This document shows, one piece after another, positions 1 through 64,000 of a stretch of 64,000 nt of DNA. The first letter of the stretch is position 1. Each line of letters starts with the position of its first letter. The translations under genes were made by a program, and so were the position numbers. The notes under the pieces were generated by a model. The model saw nothing but the letters and a program-made list of their open reading frames with translations, did not search any database and was not told where the DNA came from. Origin of the DNA: Streptomyces sp. YIM 121038 (GTDB taxonomy: Bacteria > Actinomycetota > Actinomycetes > Streptomycetales > Streptomycetaceae); assembly GCF_006088715.1 (NCBI RefSeq), contig NZ_CP030771.1, positions 1,426,001-1,490,000 on the forward strand, in the 5' to 3' direction.

Positions 1-602
1 CCCGCGGCGATCAGCGAGCCGAAGGTGATGAGCAGCACCACCGCGGAGATGCCGATGCCGATGAGCTCGGCGCTGCCGCCCAGCTCCTGCTCGGTCGGGA
101 CCGCGTCACCGCCCGCCTCGACGGTCAGGCCGTCCTTGCGGGTGTCCTTGAGCGTGTCGGTGAGCTTGTCCTTGACCTTGTCGGTCAGCTCGGGTCCGGG
201 GACCTTGTACGACACGGTCGCGTAGACGGTGGTCGAGTCCTTGCTGACCGCGCCCGTCTTGAACGGGTCGTCGACCTTCGAGACCTGCGCGCCCTTGCTC
301 AGCCGGTCGACGGCCTTGTTGACCTTCGCCTTGTTCGCGGCGTCGGTGATCTTCTCGCCCTTGGGGGCGCGGAGCACCACACGGGCCGTGGCGCCGTCGG
401 CGCTCGTCTCGGGGAACTTCTCGTCGAGCAGGTCGAAGGCCTTCTGCGACTCCGTGCCGGGCATGGAGAAGACGTCGGCAGGAGCCTTGGGAGCCGAGGA
501 CGCTGCGACGCCCGCGCCGATGAAGAGCAGCACCCATATGAGCGCCATCCACCAGCGCCGTCTGAAGGCGAGACGGCCCAGTTTGTAGAGGAACGTAGCC
601 AC
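1..602 (-). CDS. MMPL-family membrane transporter, N-terminal part (cut by window edge)
   Basis: The reverse-strand frame opens with GTG at 602 (V-A-T-F-L-Y-K-L-G-R) and stays open to the edge, giving about 200 residues. It shows the classic N-terminus of actinobacterial MMPL (RND-superfamily) transporters: a cytoplasmic start, a first membrane segment rich in W/L/I/V near residues 18-37, an extracytoplasmic domain with Asp/Lys-rich stretches, then the start of a second hydrophobic helix (IGIGISAVVLLITFGSLIA) at the window edge. Known members export lipids, siderophores or antibiotics using proton motive force. The substrate cannot be inferred from this fragment. No partner gene is visible on the right; a 517-bp gap separates it from the next gene, which is on the same strand. 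Confidence 0.85.
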   Translation of the reverse strand, partial: MATFLYKLGRLAFRRRWWMALIWVLLFIGAGVAASSAPKAPADVFSMPGTESQKAFDLLDEKFPETSADGATARVVLRAPKGEKITDAANKAKVNKAVDRLSKGAQVSKVDDPFKTGAVSKDSTTVYATVSYKVPGPELTDKVKDKLTDTLKDTRKDGLTVEAGGDAVPTEQELGGSAELIGIGISAVVLLITFGSLIAA

Positions 603-805
603 GGCGAACGAGACTCCCGTCGGGATTGGCAGGCAGGACCGACCCGTCCGCGGCGGTGCGCCGCACGACAGGGTGGGTCGGCAGGATCCACTCCATCGTG
701 ACGGCACCGAAGCGCGCGGAAGTCAGACTGCGGGCCGGAGTCCGCGCCCACGTCCGTCGTAGTCGGAAGTCGGCCGACTCATCCTCGGGTAGGAGACGCG
801 CCGAC

Positions 806-824
806 TACATGTAGATCTCATGTA
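806..824. promoter_or_regulatory. Inverted repeat TACATG-N7-CATGTA, candidate regulator operator
   Basis: The two six-base arms are exact reverse complements around a seven-base centre. The site lies about 200 bp upstream of the MMPL GTG start. It looks like a TetR-family operator; the regulator is not in the window. Confidence 0.35.
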
Positions 825-1050
825 CCAGGGGTGTGACCTGCGTCTCTTGGTCAACAACCCGCTCTCGGTATCGGACATTCAGGCGGAATACCCGACCTTT
901 TCGACAGGTGTCGTTTCGGACACCAGAGGCATCGAGCGACACCTGCGCCGACGCGCCGGGGGCGCCCGGTCACCGCCGCATGACGTGCGCCGCAGCGACA
1001 CGACCCCGCCTCCTCCAACGACGCGGCGCGCTGGCGTGTTCCAAGGGGGT

Positions 1051-1080
1051 GGCGGGCGGCCCGCGGCGGGGCCGCCCGCC
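1051..1080. terminator. GC-rich hairpin downstream of the imine-reductase-like gene
   Basis: The arms at 1051-1062 and 1069-1080 are perfect 12-bp complements with a six-base loop. The hairpin lies about 40 bp beyond the stop codon of the minus-strand gene ending at 1120. It has no long T-run, as is usual for Streptomyces terminators. Confidence 0.6.
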
Positions 1081-1119
1081 GCCCTCGGGGCCCCCTAAGG
1101 GTCGGCCCCGGGGCGCGCG

Positions 1120-1998
1120 TCAGGCCGTGCGCAGGACCTCGATGACGCTGGCGAAGCTGTCCCCGCCGTGCCCCGCGGCGTGCGTCCGCTCCATGAAGGC
1201 CTTCAGGAGTTCGGGCAGGGCGCTGTCGACGCCGCGGTCGGCCGCGGCGTGGACGAGGTGGTCGATCGCCGTGATCTGCACGTCGACGGTGGCGTCGTCG
1301 CCCGGGTAACTGCCCTCTTCCACCTGGGCCGCGTACCGGGTGATGAAGCCGCTCACGGCACCGCCGAGCCAGCGCAGCGCGAGCGGCGCGAACTCCGTCG
1401 CCTTCGCCCCGTCGGCGCCCACGAGCGCGGTCCCGTGCAGCCAGCCGCCGAAGGCCGCCCACATCAGGCCGAGCAGCGCCACGTCGTACAGCGGGGCGAA
1501 GCCCGCGTCCTCACCGAGGAACAGCGGGTCGCCGAGCGCTTCGAGGACGGGCCTGTGGGCGTCGAAGGCGGTCCGCGGGCCGCTGTAGAGGAACATCATC
1601 TCGGGGCTGCCGACGCCGGGCGGGGTGGTCATGACCGCGCCGTCCAGATAGGCGACGCCGCGCTCGGCGGCCCAGGCGGCGAACTCCCGGGCCTGCTCGG
1701 GCGAGCCGGTGGTGAGGTTGACGAGCGTGCGGCCCGCGAGCGTCGCCGCGGCCGGGTCGACGACCGCGTGCAGCGCGTCGTAGTCGAGGACGCAGGCGAT
1801 CACCAGCTCGCTCGCGGCCACGGCCTCCGTGGGGGTCGCCGCGACCCGGGCGCCGCGCGCGGCGAGCGCCTGCGCCTTCGCCGGCGTGCGGTTCCACACC
1901 GTGGTCTCGTGGCCGCGCTCCAGGAGGGCGGCGGCGAGGGCGGCACCCATGTTGCCCAGGCCGATGACGGTGACGGGGGTGCGGCGTTCAGCGTTCAT
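1120..1998 (-). CDS. NAD(P)-dependent imine-reductase / beta-hydroxyacid-dehydrogenase-like protein
   Basis: I chose the ATG at 1998 (M-N-A-E-R-R-T-P-V-T-V-I-G-L-G) because AAGGAG lies 11 bases upstream and the Rossmann motif GLGNMG follows about ten residues in. The frame extends further upstream without a site. The product is 292 residues: an N-terminal NAD(P)-binding Rossmann domain (6-phosphogluconate-dehydrogenase type), a VIACVLDYDALH segment and an all-helical C-terminal domain. Length and the NRTPAKAQALAARG region after the cofactor loop, with an Arg that would favour NADPH, fit the imine reductase family. The natural substrate is unknown. It is divergent from a GlxA-type regulator 179 bp away, which may control it. 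Confidence 0.85.
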   Translation of the reverse strand: MNAERRTPVTVIGLGNMGAALAAALLERGHETTVWNRTPAKAQALAARGARVAATPTEAVAASELVIACVLDYDALHAVVDPAAATLAGRTLVNLTTGSPEQAREFAAWAAERGVAYLDGAVMTTPPGVGSPEMMFLYSGPRTAFDAHRPVLEALGDPLFLGEDAGFAPLYDVALLGLMWAAFGGWLHGTALVGADGAKATEFAPLALRWLGGAVSGFITRYAAQVEEGSYPGDDATVDVQITAIDHLVHAAADRGVDSALPELLKAFMERTHAAGHGGDSFASVIEVLRTA

Positions 1999-2177
1999 TG
2001 CGTGCTTGCTCCTTGCGCGTCCACCGGACGCGGTCGTGTCCGGACGACCGCCCGCGGCGGCGTCCGTGGTGATCCGGTACGAGAACCCTCGCAGCGGGCC
2101 GGGGAGCGGGACAGTGACAGCGGTGACGTCGGTCACCAAATTCCTGCCACCCCGTGAAGCGGCCGTACGCTCGCCGC

Positions 2178-3200
2178 ATGAGCGCTGGTTCCGTCGCGGT
2201 GGTCGTGACCGAGGAGATCGGGGTCCCCTCCTGGGACCTGTACGAACTGAGCATCCCGTGCACGGTGTTCGGCAAGCCCCAGCCGGACCTCTCCGAGCAC
2301 TGGTACGACCTGATGCTGTGCGGCACCGACACCGGCTCCGGCGCGCGGGACGCCGCCGCGCACCCCTTCGGCGTCTCGGTGCGCACGCCGTACGGCCTCG
2401 ACGACCTGGTCGGCGCGGACACCGTGATCGTGCCTTCGGTGCCGGACGCCTGCGTCGAGGAGGGCGCGCCCCTGCCGGACGGGCTGGTCGACGCGCTGCG
2501 CCGCGCCCACGCGGCGGGCGCGCGGATGGTGTCGCTGTGCAACGGCGCCTTCGCGCTCGCCGAGGCGGGACTGCTCGACGGCCGCCGCGCCACGGCGCAC
2601 TGGCAGCACACCGGCCAACTGGCGGCGCGCTACCCCAAGGTCGAGGTCGACGACTCGGTCCTGTACGTCGACGAGGGGGACGTGCTCACCAGCGCGGGTC
2701 TGACGGCGGGGCTCGACCTGTGCCTGCACCTGGTCCGCCGCGACCTGGGCGCGCACGTCGCCAACCAGCTCGCGCGGCGCATGGTGGTGCCCGCGCACCG
2801 GCCGGGCGGGCAGGCGCAGTTCATCGACCTGTCGGTGCCCGCGGCCGACGACGCGAGCCTGAGCCCCGTCCTGGAGTGGGCGCGCGGGCGCCTCGACGAG
2901 CCGCTGACCGTCGACGACTTGGCGCGCCGCGCGGCGATGAGCCCGCGCACGTTCTACCGGCGGCTCCAGGCGGCCACCGGCACGACGCCGCTCCAGTGGC
3001 TCCTGAACCAGCGCCTGGCGCGGGCGCAGAGCCTCCTGGAGGCGACGGACCTGCCGGTCGAGAAGGTCGGCGAACTCAGCGGCCTCGGCACGGCGAACAA
3101 CCTGCGCCACCACTTCCTCAAGCACGTGGGGGTGCCGCCCAGCGACTACCGCCGCGCGTTCTCGCAGACGGGCCGGGCGCCGGAGCCGCCGGCTAGGTGA
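2178..3200 (+). CDS. GlxA family transcriptional regulator (DJ-1/PfpI domain + AraC HTH)
   Basis: The 340-residue product has two domains. Residues 1-185 form a DJ-1/PfpI-like class I glutamine-amidotransferase fold with the nucleophile-elbow motif SLCNGAFALAEAG. The C-terminal 100 residues are an AraC-type double helix-turn-helix (LDDLARRAAMSPRTFYRRL, then LPVEKVGELSGLGTANNLRHHF). Proteins of this architecture are cytoplasmic one-component regulators; the DJ-1 part is thought to sense a ligand rather than to catalyse. The start ATG at 2178 is preferred over a start 24 bases upstream because the conserved domain begins right after it. The gene is divergent from the imine-reductase-like gene, its probable target. 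It overlaps the 3' end of the next, convergent gene by 8 bp. Confidence 0.9.
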   Translation: MSAGSVAVVVTEEIGVPSWDLYELSIPCTVFGKPQPDLSEHWYDLMLCGTDTGSGARDAAAHPFGVSVRTPYGLDDLVGADTVIVPSVPDACVEEGAPLPDGLVDALRRAHAAGARMVSLCNGAFALAEAGLLDGRRATAHWQHTGQLAARYPKVEVDDSVLYVDEGDVLTSAGLTAGLDLCLHLVRRDLGAHVANQLARRMVVPAHRPGGQAQFIDLSVPAADDASLSPVLEWARGRLDEPLTVDDLARRAAMSPRTFYRRLQAATGTTPLQWLLNQRLARAQSLLEATDLPVEKVGELSGLGTANNLRHHFLKHVGVPPSDYRRAFSQTGRAPEPPAR

Positions 3201-4770
3201 CCGCTCCCGGAGCCTTCGCGCGGACCCGGGCGAGCAGCGCCCTCTTGTCCGGCTTGCCGCTCGGCGCCACGGGCACGTCGGTGAGGACGGTGAGCGTGGA
3301 CGGCAGCCCCGCGACGCCGAGTTCCGCCTCCACGTGCTCCCGTACGGCGTCGAGGGCGGGCGTGCGGCCCGGCGCCGCGACGACGAAGGCGTGGGCGGCC
3401 TCGCCCGTGCGCCGGTCCGGAGCGGCCACGACGTAGGCCCGGTCGACGTCGGGGTGGGCGGCGACGGCCCGTTCGAGGGCGCCGCAGTAGTGCACGACCG
3501 CGTTGACGATGACGATGTCGCGGCTGCGGCCCGTGAGGTGGAGGAAGCCCCGCGCGTCCAGGTGCCCCACGTCGCGGGTGCGCACCCAGCCGTCGCGCAG
3601 CGCCTGGGCGCTCTCCGCCTCGTCGCGCCAGTAGCCGGTCATGGCGCAGGGCGTGCGCGCCCAGATCTCGCCGGTGGCGCCGGTCGGGACCGGGAGGCCC
3701 TCGGCGTCGCGCACGCTCAGCTCGGTGCGCGCCCAGGGGCGGCCGACGGAGGTGGCGGCCCCCTCGGGCCCGTGCGCGAGGTCGTCCGGCGTCAGGAGCG
3801 TGAGCATGCCCGTCTCGGTCTGGCCGTACGCCTGGTGCACGGCGGGGCCGATGCGGCGCACGGCCTCGGCGAGCGTGTGCGGGGCGAGCGGGGAACCGGC
3901 CACGATCAGGACCCGCAGGCCGCTGAGGTCGGTGGCACGGCCGGGCCCGGCGCGCAGCGCGTCGAGCACGTGGTGCAGCCGGGGCACGGTCATCAGCAGG
4001 GCGGTGATCCGCAGGCGCTCGACGAGCCGGGGGAACTCCAGCGGGGGCGCGGGGATCACGGCGGTGCCGCCGCCGAGGAGGCACAGGCCCAGGTGCTCGA
4101 ACATGACGGCGCTGGTGAGGGTGCCGAACAGCAGGAAGCGCCGGTATCCGGCCGCGAGGCGCGCGATCCGCTCGTCCCCGTGGGCGGCCTGCCAGGACCA
4201 GTACGCGGTGAGCGCGCGGTAGTCGAGGACACAGCCCTTGGGGCGGCCCGTGCTGCCGCTGGTGAGGTGCACCAGGGCGGCGTCGTCCGGGCGGCCGCGC
4301 GCCACGAGGCCGTCGCCGGGCAGCGGGCCGGCGTGCGGATGCGCCGCGAGCAGGTCGCTGTCGAGCCGCAGGACGGGCAGGTCACCGGCGGCGCGGAGCA
4401 GTTCGGGCGGCGGCGGGGCGGCGTCGGTGACGACCACGTCGACGTCGGCGGCGAGGACGTGGGCGAGCTGGGCCGGCGTCAGGCCCGGTCGCAGACCGGT
4501 CACCCGACAGCCCAGCAGATGGGCCGCGATCTGCACGGCGAAGCCCTCGGGGGTGACCTCCGTGGCGAGGGCGACGGCGCGCCCCGGGCCGAGCCCCGCC
4601 GCGCGCAGCCCGGCCGCGCACCGGGTGACGAGCGCGAGCACCTCACCGCGCGTGACGGCACGGGAGCGGTGCTCGAAGGCCACGGAGGCGGGATGGCGGC
4701 GGAACGCGTCGATCAGGGCCTGCGGGAAGGCGGCTTCCGTCGAATTGCTCGCTTTGCGTCCGTTTTCCAC
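3193..4770 (-). CDS. AMP-binding adenylate-forming ligase (acyl-CoA synthetase/AMP ligase)
   Basis: The 525-residue protein activates a carboxylic acid with ATP. Visible ANL-superfamily motifs are LTSGSTGRPKG (A3), HQAYGQTETGML (A5), WVRTRDVGHLDARGFLHLTGR (A7/A8) and PSGKPDKRALL with the catalytic Lys of A10. The A8 hinge is unusual: after GRSRDIVIV comes NAVVHYCGALER instead of the common GxKVxPxEIE pattern. Start: GTG at 4770 (V-E-N-G-R-K-A-S). The frame stays open further upstream, but the extra residues are low-quality and lie in the divergent promoter region. It is divergent from the flavoprotein-led operon and probably supplies its activated substrate (inference). No carrier-protein gene is adjacent, so a CoA thioester or adenylate product is more likely. 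Confidence 0.85.
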   Translation of the reverse strand: MENGRKASNSTEAAFPQALIDAFRRHPASVAFEHRSRAVTRGEVLALVTRCAAGLRAAGLGPGRAVALATEVTPEGFAVQIAAHLLGCRVTGLRPGLTPAQLAHVLAADVDVVVTDAAPPPPELLRAAGDLPVLRLDSDLLAAHPHAGPLPGDGLVARGRPDDAALVHLTSGSTGRPKGCVLDYRALTAYWSWQAAHGDERIARLAAGYRRFLLFGTLTSAVMFEHLGLCLLGGGTAVIPAPPLEFPRLVERLRITALLMTVPRLHHVLDALRAGPGRATDLSGLRVLIVAGSPLAPHTLAEAVRRIGPAVHQAYGQTETGMLTLLTPDDLAHGPEGAATSVGRPWARTELSVRDAEGLPVPTGATGEIWARTPCAMTGYWRDEAESAQALRDGWVRTRDVGHLDARGFLHLTGRSRDIVIVNAVVHYCGALERAVAAHPDVDRAYVVAAPDRRTGEAAHAFVVAAPGRTPALDAVREHVEAELGVAGLPSTLTVLTDVPVAPSGKPDKRALLARVRAKAPGAVT

Positions 4771-5047
4771 GGGGCATCCGTTTCGGAGGATGAAACAGCG
4801 GCAGCGGGAATGAGGGTACAGAACAGGAAAGCGGCGTACGATCTCTGGCCGATTTTCGCCCGGGGGCCGACCGGCCAGGCTCACGGTATCGCTCGGCCCT
4901 CTCCCCACAAGCCCCCATTCTCTGTGACGCACGCCACACCGAGGCGATCTGGCGGCCCACTTGAAGTGTCAACTACCGTGATGTATCCGCTCGTTGAAGC
5001 CTCTCACCGGGGACGTCGGCGACGCTCACCGGAGACGGGAGCAAGGC
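4771..5047. promoter_or_regulatory. Divergent promoter region between ligase and flavoprotein operon
   Basis: These 277 bp separate the divergent starts at 4770 (minus) and 5048 (plus). The stretch around 4780-5000 is noticeably less GC-rich than its neighbours, as expected for promoters. I cannot assign -35/-10 boxes with confidence. GGGAG at 5037-5041 is the ribosome-binding site for the plus-strand gene. Confidence 0.45.
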
Positions 5048-6655
5048 GTGACTCACGGTGGCTTGATTGACTACTTGATAGTCGGCGCGGGACCCGCGGG
5101 ACTCCAGGCCGGATATTTCCTTGACCGCTCCGGCCACAGCTATCTCATCGTCGAGTCCGGAACGGCTCCGGGAACGTTCTTCACGCGTTTCCCGCGCCAC
5201 CGGAAACTCATTTCGATCAACAAGGTGCACACCGGCTGGGACGACCCCGAGCTGCGCCTGCGCACCGACTGGAACTCGCTCCTCTCGGACGAGGGCGCAC
5301 CGCTGTTCACCGAGTGCACCCCGCGCTACTTCCCGGCCGCCGACGACATGGTCCGCTACTTGGCCGACTTCGCCGCGACGCACCGCCTGAACGTCCGGTA
5401 CTCCACCCGCGTCACCGAGATCAGCAGGCCGGGACCGCCCGCGGGGACCGGCGACTTCACCGTCCGCACCGCCGACGGCGACGTCCTGCGCGCCCGGCGC
5501 CTCATCGTGGCCACCGGCGTGAGCCGGCCCTACGTCCCCGGGGACATCGAGGGCGTCGAGACCGCCGAGCGGTACGACGAGGTGTCGGTCGACCCGGCGG
5601 ACTTCACCGGCAAGCGGGTGCTGATCATCGGGCGCGGCAATTCCGGCTTCGAGACGGCGGACAACCTGATCGAGACGGCCGCGGTCATCCATCTCGCCGG
5701 GCCCGGATCGCTGCGCATGGCGTGGCAGACGCACTTCGTGGGACATCTGCGGGCGGTGAACAACAATTTCCTGGACACCTACCAGCTCAAATCGCAGAAC
5801 GCGCTCCTCGACGGCCGTGTCCTGTCCCTGCGCAAGCAGCCCGACGGCACGTATGTGGCCGCGGTGAGCTTCGCCCGGGTCGACGAAGTGGTCAAGGAGA
5901 TACCGTACGACCGCGTCATTCTCGCCACCGGATTCCGCTTCGACGCGTCCCTCTTCGCCCCGGAATGCCGCCCGCGCCTTACCGTAAACGACCGGTTTCC
6001 GGCGCAGACCGACGCGTGGGAATCCGTCGACGTGCCGGACCTGTTCTTCGCGGGCACGCTCACCCAGGTACGGGACTTCAAGAAATCGACCAGCGGATTC
6101 ATCCACGGATTCCGCTACGGCGTCCGGGCGTTGCACCGCATCCTGGAACGCCGCTACCACGGCGTCCCCTGGCCGGGCAGGGAGCTTCCGGCCACCGCGG
6201 CGGCGGCCGCGGACGCCGTGCTCGCGCGCGTCAACCGCACCTCCGCGCTGTGGCAGCAGTTCGGCTTCCTCGCCGACGCGCTGCTCGTCGGCGCCGACGG
6301 CGGGCTGCTCCACTGCGAGGAAGTACCGGTCGACCACCTCCACCGCGCGGTCGCGCAGGGGCACTTCGGCGAGGTCACGGAGTACTGCGCCGTCACCCTC
6401 GAATACGGCGCCGACCACGACCGCGTCGACCCGTTCGACATCGGGACCGGACGGGTCGGGCAGCGCGACACCACCGGACTCGACGGCCGCTATCTGCACC
6501 CCGTCGTCCGCGTCTTCCGCGCCGGTGAGCTCCGCGCCGAGCACCACCTCACCGAGAACCTGGAGAACGAGTGGGACAGCGAGGAGGTCCACCGCGTCCC
6601 GCTCCTGGCCTTCCTGCGCGAACACCTCGCGCGGCAGAGCGCGGGCCGCGCCTGA
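5048..6655 (+). CDS. FAD/NAD(P)-dependent oxidoreductase, flavin-monooxygenase fold (FOXRED2-like)
   Basis: The 535-residue protein has two dinucleotide-binding motifs: VGAGPAGLQAG at residues 9-19 (FAD) and IIGRGNSGFETA near residue 195 (NADPH). In between are TGVSRPYVPG and, later, ILATGFRFD, the ATG motif of group B flavoprotein monooxygenases. The segment NNNFLDTYQLKSQNALLDG and the long C-terminal part recall FOXRED2-type proteins more than classic FMOs. The expected FxGxxxHxxxW/Y Baeyer-Villiger fingerprint is absent. Start GTG at 5048 follows GGGAG. The stop overlaps the next ATG (TGATG), so the two are translationally coupled. A role in oxidising the product of the divergent ligase is inference. 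Confidence 0.85.
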   Translation: MTHGGLIDYLIVGAGPAGLQAGYFLDRSGHSYLIVESGTAPGTFFTRFPRHRKLISINKVHTGWDDPELRLRTDWNSLLSDEGAPLFTECTPRYFPAADDMVRYLADFAATHRLNVRYSTRVTEISRPGPPAGTGDFTVRTADGDVLRARRLIVATGVSRPYVPGDIEGVETAERYDEVSVDPADFTGKRVLIIGRGNSGFETADNLIETAAVIHLAGPGSLRMAWQTHFVGHLRAVNNNFLDTYQLKSQNALLDGRVLSLRKQPDGTYVAAVSFARVDEVVKEIPYDRVILATGFRFDASLFAPECRPRLTVNDRFPAQTDAWESVDVPDLFFAGTLTQVRDFKKSTSGFIHGFRYGVRALHRILERRYHGVPWPGRELPATAAAAADAVLARVNRTSALWQQFGFLADALLVGADGGLLHCEEVPVDHLHRAVAQGHFGEVTEYCAVTLEYGADHDRVDPFDIGTGRVGQRDTTGLDGRYLHPVVRVFRAGELRAEHHLTENLENEWDSEEVHRVPLLAFLREHLARQSAGRA

Positions 6656-7761
6656 TGTCCCGCATCGAAGAGTTCCACGACCGCGCCCGCGCCGCGCTCG
6701 ACCGCGTCCACTACGACTACTACGCCGGGGGCTGCGGGGCCGAGACCGCCCTCGCCGACAACGAGCGCGCCTTCGCCGAACTGGCCCTGCTGCCCCGGGT
6801 CCTGCGCGGCAACGACCGGCGGGACACCGGGGTCGCGCTGCTCGGCGACCGCGCCTCGCTGCCGGTCGTTGTCTCCCCCACCGCCTTCCACCGCCTGGCC
6901 CACCCCGACGGCGAACGCGCCACCGCCCGCGCCGCCGCGCGGGCCGGGACCGTCCTGGTGACCAGCATGGCGGCCACGGTGGCCGTCGCCGACGTGGTGG
7001 CCGCGGCGCGGGCCGTGCGCGCGGACGCCGCCGTGTGGTTCCAGGTCTCCTTCCACCCGGACGACGACGTCACGACCGCCCTCGTGCGCCGCGCCGCGAA
7101 GGCGGGCTGCACGGCCCTCGTGGTCACCGTGGACACCCCGGTCTTCGGCCGCCGCACCCGCGACGAGCGCAACGGCTTCCACGACCTGCCGCCGGACCTC
7201 GCGCCCGAGAACCTGCGCGACCTGCCCGGCACCCCGCCGGGCGGCACCCTGCCCATCGCCATGTCCCCGGAGTTCACCTGGCGGCACCTGCGCAGGCTGC
7301 GCGACCTCACGCACCTGCCCGTGGTCCTCAAGGGAGTGCTGCACCCAGCGGACGCGCGTACCGCCGTCGACGAGGGCGCGGACGCGGTCTGGGTGTCCAA
7401 CCACGGCGGCCGCCAGCTCGACGCGGCACCGGGAGCCGTCCGCGCGCTGCCGCGGGTCGCCGCGGCGGTCGCGGGGCGCGTGCCCGTGCTGCTCGACGGC
7501 GGGGTCCGCTCCGGAGCCGACGTCGCGGCCGCGCTGGCGCTCGGCGCCACGGCGGTCGGGGTGGGCAGACCCGTGCTGTGGGGCCTCGCGGCGGACGGCG
7601 AGGCTGGTGTGCGGGACGTCATCGAACTGCTGCGCGCGGACTTCGACCACGTCCTCGCCCTGTGCGGCGGGCGCGGTCCTGCCGACCTGACCGCCGACAT
7701 GGTCGTCACCAGGGCGTGGCCGCCGGCGGGGCCCGACGAGCGGGCGGGGCAGGGCCGGTGA
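6655..7761 (+). CDS. FMN-dependent alpha-hydroxy-acid oxidase/dehydrogenase
   Basis: A 368-residue TIM-barrel flavoenzyme of the lactate/glycolate/mandelate oxidase family. Key features: the substrate/FMN motif DYYAGGCGAE at the N-terminus, VVSPTAFHRLAHPDGE, LVVTVDTPVFGRR, the flavin-contacting LKGVL, the signature SNHGGRQLD with catalytic His near residue 250 and the adjacent Arg, and the phosphate-binding LLDGGVRSG...VGVGRPVLWGL. It is related to the 4-hydroxymandelate oxidase at 54433-55584, with the same KGVL-HPADAR/SNHGGRQLD/DGGVR layout. The substrate of this copy is unknown. The start ATG overlaps the previous stop (TGATG); its stop overlaps the next GTG. It sits in the middle of a tightly coupled three-gene unit. 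Confidence 0.9.
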   Translation: MSRIEEFHDRARAALDRVHYDYYAGGCGAETALADNERAFAELALLPRVLRGNDRRDTGVALLGDRASLPVVVSPTAFHRLAHPDGERATARAAARAGTVLVTSMAATVAVADVVAAARAVRADAAVWFQVSFHPDDDVTTALVRRAAKAGCTALVVTVDTPVFGRRTRDERNGFHDLPPDLAPENLRDLPGTPPGGTLPIAMSPEFTWRHLRRLRDLTHLPVVLKGVLHPADARTAVDEGADAVWVSNHGGRQLDAAPGAVRALPRVAAAVAGRVPVLLDGGVRSGADVAAALALGATAVGVGRPVLWGLAADGEAGVRDVIELLRADFDHVLALCGGRGPADLTADMVVTRAWPPAGPDERAGQGR

Positions 7762-9176
7762 GGCTCCGGCCCTGGGCGGCCGCCGCCGGGCTCGCCGCGC
7801 TGTCGTCGCCGTACTGGCTGCCGTCCGCGGTCGTCGCGCTGCGGATGCGGATCTTCGCGCGGCTCGGCGGCGGCGAGGGCGTCCCGGTCCCGGGCGAGCA
7901 GGTGGGGCCCGACCGGTTCGAGGAGCTGTACGGGCATCCGGCGGCGGGCGGCCGCAGCCGGGGAGCCGCCCTGTCCGACCTGTTCTGGTACTGGCTCGCG
8001 CCCGGCGCCGACGTCCACCAGGAGCACCTGGAGGCCGGTCCGCGCTACGACGAGGTGGCCCGCACCACCCTGGCGATCCTCGCCGGGCCCGCCGCGGACC
8101 TCTCGCGCGCCGCGGCCCGCTGCACCGCCGCCGTCCTCGACGAACTGGGGCCGGGCCGGGCCACCTTCGTGCGGCTGCGCGACCTGATGATGCCCGTGTG
8201 GGCGGAGTTCTTCCACGAGCGCGTCTTCCACGAGCCGTGCCCGCCCGGGGTGCGCCGCCTGATCACCGATCACGCCGACGACGTGGTGAGCGCGCTCAAG
8301 TGCACCCGCCCGCGCCACATGCGGCGCAGGCACCGCCTCACCCGGTATCTGGCGCGCCGCGTCGCCGCCGGAGCCGTGCCGCACGCGCTGCCGCGCTCCC
8401 TGACCACGCGCGAGCGGGCGTACTACCTCCAGGGCACGTTCTTCAACACGGCCGTGGTGCAGCTCTCCGAGGCGATGGCGCATCTGCTGCTCGCCCTCGC
8501 CGAACACCACGACGTACAGGAGCGCGTGGCGCGCGCGCCGGACGACGACCGCTATCTGGACCACGTCATCGACGAGACGTTCCGGCTCTATCCCCTCTTC
8601 GGCGTCGCCCACCGCATCACCACGGCCGACATCACGCTCGGCACGGGCCCCACGCTGCCCGCCGGATCGGTGCTCTGCTTCAGCTACCCCGCCTACCACG
8701 CCACCGGGTACGCGGACCCGGAGGTCTTCGCGCCGCACCGCTGGGAGACGCGCACGGCCAGGGACGCCCACCACATCCCCTTCGGCGTCGCCGCCAACCG
8801 GCCGTGCCCGGCCTGGCGGCTCGCCCCCGTCGTGATGCGCGCGGCCGCGCGCGAGGTGCTGCGCCGCTACGCGCTCGACTCGGCGGTCTCGCACACCCGG
8901 TCCATCCCGCACCGGGCGCCCTGTCTCCTGGTGCGGCGCGGGCGGCCGCTGCCCCGGCCGTGGGCGCGCGGCGCCCGCGCGTTCCTGCGGGTCAGGGACC
9001 GCTTCGAGGACGTGGGACGGGCACCGGCACAGCTCGTCCTCGGCACCTGGATGGTGCTCGACGCCCGCCGCCACCGGCTCGCCGCGACGTACTTCGCGAG
9101 CCACGACACCGAGGGGCGGCCGCTCGCCGCGCACCCCGGCACGGACTCTCCCGGGTGTCCCCACCTGTCCGGCTGA
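7758..9176 (+). CDS. Cytochrome P450, atypical, with N-terminal membrane segment
   Basis: A 472-residue P450. The evidence is an ExxR motif (E-T-F-R, residues 273-276) and the heme loop PFGVAANRPCPAW with the thiolate Cys at about residue 350. The heme loop lacks the usual FGxGxHxCxG glycines and His, having N-R-P-C instead. The I-helix region reads LQGTFFNTAVVQLSEAM with no standard (A/G)GxxT. A hydrophobic stretch at residues 5-30 could anchor it in the membrane, which is rare in bacterial P450s. About 70 extra residues follow the heme domain. GTG at 7758 overlaps the preceding stop. With these deviations it may be a peroxygenase-like or otherwise non-standard P450; its substrate is unknown. 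Confidence 0.8.
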   Translation: MRLRPWAAAAGLAALSSPYWLPSAVVALRMRIFARLGGGEGVPVPGEQVGPDRFEELYGHPAAGGRSRGAALSDLFWYWLAPGADVHQEHLEAGPRYDEVARTTLAILAGPAADLSRAAARCTAAVLDELGPGRATFVRLRDLMMPVWAEFFHERVFHEPCPPGVRRLITDHADDVVSALKCTRPRHMRRRHRLTRYLARRVAAGAVPHALPRSLTTRERAYYLQGTFFNTAVVQLSEAMAHLLLALAEHHDVQERVARAPDDDRYLDHVIDETFRLYPLFGVAHRITTADITLGTGPTLPAGSVLCFSYPAYHATGYADPEVFAPHRWETRTARDAHHIPFGVAANRPCPAWRLAPVVMRAAAREVLRRYALDSAVSHTRSIPHRAPCLLVRRGRPLPRPWARGARAFLRVRDRFEDVGRAPAQLVLGTWMVLDARRHRLAATYFASHDTEGRPLAAHPGTDSPGCPHLSG

Positions 9177-9272
9177 GGCCCGGCCGAAACCCACTCGGAG
9201 CCCGCCCGGAGCCCGCTTCAGGCCCGGGCGGGCCCACCGTCCCCAGCCGTCCCGACGCGAAGGGTGCGGACC

Positions 9273-10568
9273 ATGTCCACCACCGAGCTCGGCCCCGCCT
9301 TCTTCCTCGCCGTCGTGGTGATCCTCGTGACCTGCCGGCTCACCGCGCTCGCGCTGCGCGGCCTGGGGCAGCCGCCCGTCGTCGGCGAGATGGTCGCCGG
9401 GGTGCTGCTCGGCCCGTCCCTGCTCGGCCTTGTCGCACCCGGCGTCGAGGAGGAGCTGTTCCCCGACGCGCTGCGCCCGGTGCTCTTCGTGGCCGGGCAG
9501 ATCGGCCTGGTCGTCTTCATGTTCCAGGCCGGGTACGAGCTGCGCGCCGACCGGCTGCGGCCGGTGGCCCGGGCGGCCGGGGTGATCTCGGCCGCGGGCA
9601 TGGTCGTGCCGCTCGCGCTCGGCTCCGGTCTGGCGTGGGCCGTGCACCGCTCCGTCGACGTCCTGCCCGGCGACGCCCCGGTGCCGGTCTCCTGTCTGTT
9701 CGTGGGCGTCGCCCTGGCCATCACGGCGTTCCCGATGCTGGCCCGGATCATCACCGAACGCGGCCTGACGGGTTCCAGGTTCGGCTCCATCTCGCTGGCC
9801 GCGGGCGCCGTCGACGACGCCGTCGCGTGGGTGCTGCTCGCCGGTGTCCTGAGCCTGTCGCAGGGCAGCGCGGGCCCGTTCGCCAAGGCGGTGGCCGGGA
9901 CGCTCGGCCTGTTCCTGATGCTCGCGCTGCTGTTGCGCGCCCGGGAGCCGATCGCGCGCCGCCTGGAGCGGCTCGCCCCCGAGCGGGCGCTGCTGCTCGT
10001 CGTCCTCACGCTGTTCCTCGCCGCCTGGTACACGGACACGATCGGCCTGTACGCCGTCTTCGGGGCGTTCAGCCTCGGCGTGGTCTTCCCGCGCTGTGCC
10101 GCGGTGGACCGCGCGGTCGGCGCCATCGCGCCCGCGGGCCAGATCGTCTTCCTGCCGCTGTTCTTCACGTACTCGGGCCTCAACACCGACTTCGGACTGC
10201 TCACCGGGCCCGCGCTGCTGCTGGTCACGGCCGCGTGCGTGGCCGCCGCCGTCCTGGGCAAGTTCGGCGCGTGCTGGCTGGCCGCGCGGGCCGTCGGCGA
10301 GGAGCGAGGTGTCGCGCTGCGCGTGGGCACCCTGATGAACGCGCGCGGCCTGATGCAGCTCATCGCCATCAACGTCGGGCTCTCCGCGGGCATCGTGACG
10401 CAGCGGATGTTCTCCATGCTCGTGGTCGTCGCGCTCGTCACGACGCTGATGGCCACCCCCGTCCTGAGCCTCTGGGACCGCCGCGACCGCACGGCACGGC
10501 CCCCCGCGGCCGACGCCCGCGAACCTCTTCAGGAACTGGCTCCGAAGGCGGCCGAAACAGGCCCGTGA
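9273..10568 (+). CDS. Cation:proton antiporter (CPA2/KefB-like)
   Basis: A 431-residue membrane protein with about 12 hydrophobic helices throughout and no soluble regulatory domain, the size of CPA2 Na+(K+)/H+ exchangers. Typical family pieces are LGQPPVVGEMVAGVLLGPSLLG near the N-terminus, ALAITAFPMLARIITERGL, AAGAVDDAVAWVLLA with the ion-binding Asp pair, FLPLFFTYSGLNTDF, and NARGLMQLIAINVGL. The ATG at 9273 has GAAGGG eight bases upstream; a GTG at 9264 is too close to it. It follows the P450 by 96 bp on the same strand. A homologue with the same motifs lies at the right edge of the window in the glycopeptide-like cluster. Confidence 0.9.
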   Translation: MSTTELGPAFFLAVVVILVTCRLTALALRGLGQPPVVGEMVAGVLLGPSLLGLVAPGVEEELFPDALRPVLFVAGQIGLVVFMFQAGYELRADRLRPVARAAGVISAAGMVVPLALGSGLAWAVHRSVDVLPGDAPVPVSCLFVGVALAITAFPMLARIITERGLTGSRFGSISLAAGAVDDAVAWVLLAGVLSLSQGSAGPFAKAVAGTLGLFLMLALLLRAREPIARRLERLAPERALLLVVLTLFLAAWYTDTIGLYAVFGAFSLGVVFPRCAAVDRAVGAIAPAGQIVFLPLFFTYSGLNTDFGLLTGPALLLVTAACVAAAVLGKFGACWLAARAVGEERGVALRVGTLMNARGLMQLIAINVGLSAGIVTQRMFSMLVVVALVTTLMATPVLSLWDRRDRTARPPAADAREPLQELAPKAAETGP

Positions 10569-10738
10569 CGGCCCTGTGCGGGGGCCTCCCCGGGTGTACG
10601 GGGCGAACCGCGCAGCCCCGGTCACCCGGTCCGCCCACGCCCCGCACACGCCCGTACGCGCGTTCGCCACATGCCGTCTGACCTGGGCTTTCATAGCGCC
10701 CGACGGTACTGTCCAGGGACATCGCGAAAGGGGATCGG

Positions 10739-11491
10739 ATGGACCGGGACGCACGCGCAACCGAGCGGCACCTCCGCAGTGTCGAGGACGTACTGGAGCT
10801 CATGGACGGCCTGTTCGCGCCGGAGGCCGACCGCTGGACGGCGGGCGCGGCCGACTGGTGGGACGGGTTCTACACCGACCGGTCCAAGCCGGTGCCGTTC
10901 TTCGTGGACAAGCCCGACGCCCACCTGGCCGCGCACCTCGACTCCGGGCTCGTCCAGCCCGGCCGCGCCCTCGACCTCGGTTGCGGCCCGGGGCGCAACG
11001 CGCTCCACCTGGCCGCGCGCGGCTTCACGGTGGACGCCGTCGACCTGTCACCGGCCGCGCTCGCCTGGGCCGGGGAGCGGGCCCGCGAGGCCGGGGCCGA
11101 CGTGCGCTTCCACCACGGCGACGCCTTCGCGCTCGGCCCGGACGTCCTGCGCGGACCGTACGACCTGGTCGTCGACTCGGGCTGCTTCCACCATCTGCCG
11201 CCGCACCGGCGCGTCAGCTATCTCGCGCTGCTCGACCGGGTGCTCGCGCCCGGCGGCCATCTGGCGCTGACCTGCTTCGCGGCGGGCGGCATGGGCTCGG
11301 AGCTGTCCGACACCGACTTCTACCGCCAGGCGCGGCTGCACGGCGGCCTCGCGTACTCGGCCGAGTCGCTGCGCTGGATCTTCGCCGACCTGACGGAGGT
11401 CGAGTTGCGCCGGATGCGCGACGAGCCGCCCGGGTCGCCGCACTTCGGCGAGCCCTTCCTGTGGGCGGGCCTGTTCCGCCGGGACGCGTAG
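10739..11491 (+). CDS. Class I SAM-dependent methyltransferase
   Basis: A 250-residue cytoplasmic methyltransferase. SAM-binding motif I is ALDLGCGPGRNALHLAARG (residues about 77-95), followed by VDAVDLSPAAL (post-I) and DLVVDSGCFHHLPPHRR (motif II). The leader has WWDGFYTDRSKPVPFFVDKPD, a pattern seen in small-molecule and thiol/Te methyltransferases such as the TehB/TPMT-like groups. The start has AAAGGGG about nine bases upstream. It is separated from the antiporter by 170 bp, so it may have its own promoter. Its transcript would end at the hairpin that the insertion sequence has split. Confidence 0.85.
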   Translation: MDRDARATERHLRSVEDVLELMDGLFAPEADRWTAGAADWWDGFYTDRSKPVPFFVDKPDAHLAAHLDSGLVQPGRALDLGCGPGRNALHLAARGFTVDAVDLSPAALAWAGERAREAGADVRFHHGDAFALGPDVLRGPYDLVVDSGCFHHLPPHRRVSYLALLDRVLAPGGHLALTCFAAGGMGSELSDTDFYRQARLHGGLAYSAESLRWIFADLTEVELRRMRDEPPGSPHFGEPFLWAGLFRRDA

Positions 11492-11516
11492 CGGATCGCC
11501 CACGGCCCGGCCGCGC

Positions 11517-11533
11517 GGGGCCCTGCACCCTTC
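11517..11533 (+). terminator. Left half of a terminator hairpin disrupted by the IS (plus 4-bp target copy)
   Basis: Bases 11517-11529 pair perfectly (one G-T wobble) with 13335-13347 on the other side of the insertion sequence; the stem extends two further pairs outwards. CTTC at 11530-11533 is repeated at 13331-13334. Removing the IS and one CTTC restores a 13-15 bp stem with a CTTC loop, 25 bp after the methyltransferase stop. Confidence 0.8.
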
Positions 11534-11557
11534 GGGATGCCGTTGGCGAATTCGGGG
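11534..11557 (+). repeat. IS left terminal inverted repeat
   Basis: 24 bp, an exact reverse complement of 13307-13330. It defines the left end of the element. Confidence 0.92.
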
Positions 11558-11566
11558 CTCTGCGTG

Positions 11567-11609
11567 ACGTCGGCCTTCAAGACCTGGTTGTGGTCTTGAA
11601 GGCCGACGT
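11567..11609 (+). promoter_or_regulatory. Perfect 18-bp stem-loop just upstream of the transposase start
   Basis: Arms 11567-11584 and 11592-11609 are exact complements with a 7-base loop; the 3' arm ends six bases before the transposase ATG. In a transcript reading in from outside, this stem would form and hide the translation start. A transcript starting inside the element's own promoter could lack the 5' arm. This matches a known way in which insertion sequences limit transposase production from read-through; its use here is inference. No clear Shine-Dalgarno is present. Confidence 0.6.
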
Positions 11610-11615
11610 TGTCGT

Positions 11616-13301
11616 ATGGGGTGGGTGTCGATGTCGATGCGTCCGATCGGAGATGGGGAGATCCCCGCGGAGACGGTGCGGGTGGCCCAGGCGGCGTTCC
11701 CGAAGGGCAGTCTGGCGATCCGGTTGCGGGATGAGCTGGGGGTGCTGTTCCGGGACGAGCAGTTCGCGGATCTGTTCCCGTCCCGGGGCAAGCCGGCCTG
11801 GTCCCCGGGCCGGCTCGCGCTGGTGTCGGTACTCCAGTTCGCCGAGGGGCTGCCCGATCGGCAGGCGGCCCTGGCGGTGCGGGCCCGGATCGACTGGAAA
11901 TACGCCCTGGGCCTGGAGCTTACCGACCCGGGCTTCGACTACTCCGTACTCAGCGAGTTCCGCACCCGGCTGGTCGAGGCGGAAGCGGGGCAGCAGGTCT
12001 TCGACCACGTCCTGGAGTCCGCCCGGAAGGCGGGAATGCTGAAGGCGCCAGGCAGGGCCCGCACCGACTCCACCCACGTACTGGCCGCGATCCGGTCGCT
12101 GAACCGGCTGGAGTTCGTCATCGAGACCCTGCGCGCTGCGCTCAACGCACTCGCCGCTGCGGCCCCCAACTGGCTGTCCGCCCACGCTGATCCGGCCTGG
12201 TTCGACCGGTATGCCACCCGGCCGGAGGACTACTGGCTGCCCTCCGGCAAGGCCAAGCGGACCGAGTTGGCCGAGCAGACCGGCCGGGACGGCATGCGCC
12301 TGCTGGCCGACGTGCACGCCGCCGGGGCGCCCGTGTGGCTGCGCGAGCTGCCCGCCGTCCAGATCCTGCGCCGGGCCTGGGTTCAGCAGTACGTGTTCGA
12401 TACGGAGGGCGAGGTGCGATGGCGGGACCCAAAAGAGTGCCCGCCGGGTGCTCTTCGCCTGGTCAGCCCCTATGACACCGACGCTCGCGCGAGTGTGAAG
12501 CGGGATATCAAGTGGGACGGTTTCAAGGTCCATTTGACCGAGACCTGCGATGCGGACACGTCTCACCTGATCACGAACGTGCTGACGCAGGACGCTACCG
12601 TCCAGGACAGCACGGCCACCAACCTGGTCCACGACGCCCTCGCCGCCAGGGACCTTCTGCCCGGCGAGCATCTACTGGACGCTGGCTACATCGACGGACC
12701 CCGCATCGTCACCGCCGATCGTCAGTACGGCATCACCCTGACCGGCCCCATCCGCGGCAACACCACTGCCCAGGCCAGCGGCCCCTACAGCCAGAGCGCC
12801 TTCGCCATCGACTGGCAGAGCCAGACCGTGACCTGCCCGAACGGCAAGAACGCCACCCAATGGCGGGACAAGATCTCCGATCGTGGCGCCCCCATCATCA
12901 TCGTCCGGTTCTCACCCGCTGACTGCCGCACTTGCCCCGCGCGCCCCGAGTGCGTGAGCTCACCCCGAGCCGCGAGAAGGGAAATCACCCTGCGGCCCCG
13001 GGCCGAACACGAGGCGATCCAACAGGCCCGTGCAGCCCAGGGCACTCCCGAGTGGCGGGAACGCTACGCGGCCCGCAACGGCATCGAGGGCACCCTCTCC
13101 CACGCTGTTCACACCGCCGGTCTGCGCCGGTGCCGCTACCGCGGACTCGCCAGAACCCGCCTCCAGCACCAGCTCACCGCAACCGCGATCAACCTTGCCC
13201 GCCTCGACGCCCACCTCACCGGAACACCCCTGGCCCGGACCCGCACCAGCCACTTCGCACGACTTCGCCCCGCCGACCAAACGATCGACGGGGCGAAGTA
13301 G
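11616..13301 (+). CDS. IS1182-family transposase (DDE)
   Basis: An intact 561-residue transposase. The N-terminal region (WSPGRLALVSVLQFAEGLPDRQAA) matches the InsH/DUF772 DNA-binding domain. The DDE catalytic triad can be placed at D151 (ARTDSTHV), D355 (LLDAGYIDG) and E491 (NGIEGTLSHAV). A Cys cluster C-R-T-C-P-A-R-P-E-C (about residues 436-445) precedes the last catalytic residue, as in IS1182/IS5-group enzymes. Start ATG at 11616; two further in-frame ATGs follow within eight codons. It ends six bases before the right inverted repeat. No frameshift or stop interrupts it. Confidence 0.92.
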   Translation: MGWVSMSMRPIGDGEIPAETVRVAQAAFPKGSLAIRLRDELGVLFRDEQFADLFPSRGKPAWSPGRLALVSVLQFAEGLPDRQAALAVRARIDWKYALGLELTDPGFDYSVLSEFRTRLVEAEAGQQVFDHVLESARKAGMLKAPGRARTDSTHVLAAIRSLNRLEFVIETLRAALNALAAAAPNWLSAHADPAWFDRYATRPEDYWLPSGKAKRTELAEQTGRDGMRLLADVHAAGAPVWLRELPAVQILRRAWVQQYVFDTEGEVRWRDPKECPPGALRLVSPYDTDARASVKRDIKWDGFKVHLTETCDADTSHLITNVLTQDATVQDSTATNLVHDALAARDLLPGEHLLDAGYIDGPRIVTADRQYGITLTGPIRGNTTAQASGPYSQSAFAIDWQSQTVTCPNGKNATQWRDKISDRGAPIIIVRFSPADCRTCPARPECVSSPRAARREITLRPRAEHEAIQQARAAQGTPEWRERYAARNGIEGTLSHAVHTAGLRRCRYRGLARTRLQHQLTATAINLARLDAHLTGTPLARTRTSHFARLRPADQTIDGAK

Positions 13302-13306
13302 CAGGA

Positions 13307-13330
13307 CCCCGAATTCGCCAACGGCATCCC
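13307..13330 (+). repeat. IS right terminal inverted repeat
   Basis: 24 bp, an exact reverse complement of 11534-11557. It is followed directly by the second CTTC target copy and the right arm of the split hairpin. Confidence 0.92.
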
Positions 13331-13347
13331 CTTCGGTGCGGGGCCCC
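13331..13347 (+). terminator. Right half of the IS-split terminator hairpin (with target copy)
   Basis: Contains CTTC (13331-13334) and the 13-base arm 13335-13347 that pairs with 11517-11529. See the left half. Confidence 0.8.
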
Positions 13348-13509
13348 GCCGCCATGGGTGGAGCTCCTCCACCCGGAGCTGCACCGAAGTGTGCACGCCC
13401 ACGTCACCCGGGCGCACGACGCACCGGGCCGACCGCGCCGGAAGAGTGGAGGGCGACCAGTGACGCGATCCCGCCTCCGCTCGGCGGCGGGCGACGGAAG
13501 GGGCCCGCG

Positions 13510-15486
13510 ATGGACGGCTGCGCTACAGGGGGAGCCCGGGGCGGCGGTACGGGGCCGTCCGTGGCGGGGGCCGAACGGCAGGGCCCGCACGGCCCGCACG
13601 GCCCGCGCCGCCGGGCGGGGTTCGGCGCCGGGTTCGGCACGGCGTTCGGCGCGGCGGGGTGCGCGGTGCTCGTGGCGGCGCTGCTCAGCCCGGGCGCCGC
13701 GGGGGCCACGACGGGGGCCGTGGGATCTGCGGGGCCTGCGGGGGCCGTGGGGGCCGTGGGATCCGCGGGGGTCGCAACGGAGGACGCGAGGGACGCGACG
13801 CCGCACCGCCCGGCTCTCGACGCGCCCGAGGGCACGGCCCTGCTGCCCAACCTCGACGACGACACGCGCCGCTGCCGGCTGCGCCCCGGCGACCTCGACC
13901 GCCTCGACGTGGCCGTGGACCGGCGGCTCGCCGCGTGCCACGACGCGGCCGACGAGGTCGTCAACGGACCCGAGGACCTCAAGGACTTGACCCCCGTGCG
14001 GGTGCGGCCGACCCGGGCGGACGGGGACGCGGGCGGCCGCGTGACCGTGCCCGCGGCGCAGCGCCCGTACGTACGGATCTTCGTGGAGCGGGGCGGCCGC
14101 TACGTCCCGCTCGGCAGCGCAGGGCGCCTGACCGCACGGGAGGTGCGGCAGGGTGCGCGGCTCGCCGTGGAGGGGCGCGACATCGTGCGGGACACCCGGC
14201 GGTGGGACGGCGACGTCGACCTCACCCTCACCACGGCGGGCGCGGAGCCCCGGCACGCCACGCTGACCCTGCGCATGACGCCGGTGCTGCTCCAGCACGA
14301 CCTCCAGCGCGCCCGGCACGTCTTCGCCGCCGCGCCCGGCCCCGGCGCCCCGCACAGCGGGCAGCCCGCCGAGGTGCCGGTCCACACGCGGCCGCCGGGG
14401 CAGTGGCGGGAGTTCGCCGACTCGCTGCGCGCGGCGACCCGCGCCGCGGGCCTGCCCGACCGCGAACTGCGCTTCCAGGCGGGCTCGTCGCGGTGGTGGC
14501 GGGACATCTGGCGCCAGGACGTCGTCGAGCCCGGCTACGTCAGCAAACCCACGCCCGGCGGCACCCCGCACACCCTGCGCGTCCTGCTGCGCTCCCCCAA
14601 CCACTGGAAGTCCGCCGACGGCCGCCGGGAGAGCCTGCGCCGGGCCGGGCGGCTGCTCTTCCGCGATCTGCGCGGCCCGGGCGTCGGCGTCGTCCAGCAG
14701 TACACGACCCGGCGCGGCCCCGGCGTCGACGAACTCCTCAACTTCACCGGCAACATCGAGGCCCTGCCGCCGTACCCGGGGCATCCGCGAGGCCGGATCG
14801 TGTACGGGGCGACCGCGCGGCGCCACCCCGACCCGTCGTTCACGCGCATGCTCCGTGCCCAGCGGCAGCAGGAACCCGTCGTCCTCGACACGTCCTGGCT
14901 GGTCGCCGGGCACGCCGACGAGACCGTGCACGTCGTCCGGGCCGACAACGCGCGCGGCTGGACGCTCGCCGTGTCCGACCCGCGCCTCGCGCTCGGCCTG
15001 CTGCGCGAGGCGCGGCGCGCCGGTGCGGGCGGGCAGCGCCTGTTCGCGGACACGGTCGCGCCGGACAAGCCGACCGTCGACGCGTTCCTGCGGTACGAGG
15101 CCGCCGAGGGCGACAACGCGGACGCGGCCCGGCACATCGAAGGGCAGCTGAAGGTGCTCCTGCGCGAGACCGGCCTGCGCGCGGACGAACTCGTCCGCCT
15201 CCCCGTGCTGTACGCCCGGGTCGACGCCGGGCCCGGCGGGACGCGCCGCCACATCGCCTTCTCCCCCGCGCTCGCCAACGGCCTGTCCCTGACCGCCCGC
15301 GACTACGCGGCTCCGGCCCCGCACGGGCCGAGGGTGCGCGGGCGCGACCTGTTCCGGGACGCGGCCGCACGCGCCCTGACCGCCAACGGGGTGTGGGTGC
15401 GCTGGGTGGAGAACTTCTCCTGGGCGCATCTGAGCCTGGGCGAGGTGCACTGCGCGACCAACGCGCTGCGCGAGATCGCGCCCTGA
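13510..15486 (+). CDS. Secreted protein-arginine deiminase (PAD) family protein
   Basis: A 658-residue protein. The start ATG at 13510 is set by GGAAGGGG six bases upstream. An N-terminal basic region, a hydrophobic segment (GAAGCAVLVAALLSPGAAGA, about residues 45-64) and a small-residue stretch form a signal peptide or anchor. The C-terminal two thirds align by eye with the PAD catalytic domain. The four residues of the guanidine-modifying site are present in the family context: D337 (IWRQDVVEPGYV), H468 and D470 (VAGHADETVHVV) and C648 (GEVHCATN), near-identical spacing to human PAD4 D350/H471/D473/C645. FTGNIEALPPYP is also typical. The predicted reaction is hydrolysis of peptidyl-arginine to citrulline plus ammonia, outside the cell. 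Calcium dependence cannot be judged. Confidence 0.85.
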   Translation: MDGCATGGARGGGTGPSVAGAERQGPHGPHGPRRRAGFGAGFGTAFGAAGCAVLVAALLSPGAAGATTGAVGSAGPAGAVGAVGSAGVATEDARDATPHRPALDAPEGTALLPNLDDDTRRCRLRPGDLDRLDVAVDRRLAACHDAADEVVNGPEDLKDLTPVRVRPTRADGDAGGRVTVPAAQRPYVRIFVERGGRYVPLGSAGRLTAREVRQGARLAVEGRDIVRDTRRWDGDVDLTLTTAGAEPRHATLTLRMTPVLLQHDLQRARHVFAAAPGPGAPHSGQPAEVPVHTRPPGQWREFADSLRAATRAAGLPDRELRFQAGSSRWWRDIWRQDVVEPGYVSKPTPGGTPHTLRVLLRSPNHWKSADGRRESLRRAGRLLFRDLRGPGVGVVQQYTTRRGPGVDELLNFTGNIEALPPYPGHPRGRIVYGATARRHPDPSFTRMLRAQRQQEPVVLDTSWLVAGHADETVHVVRADNARGWTLAVSDPRLALGLLREARRAGAGGQRLFADTVAPDKPTVDAFLRYEAAEGDNADAARHIEGQLKVLLRETGLRADELVRLPVLYARVDAGPGGTRRHIAFSPALANGLSLTARDYAAPAPHGPRVRGRDLFRDAAARALTANGVWVRWVENFSWAHLSLGEVHCATNALREIAP

Positions 15487-15649
15487 CCCGACGGCACCGC
15501 TCCTGCGTGGCTGCTCACGACGCTCCAACAGGTCTCCGACAGGGCCCCTATAGGGCACAGCCGCCCCGCTGCCAAGCGATCGACGGAATCATCATGCTCT
15601 CGCGTGACACCGCCGACCGGACGGGCCGCGTCCCGGAACAATGGCGCCC

Positions 15650-16666
15650 ATGTCTGACGACTGGAAGCGGCAGATCGACGCGCTCCACTCCGAGTTGGTA
15701 CGCCGCGACGACCCGGCCGCGTGGGTCAGCGAGGCCGACGCTCTGGACGCCTCGTACCTCTATCCCCATCTCGCGGTGCGCGGGCCGGTGTTCGGGCTCG
15801 CCGCGCGCGAGCCGGGCGACGAGACGGACTGGCGGCTCCTCAACGACGTGATGGACGGCACGCCGCAGCAGGCGCGCGACGGCCTCAACTCCCTGCTGTG
15901 GTTCAGAGCGAAGGACGACGCGGACGGCCGCGCCGAGCGCCGGGCCCTGCTCGCCGCCGTGGCCCGCCTGGAGCGGGAGCGGGTGAACGAGGTCACCGTC
16001 CTCGGCACCCGCTACCGCGTCGTGCGCGGCGAGGAGTTCGCGCGCGCCGGTGACGACGGCCTCGAACCGCCGCGCCCCACCGACCCGGAACCCACCGTCC
16101 CCTCCTGGGACCAGCGGCCCTCACCGCCCTCCCACGACGCGGGCTTCGCCCTCGCCCCCGGCCGCGACAGCGGCGTCATGGCGGGCGCGCTGCGACTCGC
16201 GCTGCGCGGCTTCACGTACGCGGGCGACGACTGTCCCCCGGCGATCCGCGAGGAGGCGCGGCGGGCCGTACGGGACTACCCGGAGGTGGTCCTCCTGCCC
16301 GTCAGCTTCGGGGTCGCGGAGCGCCGCGGCGAACGCTGGCGGCCGCGCGGCGCCCTGATGCCGACCCCGCACGACGCCCGCCGCCTGCTCGTCCACGGCC
16401 TGACCGAGTTCTGGCCGCTCCTGTACGACCTCGACGACGCCGGCCGCGCCGCGTTCGCCCACGCCGCCGAACGCTTCAAGTCGGCGGGCCGCGCCAACGA
16501 GGTGGTCGTCCGCGACCAGTGCTTCCGCATCTGCCGCGTGGAACGCATGGTCCGCGTCGGCCCCGACGGCCCGGAGCCCGCCCGCCCCTCGGACGTGGAA
16601 ACGACGGACCCGATGAAGCTGCACCCGACGATGGACGAGGACGGGGCCATCCACTACGACGAGTGA
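15650..16666 (+). CDS. DUF5954 family protein
   Basis: A 338-residue soluble protein recognised as the Streptomyces DUF5954 type from MSDDWKRQIDALHSEL at the start and LHPTMDEDGAIHYDE at the very end, with YRVVRGEEFAR and RFKSAGRANEVVVRDQCFRICRVERMVR in the body. No catalytic motif or membrane segment is visible and its function is unknown. The ATG at 15650 is chosen over one nine bases upstream because the conserved N-terminus begins there. Its last bases overlap the GTG of the following small gene, so the two are coupled. Confidence 0.8.
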   Translation: MSDDWKRQIDALHSELVRRDDPAAWVSEADALDASYLYPHLAVRGPVFGLAAREPGDETDWRLLNDVMDGTPQQARDGLNSLLWFRAKDDADGRAERRALLAAVARLERERVNEVTVLGTRYRVVRGEEFARAGDDGLEPPRPTDPEPTVPSWDQRPSPPSHDAGFALAPGRDSGVMAGALRLALRGFTYAGDDCPPAIREEARRAVRDYPEVVLLPVSFGVAERRGERWRPRGALMPTPHDARRLLVHGLTEFWPLLYDLDDAGRAAFAHAAERFKSAGRANEVVVRDQCFRICRVERMVRVGPDGPEPARPSDVETTDPMKLHPTMDEDGAIHYDE

Positions 16667-17010
16667 GGCGCCGCCGCGGACGCGCCGGGCGCGAGCGGCT
16701 CCTTCAGTGGCTGCGCGCCCCCGCGCCGCACGAGATCACCGACCCCACCGGGTTCTTCACCGTCCTGGCGTTCCTCTCGCTGCTGCCCGACAGCGCGCAG
16801 CAGCACGCGGTCCTGCGGCGGCGCCTGGAGTTCCTGGAGACCTCCGCGAGCTTCTTCTACGACGGCGACCGCCCGCTGCGTGCCGAGGAGGTCGAGGACC
16901 CCTGCCGCCGCGGCATGCTCCGCACCGCCCCCGCCAGCCCCACCGGACCATCCGGGCCGTCCGGGCAACCGGACAGACCGCTGTGGATATCCGGAGGCCG
17001 AGCCGGGTAG
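16663..17010 (+). CDS. Small hypothetical protein, possible PadR C-terminal-domain remnant
   Basis: The GTG at 16663 overlaps the stop of the DUF5954 gene (GTGA). The 115-residue frame contains RERLLQWLRAPAPHEITDPTGFFTVLAFLSLLP followed by a leucine/arginine-rich helix (HAVLRRRLEFLE). This pattern resembles the C-terminal dimerisation helices of PadR-type regulators (WL-x-D-x-F-x-x-x-L-x-F-x-x-x-L-P). The winged helix that should precede it is missing, and the C-terminal 30 residues are Pro/Gly/Ser-rich. It could be a fragment or a stand-alone protein. I am unsure of both coding status and family. Confidence 0.4.
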   Translation: MRRRRGRAGRERLLQWLRAPAPHEITDPTGFFTVLAFLSLLPDSAQQHAVLRRRLEFLETSASFFYDGDRPLRAEEVEDPCRRGMLRTAPASPTGPSGPSGQPDRPLWISGGRAG

Positions 17011-17131
17011 GGAACCCGGTCCGACGTGCGGCGCACATCGAGGTTGCGGCGTCCGCCCCGGTTCTGGTTGCGTCACGCGGGCGACCACGAGAACCGCGGC
17101 CCGACCGACTTCCCGCCCTGACGGAGTGCTG

Positions 17132-17935
17132 ATGACCATGGAACCGAGGACGACGACCACCCGCGCCGAGGACGCCGCGGCCCGCTGGCTGCGGCGCCCG
17201 CAGCCGCGCCCCGGCGCGCGGACCACTCTGGTGTGCTTCCCGCACGCGGGCGGGACCGCGTCCTTCTTCACGCCGTGGGCCCAGCTGATGCCCCAGCACG
17301 TGGAGTTGGTCGCGCTGCAGTACCCGGGCCGCCAGGACCGGCTCGGGGAGCGGCCGATCGCCACGATGACCGACCTGGCCAACGCCGTCGCGGAGGTGCT
17401 GCGCACCGGCATACGCGCCGACCGCGAGCTGATCCTCTTCGGGCACAGCATGGGCGCCGCGCTCGCCTGGGAGACCGCGCTGCGCCTGGAGGCCGGGACG
17501 GGGCCCGCGCCGGCGCGGCTCTTCGCCTCCGGGCACGAGGGCCCGAGCCGCAAGCGCCGCGGCACGGTGCACCTGCTGCCCGAGGAGCAGTTCGTCGGGA
17601 AGATGAAGGAGCTGGGCGGCACCGACCCCCGCCTCCTGGACGAGCCGGAGCTGCGCGAGATGGTGCTGCCCGCGGTCCGCGCCGACTACCGCCTCATCGA
17701 GACCTACCGCCCGGACCTCGGCGCCCGGCTCCGCTGCCCGATCGGGGTGTTCACGGGCGACCAGGACTCCGAGGTGACCACGCAGGACGCGGAGGCGTGG
17801 CGCGAGGCGAGCCTCGGCGGCGACTTCTTCACCCGGGTGTTCCCCGGTGACCACTTCTACCTCGCGGACCACGCCGCCCGCATCGTCGCCGAAATGTTCG
17901 GCGCCCGCTCGGGCGCCGGACACGGCGAGGGCTGA
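17132..17935 (+). CDS. Type II thioesterase (alpha/beta hydrolase)
   Basis: A 267-residue thioesterase of the kind that clears misprimed carrier proteins in PKS/NRPS lines. Motifs: CFPHAGGTASFF (oxyanion region), the nucleophile elbow FGHSMGA with Ser at residue 106, the acid loop VFTGDQDSEV, and PGDHFYL with catalytic His at residue 241. The start ATG at 17132 has GGAG five bases upstream; an ATG six bases later is also in frame. No PKS or NRPS is adjacent; it may serve a cluster elsewhere, including the glycopeptide-like one at the right of the window. It is convergent with the MFS gene. Confidence 0.9.
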   Translation: MTMEPRTTTTRAEDAAARWLRRPQPRPGARTTLVCFPHAGGTASFFTPWAQLMPQHVELVALQYPGRQDRLGERPIATMTDLANAVAEVLRTGIRADRELILFGHSMGAALAWETALRLEAGTGPAPARLFASGHEGPSRKRRGTVHLLPEEQFVGKMKELGGTDPRLLDEPELREMVLPAVRADYRLIETYRPDLGARLRCPIGVFTGDQDSEVTTQDAEAWREASLGGDFFTRVFPGDHFYLADHAARIVAEMFGARSGAGHGEG

Positions 17936-17970
17936 GCGGGCGCAGGACACGGCGAGGCGCGGGGGACGGT

Positions 17971-19455
17971 TCAGACCGTGGCGCGCTCCGGCTCCGGCTC
18001 CGCCACCTTCGTGAGCGCCTCCGCGCGCGGCGCGTGCGCTCCCCGCAGGCCGATCAGGGCGACCGCCACCACCAGGAGGAACGCCCCGCCCGCGATGGCG
18101 AAGCTCAGGGTGAACTGGCTCTCCTCGGGGAGCGCGGGCATCCCGGCGGGCAGCTCGATGGTCTTCGACGCGAGGAGGGTAGTGATCATCGCGCTCGCGA
18201 TGGCACTGCCCACCGAGCGGGAGATGGAGTTGATGCCGTTGGCGATGCCGGTCTGGTGGGCCGGGACGCTCGCGACGATGAGCGCGGGCATGGAGGCGTA
18301 GCCGAAGCTGATCGCCAGGCCGACGACCATGCCCGCGCCGATCACGGAGGCACTGGTGTCGTGGGCCAGGGTCAGCCAGGCGAAGCCGAGCACGCCGAAG
18401 GCCGCGCCGACGGCGAGCGTGACGCGCGCCCCGATCCGGCGCACCAGGACGCCGCCGAACTGGGCGCCGACCAGGGAGACGAGGGTGGTCGGCAGCAGAT
18501 AGACGACGGAGGCGCCGAGCACGGAGGCGCCGAAGCCGTACCCCGCCACGTCCTCGGGCATCTGCACGAGGTACGAGACGCCGATGAACTGGGCGAACAT
18601 CGCGAAGCCGAGCAGCAGGCCCGCCAGGTTGGTGAAGAGCACGGGGCGGTGCGTGAACATCTTCATGTCCACCATCGGCTCCTTGACCCGGTTCTCGGTG
18701 AGGACCCATACGACCGCCATCACGACCGCCCCGGCGAAGGAGCCGAGCGTACGGCCCGACGTCCAGCCCCACTCGTGGCCCTGCGAGACCGGCAGGAGCA
18801 GCAGGACGAGGAGCAGCGCCAGGGTGAGCGCGCCCAGCCAGTCGGTCCTGCCGCCCGTCGTGGCACGGGATGCGGGCACGACGAAGATCACGCCGACGAG
18901 GGCGACCACGGCGAGGACGACCGCGAGCCAGAAGACCCGGTGGTAGTCGGGGTCGTCCCCCTGGGTGAGGAGCCCCGCGCCGACCAGGGCGAGACCGCTG
19001 CCGAACGCGAGGGTGCCGCTGACCAGGGCCATCGCCCCGTGCAGCTTCTCCGGCCTGATCTCCTCGCGCAGTACGGACAGGGCCAGCGGGAAGATCGCCG
19101 TGGCCGCTCCCTGGAGGACGCGGCCGACGATCAGCCAGGTCAGCGAGGTCGTGGTGGCGGCGAGGACCGAGCCCGCGATCATCACGAGGAGCACGCCGAC
19201 GAGGGTGGGCTTCTTGCCGTGCTGGTCGCCGAAGCGGCCGAGGAGCGGGGTGAAGACGGCGGCGGACAGGAGCGTGGCCGTGGTCACCCAGCTGACGTTG
19301 GCCGTGGTGGCCCCGAGATCGTTCTGGATGATCGACAGGATCGGGACGACCAGGGTCTGCATCATCGATACGACCATGGCGGCGAGCCCCAGGACCAGGA
19401 CGATCGAGGTCTGCCCCGAGGGGCGTGACGTCCCCGTGCGGTGTGCGTGAGACAC
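17971..19455 (-). CDS. MFS drug exporter, DHA2 (14-TM) type
   Basis: A 494-residue integral membrane protein with about 14 hydrophobic segments. Family signs are LVVPILSIIQNDLGATTANVSWV in the first loop, LLGRFGDQHGKKP (motif A), LIVGRVLQGAATAIFPLALS (motif B/C) and PAHQTGIANGINSISRSVGSAI. DHA2 members export drugs or natural products in exchange for protons. GTG at 19455 (V-S-H-A-H-R-T) follows GGGAAGAG at a good distance. It is divergent from a MarR regulator, with dyad sequences between them, so it is very likely under MarR control. Confidence 0.92.
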   Translation of the reverse strand: MSHAHRTGTSRPSGQTSIVLVLGLAAMVVSMMQTLVVPILSIIQNDLGATTANVSWVTTATLLSAAVFTPLLGRFGDQHGKKPTLVGVLLVMIAGSVLAATTTSLTWLIVGRVLQGAATAIFPLALSVLREEIRPEKLHGAMALVSGTLAFGSGLALVGAGLLTQGDDPDYHRVFWLAVVLAVVALVGVIFVVPASRATTGGRTDWLGALTLALLLVLLLLPVSQGHEWGWTSGRTLGSFAGAVVMAVVWVLTENRVKEPMVDMKMFTHRPVLFTNLAGLLLGFAMFAQFIGVSYLVQMPEDVAGYGFGASVLGASVVYLLPTTLVSLVGAQFGGVLVRRIGARVTLAVGAAFGVLGFAWLTLAHDTSASVIGAGMVVGLAISFGYASMPALIVASVPAHQTGIANGINSISRSVGSAIASAMITTLLASKTIELPAGMPALPEESQFTLSFAIAGGAFLLVVAVALIGLRGAHAPRAEALTKVAEPEPERATV

Positions 19456-19489
19456 GGAATCTCTTCCCAACTGCTTAAGAACCTAGAAA

Positions 19490-19504
19490 CTTGAGAACCT
19501 CAAG
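19490..19504. promoter_or_regulatory. Candidate MarR operator CTTGAG-N3-CTCAAG
   Basis: A perfect 6-bp inverted repeat with a three-base centre lies 35 bp upstream of the MFS start, inside the MFS/marR divergent region. A second, looser TTTGA/TCAAG pair occurs at 19531-19545, close to the marR promoter. Dyads of this length are typical MarR sites. Confidence 0.55.
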
Positions 19505-19531
19505 CAACCGCATCACTGTAGGGGCCATTGT

Positions 19532-19561
19532 TTGAGATGGTCAAGTTTTAGGGCGTAAGAT
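19532..19561 (+). promoter_or_regulatory. Promoter of the MarR gene, probably leaderless mRNA
   Basis: TTGAGA at 19532-19537 and TAAGAT at 19556-19561 are separated by 18 bp. The expected transcription start falls at about 19568, the A of the ATG. No Shine-Dalgarno precedes that ATG, which supports a leaderless transcript. Confidence 0.55.
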
Positions 19562-19567
19562 GGGCCC

Positions 19568-20008
19568 ATGCCAGAAACTCCACGCGTCGGCACCGGCCAG
19601 CTGATGGAGCTGCTCTCGGTGTCCCTCGGCGCCTACTACGGCGACTTCACGGCCGCGGCCGCCCGCGAGAACCTCACGGCCAGCCAGGGCAAGACCCTGA
19701 GCGTGCTGCGCCGCGGCCCGGCCGCGATGCGCGTCCTCGCCGGGATCCTGGCCTGCGACGCCTCGAACATGACGGGGATCGTCGACCGCCTGGAGAAGCG
19801 CGACCTGGTGCGCCGCGAGCCCAGCCCCGGCGACCGGCGCGTGAAGAACGTCGTCCTCACCACCGAGGGCGAGCGCGTCATCGACGCGATCCGCGCGAAC
19901 ATGCGCACCACGCTCGCGGGCCTGGACGCCCTCGACGACGCGGAGCGCGCCGCCCTGCACGACCTCCTGAGCCGCGTCTTCGTCGCCGGGCCGGGCGAGG
20001 CGTCCTAG
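19568..20008 (+). CDS. MarR family transcriptional regulator
   Basis: A 146-residue winged-helix regulator. Helix-turn-helix: PAAMRVLAGILACDASNMTGIVDRLEKRDLVRREP, followed by the wing PSPGDRRVKNVVLTTEG, the hallmark D-x-R-x(2-3)-x-x-L-T of MarR. N- and C-terminal helices would form the dimer. It most likely represses the divergent MFS exporter and itself, with an effector that is a substrate of the pump (inference from context). Confidence 0.93.
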   Translation: MPETPRVGTGQLMELLSVSLGAYYGDFTAAAARENLTASQGKTLSVLRRGPAAMRVLAGILACDASNMTGIVDRLEKRDLVRREPSPGDRRVKNVVLTTEGERVIDAIRANMRTTLAGLDALDDAERAALHDLLSRVFVAGPGEAS

Positions 20009-20082
20009 GGTCTGCGGGCCGGGGCCAGGGCCTGCGGGCGGCCGTGGTCCCGGCGTGACCGCTCACGCCGTTCCCCGCGCCC

Positions 20083-20922
20083 CTACGGGGTGTCCCACCG
20101 GGTCAGCGTCTCCCCCACCGCCGCACTGGCCAGGTAGTTCGCCGCCAGGTGGAAGTCGAAGGCGTGGATGGTCTCGTGGGTGTCGGCGTCCACCCCGTGG
20201 AAGTACCGGGAGACGCCCCGTACGGGCAGGGCGACCAGGTCCCCGAGATCGGCGATGTTGACCCAGCGGCGCACCGACGGCGGGCGGGCGCCGACGTCGT
20301 CGGTGGGTGCGGGAGCGAGGCGGGGAAAGACGGCGTGCGGCAGGGCGAGGGGCGAGCCGAGCGTGAGGAAGAGGTCCACTTCGTGCTCGGGCCGGGCCCA
20401 CAGCGCTTCGTAGGCGACGACGGAACCGAGCGAATGCGCGACGACCACGTGGGGCCGCTCGCGGGCGATCACCTCCGCCACCGCGTTCCGCGCGTCGTCC
20501 CTGGCCGGGGAACCGCTCCGCAGATACGCGGCCACCTCGCCGAAGAAACGCGCCACGAACCGCTCGACGAGCTGCGGGGACAGCCGCCGCCGCGCGGCCA
20601 GCCAGCCGAGGGCCTGCCGCACGGGCCAGGTGCCCGGGCCCTGGTCGTCCTCGTCCGGGAGGCCCAGCTCCCCCAGCCAGAGCCGGACCAGGTCCTCCGC
20701 GTCGCCCGGCAGGTCGTCCAGGTCCGCGTCCTCGCCCTGGGCGCCCTCGTCCTGGACGTGGTCGGCGTAATAGGCGACGGTCAGGTCCGCCGTCGCCATG
20801 AGGGCGGCGCCCGGGCCGCGGGCCAGATGGCGCCGCCAGATCCCGGTCAGCCGCGCCGACGCGTCCTTCGCGGACCGTCCCGGCTGGTAGTTCCCCACAC
20901 CGTGTACGCCGACGATCCGCAC
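20083..20922 (-). CDS. Alpha/beta-hydrolase (lipase/esterase-like), neighbour of caspase-NTPase locus
   Basis: A 279-residue soluble protein. It begins V-R-I-V-G-V-H-G-V-G-N-Y (a VHGxG oxyanion motif) and has the nucleophile elbow VVVAHSLGSVVAYEAL with Ser near residue 164. FLTLGSPLALPHAVF and a late His (TIHAFDFHLAANYLAS) complete a plausible triad. GTG at 20922 has AGGGGG five bases upstream. Similar small hydrolases sit next to STAND-NTPase/caspase genes in Streptomyces. It is divergent from the Trypco1/caspase pair by 148 bp, so it may be part of the same system or may process its product. Substrate unknown. Confidence 0.8.
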   Translation of the reverse strand: MRIVGVHGVGNYQPGRSAKDASARLTGIWRRHLARGPGAALMATADLTVAYYADHVQDEGAQGEDADLDDLPGDAEDLVRLWLGELGLPDEDDQGPGTWPVRQALGWLAARRRLSPQLVERFVARFFGEVAAYLRSGSPARDDARNAVAEVIARERPHVVVAHSLGSVVAYEALWARPEHEVDLFLTLGSPLALPHAVFPRLAPAPTDDVGARPPSVRRWVNIADLGDLVALPVRGVSRYFHGVDADTHETIHAFDFHLAANYLASAAVGETLTRWDTP

Positions 20923-21070
20923 CGCACCCCCTGGTCGCCCCTGCCCCGGCCCTCACCGCGCCGTGGGCGAGCGATCTCCTTTGCCCACCGGCCCGTTGAG
21001 CTTCCTGCACAATAGTGGCCGGGCCCGATTCGCCGGGGCCGAAGCCGACTCTTGGGCCAGAAGGAGAACG

Positions 21071-21409
21071 ATGCGCGAGGTGGTCCGGTTCCCGCTGGCC
21101 AGCGGCGGGATCGCGAGCGTGGAGGTCGAGGACCAGGAGTACGGCGCGCGCCCGGTGGCCCGCTCCCACCACGGCTACATCGAGGCCGCCGGCAGCCTGG
21201 ACCAGGCCATGGACCAGATCCGCGAGGTCGCGAACGCGATGGTGCGCCCCCTGCGGGACATCCAGCCCCGGCCGGACGGCGTCGAAGTGGCCTTCGGCGT
21301 CCGGCTCAACGCGGAAGCGGGGGCCCTGATCTCCAGCAACGTGGGAGAGAGCCACTTCCAGGTCACCCTCACCTGGCGGGCCGCGCCGCCCGGCGAGGCC
21401 ATGGTCTGA
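21071..21409 (+). CDS. Trypsin-co-occurring domain (CU044_2847 / Trypco1) family protein
   Basis: A 112-residue protein with an ideal AAGGAG five bases before ATG. It matches the small Trypco1-type domain: MREVVRFPLASGGIASVEVED at the N-terminus, the helix SLDQAMDQIREVANAMVRPLRDI, and the beta-hairpin VEVAFGVRLNAEAGALISSNVGESHFQVTLTWR. This fold is known from neighbourhoods of trypsin-like and caspase-like effectors in predicted NTP-dependent conflict systems. Its biochemical role is not established; a regulatory or adaptor role is suggested by others. It lies 34 bp upstream of the caspase-NTPase-WD40 gene and is almost certainly co-transcribed with it. Confidence 0.85.
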   Translation: MREVVRFPLASGGIASVEVEDQEYGARPVARSHHGYIEAAGSLDQAMDQIREVANAMVRPLRDIQPRPDGVEVAFGVRLNAEAGALISSNVGESHFQVTLTWRAAPPGEAMV

Positions 21410-21443
21410 CCGCGGGCCGCCCGGCAGCCGACCCGAGCGCGAC

Positions 21444-24400
21444 ATGACCGACCCGACCGAGCCGCCACCGCCCCCGCCGCACGGACCGGACGCGGGCCCT
21501 GTCGGCCAGAACCCCACCGAGCGCTCCCTGGTCATCTCCGTGGGCGCCTTCAAGCCCCCGGCGGCCGCCCCCGCCGACGAGGAGGCCCCATCGGGCTTCC
21601 GTCCGCTGCGCTTCGCCCACGACCGCAGCGGTGCCGTCGCCGCCGCGCTGTCCGCGCTCGGACACCGCCTGCACGGCGACGGCGTCCTCACCGACCCGGC
21701 CCTCGCCGAGACCCAGGGCGCCCTCGACGAGGCCCTGCGCGCCACGCCCGTCGCGGGCAGCCTGGTCGTCCACGTGCTCACCCACGGCCACACCGACGAC
21801 CAGGGCGGCCTCTACCTCGCCATGACCGACAGCGGACCGTACGACGGACTCGACGTCGAGGCCTGGCTGCGCGCGGTCGAGCGCCGCCCCGACCGGCCCT
21901 GCGTGCTGCTGCTCCTCGACGTCTGCCACGCCGGTTCGGCCGTGGACTGGCAGTGGGTCGCGTGGCGGACGCGGCTGCGCGCCGAGCGCCGCAAGGCCTG
22001 GGTGCTCGCCGCGTCGGCGGCGGACGAGAAGGCCTACCAGGGCCGGTTCAGCCAGGCCGTCGCCGAGGTCCTGCGGCGCATCCGCGCCGACGGCCTGGGA
22101 GCCGACCCCGGGGTCGAGTTCGTCCCCGTCTCGCTGATCGCGCGGGAGATACGCAGGACCCTCGACGCCCTGTGGCGCGCGGAGGAGGGCAGGCCGCAGC
22201 ACCTGGACTCCACGCCGCTCGCCCTCGGTGAGGAGCCCGCCCTGCGGCTCTTCCGCAACCCCCGCTACCGCTCGACGCCGCTGGCCCGCCTCCGCCTGCA
22301 CACCGAGGACTCCCTGCGCGGCTTCCTCGCCGAGCTCGACCCCGTGCTCGACGCCCAGCACTACCTGGGGCGCGCCTTCGGCGCGCACCGGGTGGCCGAG
22401 CGGTCGGTGTGCCTGTTCACCGGCCGCCAGGACGAGTTGACGCTCCTCACGCCCTGGGTGGACGGCGGCACGGACGACGACGTCCTCCTGCGCGTGGTCA
22501 CCGGCGGCCCCGGATCGGGGAAGTCGGCCCTCCTCGGCATGCTGGTGTGCGCCGCCCATCCGGACCTGCGCCCGCTGCTCGTCGACCGGCTGCCGCCGGA
22601 CCTGCGACTGCCCGGACGCGGGACCTCGTTCGCCGCCGTGCACGCCCGCGGCCGGGGCCCCGCCGAGCTCGCCGCCTCCCTGGCGGGGCAGCTGGGGCTC
22701 GGCGCCGGGGGCGGGGCGTGGACCGCGTCCGACGTCGTGGGCGCGCTGCGGCGGCGGGTGTCGCAGGGCGGGGCGCCCGCCGTGATCGTGGTCGACGCCC
22801 TCGACGAGGCGGCCCATGTGCCGGACACCGTGGCCCTGTTGCTCCTCCCGCTCGCCCGCGCCCGCAGCGTCGACCGGGGGCGGCGGCGCGGCGGGCGGCC
22901 GGTGTGCCGCCTCCTGGTGGGCACCCGGGACGTGCCCGAGGCGGCCCCGCTGCTCGCGGAGGCCCACCGGCACGGCGGCGTCCTCGACCTCGACGCCGGG
23001 TCCGCCACCGCGCTGCGCACCGACGTGACCCGCTACCTCCGGCGCCACCTGGAGCGGGATCCCGCGTACGACACCGCTGCCCAGGCGGGCCTTCGGGACG
23101 AACTCAGCCTGCGGATCGCCGGGGCCCTGGTGCCCGACGCCCGCGCCCCCGGCCCGGCACGGGGCGGCGCGCCGGGCGCGTACCTCCTGGCGAGTCTGTA
23201 CCTCCAGCACCTGCTCACGGCCCGCGAGCCCGTGAGCCCCGGCGCGGTCGACCGGGTGGTGGCGGAGGTGCCGCGGGACGTGCCCGACGTACTCGCCCTG
23301 CACTTGCGGCAGTTGGGCGACGCCTGGGCCCGGCCCGTGCTCACGGCCCTGTCCCACGCCGGGCATCCTGGCCTGCCCGCCGAGCTGGTCCTCGCCCTGG
23401 CGCCGCTGATGGACGGCGCGCCCGCCGCGGGGACGGACCGGGCGACCGTGGCGCAGGTCCTCACCGACCTCGCGTTCTACCTGAGGCGTTCGGTGGACAC
23501 CGACGGCACGACCCTGTACCGCCTCTTCCACCAGGAGCTGGTCGACCACCTCAAGGCGGCGCCGGTCTCGGCCCGCGCCGTCCACCTGGCCCTGCTCGCA
23601 CCGCTGCGGCCCGCCGGGGCCGACGCCGTGGACTGGGCCCTCGCGCTGCCCTACCACCTGCGTCACCTGATCGAGCACGCCGCCGCCGCGGGGCTGCGCG
23701 ACACGCTCCTCGCGGACCCCGGCTTCCTGGCGCACGCCGACCCGGCGGGGCTGGTCCGGCACCTCGACGCCGCGGCGAGCGCGGAGGCGCGCGAACTGGC
23801 GGGCGTGTACGGCATGTCCGCCGACCGGCACCGCCACGCGGACCCCGCGGCGCGGCGCTCCGTCATGGCCGTCGACGCGGCCCGCGCGCGGAACACCGGG
23901 CTCGTGCGGCGCCTCATGCGCTCCCCCGGGGCCGCGCCCGCCGCGTGGACGCCCTCCTGGTTCTCCGGACGGCTGGGCCGCCCGGTGTCCGGCACGGTCG
24001 TGACCACGCAGCGGACCGTCACCGCGCTGGCCGTCGGCGAGTCCGCCGGGCGCCCGGTGGCGCTCAGCACGGACGGGGCCGCGCTACAGCTGTGGGACCT
24101 GTGGACGGGGCAGTCCCTCGGCCTGCCCCTGACGGGCCACACCCGTCCGGTGCGCGCGGTCGCCCTGGGGCGGCTCGGCACCCGGACCTACGGCCTGACC
24201 GGAGCGGGCGACGCCGCCGTCCGCCTGTGGGACCTGGAGGAACAGCGCCCCCATGGACCCGCGCTGCGGGGACACCGGGGGTCGGTGACCGGCGTGGCCT
24301 TCGTCGCGGTCGACGGGGCCGCGCTCGTCCTGTCCGCCGCCACCGACGGCACCCTGCGGCTGTGGGACCCCCACCAGGGGCGGCCCGTCGGCCCGGTCGT

Positions 24401-25865
24401 CACCACCGGCACGGCGCCGGTCCGCGCCCTCGCGGTGCTCGACGATCCCCACGGACCGCTCGCCGTCACCGCCGACGGCGACGGGGCGGTACGGCTGTGG
24501 AGCCTGCGGCGGCGCGCCGCGCTCGGCGCTCCGCTCCCGGGCGCCCCCGCGCGGATCGAGCACCTGGCCGCCGCGCCGTGCGGCCGGGGCCGTGCGCTGG
24601 TGCTCGCTGCGGGCCCCGACCGCGCCTGCCTCTGGGACGTCGCCCTCGACAGCACGGGGGCCGCACCCGGGGCCGACCCGGTCCTCGTCACGGGCCCGCC
24701 GGCCGTGCTCCCCGCGGCCACGGGGCCGGTGGGCCTGCTGCCCGCCGCCCACCGCGACCTGGCCGTCGCCGTCACGCCCCGGGCCGAGAGCCTCGCCCTG
24801 CGGACGCTGCCCGACGGCAATGAGCGGGTCGTCGGCGGCCACGCGCGGGCCGTCACCGCCCTGACGACGAGCGTGGTGGACGGTCGGCGCGTGGTACTGA
24901 CCGGCAGTCAGGACACCACCATCCGGAGCTGGTACCCGGACTCCCCCACGTCCCCGCCCGAACACGGCCATCCCGGTCTGGTCACCGCTCTGGCCTGCGG
25001 CACCGTCGGCGGTCTGCGGGTGACGGCCGTCGCGTCCGACAGCGAGATCTGTCTGCGCGACCTCGCCGGCGGCCGCGTCCTGCGCCGCCTCGACACCGGC
25101 CACGGCATCGTCACCGGTGTGGCGTTCGCCCGGACGTCCCGGCGTACGGTCCTCGTCAGCGTGGGCACGGACCGGGCCGTACGGGTCACGGCCTCGGGCG
25201 GGGAGCCGGTCATGCCGCCGCTGACCGGGCACACCGGCCGTGTCGACGCGCTGGCCGTGGGCCGCGTCGACGGCGGGCCCGTCGCCGTCACCGGCGGGGT
25301 CGACCACAGCATCGCCGTCTGGGACTTGAGGGGCCGGAGCCTGCTCGGCCGACACGTGTCCGCACACGACGCGCCGGTCACCGGCGTCGCCGTCGCCCCG
25401 GCCGCGGACGGCGCCGCGACCGTGGTCTCCTGCGGCGACGACAGGACCGTCAGGCTCTGGCGCCTGACCTCCGAAGGGCTCATCCCCCGGCACGTCATCC
25501 GCCACGAGGGCCCCGTCCACTCCGTGGCCCTGCGCCCCTCCGTGGCCGGCCCTGTCGCCGTCACCGTCGGCAGCGACCACGCGATCCGCCTCTGGGACAC
25601 CACCGACGGAAGCCCGCTCGGCCCGCCCCTCGCGGGGCACACCGCCGCCGTCATCGGCGTCGCGGTGGGGCGCTGCCAGGGGATCCCCGCCGCGTTCACC
25701 CTGGGGGCCGACGCCACCGTGCGCGCCTGGGACCTGCACGGCCGCCGCCCTCTGGCGCTGCTCGAACTGCCCGAGCCCGGCGAGGCGTTGGCCTGGGCGC
25801 CGGGCAGGGGACTGCTGATCGGCATGGGCCGGGACGTCCTCCTGCTCCGCGAAGCGCCCCGCTGA
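21444..25865 (+). CDS. Caspase-like peptidase fused to STAND NTPase and WD40 double propeller
   Basis: A 1473-residue protein with four parts. (1) Residues 1-260: caspase-fold (C14) peptidase with the His motif VLTHGHTD (H114) and the Cys motif LLLDVCHAGSA (C161). (2) Residues 340-600: P-loop NTPase with Walker A GGPGSGKS (354-361) and Walker B AVIVVDALDEA (around 447-456), of NACHT/STAND type. (3) Residues 600-830: a helical region. (4) Residues 850-1473: about 13-14 WD40-like blades, many ending in LWDL/LWDP/VWDL, enough for two seven-bladed propellers. By family knowledge the propeller is the sensor, the NTPase oligomerises and the caspase is the toxic effector. Start ATG at 21444 follows the Trypco1 stop by 34 bp; its SD is weak. 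No stop or frameshift. Confidence 0.92.
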   Translation: MTDPTEPPPPPPHGPDAGPVGQNPTERSLVISVGAFKPPAAAPADEEAPSGFRPLRFAHDRSGAVAAALSALGHRLHGDGVLTDPALAETQGALDEALRATPVAGSLVVHVLTHGHTDDQGGLYLAMTDSGPYDGLDVEAWLRAVERRPDRPCVLLLLDVCHAGSAVDWQWVAWRTRLRAERRKAWVLAASAADEKAYQGRFSQAVAEVLRRIRADGLGADPGVEFVPVSLIAREIRRTLDALWRAEEGRPQHLDSTPLALGEEPALRLFRNPRYRSTPLARLRLHTEDSLRGFLAELDPVLDAQHYLGRAFGAHRVAERSVCLFTGRQDELTLLTPWVDGGTDDDVLLRVVTGGPGSGKSALLGMLVCAAHPDLRPLLVDRLPPDLRLPGRGTSFAAVHARGRGPAELAASLAGQLGLGAGGGAWTASDVVGALRRRVSQGGAPAVIVVDALDEAAHVPDTVALLLLPLARARSVDRGRRRGGRPVCRLLVGTRDVPEAAPLLAEAHRHGGVLDLDAGSATALRTDVTRYLRRHLERDPAYDTAAQAGLRDELSLRIAGALVPDARAPGPARGGAPGAYLLASLYLQHLLTAREPVSPGAVDRVVAEVPRDVPDVLALHLRQLGDAWARPVLTALSHAGHPGLPAELVLALAPLMDGAPAAGTDRATVAQVLTDLAFYLRRSVDTDGTTLYRLFHQELVDHLKAAPVSARAVHLALLAPLRPAGADAVDWALALPYHLRHLIEHAAAAGLRDTLLADPGFLAHADPAGLVRHLDAAASAEARELAGVYGMSADRHRHADPAARRSVMAVDAARARNTGLVRRLMRSPGAAPAAWTPSWFSGRLGRPVSGTVVTTQRTVTALAVGESAGRPVALSTDGAALQLWDLWTGQSLGLPLTGHTRPVRAVALGRLGTRTYGLTGAGDAAVRLWDLEEQRPHGPALRGHRGSVTGVAFVAVDGAALVLSAATDGTLRLWDPHQGRPVGPVVTTGTAPVRALAVLDDPHGPLAVTADGDGAVRLWSLRRRAALGAPLPGAPARIEHLAAAPCGRGRALVLAAGPDRACLWDVALDSTGAAPGADPVLVTGPPAVLPAATGPVGLLPAAHRDLAVAVTPRAESLALRTLPDGNERVVGGHARAVTALTTSVVDGRRVVLTGSQDTTIRSWYPDSPTSPPEHGHPGLVTALACGTVGGLRVTAVASDSEICLRDLAGGRVLRRLDTGHGIVTGVAFARTSRRTVLVSVGTDRAVRVTASGGEPVMPPLTGHTGRVDALAVGRVDGGPVAVTGGVDHSIAVWDLRGRSLLGRHVSAHDAPVTGVAVAPAADGAATVVSCGDDRTVRLWRLTSEGLIPRHVIRHEGPVHSVALRPSVAGPVAVTVGSDHAIRLWDTTDGSPLGPPLAGHTAAVIGVAVGRCQGIPAAFTLGADATVRAWDLHGRRPLALLELPEPGEALAWAPGRGLLIGMGRDVLLLREAPR

Positions 25866-26028
25866 ACCCCCGCGCGCCCGCGGCGAACGCACAACCCTGC
25901 CCGCTCTCCGTGCCGGCCGTCGCCCTCTGCGGGCCCAGACCCCAGAGGTGTTCAACTCGGTGCCCGAGCACCGCTTTCCCGCACCGGGCGAGCGCGCCGA
26001 CGGCATCCGGCTCGCCTCGGAAATCCCG
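25866..26028. other. Short non-coding gap after the caspase-NTPase gene
   Basis: About 160 bp with no recognisable gene. Nothing resembling a tRNA or a strong terminator was seen. Confidence 0.4.
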
Positions 26029-26211
26029 CTATGACGACGGCGCGGCCGCCGCCCTCCCCCCGCGCACAGCGCCGGGCGTCTCGGCCGCCGGGAGATACGC
26101 GGTCACGCTCACCGCGGGCGCCGAGGCGGGGTTCGCGCCCACCGCCGGGCATATGCACTCGACCCGCCCGCAGTACGGGCAGACTGGAACCATGGATGTC
26201 ATGCCTTGCAC
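26029..26211 (-). CDS. Small Cys-rich hypothetical protein (60 residues)
   Basis: The GTG start at 26211 is preceded by a perfect AGGAGG (minus strand, 26222-26217) with a five-base spacer, the strongest ribosome-binding site in this part of the window. The 60-residue product has the motif VCPYCGRVECICP (C-x2-C-x5-C-x-C, residues 11-22), which could bind zinc, followed by an Ala/Pro/Gly-rich tail. I recognise no family. It is divergent from the tyrosine phosphatase gene. Coding status rests on the RBS and Cys spacing only. Confidence 0.45.
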   Translation of the reverse strand: MQGMTSMVPVCPYCGRVECICPAVGANPASAPAVSVTAYLPAAETPGAVRGGRAAAAPSS

Positions 26212-26307
26212 TATGCCCTCCTGAAGTCAAGATTCCGTTAGAACCCGATGATTATCGGCTAGCTCACAGTGGACACCTGCTCCGCGCGGGGCGGATACGG
26301 TGGCCGC

Positions 26308-26757
26308 GTGATCGAGAGATGGGACGACACGGCTCCGGGGGTGCTGAAGCTGCCCTCGGGCCGTCTGGTGCGTGGGCGCGGTCTGCGAAGGCCGCTGCCC
26401 GAGGGGCCCGCGCCGATGTTCGCCGTGTACCTCCTCGGCAGGCCCGCACCCCCCGTGGAGTGGGACGCGCGCTGGCTGCGCTGGCCTGACTTCCGGCTGC
26501 CGTCGGATCGCGAGGAGGCACGGCGACTGCTCGGCGAGGCCTGGGCGCGGGCCGCGACGGAGCGCGTCGAGGTCGCGTGCGGCGGCGGTGTCGGCCGGAC
26601 CGGCACGGCGCTCGCGTGCCTGGCCGTGCTCGACGGCGTCCCCGGCGACGAGGCCGTCGGATACGTCCGCGCGGGCTATCACCGCCGCGCGGTGGAGACC
26701 CCCTGGCAGCGCCGCTTCGTCCGCGCCTTCGCCGCCGGATCCGGCACCGCCGCCTAG
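26308..26757 (+). CDS. Protein-tyrosine/dual-specificity phosphatase-like protein
   Basis: A 149-residue protein whose catalytic loop VEVACGGGVGRTGTALACLAVL contains the C-x5-R(S/T) signature of cysteine phosphatases (C91, R97). A WPDFRLPSD segment upstream (about residues 60-68) is a good candidate for the general-acid loop: Asp next to Trp-Pro, as in WPD. The start GTG at 26308 (V-I-E-R-W-D-D) is the likely one, although its SD is weak and a longer in-frame start exists at 26269. It is a stand-alone soluble enzyme. Its targets are unknown. Confidence 0.8.
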   Translation: MIERWDDTAPGVLKLPSGRLVRGRGLRRPLPEGPAPMFAVYLLGRPAPPVEWDARWLRWPDFRLPSDREEARRLLGEAWARAATERVEVACGGGVGRTGTALACLAVLDGVPGDEAVGYVRAGYHRRAVETPWQRRFVRAFAAGSGTAA

Positions 26758-26812
26758 GCGCGCGGCGGCCGGGGCGCCGTGAACTCGCCGCGCCCGTACG
26801 TCACTTCCGTAG

Positions 26813-27127
<315 letters not shown>

Positions 27128-27170
27128 GGGCGCGCGCGTTCCCGGCGCCACCGTGCGCTCCGTGCGGCCT

Positions 27171-27944
27171 TCATCGTCGTACGGCGACGTCGAGGAGCAT
27201 CCCGGCGGCCACCGCGAGCAGCACGCAGGCGAAGGCCTGCCGCAGCCGGGGCCCGGAGAGCCGGGCCGCGAGGCGCTTGCCGTCCCAGGCGCCGAGGACG
27301 GCCGCGCCGGTGAACGGCGCGATCACCGACCAGTCGAGGCCCGCCGTGGTGTTGCCCCGCGTGGCCAGCGAGGCAAGGGAGTTGGCCGCGATGACGAGCA
27401 GGCTGGTGCCGGTCGCGGCCCGCATCTCGAAGGCGAGGACGGTGACCAGGGCGGGCACGACGAGGAATCCGCCGCCCACCCCCAGGAGCCCGGTCAGCGC
27501 GCCGAGCGCGGCCCCGGCGCCCGCCGCCCGGGCGGGCCGCACCTCGCCCGACCCGCGCGCCCCCGTCGCCCCCGTCGCCCCCGTCGCCCCCGGCCTGAGC
27601 ATCCGCAGCGCGGCGAGGCCCGCCACGGCGGCGAACGCGCCGGTGAGCACCGGCTGCGGCAGCCGCCCCGCCGCCGCACCCGCCGCGGCGGCGGGCGGGA
27701 TGCCCGCTCCGGCGAACAGGCCCCCCGCGCGCCAGCGGACGTGGCCCGCGCGGGCATGGGCGTACAGGGCGCTCACCGAGGTGACGGCGACGATCAGCAG
27801 GCTCGCGGTGGTCGCGGCGGCCGGGGTGAAGCCGAGCGGATAGATCAGTGCGGGGACCGCGAGGACGCTGCCCCCGCCGCCCAGGGCGCCGAGCGCGAGG
27901 CCCACCACGGCTCCGGCGGTCAGGGCGAGGACGAGCGCGCTCAT
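27171..27944 (-). CDS. TauE/SafE family sulfite exporter
   Basis: A 257-residue membrane protein with about eight hydrophobic helices in two related halves. Each half has a small-residue motif: LGALGGGGSVLAVPALIYPLGF near the N-terminus and LGVGGGFLVVPALVTVL in the second half, the hallmark of TauE/SafE. The family exports sulfite and related sulfur anions. In front of the second half a run of three 9-bp direct repeats (27562-27588) encodes GATGATGAT in the inter-domain loop. It lies 18 bp after the MBL-rhodanese gene on the same strand and is surely co-transcribed. Confidence 0.9.
   Translation of the reverse strand: MSALVLALTAGAVVGLALGALGGGGSVLAVPALIYPLGFTPAAATTASLLIVAVTSVSALYAHARAGHVRWRAGGLFAGAGIPPAAAAGAAAGRLPQPVLTGAFAAVAGLAALRMLRPGATGATGATGARGSGEVRPARAAGAGAALGALTGLLGVGGGFLVVPALVTVLAFEMRAATGTSLLVIAANSLASLATRGNTTAGLDWSVIAPFTGAAVLGAWDGKRLAARLSGPRLRQAFACVLLAVAAGMLLDVAVRR
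27562..27588. repeat. Three tandem 9-bp repeats inside the TauE/SafE gene
   Basis: CCCGTCGCC occurs three times in a row, in frame. It encodes an Ala-Thr-Gly-like tandem in a loop and could vary in number by slippage. Confidence 0.7.
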
Positions 27945-27962
27945 CGACGGTTCCGTGCCGGG

Positions 27963-29333
27963 TCAGGAGGAGGGCCGGAGAGGGACGAGGCCCGCCTGCT
28001 CCGCGGCGGCGAAGCCGTCGTCGACGACGACCACGTCCCGCCCGGCCGCGTCGAGGAGCGAGGCCCCGATCGTCGCCCGCGTACCGCTGGCGCAGTGCAC
28101 CCACACCACGCCGTCCGGCACCTCGCGGACGCGGTCGCGCAGTTCGTGGACGGGGATGTGCACGGAGGCCTCGACCCGGCCGGCGCGGCGCTCGGCGGCG
28201 CGGCGCACGTCGAGCACCACGACGTCGTCGCGTCCCGCGCGGGCCCCGGCGAGGTCGGCGAAGGTGGCGCAGCCACCGGCCGCGAGGCGTCCGCCCGGAC
28301 CCACCCAGGAGCGCGGGTCGCCGGTAGCGGCGGCGGCCGGACGGTCGATGCCGACGCGCACCAGCTCCCGCTGGGCGTGGGCGAGTTGACCGGCCGACGC
28401 GGCGAGCAGCGTGACGGGTCTGCGCCAGGGCAGCAGCCAGGCCAGATAAGTGGCGAGGCTGCCTTCAGCCTCGAAGTTGACGGACCCCGGCACGTGCCCG
28501 GCGGCGAAGGCCACGCGGTGGCGCAGGTCCACCACCCACTCCCCCGCGGCGAGGCGCGCGGCGATGCCCTCGGCGGTCGCGGGCTCCGGCGGGGTGAGGT
28601 CGACGGGGGCGGGCCCCGCGGCGTTGGCCGGGCCCATGTGCGCGTAGTACGCGGGCACGTCGTCGAGCCCGGCGAGCAGCTCGGTGACGAACGCGTCCAC
28701 GTCCTTGGTCAGGGCGGCGTTGCCCGCCCTTTCGGCGCCGACGGTGGTCTCCTCGCCCGGTGCGCGGCCGGACGCGCAGAAACTGCCGAAGCCGTGGGTG
28801 GGCAGCAGCCGCACCGCGTCGTCGAGCGCGTCCGCCAGCCGGTGCGCGGACGCGTGCTGGGCGCGGGCCAGGCGTTCGGTGAGCCGTGGCTCGACGAGGT
28901 CGGGCCGCCCCACCGCGCCGATCAGGAGCGAGCCGCCGGTGAACGCCGCGACCGCGCGGCCGCCCTCGGTCAGGACGTACGCCGTGTGGTGCGGGGTGTG
29001 GCCGGGGGTGGCGAGGGCCCGCAGCGCCAGGTCCTCGTCGACGGTGACCGCGTCGCCGTCCGCGACGGGGGTGTGCGGGAAGGACACGGCGGCCCCGGCC
29101 GGGACCAGATAGCGGGCGCCGGTGAGGCGGGCGAGCTCCAGGCCGCCGCTGAGGTAGTCGTTGTGGACGTGGGTCTCCGCGACGTACGCGATCCGCACGC
29201 CCCGGCGGGCGGCCGCCACGATGACCTGATCGACGTCGCGCGGCGGGTCGATCGCGACGGCCGAGCGGGGGCCCGCCGCCAGATAGCTGCGGTTGCCCAG
29301 GCCCGGGAACTCCAGGGTGTCGACGGCGAACAC
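27963..29333 (-). CDS. MBL-fold persulfide dioxygenase-rhodanese fusion (CstB-like)
   Basis: A 456-residue soluble enzyme. The N-terminal half is a metallo-beta-lactamase fold with the iron site ETHVHNDYLSGG and TPGHTPHHTAYVL, as in ETHE1-type persulfide dioxygenases. Two rhodanese domains follow. The first lacks the active Cys (LAASAGQLAHA), and the second has VHCASGTRA with Cys near residue 414. This MBL-pseudo-rhodanese-rhodanese layout matches CstB, which oxidises and disproportionates persulfides to sulfite and thiosulfate. GTG at 29333 is preceded by GGAGGAG. The product sulfite would leave through the TauE protein encoded just downstream. Confidence 0.9.
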   Translation of the reverse strand: MFAVDTLEFPGLGNRSYLAAGPRSAVAIDPPRDVDQVIVAAARRGVRIAYVAETHVHNDYLSGGLELARLTGARYLVPAGAAVSFPHTPVADGDAVTVDEDLALRALATPGHTPHHTAYVLTEGGRAVAAFTGGSLLIGAVGRPDLVEPRLTERLARAQHASAHRLADALDDAVRLLPTHGFGSFCASGRAPGEETTVGAERAGNAALTKDVDAFVTELLAGLDDVPAYYAHMGPANAAGPAPVDLTPPEPATAEGIAARLAAGEWVVDLRHRVAFAAGHVPGSVNFEAEGSLATYLAWLLPWRRPVTLLAASAGQLAHAQRELVRVGIDRPAAAATGDPRSWVGPGGRLAAGGCATFADLAGARAGRDDVVVLDVRRAAERRAGRVEASVHIPVHELRDRVREVPDGVVWVHCASGTRATIGASLLDAAGRDVVVVDDGFAAAEQAGLVPLRPSS

Positions 29334-29371
29334 GGCGGCTCCTCCCCATGCGGCGGCGGTACCGGGCGAGT

Positions 29372-29385
29372 ACCCAGGGGGGTAT
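29372..29385. promoter_or_regulatory. CsoR/CstR-type operator TACCCAGGGGGGTA
   Basis: An interrupted inverted repeat TACCC...GGGTA with a G-tract lies 39 bp upstream of the MBL-rhodanese start. CsoR/CstR-family repressors bind G-tract dyads of this shape with A/T-rich ends. It fits control of the sulfur operon by the repressor encoded at 26846. Confidence 0.6.
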
Positions 29386-29450
29386 TTTCGATTCCGGCCG
29401 CCGCACAGGTTGGCGCGGTTCTTACCCCCGCGCGGGCGCCCGCCCCGCGC

Positions 29451-29870
29451 TCACGCCCCCGCGGCCGGGGCCCCGTCGGCCCCTGGCGCGGGCAGGGACC
29501 GGGTGAGCTGGTGCGATCTGCGCAGGCGGCCGTCCTCGGTGAACTCGCCGAAGAGGTGCACCTCGGTGACGGTGGGGCCGCCCTTGCGGGTCCGGGCGTG
29601 CATCGTGAGGCGGGCGGCGATCCGGCCGCCGTCCGCGACGGCCTCGTGCACGTCGAACCGCCAGCCGACCACGTTCTTGCGCACGGGGCGCAGATGGGCG
29701 AGGAGGCGATCGTGGTCGATCGGCACCCCGTCGCTGATCTGCACGACGTCCGGCGTGTAGTGGCGCTCCATGACGGACTCCGGCGCGTCGCCACGGACCG
29801 TGGACTCGGTGAGGGAGGTGAAGAAGTCCGCGATGAACTGTTCGGGGGTGGTGTCGGCTAGTGGCTTCAT
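29451..29870 (-). CDS. SnoaL-like / NTF2-fold protein
   Basis: A 139-residue protein beginning M-K-P-L-A-D-T-T-P-E-Q-F with AGGAG five bases upstream of ATG at 29870. The pattern F-x-x-x-x-T-E-S-T...MERHYTPDVVQISDGVPIDHDRLLAHLRPVRK followed by three beta strands (HEAVADGGRIAARLTMHAR, VTEVHLFGEFTEDGRLRRSHQLTR) is the NTF2/SnoaL cone fold. Members are small isomerases, hydrolases or simple binding proteins. No catalytic Asp/His pair can be assigned. It is divergent from the TetR gene 129 bp away. Confidence 0.8.
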   Translation of the reverse strand: MKPLADTTPEQFIADFFTSLTESTVRGDAPESVMERHYTPDVVQISDGVPIDHDRLLAHLRPVRKNVVGWRFDVHEAVADGGRIAARLTMHARTRKGGPTVTEVHLFGEFTEDGRLRRSHQLTRSLPAPGADGAPAAGA

Positions 29871-29955
29871 GACGCTCCTGTCCACTGGGCGGGTGCCGTT
29901 GACCGCCGGGCGGGTGCCCGTCGGCCGGGGCGTCGGGCTACGATCTCTGACATCT

Positions 29956-29998
29956 CTGTAAGATATGAGTGCTCGACAACTTAGACAAGGCTGTAAGA
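29956..29998. promoter_or_regulatory. Direct repeats CTGTAAGA in the SnoaL/TetR divergent region
   Basis: CTGTAAGA occurs at 29956-29963 and 29991-29998. TAAGAT within the first copy (29959-29964) could be a -10 box for the TetR gene. The related ATCTCTGA/ATCTCTGT pair lies just upstream. The repeats probably belong to TetR autoregulation. Confidence 0.4.
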
Positions 29999-29999
29999 G

Positions 30000-30596
30000 A
30001 TGACGCCTCCCACGGAACCGCCCCGGCGCCGCCGCGCCGACGCCGAGCGCAGCAGAGCCGCTGTCCTGGACGCGGCGGTACGCCTGCTGCGGCAGCGGCC
30101 GGACGCGGGCATGGCGGCCGTCGCCGAGGCGGCGGGCGTGACCCGGCAGACCGTCTACGCCCACTTCTCCTCCCGCGACGACCTCCTCACGGCCGCCGTC
30201 GACCGGATCACCCAGGACGCGGTCGCCGCCCTGGACGCCGCCGCACTCGACGAAGGGCCCGCCGTCCAGGCGCTGTTGAGGTTCCTCGACGCCTCCTGGG
30301 CGTCGTTCGAGAACAACGCGTGGCTGCTTCAGGCGCCGCCCGCCGCCGGTGCCGCGGAGCGCGACGAGGCCCGCCACGAGCCCGTCACCGAGCGGCTCGT
30401 CCGGCTGGTCGAACGGGGCCAGGAGGCGGGCGAGTTCGCCCCCGGCCTCGCGCCGCGCTGGCTGGTGGCCATGACGGTCGCCCTCGGCCACGCCGCCGGT
30501 GACGAGGTCGCCGCGGGGCGCGTGCCGAGCGCCGCCGCCGGGGCCGCGCTGCGCACGACGGTCCTCCGGGCCCTCGGCGCCACGGAGCCCGGCTAG
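30000..30596 (+). CDS. TetR family transcriptional regulator
   Basis: A 198-residue protein with the TetR helix-turn-helix at residues 15-60: RAAVLDAAVRLLRQRPDAGMAAVAEAAGVTRQTVYAHFSSRDDLLTAAV. The C-terminal helical domain (ALLRFLDASWASFENN and ERLVRLVERGQEAGEFAPGLAPRWL) would bind ligand and dimerise. The start ATG at 30000 has only a weak AAGG ten bases upstream. It is divergent from the SnoaL-like gene and is followed 84 bp later by a Baeyer-Villiger monooxygenase; both are candidate targets. Confidence 0.92.
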   Translation: MTPPTEPPRRRRADAERSRAAVLDAAVRLLRQRPDAGMAAVAEAAGVTRQTVYAHFSSRDDLLTAAVDRITQDAVAALDAAALDEGPAVQALLRFLDASWASFENNAWLLQAPPAAGAAERDEARHEPVTERLVRLVERGQEAGEFAPGLAPRWLVAMTVALGHAAGDEVAAGRVPSAAAGAALRTTVLRALGATEPG

Positions 30597-30680
30597 GGCG
30601 TGCCCGGGCCCTGGCCCGTCCGCACCGGAGGACGCCGACTCCCCCTGCCGCAGCGCACGCTCAGCTGCTAAGGAAGGGGC

Positions 30681-32138
30681 ATGACAGATCACGTCGCCGT
30701 CATCGGTGCCGGGTTCGCCGGCCTGTGCATGGCCATGCGCCTGACCCGGGCCGGTGTCACCTCGTTCACCGTGTACGAGAAGGCCGACGACCTGGGCGGG
30801 GTGTGGCGGGACAACACCTACCCGGGTGCGGGCTGCGACATCCCCTCGCAGCTGTACTCGTACTCCTTCGCGCCCCGCGAGGACTGGAGCCGCGCCTACC
30901 CCGGGCAGCCGGAGCTGCTGCGCTATCTGCACGACTGCGCCGACGCCCACGGCCTGCGCCCCCGGATCCGCTTCGGCACGGAGATCGTCGCGGCCTCGTA
31001 CGACGAGACGCACCGGCGCTGGGAGCTGCGCACCGCCGCGGGCCGCGTGCACCGCGCCCGGGTCCTGGTGACGGCCGTCGGCCAGCTGAACAGGCCCCGC
31101 TTCCCCGACGTCCCCGGCCGCGGGGACTTCGCGGGCACCGCGTTCCACTCGGCCCGCTGGAACCACGGGCACGACCTGGCAGGGAAGTCCGTCGGGGTGA
31201 TCGGGACCGGCCCGAGCGCGGTGCAGTTCGTGCCGCGCGTCGCGCGACAGGCGCGCACCCTGCGGGTGTTCCAGCGCTCGGCGAACTGGGTCATGCCCAA
31301 GTGGGACTACCGCTACGGGCCCGTCCACCAGGCCCTGTTCCGCACGGCGCCAGGCCGCCTCGCCTTCCGCGGCGGCTGGTTCGCCTTCTGCGACACCGTG
31401 CTGTACTCGGCCGTGCGGGGCGGGCGGCTCGGCAAGGCCGTCGAGTACCTCTGCCGCCGCCAACTGCGCACACAGGTAACGGATCCGGCGCTGCGGGCCA
31501 AGCTCACCCCCGACTTCCCCCTCGGCTGCAAGCGCGTCCTCATCTCGGACGACTACCTTCCGGCGCTCGGGCGGGACAACGTCGAGCTGATCACCGAGAG
31601 GGTCACCCGGATCACCCCGCGCGGCGTCGTGACCGCCGACGGCGCCGAACACGCCCTCGACACCCTCATCTACGGCACGGGGTTCACCGCCACCGAGTTC
31701 CTCGCCCCCGTGACCGTCACCGGGCGGGACGGCCGGCTCCTCCGCGAGGAGACCTGGGCGGACGGGGCGGCCGCCTTCCTCGGCATGACCGTGCCCGGCT
31801 TCCCCAACCTCTTCCTCCTCTACGGCCCGAACACCAATCTCGGCAACAACTCCGTGGTCCTCATGATCGAGGCCCAGGTCCGCTACGTCCTCGACTGCCT
31901 GGCCACGCTCGACCGCGACGGCCGGGGCGAGTGGGAGGTGTCCCCCGGGGCCTTCGCCGCCTTCCAGGACCGCGTCCAGGAGGCCCTGGGCGAGACGGTG
32001 TGGCAGGCGGGCTGCGACAGCTGGTACAAGACCGCGACCGGCCGGATCACCAACAACTGGCCGTACCGCGCCGCCCGCTACCGCGCCCTCACCCGCCGCC
32101 CCGGCCGGGCGGCCGCACGTCCGGCGACGAAGGAGTGA
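30681..32138 (+). CDS. Baeyer-Villiger flavin monooxygenase
   Basis: A 485-residue enzyme with GAGFAGLCMA (FAD, residues 9-18), GTGPSAVQFVP (NADPH) and the class-defining fingerprint F-x-G-x3-H-x3-W at residues 150-160 (FAGTAFHSARW). The later motif YGTGFTATEF and C-terminal NTNLGNNSVVLMIEAQ are also typical. The enzyme inserts one oxygen next to a ketone using NADPH and O2, giving an ester or lactone. Its substrate is unknown. AGGAAGGGG lies just upstream of ATG. It is on the same strand as the TetR gene. Confidence 0.93.
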   Translation: MTDHVAVIGAGFAGLCMAMRLTRAGVTSFTVYEKADDLGGVWRDNTYPGAGCDIPSQLYSYSFAPREDWSRAYPGQPELLRYLHDCADAHGLRPRIRFGTEIVAASYDETHRRWELRTAAGRVHRARVLVTAVGQLNRPRFPDVPGRGDFAGTAFHSARWNHGHDLAGKSVGVIGTGPSAVQFVPRVARQARTLRVFQRSANWVMPKWDYRYGPVHQALFRTAPGRLAFRGGWFAFCDTVLYSAVRGGRLGKAVEYLCRRQLRTQVTDPALRAKLTPDFPLGCKRVLISDDYLPALGRDNVELITERVTRITPRGVVTADGAEHALDTLIYGTGFTATEFLAPVTVTGRDGRLLREETWADGAAAFLGMTVPGFPNLFLLYGPNTNLGNNSVVLMIEAQVRYVLDCLATLDRDGRGEWEVSPGAFAAFQDRVQEALGETVWQAGCDSWYKTATGRITNNWPYRAARYRALTRRPGRAAARPATKE

Positions 32139-32171
32139 CGGGAAACCGCCCTCTCCCGCCCACCCATTGCG

Positions 32172-32208
32172 TTTGGCATAGGACAATCCTATGTTTGGCA
32201 CAGGACAA
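32172..32208 (+). promoter_or_regulatory. MocR-type operator: direct repeats plus palindrome
   Basis: TTTGGCATAGGACAA (32172-32186) and TTTGGCACAGGACAA (32194-32208) are 15-bp direct repeats differing at one base, spaced 22 bp (two helical turns). Overlapping them is the inverted repeat CATAGGA-N3-TCCTATG (32177-32193). Mixed direct and inverted repeats just upstream of the gene are usual for autoregulated MocR/PdxR proteins. Confidence 0.65.
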
Positions 32209-32237
32209 AGTCCGGCCGAGCCGTGGAGGTGGTGGGC

Positions 32238-33557
32238 GTGGCGATCCGCGGGGCGACGGCCGTGGAGATCGCGGAGAGCGTGCGGGACCTGATCACGGCC
32301 GGAGAGCTGGCGCCCGCGGATCCGCTGCCGCCGGTGCGGGCGCTCGCGGCCGACCTCGGGGTGAACCGGAACACGGTGGCGGCGGCGTACCGCCAGCTGG
32401 TGGTCGCCGGGGTGGCCGAGACCCACGGGCGCGGCGGGACCGTGGTCGCGGGGACGCCCCAACTGGCCCGCGAGGGCGCCGGGTTCGGCGGCGGCCTCAC
32501 CGACCTGGCCAGCGGCAACCCCGATCCCCTGCTGCTGCCCGACGTCCTCGCGGCGGCCGGGCGCGGCGGCTACCGGCCGCAGCTGTACGGCGCGCCCGCC
32601 GTCGACCCCGGCCTCCTGGAGTGGGCGACCGCGCACTTCGCCGAGGACCTGCCGGACCGCCCGTTCCGGGTCCTGGTGGCCAACGGCGCGGCGGACGCCA
32701 CGGAGCGCCTCCTCACCGCCCACCTCACGCGCGGCGACGCCGTGGCCGTGGAGGACCCGTGCTTCCTCGCGAGCATCGGCACGCTGCGCCTGAACGGCTA
32801 CCGCACCGCCCCGGTGGCGGTCGACCACGCCGGGATGCGCCCGCAGGCGCTGCGCGCCGCCCTGGAGTCGGGGGCGCGCGCGGTGGTGTGCACGCCGCGC
32901 GCCCACAACCCGACCGGAGCGAGCCTGACCGCGGGGCGGGCCGCCGAGCTGCGCGCCGTCCTGGCCGCGCACCCGGGGGTCCTGGTCGTCGAGGACGACC
33001 ACTTCTCGGCCGTCTCCGCCGTGCCGTACCACCGCGTCACGCCGACGGGGACCGCCACCTGGGGGCTGGTGCGCTCGGTGTCGAAGTTCCTCGGCCCGGA
33101 CCTGCGCCTGGCCCTCGTCGCCGCCGACCGGGAGACCGCCCGGCGCCTGGAGACCCGGCTGAGCGCGGGCACGATGTGGGTGAGCCTGCTGCTCCAGCAC
33201 ACCGTCCGCGAACTCCTGCGCGATCCGGACGTGCGGGCCCTGCACGACCGGGCGCGCCGCGCCTACGCCGCGCGCTCGGCGCTCCTGGTCGGGGAGCTGG
33301 CCGCGCACGGCATCGGCGTCCCCGCCGCCCACCGCCCCGACGGCCTGAACGTCTGGGTGGACCTGGACCGGCGGGCCCGGCCCGTCGTCGAGGCCCTCGC
33401 GCGCCGCGGCTGGGCGGTGCGCCCCGGTGACCTCTTCGCCGCGGGTCCCGCCGACCGGCAGGCGCTGCGGATCACGACCGCCACGCTCACCGGGGCGCTC
33501 GCCCGGCGGTTCGCCGCCGATCTGGCCGCCGTCCTCGACCGTCCGCACGCCGTGTGA
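32238..33557 (+). CDS. MocR-type PLP-dependent aminotransferase/GntR regulator
   Basis: A 439-residue fusion. Residues 1-75 form a GntR winged helix (VEIAESVRDLITAGELAPADPLPPVRALAADLGVNRNTVAAAYRQL). The rest is a fold-type I aminotransferase with VANGAADATERLL, TPRAHNPTGASL, VVEDDHFSAVS and the PLP Lys near residue 283 (SVSKFLGPDLRLAL). MocR proteins sense PLP or an amino compound and do not usually transaminate. GTG at 32238 has GGAGG eight bases upstream; an earlier GTG at 32223 lies inside that site. The DHDPS-like gene 62 bp downstream on the same strand is its likely target. Confidence 0.9.
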   Translation: MAIRGATAVEIAESVRDLITAGELAPADPLPPVRALAADLGVNRNTVAAAYRQLVVAGVAETHGRGGTVVAGTPQLAREGAGFGGGLTDLASGNPDPLLLPDVLAAAGRGGYRPQLYGAPAVDPGLLEWATAHFAEDLPDRPFRVLVANGAADATERLLTAHLTRGDAVAVEDPCFLASIGTLRLNGYRTAPVAVDHAGMRPQALRAALESGARAVVCTPRAHNPTGASLTAGRAAELRAVLAAHPGVLVVEDDHFSAVSAVPYHRVTPTGTATWGLVRSVSKFLGPDLRLALVAADRETARRLETRLSAGTMWVSLLLQHTVRELLRDPDVRALHDRARRAYAARSALLVGELAAHGIGVPAAHRPDGLNVWVDLDRRARPVVEALARRGWAVRPGDLFAAGPADRQALRITTATLTGALARRFAADLAAVLDRPHAV

Positions 33558-34507
33558 GCCGCCCCGGGCCCCGCACGCCCTCCGCTCCCGCACACTCTCC
33601 GCAGAAGGGACATCCCGTCATGTTCACCGGCCTCAGCGCCTTCCCCCTCACCCCCACCGACGAGTCGGGCGTCGACGAGCGGGCCTACGCCCGGCTCGTC
33701 GCGCGCCTCGCCGCCGCGGGCGTGGACTCGATCGGCGCGCTCGGCTCCACCGGCGGCTACGCCTATCTGACCCGCGAGGAGCGCGCCCGCGCCACGCGCG
33801 TCGCCGTCGAGGCGGCCGGGGACACCCCGGTCCTCGTCGGGATCGGCGCCCTGCGCACCGCGCAGGTCCTGGCGCTGGCCGAGGACGCCCAGAAGGCGGG
33901 CGCGGCGGCGGTCCTGCTCGCCCCGATGACGTACCAGCCGCTCGGCGACGACGAGGTGTTCGGGCTCTACGAGGACGTGACGCGCGAGCTGTCCGTGCCG
34001 CTGTGCGTGTACGACAACCCGCGCACCACCCACGTGGACTTCAGCGACGAACTCCACGGCCGCATCGCGCGGTTGCCGAACGTCGCCGCGATCAAGATCC
34101 CGCCGGTGCCCGGCGATCCGGCCGCGGCCCGGGAGCGCGTCGCCGCGCTGCGGGCGCTCGTCCCGGACACGGTCTCGCTCGGCGTGAGCGGCGACTGGTC
34201 GGCGGCCACCGGGCTGAGCGCGGGGTGCGACGTGTGGTACTCGGTCCTCGGCGGGCTCTTCCCCGCCGTCGCCCTCGCCCTCACCCGGGCGGCCAGGAAC
34301 GGGGACGCGGCCGGGGCCGCGGCCCGCTCCGCGTGCCTCGAACCGCTGTGGGAGCTGTTCCGGCGCCACGGCGGCCTGCGCGTCATGTCGGCCGCGGCCG
34401 CCCATCTGGGCCTCGCGTCGGAGCCGAACCTGCCCCGGCCGCTGCGCGGCCTCGCCGCCGAGGACCGCGACCGCCTGGTCGCCGTCCTCGACGGCCTGGG
34501 CCTCGCC

Positions 34508-37218
<2,711 letters not shown>

Positions 37219-37225
<7 letters not shown>

Positions 37226-38625
37226 TTCCGCGCCCCCGTGTGCAGGGCGAGGGCGGTGTCCGGCGCGACGGCGGCCGTGAACCGGCCCGAGCCGTCGACG
37301 GTGACGGACCGGCCGCTCTGCACGTCGCAGTAGCCGCCCGCGGGCAGCGAGGTCTGGAAGGTGCGGTTCAGCTCCGTGCCCTCGTGGTTGACGACGACGT
37401 ACGCCTTGTCGCCCCGGCCGAAGGCGATGGCGTCGTCGCCGTTGTCCCACCAGTCGGTCACGCCCGTGCCCCGGGCGGTGTTGCGGAGCTTGACCATGCT
37501 GCGGACCTCGGGCCAGGCGTGCTGGCACTTCCAGCCGTCGCGGTAACAGGCGCCCACCTGGCCGCCGTTGGGCGGGCCCGCGTCGCGGTCGGTGAACTCG
37601 TAGCCGGAGTGCACGTCCGGGGAGCCGTAGGGCCAGGCCAGCATGAACACGTGCGCCAGGGTGTGGTCGGCGCCGTCCTTGTAGGTGAGCGTGTCGCCGC
37701 CGCGCTCGGTGTCGTGGTTGGCGACGAACACGGCCGCCTTGCCGGACGGCATATAGGCCCAGCCCTCGCCGTAGTTCTTCAGGTAGGCGAGCTTCTCGCT
37801 CCGGAACACGCGCTTGAGATCACGGGCGTAGCGGAACTCCTGCACGTCGCCGTTGCCCAGGTACTCGTCCGGCGAGACGGCCTCGCCCGCGCCGTGGATG
37901 GCCTCCTGCTTCCAGTACGCGTTCGGGTCGGTCAGCCGCGACTTGATGTTCTTCAGGTCGGCGGCGGCCATGTGCTTGGCCGCGTCCACGCGGAAGCCGT
38001 CGACGCCCAGGGAGAGCAGGTCGTTCAGGTACGCGGCGACGCGGCCGCGCACGTGGTCCTCGCCGGTGTCCAGGTCCGCGAGGCCGACGAGCTCGCACTC
38101 CTGGACGTTGAAGCGGTCCTGGTAGTTGGTGATCTGCGCGGTGCAGTTGTCGAAGTCGGGGCGCGAGTAGACGCCCGGGTAGTCGTACTTCGTGTACGAC
38201 GAGCCGCCGGTGCCGGTGCCGTCGCCCGCCGCCATGTGGTTGATGACGGTGTCCACGACGACCTTGACGCCCGCGCCGTGGCAGGTGTCGACCATCTTCT
38301 TGAAGGCCGCGCGGTCCCCGAGGCGCCCGGCGATCCGGTAGCTGACGGGCTGGTAGGAGGTCCACCACTGCGCGCCCCGGATGTGCTCCTGCGGCGGCGA
38401 CACCTGGACGAAGCCGTAGCCGTCGGGGCCGAGGCGGCCGGTGCACTCCCTGGCGACCGCGTCGAACTTCCACTCGAAGAGCACCGCGGTGACGTCCTTG
38501 CCGCCGGGCGGGGCCGCCTGTGCCTGCGGGGCGGCGCCCACGACGCCGCCGACGACGGCCGCGAGGAGCGCCAGGGTCGCGGTGCGTGGCCGTCCGCGGT
38601 GCGCGCCGCTGCTCGGGGATGTCAC
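37219..38625 (-). CDS. amy: Secreted alpha-amylase (GH13)
   Basis: A 468-residue protein with a signal peptide ([24 protein letters not shown], cleavage near residue 35) and a GH13 barrel of the Streptomyces/animal type. Catalytic residues: D214 ([10 protein letters not shown]), E248 ([12 protein letters not shown]) and D305 ([10 protein letters not shown]). [10 protein letters not shown] is conserved region I. The C-terminal beta domain ends with a Cys pair. There is no separate starch-binding domain. GTG at 38625 has AGGAGG six bases upstream. The enzyme cuts alpha-1,4 bonds in starch; its products feed the MalEFG importer encoded nearby. The promoter region carries TTGC repeats suited to MalR control. 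Confidence 0.94.
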
Positions 38626-38651
38626 GGGGCCTCCTGGGGGGTTGAAGGTTG

Positions 38652-38696
38652 TTGCAGAAAACTTGCGACACCGTTTGCGCCGTGACCGTACGGCGC
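38652..38696. promoter_or_regulatory. TTGC direct repeats and hairpin in the alpha-amylase promoter region
   Basis: TTGC occurs at 38652, 38663 and 38675, spaced 11 and 12 bp; on the minus (coding) strand this reads as repeated GCAA. The same half-site (CTTGC/GCAAG) occurs in the malE-malR region, and Streptomyces amylase promoters are known MalR targets. A GCGCCGT/ACGGCGC stem (38677-38696) lies beside it and could end the upstream lacI-type transcript. Confidence 0.5.
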
Positions 38697-38750
38697 TCAA
38701 CAACCCCGGTCAACCCTTCGGACACACTCCCGTCACCGGGCGGAAACGGC

Positions 38751-39824
38751 TCAGGCGCGGGGCGCTGCCGCCGTGGAGCCGCGCACGACCAGCTCAGGCT
38801 GGAAGACGAACTCCGTGCGCTGCACGGGGTTTCCGTCGATCTCCTCCAGGAGGGCGCCGACGGCCGCCGACGCCATCGCCTGCACCGGCTGCCGCACCGT
38901 GGTCAGCGGCGGGTCCGTGAAGGCGATGAGCGGCGAGTCGTCGAAGCCGACCACCGACACGTCACCGGGCACCGCGAGGCCCCGCTGACGGGCGGCCCGC
39001 ACCGCGCCGAGCGCCATCATGTCGCTGCCGCACACCACCGCCGTGCAGCCCGCGTCCAGGAGCGCGCTGGCCGCCGCGTGGCCGCCCTCGACGGTGAACA
39101 GCGTGTTCCGTACGAGCAGTTCGGCCTCCCCCCGCGCCAGGCCGAAGTGCTCGTGCAGGGCCGCGGTGAAGCCCTCCGCCTTGCGGCGCGAGGGCACGTA
39201 GCGGCTCGGGCCGATGGCGAGGCCGACGCGCTCGTGGCCCAGCTCCGCCAGATGGCGCACGGCCATCCGTACGGCGGCCCGGTCGTCGGGCGAGACGAAG
39301 GAGACGGGGACGTGCGGGTTGTAGCCGTTGATGAGCACGAACGGCACGCCCCGGCCCGCCAGTTCCAGATAGCGCCCCGGGTCGGCCGTGGTGTCGGCGT
39401 GCAGCCCGGACAGGAAGACGATGCCGCTGACGCCACGCGCCTCCAGCTGTTCGACCAGCTCGTCCTCGGTGGCGCCGCCCGGCAGCTGGGTGCAGAGCAT
39501 GGGCGTGTAGCCGTGCCCGGCCAGGACCTGCTCGACGACCTGCGCGAACGCCGGGAAGATCGGATTGGTCAGCTCGGGGATGACCAGGCCCACCAGGCCC
39601 GCGCTGCGCCGCTTGAGGCGCACCGGGCGCTCGTAGCCGAGCACGTCGAGGGCGGCGAGCACCCGCCGCCGGGTCGCCGCGGCGACGCCCGCCTTGCCGT
39701 TGAGGACGCGGCTCGCGGTGGCCTCGCTGACCTCGGCCTGCGCGGCGATGTCCGCGAGCCGCGGGGCGCCGCGGTCCACCTCTCGTGGCCCCCGGTCGGC
39801 ACCCCGCGGCGCAGAGGTCGTCAC
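38751..39824 (-). CDS. LacI family regulator, MalR paralogue
   Basis: A 357-residue LacI repressor. The helix-turn-helix RLADIAAQAEVSEATASRVLNGKAGVAAATRRRVLAALDVLGYERP follows a Pro/Arg-rich 24-residue leader. The sugar-binding domain has VGLVIPELTNPIFPAFAQVVE and DVSVVGFDDSPLIAFTDPPLTTVRQPVQAM. It is strongly alike to the regulator at 44936 (same DSPLIAFTDPPLTTVRQPVQAM stretch) and must be a duplicate. GTG at 39824 overlaps the alpha-glucosidase stop (GTGA), so it is the last gene of the mal operon. It may control the downstream amylase/pullulanase pair. Confidence 0.92.
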   Translation of the reverse strand: MTTSAPRGADRGPREVDRGAPRLADIAAQAEVSEATASRVLNGKAGVAAATRRRVLAALDVLGYERPVRLKRRSAGLVGLVIPELTNPIFPAFAQVVEQVLAGHGYTPMLCTQLPGGATEDELVEQLEARGVSGIVFLSGLHADTTADPGRYLELAGRGVPFVLINGYNPHVPVSFVSPDDRAAVRMAVRHLAELGHERVGLAIGPSRYVPSRRKAEGFTAALHEHFGLARGEAELLVRNTLFTVEGGHAAASALLDAGCTAVVCGSDMMALGAVRAARQRGLAVPGDVSVVGFDDSPLIAFTDPPLTTVRQPVQAMASAAVGALLEEIDGNPVQRTEFVFQPELVVRGSTAAAPRA

Positions 39825-41476
39825 ACCGCCCACCAGACGGTGGCGTCGGCGGGCAGCTCGACCACGCCGTCGTCCGCCGTCTCCACGTCGGCGCTGGCCA
39901 GGAGCGCCCGGCCGGGCGCGGGCAGGCGTACGGCGGTGCCCGTGGTGTTGGCGGTGCACACGAAGCCCTCGCGGCGGAAGGCGAGCACGCCCTCGGGCGC
40001 GTCCAGCCACTGGAGGACGTCGCCCGCGCCGAGCTCGGGGCGGGCGCGGCGCACCCGCAGGGCCTCGCGGTACAGCTCCAGGGTCGACGCCGGGTCGCCG
40101 GTCTGCGCCTGGACGCTCAGCTCGCCCCAGCCCTCGGGCTGCGGCAGCCAGCTGCCGCCCGCGCCGAAGCCGTACGACGAGCCGTCCTTGGTCCACGGCA
40201 GGGGCACCCGGCAGCCGTCGCGGAAGCCGTCCTGGCCCTGGGCGCGGTGGAACGACGGGTCCTGGCGCGCCTCGTCGGGCAGGTCGGTGACGTCGGGCAG
40301 GCCGAGCTCCTCGCCCTGGTAGAGGTAGGCGGAGCCGGGCAGGGCCAGCATCAGGAGGGTGGCGGCGCGGGCCCGGCGCAGGCCGAGCGCGCGGTCGCCG
40401 GGGGTGCGCAGCTGGGTGCCGAGGCCCGGCGGGTTGGCGAACCGCGTGGCGTGCCGGGTCACGTCGTGGTTGGACAGGACCCAGGTGGCCGGGGCGCCGA
40501 CGGGCCGCATCGCGGCGAGCGAGGAGTCGATGACCGCCCGCAGCTCGGCGGCGTCCCAGTGGGTGCCCAGGTACTGGAAGTTGAAGGCCTGGTGCATTTC
40601 GTCGGGGCGCACGTACAGGGCGGTGCGCTCGACGGTGGGGGTCCAGGCCTCGGCGACCAGGACCTTGTCGCCCGCGTACTCGGCGAGGACCTGCCGCCAG
40701 CTGCGGTAGATCGCGTGGACGCCGTCCTGGTCGAAGAACGGCATGCTGTCGTTGCCGAGGAGCTTGAGCTGGTCGTGGTGGCCGATGTCGGGCAGGCCCG
40801 CGGCCTTGACCAGGCCGTGGGCGACGTCGACGCGGAAGCCGTCGACGCCCTTGTCGAGCCAGAAGCGCAGGATGGAGCGGAACTCGTCGCGGACGGCCGG
40901 GTGGTCCCAGTTGAAGTCGGGCTGCTCGGGGGCGAACAGGTGGAGGTACCACGCGCCGTCCTCGGTGCGGGTCCAGGCGGGCCCGCCGAAGATGGACTCC
41001 CAGTCGTTGGGCGGCAGTTCGCCGTCGGCGCCCTTGCCCTCCCGGAAGTGGTAGCGCTCCCTGAGCGGGGAGCCGGGGCCCTCCGCGAGGGCGCGCCGGA
41101 ACCAGTCGTGCCGGTCGGAGGAGTGGTTCGGCACCAGGTCGACGATGACGCGCAGGTCCAGGTCGTGCGCCTCGCGGAGCAGGGCGTCGGCGTCGTCCAG
41201 GGTGCCGAACATGGGGTCGACGGCCCGGTAGTCGGCGACGTCGTAGCCCGCGTCGGCCTGTGGCGACGCGTAGAACGGGCTGAGCCAGACGGCGTCGACA
41301 CCGAGGTCCTTCAGATACGGCAGGCGGGCGCGGACGCCCGCGAGGTCGCCCATGCCGTCGCTGTCGCCGTCGGCGAAGCTGCGCGGATAGACCTGGTAGA
41401 TCACCGCTTCGCGCCACCAGTCCGTACGCGTACCGGAGGTGTGGTCGGCGGCGGGGGCAGCGAGATGCTGGGTCAT
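39821..41476 (-). CDS. aglA: Alpha-glucosidase (GH13, oligo-1,6-/maltodextrin type)
   Basis: A 551-residue cytoplasmic enzyme without a signal peptide. GH13 regions are WWREAVIYQVYPRSFADGDSDGMGDL, DLVPNHSSD, DGFRVDVAHG with nucleophile D217, VLVAEAWTP with acid E276, and VLSNHDVTRH with D338. Val after the nucleophile and a QPDFNWDHPAVRDEF stretch fit the family that splits alpha-glucosidic bonds of imported maltose or maltodextrins. ATG at 41476 is 35 bp after the malG stop. It is the fourth gene of malEFG-aglA-lacI on the minus strand. Confidence 0.92.
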   Translation of the reverse strand: MTQHLAAPAADHTSGTRTDWWREAVIYQVYPRSFADGDSDGMGDLAGVRARLPYLKDLGVDAVWLSPFYASPQADAGYDVADYRAVDPMFGTLDDADALLREAHDLDLRVIVDLVPNHSSDRHDWFRRALAEGPGSPLRERYHFREGKGADGELPPNDWESIFGGPAWTRTEDGAWYLHLFAPEQPDFNWDHPAVRDEFRSILRFWLDKGVDGFRVDVAHGLVKAAGLPDIGHHDQLKLLGNDSMPFFDQDGVHAIYRSWRQVLAEYAGDKVLVAEAWTPTVERTALYVRPDEMHQAFNFQYLGTHWDAAELRAVIDSSLAAMRPVGAPATWVLSNHDVTRHATRFANPPGLGTQLRTPGDRALGLRRARAATLLMLALPGSAYLYQGEELGLPDVTDLPDEARQDPSFHRAQGQDGFRDGCRVPLPWTKDGSSYGFGAGGSWLPQPEGWGELSVQAQTGDPASTLELYREALRVRRARPELGAGDVLQWLDAPEGVLAFRREGFVCTANTTGTAVRLPAPGRALLASADVETADDGVVELPADATVWWAV

Positions 41477-41511
41477 GTCTTCCCTGAGGAGTGGTGGCGG
41501 GTGCTGGGGTG

Positions 41512-42360
41512 TCAGGACTTCGTCGCGCCGGCCGTGAGCCCGGAGACGAGGTGCCGCTGGACGAGGCCGAAGATCACCGCGGCGGGCACGGCCACGATCA
41601 CGGCGGCGGCCGTCAGCGAACCCCAGTCGCTGGTGTACTGGTTGACGAAGGTCTGCAGGCCGCCCGCGAGGGTGAGGTTCTCCTCGCCCGTCATGAACGC
41701 GGAGGCGTAGGCGACCTCGGCCCACCCCGTGATGAAGCTGTAGAAGCCGGTGACGGCCAGGCCGGGCTTGGCGAGCGGCAGGATCAGCCGCCAGAAGGTG
41801 CCGAACGGGTTGAGCCCGTCGACGCGGCCCGCCTCGTCGATCTCCACCGGGATGGTGTCGAAGTACCCCTTCATCATCCAGGCGCTGAAGGGCACCGCGA
41901 TGGTCAGGTACGTGAGGACCAGGCCCATGGGCTGGTTGAGCAGCTCCAGGCGCGCGAGCAGGTTGTACAGCGGCACGATGAGCACCGCGACCGGGAACAT
42001 CTGGGTGATGAGCAGCAGCCACATCAGGGGCCGCATGCCGGGGAACTTGAACCGGCTGACCGCGTACCCGGTGGTCGCGGCGATGAACACGCCGATGACC
42101 GTGGTCAGGCCGACGACGAACAGCGAGTTGCCGACCCAGTCCAGGAACTTGGTCTCGTTCAGGACGTGGTCGTAGTTGCCGAAGGTGAAGTCCTTGACCA
42201 GGGCGGTCGAGAACGCCTCGCTCTCCGGTTTGAACGAGGTGACGAGCAGCCACAGCGGCGGCAGGACCGCGATGAGACTGGCGATCAGCAGGGTGGCGTG
42301 CAGGGCGACGGAGGCGAGCGGTCCGCGCTCGCCGCGCGGCCGCGGCTTGCTGTTGCTCAT
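41512..42360 (-). CDS. malG: Maltose/maltodextrin ABC transporter permease MalG
   Basis: A 282-residue inner-membrane permease with six hydrophobic helices. The EAA loop DEAGRVDGLNPFGTFWRLILPLAKPGL (about residues 186-212) contacts the ATPase. Segment FKFPGMRPLMWLLLITQMFP is typical of MalG. ATG at 42360 has AAGGAGAGG ten bases upstream, within the end of malF; the coding regions are separated by two bases. No MalK ATPase gene is present nearby, as usual in Streptomyces, where a shared MsiK-type ATPase serves several importers. Confidence 0.94.
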   Translation of the reverse strand: MSNSKPRPRGERGPLASVALHATLLIASLIAVLPPLWLLVTSFKPESEAFSTALVKDFTFGNYDHVLNETKFLDWVGNSLFVVGLTTVIGVFIAATTGYAVSRFKFPGMRPLMWLLLITQMFPVAVLIVPLYNLLARLELLNQPMGLVLTYLTIAVPFSAWMMKGYFDTIPVEIDEAGRVDGLNPFGTFWRLILPLAKPGLAVTGFYSFITGWAEVAYASAFMTGEENLTLAGGLQTFVNQYTSDWGSLTAAAVIVAVPAAVIFGLVQRHLVSGLTAGATKS

Positions 42361-42362
42361 GG

Positions 42363-43373
42363 TCACCACACCTCTCCTTGCTTGCGGAGCGCGCGGCGGT
42401 AGACCACCGCGAAGAGCGAGAGGAGCAGCAGGATGAGCACGCCCCAGGCCGCGGACCCGGCGAAGTCGCGCGGGCTGACGACGAACGACAGGCGGTAGGC
42501 GTACGTCACCAGGATCTCGGTGGCGTCACCCGGTCCGCCCCGGGTGAGCAGGAAGATCACCGGGAACATGTTGAAGGTCCAGATGGCGCTGATGAGGACC
42601 ACGGTGGTGGCGACGGACCGCAGGCCCGGCAGGGTGATGTGGCGGAAGCGCTGCCAGGCGCTCGCGCCGTCCATCTCGGCGGCCTCGTACAGCTCTCCGG
42701 GGATGGACTGGAGTCCGCCGAGCATGGCGACGAGCATGAACGGCACGCCGAGCCAGACGTTCACGGCGATCACCGAGAGCTTCGCCCAGGTGGGGTCGTT
42801 CAGCCAGGGGACCGCGTCGAGGCCGCCGCCTTCGAGGACCGCGTTGAGCAGGCCCTTCTTCTCGTTGAAGAGGAGCCGCCAGGTGAAGACGGAGACGAAG
42901 GCGGGCACCGCCCAGGGCAGGATCAGCGCCATCCGGTAGAAGGAGCGGCCCTTGAGCTTGCGGTTGAGCATGTTCGCGAGGACCAGGCCGATCGCGAACG
43001 ACAGGGCGACGCAGGACACCGTCCACACCACGGTCCAGGTCAGCCGGTCCCAGAAGACGCCGTCGTCGAGGATCGCCTTGTAGTTGTCCAGGCCGACGGA
43101 CTCGTAGGTCGCCGGGATGTGGTTGACGCCGATGGTGCGCTCGACGTTCGCCTCGTTGGCGTTGGTCGTCGACAGGTAGACGCCGCGCACCAGGGGGTAG
43201 CCGACGATGACGCCGATGACGATCACCACGGGGGCGACCATGGCCCAGGCGTACCAGTACGTGCTCAGCGCCCTGCGCAGGCGTCCGGGGCTCTTCCCCG
43301 CGCGGGGGCCCCGGCCGCGGACGCGCCGGGCGTCCGCGGTCGGGGCGGCCCGGGGGCCGCTCTCAACAGCCAT
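42363..43373 (-). CDS. malF: Maltose/maltodextrin ABC transporter permease MalF
   Basis: A 336-residue permease. After a basic cytoplasmic N-terminus of about 35 residues come six membrane helices, beginning WYAWAMVAPVVIVIGVIVGYPLV. The EAA loop is ELYEAAEMDGASAWQRFRHITLPGL. A periplasmic loop after the first helix (NANEANVERTIGVNHIPATYESVGLDNYK) is of the size seen in Gram-positive MalF. It lies two bases after the malE stop. Confidence 0.94.
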   Translation of the reverse strand: MAVESGPRAAPTADARRVRGRGPRAGKSPGRLRRALSTYWYAWAMVAPVVIVIGVIVGYPLVRGVYLSTTNANEANVERTIGVNHIPATYESVGLDNYKAILDDGVFWDRLTWTVVWTVSCVALSFAIGLVLANMLNRKLKGRSFYRMALILPWAVPAFVSVFTWRLLFNEKKGLLNAVLEGGGLDAVPWLNDPTWAKLSVIAVNVWLGVPFMLVAMLGGLQSIPGELYEAAEMDGASAWQRFRHITLPGLRSVATTVVLISAIWTFNMFPVIFLLTRGGPGDATEILVTYAYRLSFVVSPRDFAGSAAWGVLILLLLSLFAVVYRRALRKQGEVW

Positions 43374-43375
43374 CG

Positions 43376-44647
43376 CTACTTGTAGTCCTTGAGGAGCTTG
43401 CGGTAGGCGTCGCCGATGCCCTTGGCGCCGTCCTCGGGCGAGGTCTTGCCGCTGAGCACCTTCTGCATCTGCAGGCGGATCGGCTCGAACAGCGAGTTGG
43501 CCTCGGGGATCCAGGGGCGCTGCACGGACTTGTCGACGGCGGGCTTGAAGAACTGCACCATCTGGTTGTCCTTGACGGACTTGACGTCGTACACGGAGGT
43601 GCGCGTCGGCAGCAGGCTGAGCTTCTCGGTGGTCTGCTGCTGCACCTTCGCGGAGCTCATGTACTTGATGAACTCGTAGGAGGCGTCCAGGTTCTTGGAG
43701 CCCGCGTAGGCGGCGAGGTTCCAGCCGCCCTGCGGCGAGGCCTGGCGCGCGCTGCCGCCGGGCACGGGGGCGACGCCGAGGTTGGCCTTGTCGCCCTTGA
43801 ACTGCTTGCCCTGGAGGGCGCCCTCGATGGACCAGGGGCCGTCGAGGGCCATGGCGACGTCGCCGTCCTTGAAGGCGTTGAGCTGGTTGTTGTAGCCGTC
43901 GCTCGCGTCGGTCACGGCGGCCTTGGAGTCGACCAGGTCCTTCATGACCTCGAAGGCCTTGGTGCCCTCGGCGTCGTCGACGGTGATCTCCTTCTTCTGG
44001 GTGTCCAGGAGGTCACCGCCCTCGCCGTAGAGGTAGGGCAGATAGAAGTACGGGTCGTCGCCGCGCAGGTAGAGGCCGGTCTTGCCGGACTTCGACTTGA
44101 TCTTCTTGGCGGCGGACTTCACGTCGTCGAAGGTCTTGGGGACCTCGACGCCCGCGGCCTTGAGCATCTTCTTGTTGTAGAAGAGCGCGAGGGTGTCGAT
44201 GGTCTGCGGGGCCGCGTACGTCTTGCCCTTGAACTCGGTGCTCGCGGCGGCCTGCGGCAGGTAGTCGTCGGGCTTGTCGAGCGCGGCGGTGCCCTCCAGC
44301 GGGGCCAGGTAGCCGAGGTTGGCGAAGTCGGCGACCCAGGCCACCTCGGTGCGCATCACGTCGGGGGCGCCGGAGTTGCCGCCCGCGGCGTTCTTGAACT
44401 TGGCGTTGGCCTCGCCGAACGGGACGTTCACGTAGTTGACCTTCACCCCGGGGTGCAGGTCCTCGAAGCCCTTGGCGAGCTTCTCGTACGTCGCCTTCTC
44501 GGCGTCGTTCGAGGTGTCCCAGAACGTGACGGTGCCCGACAGCTTGCCGCCGCTCTTCTTCCCGCCGTCGCCGTCGTCGCCGCCGCACGCCGCCGCTGTC
44601 ATCGTCAGGGCGGCGACCACCGCGGTGGCCGCTATGCCACGCCGCAT
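43376..44647 (-). CDS. malE: Maltose/maltodextrin-binding lipoprotein MalE
   Basis: A 423-residue solute-binding protein. The N-terminus MRRGIAATAVVAALTMTAAACGGDDG is a lipoprotein signal peptide with the lipidated Cys at residue 21 (TAAAC). The body has the cluster B extracellular binding fold: GTVTFWDTSNDAEKATYEKLAKGFE, GYLAPLEG, ADHR-like TIDTLALFYNKKML, DGPWSIEGAL and GGWNLAAYAGSKN. ATG at 44647 has AAGGAG six bases upstream. It is the first gene of the mal operon and is divergent from malR. Confidence 0.95.
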   Translation of the reverse strand: MRRGIAATAVVAALTMTAAACGGDDGDGGKKSGGKLSGTVTFWDTSNDAEKATYEKLAKGFEDLHPGVKVNYVNVPFGEANAKFKNAAGGNSGAPDVMRTEVAWVADFANLGYLAPLEGTAALDKPDDYLPQAAASTEFKGKTYAAPQTIDTLALFYNKKMLKAAGVEVPKTFDDVKSAAKKIKSKSGKTGLYLRGDDPYFYLPYLYGEGGDLLDTQKKEITVDDAEGTKAFEVMKDLVDSKAAVTDASDGYNNQLNAFKDGDVAMALDGPWSIEGALQGKQFKGDKANLGVAPVPGGSARQASPQGGWNLAAYAGSKNLDASYEFIKYMSSAKVQQQTTEKLSLLPTRTSVYDVKSVKDNQMVQFFKPAVDKSVQRPWIPEANSLFEPIRLQMQKVLSGKTSPEDGAKGIGDAYRKLLKDYK

Positions 44648-44935
44648 GTGAACTCCTTCAACTGGACCCGGAATGACCCGGGGTGATCCCGGGGTGGCCC
44701 GGAACGAGGGGAGGCGAAAGGGGAGCCTCCTGCTGGCCGCACTCGACGCGGCGCCGGGTTGGCAGGAACGTAACAGGCTTGAAAACGTCCCGAAAGACCT
44801 TGCGGGGAATTTCTGCAAGAGATGACGATCGTTACCGCCGCGTGTCCTCGGGGTTGCGATCCGGGCACGTCAGGCCCTGCCGCAAGCTTGCGCAAGCGGT
44901 GGGCAAGACGCGTGCCGCCGGGTACAGTCCCGTCC
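44648..44935. promoter_or_regulatory. malE-malR divergent control region
   Basis: These 288 bp carry two clear MalR-type sites. CTTGC-N11-GCAAG at 44799-44819 lies on the malE side. Overlapping palindromes CGCAAGCTTGCG (44881-44892) and CTTGCGCAAG (44887-44896) lie on the malR side. TGGGCA (44900-44905) and TACAGT (44923-44928), 17 bp apart, form a likely malR promoter. Its transcript would begin at or next to the ATG at 44936, where no Shine-Dalgarno is seen. Confidence 0.6.
44799..44819. promoter_or_regulatory. MalR-type operator on the malE side
   Basis: CTTGC and GCAAG arms are separated by 11 bases (the inner part is GG...TTCT, also partly symmetric). The half-site is shared with the malR-proximal site and with the alpha-amylase promoter repeats. 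Confidence 0.6.
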
Positions 44936-45961
44936 ATGACCGCGCGGCTCGTCGACATCGCAGCTCAGGCGGGGGTCAGCGAAGCCACCGTCAGCCGTGT
45001 GCTCAACGGCAAGCCCGGCGTCGCCACGGCCACCCGCGAAGCCGTCCTCGCCGCGCTCGACGTGCTCGGCTACGAACGGCCCGTACGGCTGCGCCGCCGC
45101 GGCAGCGCGGGCCTGGTCGGCCTGATCACGCCCGAGCTCGACAACCCGATCTTCCCCGCGCTCGCCCAGGTCATCGGGCAGGCCCTGACCCGCCAGGGCT
45201 ATACGCCGGTGCTCGCCACCCAGACCCCGGGCGGCTCCACGGAGGACGAGCTCACCGAGATGCTGGTGGACCGCGGCGTCGCCGGGATCATCTTCGTGTC
45301 CGGGCTGCACGCCGACACCACCGCGGACCCGCGGCGGTACGCGGCGCTGGCCGCCAAGGGCGTCCCGCACGTCCTGGTCAACGGCTTCTCCCCCGAGGTC
45401 GACGCGCCCTTCGTGTCGACGGACGACCGGGCGGCGGCGCGGCTCGCCGTGCGGCACCTGGCCTCGCTCGGCCACACCCGCGTCGGCCTCGCGGTCGGCC
45501 CCCGGCGGTTCGTGCCCGTCGTCCGCAAGATCGAGGGCTTCCGCCTCGGCATGCGCGAGCGCTTCGGCCTCACCGCCGAGCAGTCCGACGCCCTCGTCGA
45601 GCACTCCCTCTACACCCTGGAGGGCGGTCAGGCCGCGGCGACCACGCTCATCGCACGCGGCTGCACGGGCATCGTCTGCGCCAGCGACATGATGGCGCTC
45701 GGCGCGATCCGCGCCGCCCGGCAGCAGGGCCTCGAGGTGCCCCGCGACGTCTCGGTGGTCGGCTTCGACGACTCCCCGCTCATCGCCTTCACCGACCCGC
45801 CGCTGACCACGGTCCGCCAGCCCGTGCAGGCCATGGGCCAGGCGGCGGTGCGCACCCTCCTGGAGGAGGTCGGCGGCACGCCCGCGCCGCACAGCGAGTT
45901 CGTCTTCATGCCGGAGCTCGTGGTGCGCGGCTCCACGGCGTCGGGGCGCGACCTGGCCTGA
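44936..45961 (+). CDS. malR: LacI family maltose regulator MalR
   Basis: A 341-residue LacI repressor. HTH: RLVDIAAQAGVSEATVSRVLNGKPGVATATREAVLAALDVLGYERP. The effector domain has VGLITPELDNPIFPALAQVIG and DVSVVGFDDSPLIAFTDPPLTTVRQPVQAM. ATG at 44936 (M-T-A-R-L) lies eight bases after a TACAGT -10 box, so the mRNA may be leaderless. The position, divergent from malEFG, is the classic one for MalR, which represses mal and amylase genes in the absence of maltose or maltodextrins. Confidence 0.93.
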   Translation: MTARLVDIAAQAGVSEATVSRVLNGKPGVATATREAVLAALDVLGYERPVRLRRRGSAGLVGLITPELDNPIFPALAQVIGQALTRQGYTPVLATQTPGGSTEDELTEMLVDRGVAGIIFVSGLHADTTADPRRYAALAAKGVPHVLVNGFSPEVDAPFVSTDDRAAARLAVRHLASLGHTRVGLAVGPRRFVPVVRKIEGFRLGMRERFGLTAEQSDALVEHSLYTLEGGQAAATTLIARGCTGIVCASDMMALGAIRAARQQGLEVPRDVSVVGFDDSPLIAFTDPPLTTVRQPVQAMGQAAVRTLLEEVGGTPAPHSEFVFMPELVVRGSTASGRDLA

Positions 45962-45997
45962 CCGGCGGGGCCGGGGCGGACGTCGGAGGCCCCGCGC

Positions 45998-46492
45998 TCA
46001 CGGCCGGGCACCGACCGCCCGCTGGTCCGGCGGCGGCCCGGCAAGGCGGCGGCCCGCCGCCCCGTACACCTTCGCGACCGGCAGCCGGACCACCAGGCGG
46101 CGTTCGGCGACCATCACCGAGCGGAAGCGCTCCCAGTCGGGGTGCTCGCCCTGGAATCCCCGGAAGACCAGGGTGAGTTCGTCGGCCACCGCGTCGTGCG
46201 GGTCCGTGGTGACGGGGGTCAGCTCGGCCGTGCCCTCGGCGACCATGTACGCGTAGCCGTTGGGGCTGGTCACGAAGAAGCTCGCGCGCGGGTCGCGGCG
46301 CAGATTGCGCGTCTTGGCGCGGTCGTAGGTGACCATGAGGCGGATGAGCCGCGCCTCGGGGTCGTAGGCGTAGCCGACGTTCGACAGCTGGGGGCGGCCG
46401 TCGCGCTTGAGGGTCACGAGCGTGCCGATGCGCCCGCGCCCGAGCAGCTCGTACAGGGCGTCGTCGCCGGTTGTCGCCAAGTGCTCTGCCAT
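45998..46492 (-). CDS. PPOX-class F420-dependent oxidoreductase-like protein
   Basis: A 164-residue split-barrel flavin/F420-binding protein: LLGRGRIGTLVTLKRDGRPQLSNVGYAYDPEARLIRLMVTYDRAKTRNLRRDPRASFFV, then YMVAEGTAEL. The RDGRPQLSNVGY and AKTRNLRRDPR motifs are typical of the pyridoxamine-5'-phosphate-oxidase-like F420 group of actinobacteria. The C-terminus ends in a Pro/Ala-rich tail. It is convergent with malR (36 bp apart). Its substrate is unknown. Confidence 0.85.
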   Translation of the reverse strand: MAEHLATTGDDALYELLGRGRIGTLVTLKRDGRPQLSNVGYAYDPEARLIRLMVTYDRAKTRNLRRDPRASFFVTSPNGYAYMVAEGTAELTPVTTDPHDAVADELTLVFRGFQGEHPDWERFRSVMVAERRLVVRLPVAKVYGAAGRRLAGPPPDQRAVGARP

Positions 46493-46535
46493 GCGGCGAG
46501 CGTAGGGCAGCGGGCCGCTGTCCAGGGGACGCGGA

Positions 46536-46584
46536 GCGGTGCCCTCGCCGCCCGCGGGGGAGGTGGACGGGGCGAGGGCACCGC
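46536..46584. terminator. Strong hairpin terminator of the MacB-like efflux operon
   Basis: Arms 46536-46549 and 46571-46584 are exact 14-bp complements with a 21-base loop. They lie immediately after the permease stop codon (46595) on the minus strand and before the PPOX gene start region. Confidence 0.7.
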
Positions 46585-46594
46585 GGCCCGGGTG

Positions 46595-47863
46595 TCACGT
46601 GGTGGCGAGGGCCTCCGTGGGCGGGAGCCGGGCGGCGCGGACCGCCGGGTAGAACCCGGCGAGGCCGCCGATGACGAGGGTCGCGCCGACGCCGCCCGCC
46701 ATGGCCCACACCGGCACCACCGACGGCCAGCCCTGGTAGGCGGCGTACCCGGAGGTGACGGCGATGCCGAGGAGGACGCCGCCGAGGCCGCCGAGGGCGG
46801 ACAGCAGCAGGGCCTCGCAGAGGAACTGCGTACGGACCTGGCCGCGGGTCGCGCCCAGGGAGCGGCGCAGGCCGATCTCGGAGCGGCGCTCCAGGACGGA
46901 GATGACCATGGTGTTGGCGACGCCGACGCCGCCGACGAGCAGCGCGACCCCGCCGAGGCCGAGCAGCAGGCCGCTGAGCGCGTCGTCGGTGGCCTGCTTG
47001 GCCTCCAGGGCGTCGGAGGGCCGGGAGACGTTGGTCTCGCTGGGGTTCTCCGGGTTGGCGGTGGCGCCGAGGAGGGCCTGCACGTCGGTGACGGCCGAGT
47101 CCTCGGCCCGGGTGTAGACGGTGGTGGGATGCCCGTCGAAGTCCAGCTCCCGCTCGGCGGCCGGCCAGCCGACGAGCGCGGCGGAGTCCAGGTCGGGCAC
47201 CAGCTCGTTGGGGGCGAGCAGGCCGACGACGGTGAACCACTGCCCGCCGAGCCACACCTTGGTGTCGGATCCGGCCCGGAAGACGCCGAGCTGTTCGGCG
47301 GCCTTGGGGCCGAGGACCACCGCCGGGTAGCGCGCGTTGGCGGCGTTCAGCCAGCGCCCGTCGACGAGCTTCGCGCCCGCCGTGCCCGGCAGGTCCGCGC
47401 GGGCCGCGTACACGGTGAGGCCGCCGGTCTCCTCCTTGGGGACGCGGTCGTTGCGGTAGACCTTGGCGTCGGTCTTGCCCACGGCGGAGACCGAGGCGAC
47501 GCCGTCGATGTTCCCGATCATCCCCACGGCCTCGTCGGGCAGATGGGCGGCGCCGCCCGCGAAGGACTGGCCCGGCGAGACCGTGAGCAGATTGGTGCCG
47601 AGCGCGGCCAGGCGCCGGTCGAGGTCCTCGGTGCTCGACGTGGAGATGCCGACGACGCCGACCATGGCGGCGATGCCGATGGCGATGCCGAGCGCGGACA
47701 GGAACACCCTGAGCGGCCGCGAGCGCAGGCCGGAGCCGCCGACCCGCAGCACGTCGGCGGGGCGGAGCCGGGCGGGCCGGGGGCGGGGCGGCGCCGGGTG
47801 CGGCTCCTGGGGAGCGGGCCGCCGTTCCCGCGCGGCCCCGGTGACGGCGTGCGTCGTGCTCAT
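46595..47863 (-). CDS. MacB-like ABC transporter permease (FtsX fold)
   Basis: A 422-residue protein with one N-terminal membrane helix (RVFLSALGIAIGIAAMVGVVGIS), a large MacB_PCD extracytoplasmic domain (about residues 80-280, containing LLTVSPGQSFAGG and VVGLLAPNELVP) and three C-terminal FtsX helices (VALLVGGVGVANTMVISVLERRSEIGLRRSLGATRGQVRTQFL). This is the arrangement of MacB-type tripartite or bipartite exporters that move substrates mechanically. The start ATG overlaps the stop of the ATPase gene (ATGA). It works with the three upstream genes. Confidence 0.93.
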   Translation of the reverse strand: MSTTHAVTGAARERRPAPQEPHPAPPRPRPARLRPADVLRVGGSGLRSRPLRVFLSALGIAIGIAAMVGVVGISTSSTEDLDRRLAALGTNLLTVSPGQSFAGGAAHLPDEAVGMIGNIDGVASVSAVGKTDAKVYRNDRVPKEETGGLTVYAARADLPGTAGAKLVDGRWLNAANARYPAVVLGPKAAEQLGVFRAGSDTKVWLGGQWFTVVGLLAPNELVPDLDSAALVGWPAAERELDFDGHPTTVYTRAEDSAVTDVQALLGATANPENPSETNVSRPSDALEAKQATDDALSGLLLGLGGVALLVGGVGVANTMVISVLERRSEIGLRRSLGATRGQVRTQFLCEALLLSALGGLGGVLLGIAVTSGYAAYQGWPSVVPVWAMAGGVGATLVIGGLAGFYPAVRAARLPPTEALATT

Positions 47864-48615
47864 CGCGGGGCCCCCTCACGCGGGGGCGCACCCGCCAGGA
47901 CCGGCGCGGCCGGGGCGCGGTCCGGGGCCGCCCCTGCGGCCGAGTCGTGCTCGATGCGGCCGTCCTTGATCCGCACCTCGCGCGGCAGGGAGCCCGCGAT
48001 GTCCCGGTCGTGGGTGATGACGACGACCGTGGTCCCGGCCCGGTGCAACTCGTACAGCAGGCCGATGACCACCGCGCCGGAGCGGGAGTCGAGCGCGCCG
48101 GTGGGCTCGTCGGCGAGCAGCAGCGGCGGGTCGCCGAGCACCGCGCGGGCGAGCGCCACGCGCTGCTTCTCGCCGCCGGAGAGCTGGTGCGGCTCGTGGT
48201 GGAGGCGGTGGCCTAGCCCGACCCTGCGCAGCGCGCGCTCGGCGAGCCGGCGCCGCTCGGCGCGGGAGCGGCCGCCGTAGAGCAGTCCGTCCGCGACGGA
48301 GTCCACGGCGGGCACGCCGGGGGCGAGGTGGAACTGCTGGAAGACGAAGCCGATCGCCTGGGCGCGGAGCGCGGACAGCTCCCGGTCGCTGAGCAGGTCC
48401 ACGGCGTGCCCGTCGACGCGGACGGTGCCGGTGGTGGGCCGGTCGAGGGTGCCCATGATGTTGAGCATCGTGGACTTGCCGGAGCCGGACGGGCCGACGA
48501 CGGCGAGGAGTTCGCCGCGCCGGACCACGAGGTCGGCCCCGGTGAGGGCGCGGACGTCCCCGTACGTCTTGGAGACCCCGGTCAGTTCGAGCACCGGGCG
48601 GCCGTGCGCGCTCAC
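47860..48615 (-). CDS. ABC transporter ATP-binding protein (LolD/MacB type)
   Basis: A 251-residue ATPase with Walker A GPSGSGKST, Q-loop GFVFQQFHLAPGVPAVDSV, signature LSGGEKQRVALARA, Walker B LLLADEPTGALD and H-loop VVVITHD. FQQFHLAPxxxAxxNV-like and EPTGALD are typical of the MacB/LolD subfamily that pairs with FtsX-fold permeases. GTG at 48615 overlaps the previous stop (GTGA). The Ala/Pro-rich C-terminal tail of about 30 residues is a low-complexity extension. Confidence 0.95.
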   Translation of the reverse strand: MSAHGRPVLELTGVSKTYGDVRALTGADLVVRRGELLAVVGPSGSGKSTMLNIMGTLDRPTTGTVRVDGHAVDLLSDRELSALRAQAIGFVFQQFHLAPGVPAVDSVADGLLYGGRSRAERRRLAERALRRVGLGHRLHHEPHQLSGGEKQRVALARAVLGDPPLLLADEPTGALDSRSGAVVIGLLYELHRAGTTVVVITHDRDIAGSLPREVRIKDGRIEHDSAAGAAPDRAPAAPVLAGAPPREGAPR

Positions 48616-50120
48616 TTCGGCACCCCCACGACCGTGCCCGCGGTGAGGCCCTTGCCGGAGACCTCCACCATGCTGTCGGCGAACAGGCCCGGCTTGACCG
48701 GTACCCGCCGCACGTCGCCGCCGGACTCCACGACGTCCACGGCGTAGCCGCCGCCCCGCTGGGCCACGAGGGCGTTCACGGGCACGACGAGGACGTCCTC
48801 GCGGGTCTCCGCCTTCAGGGAGACGTCGACGGACGCGGCCTGGTAGCGGCCGAGCCCGCGCTGCGAGGGGACCTTCAACTCGACGGGCAGCGTGGCCTTG
48901 TCGTCGCCGGAGCCGCCGCCCGAACCGCCGCCGCCGTCCGCACCGCCGCCGTCCCGCGCGGTGGTGGGGGTGCCGACGTCGGTGACCTCGGCCCGCACGG
49001 TCGTGTCGTCGGGCAGCGTGACGGTGGCCTTGGTGCCCTTGCGCACCAGGTCCTCGAACTGCGCGTCCAGGTCGACGGTGACGGCCCGTTCGGTGCCGGT
49101 CCAGCTCAGGACGGTGCCGCCGAGGGGCGCGCCGGGCACGGCCCGGACGTCGGCGACGCGCCGCGCCCCGGGGGCGACCACGGCGTCCGCGGGCTGCACG
49201 GTGCCGGTCTCGTCGCGGCCCAGGTCGTCCTGCCAGTCGCGGACGGCCGCCGCGGTGCCGGAGGTGTACGTGTCGTCGACCGTGAAGCCGGTGTAGCCGA
49301 GCGCGGCCAGGTTGCGCTCCAGGATGCGGACGTCCGCGCCCTCGCTGCCGGTGTTCAGGGTCCGGTAGAAGGGGATCGAGCCGTACAGGAGCGGCACTTC
49401 GCGCTCGGCGACGCGGTACACGGTGTCGCCGCGCTTGAGGACGTCGCCGTCCTCGGGCACCCAGGTGACGACGCCGCCGCTGCCCCGCCCTGCCGCGGGG
49501 GCCGCCACGGCCGTCGTGTCGCCGTAGCCCAGGCTGCCGTTCACGGTCTCGGTGCGGGTCAGCGTGGTGCGCTGCACCTTGGTGGTCCGCGGGGGCGCGT
49601 CGGGCGCGGCCGTGTCGGAGCCGTCGCCGTCACCGCCGAAGACGCCGGTGGCGGCGGCCCCCGCGCCGCCGACGACGGCGACCGCGACGGCCACGAGCAC
49701 GGCGGTGCGCAGCGGGCGGCGGCGCCTGCGGTGGCTCGCGGGCACGCCGGAGCCGCCGCCGTCGTCATCGCCGCCGCCGTCGCCGTCGTCCCGCTCGGCG
49801 AGGCCGTCCGGCTCGGTGGTGGCCCGCTCCGGGGCGGTGGCCCCCTCGGGCGCCGGGGCGTCGAGGTCCCGGGCGGCGCGGGGCGCCACGTCCTTGGTGC
49901 CGGGCGGGGTCACCTCGCCGGGCTTGCGCAGCTCCAGGGCGCGGGCCGGGCCTGAGGCCGCCGGAGCCGCGGCGGTGCCGGGGGCGTCGGCCTCCATGTC
50001 GCGGGCGTCGGCCTCCGTGTCGGGGAGGTCGGCCTCCGTGGCGCGGGCGTCGAGCTCCGTGACGTGGGCGTCGAGCTCCGTGTCGCGGGCCCGCTCGCGG
50101 GTCTCGTCGGGTGCGGTCAC
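48612..50120 (-). CDS. Membrane-fusion-type adaptor with peptidoglycan-binding-like domain
   Basis: A 502-residue protein. The first 150 residues are cytoplasmic, acidic and repetitive (TELDA, TEADA, MEADA). A single membrane helix (LRTAVLVAVAVAVVGGAGAAATGVFG) follows near residue 165. The outer part begins like efflux adaptors (TETVNGSLGYGDTTAVAAPAAGRG...VTWVPEDGDVLKRGDTVYRV), has a peptidoglycan-binding-like motif (ADVRILERNLAALGYTG...AAAVRDWQDDLG), then an HlyD-like barrel (VTVDLDAQFEDLVRKGTKATVTLPD). Such proteins link MacB-type transporters to the cell wall in actinobacteria. GTG at 50120 overlaps the lipoprotein stop. Confidence 0.88.
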   Translation of the reverse strand: MTAPDETRERARDTELDAHVTELDARATEADLPDTEADARDMEADAPGTAAAPAASGPARALELRKPGEVTPPGTKDVAPRAARDLDAPAPEGATAPERATTEPDGLAERDDGDGGGDDDGGGSGVPASHRRRRRPLRTAVLVAVAVAVVGGAGAAATGVFGGDGDGSDTAAPDAPPRTTKVQRTTLTRTETVNGSLGYGDTTAVAAPAAGRGSGGVVTWVPEDGDVLKRGDTVYRVAEREVPLLYGSIPFYRTLNTGSEGADVRILERNLAALGYTGFTVDDTYTSGTAAAVRDWQDDLGRDETGTVQPADAVVAPGARRVADVRAVPGAPLGGTVLSWTGTERAVTVDLDAQFEDLVRKGTKATVTLPDDTTVRAEVTDVGTPTTARDGGGADGGGGSGGGSGDDKATLPVELKVPSQRGLGRYQAASVDVSLKAETREDVLVVPVNALVAQRGGGYAVDVVESGGDVRRVPVKPGLFADSMVEVSGKGLTAGTVVGVPK

Positions 50121-50725
50121 TGGCCGCCGCCCGTGCCGGTGAGGCCGCCGCCGGGCCACTTGTCCTGGCAGGCCACCCGGGCCTTCTGGAACGCGTCGCC
50201 GCCGGGGTTGATGCCGCTGGACGCGAAGTCGATGCTCATCGAGCCGCCGTTGATCTCGGGGTCGGGCAGGTTGGGCAGCCCGTTCTTGCGCATGCACTTG
50301 GCCCAGGCGGCGACCTTGCCCGAGTCCAGCGGCTCACCGCCACCGCCCCCGCCGCCCCCGCCGAGTTCGCCCTGGGGCATCTTGTCCCGGCAGGCCTCCA
50401 TGGCCTTCTGGAACTCCGCCGAGTTGGGGTCGACGCCCTGGCCCGGCGTGAGCTGGAGGCCGCCGCTGCCGCCCTGTTGCGGGTCGGGGAACTTGGCCAC
50501 GCCGTTCTCGCGCATGCACTTGGAGAAGGCGAGGGCCCGGTCGAAGGGGCTGGTGGGCGAGGGGTCGGGGGCGGCGGAGCCCTTGGCCTCGTTCGACGAC
50601 GGGCCGCCGTCGTCGGAGCAGCCCGCGAGCAGGGCCCCGGCGAGCAGCGCCGCGGCCGCGAGCACGGTGGAGCGGGTCCGCCCGTGGAGTGTGGACGTGC
50701 CGGTTCGCTTGCGTGTGGTGGACAT
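50117..50725 (-). CDS. Lipoprotein with duplicated Cys-containing domain
   Basis: A 202-residue lipoprotein; signal peptide RSTVLAAAALLAGALLAGCSDDG with lipobox LAGC (Cys near residue 32). The mature part holds two copies of one module. Copy 1 runs from ALAFSKCMRENGVAKFPDPQ to FQKAMEACRDKMP, and copy 2 from VAAWAKCMRKNGLPNLPDPE to FQKARVACQDKWP. Each has two Cys that could form a disulfide. A poly-Gly linker (nine Gly) joins them. It is the first gene of the exporter operon and may capture or protect against the substrate outside the cell. Function not established. Confidence 0.85.
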   Translation of the reverse strand: MSTTRKRTGTSTLHGRTRSTVLAAAALLAGALLAGCSDDGGPSSNEAKGSAAPDPSPTSPFDRALAFSKCMRENGVAKFPDPQQGGSGGLQLTPGQGVDPNSAEFQKAMEACRDKMPQGELGGGGGGGGGEPLDSGKVAAWAKCMRKNGLPNLPDPEINGGSMSIDFASSGINPGGDAFQKARVACQDKWPGGGLTGTGGGQ

Positions 50726-50837
50726 GCGGACCAGGTGTACGCGGGCGCCGGTCACACGGCGGGCACAACCACCCGCGCGCATACAGACTCGGGGCGGACG
50801 AGAGCCGTACCGACGGCAGGGGCAGCGGCGGGGGGGG

Positions 50838-50903
50838 CCGTGGCGGGACCGCGGCGGGGGCCGTGGCGGGACCGCGGCGGGGGCCGTGGCGGGACCGCGG
50901 CGG
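50838..50903. repeat. About 2.9 tandem copies of a 23-bp GC repeat
   Basis: Copies at 50838-50860, 50861-50883 and 50884-50903 (last one truncated) are identical; the unit begins CCGTGGCGGGACCGCGG. The array lies just downstream of the prephenate dehydrogenase stop (50911, minus strand), between it and the exporter operon. It may act in termination or simply reflect slippage. Confidence 0.8.
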
Positions 50904-50910
50904 AGCCGTC

Positions 50911-51795
50911 CTAAGGCACCGCCCGCTCGTCCCCCAGCTCCCCCACCCCGGCGATGCCCCGCTCCAGGAGGTCCACCAGGGTGTGTCTGCTCTTGCCGCG
51001 CGCCTCCGGTGCCAGGCCGCCGTTCGGCTCGGCGAGGTCGGACAGGGCGGCGAGCACGGCGGCCAGCTCCTCCTGGAGCCGGGTGAGGACACCGGCGACC
51101 GCCGCCGCGTTGGACTCCACGATGTCGCCCCACAGCCGGGAGTCGCCGCGCGCGATGCGGGTGACGTCGCGCAGGCCCTGGCCCGCGAGCCGGGCCGCCG
51201 CCACCGGGCCCTCGCTCAGCCGTGCCGCCATCAGGCTGGCGAGGAGGTGCGGCGCGTGCGAGGTGAGGGCGACCGCGTCGTCGTGCGCGCGGGCCCGCAT
51301 CACGCGCGGCACCGCCCCGCACAGCGCGACCAGGCCGAGCGCGCGGTCGAAGGCGGGCTTGGTGGTGAGCCGGGTCGGGGTGAGCACCCAGGGGCGGCCC
51401 TGGAAGAGCTCCGCCCGGGCGGCGAGCGGGCCCGAGCGCTCCCGGCCCGCCATGGGGTGCCCGCCGACGTACGCGGCGGGGTCGGGGGCCCCGGCCAGGA
51501 TCTCGCGCTGCGGGCGGACCTTGACACTCGCCACGTCCGTGTAGCTGAGAGCGAGGCCGCGCGCCTGCTCGCGGGCCAGGACCGGGGCGATCTGGCTGGG
51601 CGGCACGGCGAGGACCGCCAGGTCCACGGGGTGCGGCGGCGGTCCGGGGCGGCCCGCGCCGAGGACGGCGGCGGTGCGGACGGCGGACTCGTCGCGGTCC
51701 GCGAGGTAGACGCACACGCCACGGCCGCTGGCGGCCAGCGCCACGGACGTGCCGATGAGGCCGGTGCCGACGACGGCGAGCGTACGGATCCTCAC
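50911..51795 (-). CDS. pdh: Prephenate dehydrogenase of the 4-hydroxyphenylglycine pathway
   Basis: A 294-residue NAD(P)-dependent enzyme. The Rossmann motif VVGTGLIGTSVALAA is at residues 8-22. YTDVASVKVRPQREI, GGHPMAGRERSGPLAAR and TPTRLTTKPAFDRA are the prephenate dehydrogenase signature, and SHAPHLLASLMAARL is in the helical C-terminal domain. It turns prephenate into 4-hydroxyphenylpyruvate, the precursor for HmaS. There is no ACT domain, as in pathway-dedicated copies that escape tyrosine feedback. GTG at 51795 overlaps the aminotransferase stop (GTGA). Confidence 0.93.
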   Translation of the reverse strand: MRIRTLAVVGTGLIGTSVALAASGRGVCVYLADRDESAVRTAAVLGAGRPGPPPHPVDLAVLAVPPSQIAPVLAREQARGLALSYTDVASVKVRPQREILAGAPDPAAYVGGHPMAGRERSGPLAARAELFQGRPWVLTPTRLTTKPAFDRALGLVALCGAVPRVMRARAHDDAVALTSHAPHLLASLMAARLSEGPVAAARLAGQGLRDVTRIARGDSRLWGDIVESNAAAVAGVLTRLQEELAAVLAALSDLAEPNGGLAPEARGKSRHTLVDLLERGIAGVGELGDERAVP

Positions 51796-53138
51796 GGGGT
51801 GCCTCCCGCGTCCGCGGGGTCCGCCCCGGCGAGCCGTTCGTCGACGAGCGCGGCGATCCGGTCCAGGCCCTGCTCGATCCGCTCGGGCGTCAGCGTGCTG
51901 ATGGAGAGCCGCAGTTGGCGGTGGCCCGCGGTGGAGCCGTAGAAGTGGTGCATGGGGGTGAAGAGCACCCCGTGGCGGCGGGCCGCGTGGGCGAGCAGGG
52001 CGTCGTCGACGGTGAAGGGCACGGTGACGACGATGAAGAAGCCGCCCGTGGGCGCGTTCCAGCTGACGCCCGCGCGGTCCCCCAGACGCCGGTCGAGGCC
52101 GTCGAGCACCTGTTGGAGGTTCTGCCGGTAGACCTCCGTCTCGCGGCGGTTGGCGGCGGCCATGCTGCAGCCGTGGGTGAGCAGCTTGCCGCCGATGACC
52201 GCCTGGACGATCGGCGGGGTGTTGACGGTCAGCATGCTCTTGATCTTCGAGAGTTCGTCGGCGAGCAGGGTGACGGCGCCGCCCGCCCCGGTCACCCGCT
52301 GGCCCGCGACCGCGTAGCCCACGCGGGCGCCGGGCATCCCGGTCTTGGCGAACGAGCCCAGGTAGACGACGTGTTGCCGCGTGTCGAGGGCCTTCAGGGT
52401 GGGCGGCCGCTCGGCGGCGCTGTTCAGGAGCCCGTACGCGTTGTCCTCCAGGAGCAGCAGGTCCTCGGCCGCGGCGAGGTCGAGGAGCCGCCGCCGCTCG
52501 GCGACCGGCATGCTGACACCTACGGGGTTGGCGAAGTCGGGCGTGACGTAGCAGGCGCGCACGCGTCGGCCCGCGGCGCGCGCCCGGTGCAGCTGGTCCG
52601 CCAGGTCGTCGAGGTCGATGCCCCGCTCCCCCGTGCGCACGGGGAGCACCGGCAGGTCGGCGAGGAGCGCGGCGCCGGTCAGGCCGACGTAGGTGGGGCT
52701 CGGTGCGAGGAGCGCGTCCCGGTCACCGGCGCGCAGGGCGCGCAGGACCAGGAACATCGCCTCCTGGCAGCCGACGGTGACGACGACCGACTCCGGGTCG
52801 GCGTCGATGCCCTCGTCCACGGCGAGGCTGCGCGCGACCAGGCCGGCGATGATGCCCTTGGTGTCGCCGTACTGGAAGAGGGCGCGGGCCACGGCGGCCT
52901 CGCTCATGCCGAGGTCGCCGCGCAGATGGGCGCAGAACGTCCGCAGGTACTCGTGGATCAGCGCCACGTCGTAGAAGCCCTCGTAGGGGCGGCCCGCCGC
53001 GAAGGAGATCGCGTCCGGGTACGTGCCCGCGACCTCGTTGAGCAGGTTCATGGATTCCATCGACGTATCGCCGAGCGAGGCGTGCAGGGTGGCCGCGTCC
53101 AACTCGGCGCGGACGATTTCCGATTCCAGGATTTCCAT
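51792..53138 (-). CDS. hpgT: 4-Hydroxyphenylglycine aminotransferase (HpgT/PglE-like)
   Basis: A 448-residue fold-type I PLP enzyme. The N-terminus MEILESEIVRAELDAATLHASLGDTSMESMNLLNEV and ISFAAGRPYEGFYD are characteristic of HpgT. The PLP region includes VTVGCQEAMFLVLRALRAG, TPDFANPVGVSMP, LEDNAYGLLNS and the Lys in LGSFAKTGMPGARVGYAV. The enzyme transfers an amino group, by family knowledge from tyrosine, to 4-hydroxyphenylglyoxylate, giving L-4-hydroxyphenylglycine and regenerating 4-hydroxyphenylpyruvate. ATG at 53138 has only a weak AGG site. It is divergent from hmaS. Confidence 0.92.
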   Translation of the reverse strand: MEILESEIVRAELDAATLHASLGDTSMESMNLLNEVAGTYPDAISFAAGRPYEGFYDVALIHEYLRTFCAHLRGDLGMSEAAVARALFQYGDTKGIIAGLVARSLAVDEGIDADPESVVVTVGCQEAMFLVLRALRAGDRDALLAPSPTYVGLTGAALLADLPVLPVRTGERGIDLDDLADQLHRARAAGRRVRACYVTPDFANPVGVSMPVAERRRLLDLAAAEDLLLLEDNAYGLLNSAAERPPTLKALDTRQHVVYLGSFAKTGMPGARVGYAVAGQRVTGAGGAVTLLADELSKIKSMLTVNTPPIVQAVIGGKLLTHGCSMAAANRRETEVYRQNLQQVLDGLDRRLGDRAGVSWNAPTGGFFIVVTVPFTVDDALLAHAARRHGVLFTPMHHFYGSTAGHRQLRLSISTLTPERIEQGLDRIAALVDERLAGADPADAGGTP

Positions 53139-55584
<2,446 letters not shown>

Positions 55585-55599
55585 ACCGCCGCCGGGCGG

Positions 55600-56004
55600 T
55601 CAGTACATCATGCGTGGATCAACGTAATGCTTGAATTCAAGGAGATTTCCGGTCGGGTCGACGAGCACGAAGGTGCGGTGTTCCTCGACCGTTCCGTCGA
55701 ATCGCGACCGCGGCTCCTGGAATACCGGCACCTTGCGCAGATCGACGAGTCTGAGCAGCGCGTCGAAATCCGTACGGGAGCGGAACGTCACGCCGAAGTG
55801 CCGGGGATAGAGGGAGAGCCGGGGCCGCTCCGGCTCTTCCGGCGCGTAATGGCAGACGAGTTGGTCGCCGAAGAAGTCGAACGTGACGCGGTCCGGATAG
55901 CGGCGGGCCAGCGGGCAGCCCAGGAGCTTGTTGTAGAAGTGCGCGGCGGCGTCCAGGTCGCGGGCCGGGACGGCGATGTGGAAGGCGTCGGCGGAGTTCC
56001 TCAC
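55600..56004 (-). CDS. VOC-family (glyoxalase/bleomycin-resistance-fold) protein
   Basis: A 134-residue single VOC protein: AFHIAVPARDLDAAAHFYNKLLGCPLARR, FDFFGDQLVCHY, HFGVTFRSRTDFDALLRLVDL, FVLVDPTGNLLEFKHYVDP. The metal-ligand positions are His (FHIAV), His (HFGVTF) and Glu (LLEFKHY), as in active glyoxalase-like or dioxygenase-like members. GTG at 56004 overlaps the stop of the ComA-like gene (GTGA); it is the last gene of the halogenase operon. Its reaction is unknown. Roles such as carbon-sulfur or keto-acid chemistry next to ComA, or self-resistance, are inference. Confidence 0.85.
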   Translation of the reverse strand: MRNSADAFHIAVPARDLDAAAHFYNKLLGCPLARRYPDRVTFDFFGDQLVCHYAPEEPERPRLSLYPRHFGVTFRSRTDFDALLRLVDLRKVPVFQEPRSRFDGTVEEHRTFVLVDPTGNLLEFKHYVDPRMMY

Positions 56005-56963
56005 GGGCTCTCCCGGGAGTCGGCGGGGGGCTCGCCGGAGCCGGTGGGGCGCTCGGGCTCCGCCGGGCCCGCGGGGTCGTCGAGGAGCGTGTCGGCGCGC
56101 AGGCCCAGGCGGAGCGTCTCCAGGGCGATGACGTCGTCGAGGGCGACGTTGCCGAGGTTCACCCGGCGGCCGACGCGCTGGATGAAGTACGTCTGGAGCC
56201 CCTTCGTGGGCGCCTCGAAGATCAGCAGGTCCGGGTGGGGACCGGCGTCGAGGATGTCCTCGATGAGGCCGAAGCGCACCTCGCCGTCGGCCCGGCAGAT
56301 GCCGCTGGTGCCGCTCTCGCGCGCCTCCAGGATCACCGCGCGCGCCCCGGCGTCCAGATCGCGCCGGATGTCGGCGATCCACTGGCTCGGCGGATACGTC
56401 TCCGAGCGGCGCGGGTCCTTGAAGCCGACCTCGGAGACGACCTCGAAGTCCGCGGCGAGCCGGGCGATGTAGCGCGCCTTGTGCCGCGGGGCCAGGTCGA
56501 TGGTGCCGTTGGACACCTCCACGCGCCCGCAGCCGTGCTCGCGGCACAGCGCCCGGTAGTCGTCGAAGCGGCCCTTGCGCACGTACGCCTCGAAGAGCGT
56601 CCCGCCGAACATGTACGGGATGCGGTGCTGGCGCAGCACCTCCGTCTTGGCCTTGATGCCGGAGGTGACGAGCGCGGTGCCCCAGCCGAACTTGACCAGG
56701 TCGATGAACTCCCCCGAGCTCTCCACGACGTCCTCGAACCAGCGGACGGGCGCGCCGCCGTCGATGACCATCGTCTGGCCCCGGGTGCGCGGCTTGGGTT
56801 CGCGCAGGGGCAGGTCCAGGGGTCGGGGCGCGCCGGGCGGGGCGGGATCCTGTGGCGCGCGGGCCTGCGGCAAGGCGGTCCGGGGCACGGAGGTCTGCGG
56901 CGTGGAGGTCTGGGGCGTGGAGGTCTGGGGCGTGGAGTTCTGCGGCGTGGAGGTCTGGGGCAC
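56001..56963 (-). CDS. Phosphosulfolactate synthase (ComA) family protein with repeat-encoded N-terminus
   Basis: From GTG at 56963, 320 residues. The last 255 are a ComA-type TIM barrel: SSGEFIDLVKFGWGTALVTS, YMFGGTLFEAYVRKG, GRVEVSNGTIDLAP, VVSEVGFKDP, GARAVILEARESGTSGI and LLIFEAPTKGLQTYFIQRVG. True ComA adds sulfite to phosphoenolpyruvate to give (R)-2-phospho-3-sulfolactate. The first 30 residues are a TP(Q)-rich tract encoded by five 15-bp DNA repeats. An alternative ATG at 56771 would give a standard 256-residue ComA, but it lacks a Shine-Dalgarno. The GTG start lies seven bases after the ligase stop. Whether it makes a sulfonate or was repurposed is unknown. Confidence 0.85.
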   Translation of the reverse strand: MPQTSTPQNSTPQTSTPQTSTPQTSVPRTALPQARAPQDPAPPGAPRPLDLPLREPKPRTRGQTMVIDGGAPVRWFEDVVESSGEFIDLVKFGWGTALVTSGIKAKTEVLRQHRIPYMFGGTLFEAYVRKGRFDDYRALCREHGCGRVEVSNGTIDLAPRHKARYIARLAADFEVVSEVGFKDPRRSETYPPSQWIADIRRDLDAGARAVILEARESGTSGICRADGEVRFGLIEDILDAGPHPDLLIFEAPTKGLQTYFIQRVGRRVNLGNVALDDVIALETLRLGLRADTLLDDPAGPAEPERPTGSGEPPADSRESP

Positions 56964-56964
56964 G
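56890..56964. repeat. Five in-frame 15-bp tandem repeats at the start of the ComA-like gene
   Basis: Units at 56890, 56905, 56920, 56935 and 56950, each close to GAGGTCTGGGGCGTG on the plus strand, encode T-P-Q-(T/N)-S tandems on the minus strand. The start codon GTG (56963-56961) lies inside the last unit, where CAC replaces the GTG found in the others. Copy number changes would alter N-terminal length without frameshift. Confidence 0.85.
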
Positions 56965-56970
56965 GGTCTC

Positions 56971-58335
56971 TCAACTCCCTTGTCCTTGAGGGCTTCTGGC
57001 GCGGTCGGCCACGAGTGCGCGCTTGTGCACCTTGCCGAGGTCGGTGCGCGGCAGGGCGTCCACGACGTGGATCTCCTGCGGCAGCTTGTACGGGGCGAGG
57101 CGGGCGGCGAGGAAGGACGCGAGGGCCGCGCGGTCCGGCGACCCGGCGACGATCCAGGCCGCGACGCGCTGCCCGAGCCGGTCGTCGGGCAGGCCCACGA
57201 CGGCCGCCTCGGTGACGTCCGGGTGGGCCAGGAGCGCGTCCTCGACCTCGCCCGCGCCGACGCGGTAGCCACCGCTCTTGATCAGGTCGGTGTCCTTGCG
57301 GCCGAGCAGCCCGAGGGACCCGTCCGGCAGCCACGCGCCGAGGTCGCCGGTGCGGAACCAGCCGTCGCCGTCCACGGCGGGGCCGCGCCCCACGTAGCCG
57401 GAGAACAGGCCGGTGCCGCGCACCATGACCTCTCCGTCGACGGGGTCGAGCCGCACCCGTGCGCCGGGCACCGGGCGCCCCACCGAGCCCGCCGCCGCGT
57501 CCGCGCCGAGGTCCGCCGGGCGGGGCGAGGCGACGACGAGGGTCTCCGTCATCGCGTACCGGTTGAGGAGGCGGTGCCCGGAGAGGCGCCGGACGCGCTC
57601 GGCGACCGCGCCGGTCAGCCGGTCCGCGCCGGACACCAGGAGCCGGGCGCCGCCGAGGGCCCGCAGGTCGGCCGCGCCCAGGGAGCCCCACAGGGCGGGG
57701 ACGCCGAAGTAGAGGGAGGCGCCCTCCACGGGCGTGAGGTAGCGGCCGGTGTGCACGAGCGGCGAGCCGATCCGCAGCGGTCCGAGCCCCCCGAAGACGA
57801 GGCCGTGGACGTGGGACAGCGGCAGGGCGTGCGCCAGGACGTCGTCCGGGGTCCACCGCCACAGCGCGGCGAGCGCGTCCAGGCCCGCGGCGAGGGCGCG
57901 GCGCGGGAGCACGGCGCCCTTGGGCTGCCCGGTGGAGCCGGACGTGTACAGGATCAGCGCGGGCGTCTCGTCCGGGGGCGGCCCGGGCGGCGGCGCGGTG
58001 TGCGCGGCGCGCGGGGTGAGTGCGGCGAGCCGGTCGTCGTCGAGGACGAGGTCGACGTCGGCGTCGCGCAGCACGTGCGCGCGCTCGCGCGGGGCGGCCG
58101 CCGGGTGCAGCGGGACCGCCGTGCCCCCGGCGGCGAGGACCCCGGCGACGCCCACGAGGGTGTCCACGCTCGGGTGGGCGACGACGGCGACGCGGCGGGC
58201 CCCGGCCAGCGACCGGGCGACCGCGCCGACGGCCCCGGCGAGTTCGTCGCCCGCCAGACTCCGCCCGGCCACGTCGAGGCGGGCCCGGCCCTCCTGGAGG
58301 GCGGGCAGCAGGACCGGAGCGGACTCCACGGCCAC
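56971..58335 (-). CDS. MatB-like acyl-CoA/acyl-carrier ligase
   Basis: A 454-residue ANL ligase. Motifs: LILYTSGSTGQPKGAVLP (A3), NRYAMTETL (A5), GWFRTGDLGAW (A7), GRKDTDLIKSGGYRVGAGEVEDALL (A8) and LPRTDLGKVHKRAL with the catalytic Lys (A10). HALPLSHVHGLVFGGLGPLRIGS and TDLIKSGGYRVGAGE closely resemble malonyl/methylmalonyl-CoA synthetase MatB. MatB-like enzymes accept short dicarboxylates. The next upstream gene is a lone carrier protein, three bases away, so the product could be loaded on it or on CoA. With ComA alongside, a sulfonated C2-C3 acid (an isostere of malonate) is a reasonable but untested substrate. Confidence 0.88.
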   Translation of the reverse strand: MAVESAPVLLPALQEGRARLDVAGRSLAGDELAGAVGAVARSLAGARRVAVVAHPSVDTLVGVAGVLAAGGTAVPLHPAAAPRERAHVLRDADVDLVLDDDRLAALTPRAAHTAPPPGPPPDETPALILYTSGSTGQPKGAVLPRRALAAGLDALAALWRWTPDDVLAHALPLSHVHGLVFGGLGPLRIGSPLVHTGRYLTPVEGASLYFGVPALWGSLGAADLRALGGARLLVSGADRLTGAVAERVRRLSGHRLLNRYAMTETLVVASPRPADLGADAAAGSVGRPVPGARVRLDPVDGEVMVRGTGLFSGYVGRGPAVDGDGWFRTGDLGAWLPDGSLGLLGRKDTDLIKSGGYRVGAGEVEDALLAHPDVTEAAVVGLPDDRLGQRVAAWIVAGSPDRAALASFLAARLAPYKLPQEIHVVDALPRTDLGKVHKRALVADRARSPQGQGS

Positions 58336-58338
58336 GGC

Positions 58339-58596
58339 CTAGGCGGCGACGAGCGCGGCGACCACCGCGACGAACGCGCCGAGCGTCGGGTTCTCCCAGA
58401 TGTCGCGCATCCCGCCCAGCTCCACCTGGTAGGTCTGCTCGACGGCGGCCATCACGTGCAGGGCGGCGAGCGAGTGGCCGCCGAGCGCGAAGAAGTCGTC
58501 GCCGTCCGCGACTTCGGGCACGTTCAGGGCCTCGCACCACAGCGGGGCGATGACGTCCCGGACTGCCGTCGCGGTCGTCGTACGGGTCGCTTCCAT
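58339..58596 (-). CDS. Stand-alone peptidyl/acyl carrier protein
   Basis: An 85-residue carrier domain with the phosphopantetheine site in DDFFALGGHSLAALHVM (Ser of GGHSL near residue 42). EALNVPEVADGDDFF before it and IWENPTLGAFVAVVAAL after it match NRPS-type PCPs. GGAGGAG lies six bases upstream, inside the ferredoxin gene; the ATG overlaps the ferredoxin stop (TGATG). It is followed three bases later by the MatB-like ligase. It would hold the activated acid as a thioester for one of the oxygenases or for an NRPS. Confidence 0.9.
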   Translation of the reverse strand: MEATRTTTATAVRDVIAPLWCEALNVPEVADGDDFFALGGHSLAALHVMAAVEQTYQVELGGMRDIWENPTLGAFVAVVAALVAA

Positions 58597-58844
58597 CAGG
58601 TCTCCTCCAGGTCGTGGCCCGGCCCTCCGGGGCCGCGCAGGGTGATCGCGCCGGACGGGCAGCGGGCGAGCGCGGCTCGCACCCGGTCGGCGAGGCCGGG
58701 GCCGGGGTCCGGGTCGAGCAGCAGGACCCGGCCGTCGGTGTCCGACTGGTCGAAGACCTCGGGCACCTGGGCCAGACAGAGGCCGGACGACGCGCACCGG
58801 GCGCGGTCGACGTGGACGCGCAGCCCGCCGTCCTCCCCGGTCAC
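58596..58844 (-). CDS. 3Fe-4S/4Fe-4S-type ferredoxin for the P450s
   Basis: An 82-residue ferredoxin of the SoyB/FdxA-like P450-partner type: VHVDRARCASSGLCLAQVPEVFDQSDTDGRVLLLD...VRAALARCPSGAITL. Cys ligands are in C-x5-C and the late C-P, a pattern for a [3Fe-4S] cluster (the second canonical Cys of a 4Fe type is Ser here). It passes electrons from a reductase to cytochrome P450. GTG at 58844 overlaps the stop of the preceding P450 (GTGA), so it is made together with the two P450s. Confidence 0.92.
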   Translation of the reverse strand: MTGEDGGLRVHVDRARCASSGLCLAQVPEVFDQSDTDGRVLLLDPDPGPGLADRVRAALARCPSGAITLRGPGGPGHDLEET

Positions 58845-60085
58845 CGGGTGGGCTCCTGCCAGGTCACCGGCAGGTGGTCGAGGCCGTGGGCCAGCGCGTG
58901 GACGCGGAACCGGACGGCGTCCCCGGAGCCTTCGAGCCGCAGCCCGGGCAGGCCGCGCGGCAGCGCAGGATAGGCGGCGCCGAGCAGCATCCGGGCGAGG
59001 GCGGCGCCCAGGCAGTGGTGGATGCCGTGCCCGAAGGTGACGTGCGCGGCGGGCTCCCGCGCGATGTCGAAGCGGTCGGGCTCGGCGAGCAGCGCGGGGT
59101 CGCGGTTGGCCAGCGGCAGGGAGCAGATGACGTACTCCCCCGCCCGCACGAGCTGCTCGCCGACGGTGACGTCGGTCAGCGCGACGCGCGGGGTGGGGGC
59201 GTGCGGCACCGCGAGGTAGCGGAGCAGTTCGTCGACGGCGCGGCCGACGGCGTCGCGGTCGTCGTGGGCGGCGGCGAGCCGGGCCAGCTGTCCGGGGTGC
59301 TCCAGGAGCAGCAGGGCGCCGAGGCCCAGCATGCCCGACAGGTTGTCCAGGCTGGCGAGCACGAGGAGGACGCACACGCCCCGCAGTTCCTTGTCGGTGA
59401 CGTCGGCGCCGTGGTCGGTCACCAGCGTGCCGAGGAAGCCGTCGTCGGGGGCGCGGCGCTGCCGGTCCACCATCGCGGCGACGTAGCGGGACAGGAGTTC
59501 GCCCGTCGCGGCCCGTCGCCCGCGGGCCGCGCCACCGGCGAGGAAGCCGTGGCACAGGCGCAGGAACTCGGCGCGGTCGTCGCGCGGTACGCCGATCAGC
59601 TCGCACAGGACCGCGCCGGGCACCGGCAGGGCGAAGCCGTCGACCAGGTCGGCGGGCGGCCCGGCGCGGCGCAGCGCGGCGAGGCGCTCGTCGATGACGG
59701 CGTCGACGCGGGGCCGGAGCCTGCGGATGCGGCGGAGGGTGAACTCCGGGGTGAGGATCTGCCGCAGGCGGGTGTGCTCGGGCGGGTCGTAGTCCATGAG
59801 CTGGCCGATCATCGCGTCGGGCCGGACGCCGAGTTCACGGCCCGACGCGGTCCGGGAGCCGAAGCGGCGGCGGGTGGAGAACCGCAGGTGGTCACCGAGG
59901 ACCTGGCGCACCTCGGCGTGTCCTGTGACCAGCCAGACGGGCCGCCCGTCGGTGCCCGGCCCGACGTCGATCCGGCTCACGGGGGCGCGCGCGGCGAGGG
60001 CGCGCAGGTCGCCGGCCGGGTCGAAGCGGTCGCGGCGGGTGTGGACGACCGTGGCGACGCCGCTGGACGTGGCTGCCTCGGACAT
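58841..60085 (-). CDS. Cytochrome P450, glycopeptide Oxy-like (second of pair)
   Basis: A 414-residue bacterial P450. ExxR is DELLRYLAVPHAPTPR. The heme loop FGHGIHHCLGAALAR has the thiolate Cys at residue 358. The N-terminus TRRDRFDPAGDLRALAARAP and DYDPPEHTRLRQILTPEFTLRRIRRLRP are like Oxy enzymes that crosslink aromatic side chains in glycopeptides. The I-helix reads LVLASLDNLSGMLGLGALLLLEHP: the usual acid-alcohol pair with Thr is replaced by D-N, as seen in Oxy P450s. ATG at 60085 is 25 bp after the first P450 stop. A ferredoxin gene is coupled to its 3' end. Confidence 0.92.
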   Translation of the reverse strand: MSEAATSSGVATVVHTRRDRFDPAGDLRALAARAPVSRIDVGPGTDGRPVWLVTGHAEVRQVLGDHLRFSTRRRFGSRTASGRELGVRPDAMIGQLMDYDPPEHTRLRQILTPEFTLRRIRRLRPRVDAVIDERLAALRRAGPPADLVDGFALPVPGAVLCELIGVPRDDRAEFLRLCHGFLAGGAARGRRAATGELLSRYVAAMVDRQRRAPDDGFLGTLVTDHGADVTDKELRGVCVLLVLASLDNLSGMLGLGALLLLEHPGQLARLAAAHDDRDAVGRAVDELLRYLAVPHAPTPRVALTDVTVGEQLVRAGEYVICSLPLANRDPALLAEPDRFDIAREPAAHVTFGHGIHHCLGAALARMLLGAAYPALPRGLPGLRLEGSGDAVRFRVHALAHGLDHLPVTWQEPTR

Positions 60086-60110
60086 GGCTCCCTCCCGGGA
60101 ATTCGGCGGT

Positions 60111-61289
60111 CTACCAGCTGATCGGCAGTGTCTCCACGCCGTACGGGGCCTGCCGCCGGAAGCGGATCCCGGCGGGGTCGACGGCGAGTCGCAGGCCGGG
60201 GAAGCGGCGCAGGACCGCCGGGTAGGCGGCGCGCAGCTCCATGCGGACCAGGGACGCGCCGACGCAGTAGTGGACGCCGTGGCCGAGGGCCACGTGGGGG
60301 CCCGGCTCACGGGTGAGGTCGAGGCGGTCCGGGGTGCCCTCGGGGGTGGCGCGGTTGGCCGCGATCAGCGAACAGGCCACGCGGTCACCGGCCTTGATGA
60401 CCTGGCCGCCCAGGGGCACGTCCTCGCGCGCGGTGCGCGGCGAGGCGGTCGGGATGACCGAGAGGTAGCGGATGAGCTCCTCCACCGCGCGGTCGGTCGA
60501 CTCCGGCCGCCCGCGCAGGAGTTCGAGCTGGTCGGGGTGGTCGAGGAGGGCCAGGAGGCCGAGGCCCAGCATGGCCGCCACGTTCTCCACGCCGGAGCCC
60601 ATGACGAACGCGCTGAGGCCCACCAGCTCCTCGTCGCTGACGTCGTCGCCGTGTGCGCGCACCACCCGGCCGAGCAGGTCGTCGGTGGGCTCGCCGCGCT
60701 TGCGGGCCACGAGCCGCCCCATGTACGCCATGTACGCGCCGCCCGCGGTGACCTGGGCGCCGCGCCCCCGGAACGCGGGGCGGCCGATCTTGAGCAGCCG
60801 CGCGAGTTCGGCCCGGTCGTCGCGCTCCACGCCGAACAGCTCGCACATGACGAGGCCGGGCACGGTCCAGGCGACGTGCCGCATGAAGTCGGCCGGTGAC
60901 CCGGCCTTCTCCAGGGTGTCCAGGCTGTCCGCGACGACGCGTTCGACGGCGGGCTCCAGGCCGCTCATGCGCCGGACGGTGAATTCCGGGGCGAGCAGCC
61001 GGCGCAGCCGGGTGTGGTCCGGCGGGTCGTACTGGACGAGGTTGCCCACCTGGGCGGGGCGTCCCCGCGCTCCGCCCGGGGCGGCGACGCGGGTGCTGAA
61101 CCGGTCGGTGTCGCCGAGGACGGCCCGCACCTCGTCGGGCCCGGTGACCAGCCAGCCGGGGCCCGCCGCCGGGTCGTCGGTGAGGTCGGCGCGGGTCAGC
61201 GGGGCCTCGGCGGCGAGCCGGGTCAGGTCCGGCAGCGGGTCGAGCCGGTCGCGCCGGTTGTGCGGGGAGAGGTCGGTCGGCCGTGCCAT
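60111..61289 (-). CDS. Cytochrome P450, glycopeptide Oxy-like (first of pair)
   Basis: A 392-residue P450. ExxR: EELIRYLSVIPTASPR. The heme loop LGHGVHYCVGASL has Cys at residue 342 (Leu replaces the usual Phe at the start). The N-terminus NRRDRLDPLPDLTRLAAEAP and YDPPDHTRLRRLLAPEFTVRRM match its partner and Oxy enzymes. The I-helix is FVMGSGVENVAAMLGLGLLALLDHP, again lacking the conserved Thr. It starts 12 bp after the halogenase stop. Two such P450s, rather than three or four, fit smaller crosslinked peptides of the complestatin/kistamicin type (inference). Confidence 0.92.
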   Translation of the reverse strand: MARPTDLSPHNRRDRLDPLPDLTRLAAEAPLTRADLTDDPAAGPGWLVTGPDEVRAVLGDTDRFSTRVAAPGGARGRPAQVGNLVQYDPPDHTRLRRLLAPEFTVRRMSGLEPAVERVVADSLDTLEKAGSPADFMRHVAWTVPGLVMCELFGVERDDRAELARLLKIGRPAFRGRGAQVTAGGAYMAYMGRLVARKRGEPTDDLLGRVVRAHGDDVSDEELVGLSAFVMGSGVENVAAMLGLGLLALLDHPDQLELLRGRPESTDRAVEELIRYLSVIPTASPRTAREDVPLGGQVIKAGDRVACSLIAANRATPEGTPDRLDLTREPGPHVALGHGVHYCVGASLVRMELRAAYPAVLRRFPGLRLAVDPAGIRFRRQAPYGVETLPISW

Positions 61290-61301
61290 GGGCGGATCAC
61301 C

Positions 61302-62804
61302 TCACTCGCCCGCGCCGGGCGGCTCGCACCAGAGCATGCCGTCCGCCGAGGGCACCAGGCCGTCGCCGTACAGCGGCGCCTCCGGTTCGGCGTCCTCGCC
61401 GAGCAGGGCGCGCATCTGGACCTGGCCGCCCTCCTGCATCACCTCGCGCACCACGGAGGACTTGAACAGCGGCACCATGCTGCCGTCGGCGCTGCCCGCG
61501 ACCTCGTCCACGGCGTCGGAGAACTCCGCGGACCCGGCCCGGAAGCGCTTGGCGACGACGTCGGCGTCGGTGAGGACCTGCTCGCCGGAGGACACGCCGC
61601 CGATCAGCTCGACGAACGACTGCAGTTCGGGCCGGTCGGCCCGGGTGACCTTCTTGGCCCGCCAGAAGTAGGAGTCCTCGTCGTGGTGCATCTCGTAGAA
61701 GGAGAGCAGGAACTCGTAGAAGACGCCGTACTCGCGGCGGTAGCGGACCTCGAACTCCCTGAGGGCGCGCGGCTCGTCGACGGTCCCGGCGAGCACGCTG
61801 TTGATCGAGCGGGCGGCGAGCAGCGCGCTGTAGGTGGCGAGGTGGACGCCGGAGGAGAACACCGGGTCGACGAAGCAGGCGGCGTCGCCGACGAGGACCA
61901 TGCCGGGCCGCGAGAACGTCGTGTGGTGGTACGAGTAGTCCTTGCGGACGCGCAGTTCGCCGTACGGGCCGCTCGTCACCCGGTGGGCGTCGGCCAGGTA
62001 CTCGCTGATCAGCGGGCACTCGGCGATGAGCGCCTGGAGCGCCTGGTGCCGGTCGCCACGGATCTTGTCGGCGAGCTCGCGGCGGACGACGGCGCCGACG
62101 CTGGTGAGGCTGTCGCTGAGCGGGATGTACCAGAACCAGCCGCTCTCGAAGGCGACGGACAGGATGTTGCCGGAGTTGGGTTCGGGCAGCCGCTTGCCGC
62201 CTTCGAAGTAGCCGTACAGGGCGAGGCTGCGGAAGAACTCCGAGTACGCGCGGGTGCCGCCCACGCGCTGGTGGACGCGGCTGCCGTTGCCGGAGGCGTC
62301 GACGACGAAGGCGGCGAGCGCCCGGCGTTCGTGGCCGTCGGCGTCGGTGTAGCGCACGCCGCGCACCCGCTCGTCGTCGGCGACGACGTCGAGGACGGCG
62401 CAGCCCTCGCGGACGTCGGCGCCCACGCGGCGGGCGTTCTTGAGGAGGATGTCGTCGAACTTGGACCGCTCGACCTGGTACGCGTACGACGTCGGTCCCG
62501 ACATGCGGGGCGAGACCGCGAAGGAGAAGGTCCACGGGTCGGGGTTGGCGCCCCAGCGGAAGGTGCCGCCGCGCTTGCGCGGGAAGCCCGCCCTGGCGAG
62601 TTCGTCGGCGACGCCGGTGAGGCGGCACACGCCGTGCACCGTGGAGGGCAGCAGGGACTCGCCGATCTGGTGGCGGGGGAAGTGCTCCTTCTCCAGGACC
62701 AGGACGCGGTGTCCCCGCATCGCCACCAGCGCGGCCAGGGTCGATCCTGCGGGTCCTCCGCCGACGACCACCACGTCGAATTCCTCGGAATCCGGCAACG
62801 TCAT
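61302..62804 (-). CDS. Flavin-dependent halogenase, glycopeptide (BhaA/ComH) type
   Basis: A 500-residue FADH2 halogenase. FAD motif VVVGGGPAGSTLAALVA (residues 12-28), halogenase motif W-x-W-x-I-P at 223-228 (WFWYIP), and GDAACFVDPVFSSGVHLATYSALLAARSINS. Much of the sequence (QIGESLLPSTVHGVCRL, GFPRKRGGTFRWGANPDPWTF, YSEFFRSLALYGYFEGGKRLPEP, FVELIGGVSSGE, VQMRALLGEDAEPE) recalls the chlorinases of balhimycin, vancomycin and complestatin clusters, which chlorinate Hpg or beta-hydroxytyrosine on a carrier protein. ATG at 62804 has GGGGAGG five bases upstream; an ATG at 62816 lacks one. It is the first gene of an eight-gene coupled operon. Confidence 0.94.
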   Translation of the reverse strand: MTLPDSEEFDVVVVGGGPAGSTLAALVAMRGHRVLVLEKEHFPRHQIGESLLPSTVHGVCRLTGVADELARAGFPRKRGGTFRWGANPDPWTFSFAVSPRMSGPTSYAYQVERSKFDDILLKNARRVGADVREGCAVLDVVADDERVRGVRYTDADGHERRALAAFVVDASGNGSRVHQRVGGTRAYSEFFRSLALYGYFEGGKRLPEPNSGNILSVAFESGWFWYIPLSDSLTSVGAVVRRELADKIRGDRHQALQALIAECPLISEYLADAHRVTSGPYGELRVRKDYSYHHTTFSRPGMVLVGDAACFVDPVFSSGVHLATYSALLAARSINSVLAGTVDEPRALREFEVRYRREYGVFYEFLLSFYEMHHDEDSYFWRAKKVTRADRPELQSFVELIGGVSSGEQVLTDADVVAKRFRAGSAEFSDAVDEVAGSADGSMVPLFKSSVVREVMQEGGQVQMRALLGEDAEPEAPLYGDGLVPSADGMLWCEPPGAGE

Positions 62805-62912
62805 CTCCCTCCCCATTCGGGCTTTCCGACGTTTCCCCGGTGGCCGGAATTCCTTCCCGGGCCCGGGATTCCTGTGCGCTCGGTCGAGTCTGGTAATGAC
62901 CGCGGGTGCGCG

Positions 62913-64000
62913 TCAAGCGCGTCCAAGGTCGTTCAAGTCGGCACCGTCTGTTTCAACTCGGGAATTCCCCGGCGCCGCGCTCCGGGAAATGTCACCGGTG
63001 GGCGGGTGTGGTGCCCGGGGTGTTTTCCGGAACCGGCGCGCGACGCGTCCCTCCCTTCTGACGAGCGAGATCAGCGGGCCGGTCATGAACGTCGTCACCA
63101 GGGCCATGAGGACGAGGACGGTGAAGAGTTCCTCGCCGATGATCCCGGCGTCGAGGGCGACGTTCAGGACGATCAGCTCGGTCAGGCCCCGGGTGTTCAC
63201 GAGGGCGGCGACGAGCGCCGCGTCGTGCCGGTCGAGGCCCGCGAGGCGGGCCGCTCCGTAGCCGGGCAGGAGCTTGCCGAGGGTGGCGACCGCCAGGACG
63301 AGGAGCAGCAGGACGACGCCGTCCCCGTCGAGGGCGCCGATGTCGAAGGACAGGCCGGTGGTCACGAAGAACAGCGGCAGGAGCAGCCCCGCGCTCTCCT
63401 CCATCGGGCGCAGCACGTCGGCGTCCGGCACCCCGTCCCCGCGGGGCATGGCGATGCCCGCGAGCAGGCCGCCGAACACGGCGTGCAGGCCCAGTTCGGC
63501 GGTCACCCAGGCGCTGCCGAGGGCCAGACCGAGGGCGAGCGTGAGCTGGTGGGCACGGAGCGCCCCGGAGCGTTCGAGCCACCGCGTGAGCAGCGGCCGT
63601 ACGACCAGGAACAGGAACGCGACGAACACCGAGAGCAGCGCGAGCGACAGCTGCCAGGAGCGCGCGGCGGCGTGCCCGGTGCCCGCGAGCGCGGCGGCGA
63701 GCACCAGCCAGGCCACGACGTCCATGAGCCCGGCCGCGGTGGTCGCGACGGTGCCCGGCGCGGTGCCCGCGAGGCCGCGCTCGCGGACGACGGCGGCGAG
63801 CACCGGCAGCGCGGTGACGGACAGCGCGACCGCCATGAACAGCCAGAACGACCGGCCGTCCACGCCGTCGGGGCGGACCGCGTCGAACACGCCGGGGAAC
63901 ATCCCCGCGGTGCCCGCGCCGATGCCCGCGGGCACGAGGAACGCGCACAGGGCCACGGTCGCCGCGGCTCTGCCGCCCTGCCGCAGCTGCCGCGCGTCCA
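62913..64000 (-). CDS. Cation:proton antiporter (CPA2), C-terminal part (cut by window edge)
   Basis: The frame runs off the right edge; at least 362 residues are visible, about ten membrane helices. Motifs: ALSVTALPVLAAVVRERGLAG, GLMDVVAWLVLAAAL with the ion-binding Asp, LPLFFVTTGLSFDIGAL and NTRGLTELIVLNVALDAGIIG. A 45-residue charged tail follows the last helix. CPA2 antiporters of this kind accompany glycopeptide clusters, in complestatin next to the halogenase, and are thought to take part in export or pH balance. It lies 108 bp upstream of the halogenase on the same strand and may be the true first gene of that operon. It is a homologue of the antiporter at 9273. Confidence 0.9.
   Translation of the reverse strand, partial: DARQLRQGGRAAATVALCAFLVPAGIGAGTAGMFPGVFDAVRPDGVDGRSFWLFMAVALSVTALPVLAAVVRERGLAGTAPGTVATTAAGLMDVVAWLVLAAALAGTGHAAARSWQLSLALLSVFVAFLFLVVRPLLTRWLERSGALRAHQLTLALGLALGSAWVTAELGLHAVFGGLLAGIAMPRGDGVPDADVLRPMEESAGLLLPLFFVTTGLSFDIGALDGDGVVLLLLVLAVATLGKLLPGYGAARLAGLDRHDAALVAALVNTRGLTELIVLNVALDAGIIGEELFTVLVLMALVTTFMTGPLISLVRREGRVARRFRKTPRAPHPPTGDISRSAAPGNSRVETDGADLNDLGRA

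What the first reader, a model, noticed from the sequence alone, without database searches (positions are those of the whole stretch)
55600..62804. Glycopeptide-type halogenase/Oxy operon carrying a ComA-MatB-carrier cassette
Eight minus-strand genes are chained by overlaps or gaps of 25 bp or less: BhaA-type halogenase, two Oxy-like P450s, ferredoxin, lone carrier protein, MatB-like ligase, phosphosulfolactate-synthase-like protein, VOC protein. The first three are standard for glycopeptides. To my knowledge the last four are not a usual glycopeptide set. Hypothesis: the ComA-like enzyme makes a short sulfonate from sulfite and PEP, the MatB-like ligase activates it (sulfoacetate or sulfolactate resemble malonate), and it is held on the carrier protein to acylate or be built into a chlorinated, crosslinked peptide.
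Basis: partly seen in the sequence, partly recalled or inferred. Interest (0 to 1): 0.85.

Follow-up and report, generated by a model that had tools for sequence, protein, structure and literature searches.

The report
Sulfo-acyl starter cassette in complestatin-type cluster
A gene cluster for a complestatin-like antibiotic carries four extra genes that probably make a small sulfur-containing acid and attach it to the start of the peptide, using a toolkit that other actinobacteria seem to use to decorate other molecules.

Summary
In detail: eight minus-strand genes (55600-62816) form one operon. Just outside the window lies a seven-module NRPS with X-type and TE domains, read as Hpg-Trp-Hpg-Hpg-Hpg-Tyr-Hpg: a type V (complestatin-type) glycopeptide cluster. 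PCP, MatB-like ligase, ComA and VOC are a discrete four-gene insert. I found it in five distinct clusters and in none of 14 other GPA loci, three of which keep the flanking order with 130-273 bp at that spot. Outside GPAs, 12 of 28 ComA loci have VOC beside ComA; 11 of these 12 also hold an acyl-CoA ligase and 8 an OafA-type acyltransferase; the 16 without VOC hold neither. The NRPS starts with a condensation domain (C0) that keeps its catalytic His and DG in 5 of 5 cassette-positive clusters and has lost Gly, or His and Gly, in 9 of 9 cassette-negative orthologues. Best reading: ComA and VOC make a short sulfonated acid, the ligase loads it on the PCP, and C0 caps Hpg1 with it. The ligase keeps MatB's Arg but has a changed pocket, so plain malonate is less likely. 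The acid and the VOC reaction are unproven.

The parts
61302..62816 (-). GPA-type flavin halogenase (start may be ATG at 62804)
   Evidence: 76% DNA identity to a halogenase gene in the second GPA cluster of this genome; 86-90% protein identity in the other cassette-positive clusters
60111..61289 (-). OxyA-like cytochrome P450
   Evidence: best solved structure 5hh3 OxyA, E 6.8e-103
58841..60085 (-). OxyB-like cytochrome P450
   Evidence: best solved structure 6fsh OxyB, E 7.3e-142
58596..58844 (-). ferredoxin (Fer4); GTG start at 58844 overlaps the P450 stop
   Evidence: scanned from 58841
58339..58596 (-). lone carrier protein (GGHSL Ser); cassette gene 1
   Evidence: found in the other cassette-positive loci, no lone PCP found in 14 cassette-negative GPA loci
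56971..58335 (-). MatB-like AMP-forming ligase; cassette gene 2
56001..56963 (-). ComA/phosphosulfolactate synthase-family protein with a repeat-rich N-terminal stretch; cassette gene 3
55600..56004 (-). VOC (glyoxalase/dioxygenase fold) protein of 134 aa with invariant H9, H69, E123; cassette gene 4
54433..55584 (+). HmO-like FMN-dependent alpha-hydroxyacid oxidase (Hpg supply)
53331..54446 (+). HmaS/HPPD-like dioxygenase (Hpg supply)
51792..53213 (-). HpgT-like aminotransferase
50911..51795 (-). prephenate dehydrogenase
62913..64000 (-). Na+/H+ exchanger-like protein (runs on to window-equivalent 64430); the four NRPS ORFs follow at window-equivalent 64505 to about 97482, outside the window

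Best explanation
The PCP-ligase-ComA-VOC genes are an acyl-starter cassette added to a complestatin-type GPA cluster. ComA joins sulfite to PEP to give 2-phospho-3-sulfolactate. VOC, a probably metal-dependent partner of ComA, turns this (or its dephosphorylated form) into a short carboxylic acid that still carries the sulfonate; sulfoacetate, an isostere of malonate, is my first guess. The MatB-like ligase adenylates that acid and loads it on the lone PCP. The starter condensation domain C0 at the front of NRPS module 1 takes it from the PCP and acylates Hpg1. The heptapeptide is then extended, chlorinated, crosslinked by the two Oxy P450s on the X domain and released. Shown: gene content, synteny, the insert, domain order, motif conservation, and linkage of ComA-VOC to ligases and acyltransferases elsewhere. 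Inferred: every chemical step, above all the acid and the VOC reaction.
For: The cassette is a unit: 14 cassette-negative GPA loci show none of its four genes; three of them (L102, L112, L115) have the same flanking order with 183, 130 and 273 bp between HmO and ferredoxin. C0 keeps (D/N)HLLMDG in 5 of 5 cassette-positive clusters and has lost Gly, or His and Gly, in 9 of 9 cassette-negative orthologues. C0's best solved relatives include CDA synthetase I (4jn3, 5du9), ObiF1, EntF and 1l5a, which I recall as initiation C domains fed by separate carriers. ComA keeps 36 of 36 near-invariant columns. The ligase keeps the MatB Arg in 5 of 5 but differs from MatB at four pocket motifs, and the genome has another MatB-like ligase with the standard motifs. 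Outside GPAs, 12 ComA-VOC loci: ligase in 11, acyltransferase in 8; 16 ComA loci without VOC: neither.
Against: No product is known. The first His of C0's HHxxxDG is Asp or Asn in all five, so C0 activity is not assured. The C0 contrast comes from one positive and two negative lineages, so it is few independent events. The ligases of the non-GPA loci are of another subfamily: the one tested (L028) is closest to oxalate-CoA ligase, and the five aligned lack the MatB Arg, so the acid need not be the same. Three Actinomycetospora loci and L172 show no acyltransferase. ComA scores 224.9 against the 280 cut-off of the archaeal equivalog TIGR03849. Sulfonate chemistry rests on ComA's family only; its substrates could have changed.
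Confidence: 0.55

Rival explanations
1. The acyl starter is malonate or another ordinary diacid: the ligase is a MatB that loads malonyl onto the PCP and C0 transfers it; ComA and VOC do something else.
For: The ligase's best solved match is S. coelicolor MatB 3nyq (E 2e-96), and it keeps the Arg that I recall as the second-carboxylate ligand.
Against: Motifs shared by four MatB-like Streptomyces ligases (L119-L122) and 3nyq (Phe before HVHG, GVPTMY, ERYG, LMNTS) are all changed in the five cassette ligases; a fifth MatB-like ligase, L125, follows the 4fuq-type motifs instead. A separate MatB-like ligase exists in the genome. ComA-VOC pairs have a ligase nearby in 11 of 12 other loci.
Confidence: 0.12
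2. The ComA-family enzyme has a new nucleophile or product, so the cassette makes a non-sulfonated acid that is still activated and loaded as proposed.
For: The GPA ComAs are a clade of their own (support 100) and most VOC-linked ComAs lie apart from the YitD and MjComA rows, in a tree that is poorly resolved there (L072 falls on the YitD side). No biochemistry for them turned up in the papers searched.
Against: 36 of 36 near-invariant columns kept, in an alignment that holds 1u83 and 1qwg.
Confidence: 0.15
3. The activated acid is put elsewhere (a phenol or another side group), not on the N-terminus.
For: Elsewhere ComA-VOC-ligase genes pair with OafA-type acyltransferases, which as I recall usually acylate hydroxyls.
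Against: No such acyltransferase among the neighbour genes scanned, while a starter C domain with His and DG and a lone PCP are there.
Confidence: 0.1
4. The cassette makes a small sulfonate (coenzyme M-like or a protective metabolite) unrelated to the peptide.
For: ComA is the first step of coenzyme M synthesis in bacteria; PMC8727900 (passages seen) describes xcbB1, C1, D1, E1 with the vinyl chloride cluster.
Against: No xcbC1/D1-type lyase among the neighbour genes scanned; order with halogenase and Oxy genes kept in five clusters; a carrier protein has no role in coenzyme M synthesis as I know it.
Confidence: 0.06

Closest known systems
Complestatin / kistamicin (type V GPA) gene clusters
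   Same: Seven-module NRPS, Trp-type code at module 2, X-type domain before TE, OxyA and OxyB homologues, halogenase, HmaS-HmO-HpgT (PMC6565677, passages seen, on Trp2 and the X domain).
   Different: An extra PCP-ligase-ComA-VOC cassette and a starter C domain that keeps His and DG. From memory complestatin starts with an alpha-keto acyl unit and has no such cassette; I did not have its cluster sequence. PMC6565677 lists OxyA and OxyC, not OxyB, for kistamicin.
Phosphosulfolactate synthase (ComA of methanogens, YitD of Bacillus, XcbB1)
   Same: Family PF02679 with all near-invariant residues.
   Different: Sits with VOC, ligase and PCP instead of the later coenzyme M or sulfolactate genes.
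MatB malonyl-CoA ligase
   Same: Best solved relative 3nyq; Arg of RY(A/G)MTET kept.
   Different: Four pocket motifs changed in all five cassette ligases; probably loads a PCP (inference).
Starter C domains of CDA synthetase I, EntF, ObiF1, VibH
   Same: Among the closest solved C domains to C0 by sequence (naming 1l5a as VibH is from memory); I recall that these take an acyl unit from a separate carrier.
   Different: First His of HHxxxDG is Asp or Asn; the donor acid would be a short sulfonate.
ComA-VOC-ligase-Acyl_transf_3 loci in Frankia-like and other actinobacteria (no name found)
   Same: ComA and VOC 51-69% identical and adjacent; acyl-CoA ligase nearby.
   Different: Use a PF01757-type acyltransferase and another ligase subfamily instead of PCP, MatB-like ligase and C0.

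Membership tests
Type V (complestatin-type) glycopeptide cluster | Seven-module NRPS | tested here: met
   Seven A domains in four ORFs, 2-1-3-1
Type V (complestatin-type) glycopeptide cluster | X domain before TE in the last module | tested here: met
   Condensation-like domain with HRIAADD before a Thioesterase domain; PMC6565677 (passage) gives HRxxxDE for the kistamicin and teicoplanin X domains
Type V (complestatin-type) glycopeptide cluster | Trp at position 2 | tested here: inconclusive
   Code DVAAIGSVTK resembles Trp codes as I recall them; no predictor was run
Type V (complestatin-type) glycopeptide cluster | Oxy-type P450s | tested here: met
   OxyA- and OxyB-like
Type V (complestatin-type) glycopeptide cluster | No sugar attachment | not tested
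   Glycosyltransferases were not searched for systematically
Phosphosulfolactate synthase (PF02679) | Family match and conserved residues | tested here: met
   273.8 bits, cut-off 25.2; 36 of 36 near-invariant columns. Against this, TIGR03849 scored 224.9, below its 280 cut-off for the archaeal equivalog
Phosphosulfolactate synthase (PF02679) | Adds sulfite to PEP | not testable with these tools
   needs an assay
MatB malonyl-CoA ligase | Second-carboxylate Arg (RYGMTET) | tested here: met
   NRYAMTET in 5 of 5; the role of this Arg is recalled
MatB malonyl-CoA ligase | Conserved MatB pocket motifs | tested here: not met
   Four motifs differ in 5 of 5; score below the PRK07787 and PRK07514 cut-offs
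Initiation (starter) C domain fed by a separate carrier | N-terminal C domain, closest to starter C domains | tested here: met
   that the matched domains are starter domains is recalled
Initiation (starter) C domain fed by a separate carrier | Intact HHxxxDG | tested here: inconclusive
   (D/N)HLLMDG: second His and DG kept, first His not
Coenzyme M biosynthesis locus | xcbC1/D1-type lyases beside ComA | tested here: not met
   None among the neighbour genes scanned

The most novel reading that the evidence does not exclude
Actinobacteria hold an undescribed sulfo-acylation module: ComA and a dedicated VOC enzyme make a short sulfonated acid (sulfoacetate or a close relative), a ligase activates it, and a transferase places it, often an OafA-type protein acting on some envelope sugar or lipid. 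A complestatin-type cluster captured the front half and replaced the last steps by a MatB-like ligase, a lone PCP and a starter C domain, giving a glycopeptide capped with a C-sulfonate, the first that I know of. The VOC step would be a new enzyme reaction.
Probability: 0.45. Interest if true: 0.85.

Novelty: new variant of a known kind. Interest (0 to 1): 0.72.

Why it matters
If true it predicts a glycopeptide class with a permanently charged N-terminal cap, which could change solubility and target binding in an antibiotic family of current interest. It would give a natural way to prime an NRPS with a sulfonated acid, and it points to an uncharacterised sulfonate pathway in actinobacteria whose product and receptor are unknown. 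Each step is testable with purified proteins and in an ordinary Streptomyces strain such as S. bicolor.

Tried and rejected
Coenzyme M synthesis was considered because ComA is its first enzyme; no later coenzyme M gene was among the neighbours scanned. Plain malonyl priming was considered and kept as a rival. A tie between ComA and all GPAs was rejected: 16 of 19 Streptomyces genomes with an OxyB-like P450 have no ComA. Literature: none of the search listings showed a paper linking phosphosulfolactate synthase with a glycopeptide or another antibiotic cluster; the library holds open-licence PMC papers only, so subscription papers on type V GPAs were not seen. Passages were seen in PMC8727900, PMC10562698 (comA in Alicyclobacillus, no such link), PMC6565677 and PMC7567792; no paper was read whole. 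Contig-length matching between the ComA and VOC hit lists was used only as a hint: 15 lengths shared between 120 ComA rows and 119 of the 120 VOC rows, about 1.8 expected. Structure prediction of VOC was not available, so its reaction type could not be narrowed; by sequence its nearest solved protein is 3rri, whose function I do not know. Of 37 other genomes of the phylum draw with ComA, flanks were fetched for 18; in G574, G482 and G408, which have two ComA places each, only one was. Two of the fetched loci (L069, L075) gave no tblastn match to our ComA, being divergent, and still count among the 16 loci without VOC; several of those 16 stretches are short or cut (L065 and L075 have ComA about 0.3 and 1 kb from a contig start, L079 is 10 kb).
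Full report
The window is bases 1426001-1490000 of the larger contig of an 11.1 Mb genome.

Surroundings. Left of the operon lie HmO, HmaS, an HpgT-like aminotransferase, prephenate dehydrogenase and export-type genes. Right of it, beyond the window, lie a Na+/H+ exchanger-like gene and four NRPS ORFs. Their seven A domains give codes DAYLLGMLCK, DVAAIGSVTK, DVYALGLLCK, DVYHLGMLCK, DVYHLGMLCK, DASTVAAVCK and DAFLLGMLCK, which I read from memory of known codes as Hpg, Trp, Hpg, Hpg, Hpg, Tyr, Hpg. The ORFs hold 2, 1, 3 and 1 modules; the last ends in a condensation-like domain with HRIAADD and a thioesterase. PMC6565677 (passages seen) reports Trp at position 2 for type V GPAs and an X domain made inactive by mutation of crucial His and Gly residues of HHxxxDG. 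I take this as a complestatin-type cluster.

The cassette. PF02679 was found in 3 of 392 genomes of the genus, the window's own included. An OxyB-like P450 at E <= 1e-110 was found in 19 of 392 in a draw with the same handles; the three with ComA are among them. I fetched the OxyB neighbourhood of 14 of the 16 ComA-less genomes (G036 and G048 were not fetched; L109 is only 4.6 kb). None shows ComA, VOC, a cassette-type ligase or a lone PCP: the ligase and A_LIG hits there are 29-38% and lie where NRPS adenylation domains are expected, and the PCP hits are weak and look like NRPS carrier domains. L102, L112 and L115 keep the order PDH, HpgT, HmaS, HmO, Fdx, OxyB, OxyA, halogenase, with 183, 130 and 273 bp between HmO and Fdx. 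So PCP-ligase-ComA-VOC behaves as one insert. Five distinct clusters have it: the window, S. bicolor (L024), Streptomyces sp. HD (L025), one MAG (L023 = G001 = L061) and G288 (L060); in L060 no ferredoxin was detected. Protein hits of 77-95% identity from other Streptomyces (P0001, P0002, P0004, P0005) suggest more, but their contexts were not seen.

The starter domain. ORF1 begins with a C domain, C0. Its best solved relatives are 7c1k, CDA synthetase I, ObiF1, EntF and 1l5a. I searched it in all 19 OxyB-positive genomes and in the S. bicolor and HD genomes. All five cassette-positive clusters keep (D/N)HLLMDG. Nine cassette-negative genomes have an orthologue (51-63% identity) and all nine have lost the motif: DHL(L/V)(L/M)D followed by V, S or A in six, HQLLVDH in three. 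Seven (G047, G050, G149, G184, G207, G212, G277) have no match above 40%; G050 is only 82% complete. G207 has a complestatin-like NRPS with no C0 orthologue and no C motif found directly before its first A domain. A tree puts the five positive C0s in one clade (98) and the nine negatives in two, so the correlation rests on few independent events.

The module elsewhere. I looked at 28 non-GPA ComA loci: L026-L028 (found by ComA), L062-L079 (18 loci, found by PF02679) and L166-L172 (7 loci, found by VOC in 7 of 383 other genomes of the class). Twelve have VOC next to ComA; 11 of these have an acyl-CoA ligase, and 8 an acyltransferase like those of L072, L076 and L166, which Pfam names PF01757. 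The four without the transferase are the three Actinomycetospora loci and L172, an 8.3 kb contig. Of the 16 loci without VOC, none shows ligase or transferase at E <= 1e-5; some of those stretches are short. Because L166-L172 were chosen by VOC, the count there is for ComA given VOC (7 of 7). A phosphatase-family gene follows VOC in L028 (dual-specificity type) and L172 (histidine type), as would suit a phosphorylated intermediate. In a quick tree the GPA ComAs form one clade (100) in an open fork with Frankia-like VOC-linked ComAs and a branch of mostly VOC-less ones, so the source of the cassette is not settled. That the f90 genomes are Frankia-like is inferred from a contig length shared with Pseudofrankia inefficax.

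Residues. ComA: 36 of 36 columns near-invariant among 21 other family members are kept. VOC: H9, H69, E123 and several Arg, Lys and His residues are invariant among 27 sequences (the query and 26 picked from the 120 listed); the three-residue pattern resembles metal-binding VOC enzymes as I recall them, and FosB and FosA are among the weak matches. Ligase: all five keep NRYAMTET but differ from four MatB-like Streptomyces ligases and 3nyq at Ser/Phe before HVHG, GVPALW/GVPTMY, NRYA/ERYG and L(V/A)(V/I)AS/LMNTS; a fifth MatB-like ligase (L125) follows the 4fuq-type motifs. PCP keeps GGHSL.

Mechanism. These data fit a starter-acyl cassette: acid made by ComA and VOC, activated by the ligase, held on the PCP, transferred by C0 to residue 1. 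That the acid is a sulfonate follows from ComA's family only. Sulfoacetate is favoured because it mimics malonate and the ligase keeps the Arg of MatB; sulfolactate or sulfoacrylate are open. VOC could act oxidatively or as a lyase; nothing here decides it.

Novelty. The listings showed no paper describing such a cassette in a GPA cluster or the ComA-VOC-ligase-acyltransferase module. Only open-licence papers are held, so this is weak evidence of absence. I rate it a new variant of a known kind, with a possibly new enzyme step inside.

Noticed in passing
G000:C1:8391710-8442771 (L013, L020-L022): A second GPA cluster in the same genome, of classical type: my reading of its codes is x-Tyr-x-Hpg-Hpg-Tyr-Dpg; it has a type III PKS and an enoyl-CoA hydratase-like gene, an A-T protein beside a P450 and a hydrolase, and a FemAB-like gene. 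No C motif before its first A domain, and the genome's only ComA is in the window.
   Followed up: partly
56830-56963, minus: The ComA ORF starts with a run of TPQTS/TPQNS-like repeats before the conserved domain; orthologues match from query residue 5 to 49, so the true start may lie downstream.
   Followed up: no
L067, L071, L069, L075: Very divergent ComA-family proteins (28-29% identity, or no BLAST match) in actinobacteria of about 3 Mb; their contexts were checked only for our cassette genes.
   Followed up: no
L074 (G574:C10): A ComA 53% identical to ours has no VOC or ligase nearby but an adjacent rhodanese/metallo-beta-lactamase-fold protein, which may concern sulfur supply.
   Followed up: no
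G014, G163, G247, G081, G196, G093 (L103, L105, L107, L108, L110, L111): Their starter C domains keep the catalytic His but have V, S or A for the Gly of the motif; five of the six loci (not L105) carry two P450a-like genes plus P450b. They could be relics of lost acyl priming.
   Followed up: partly
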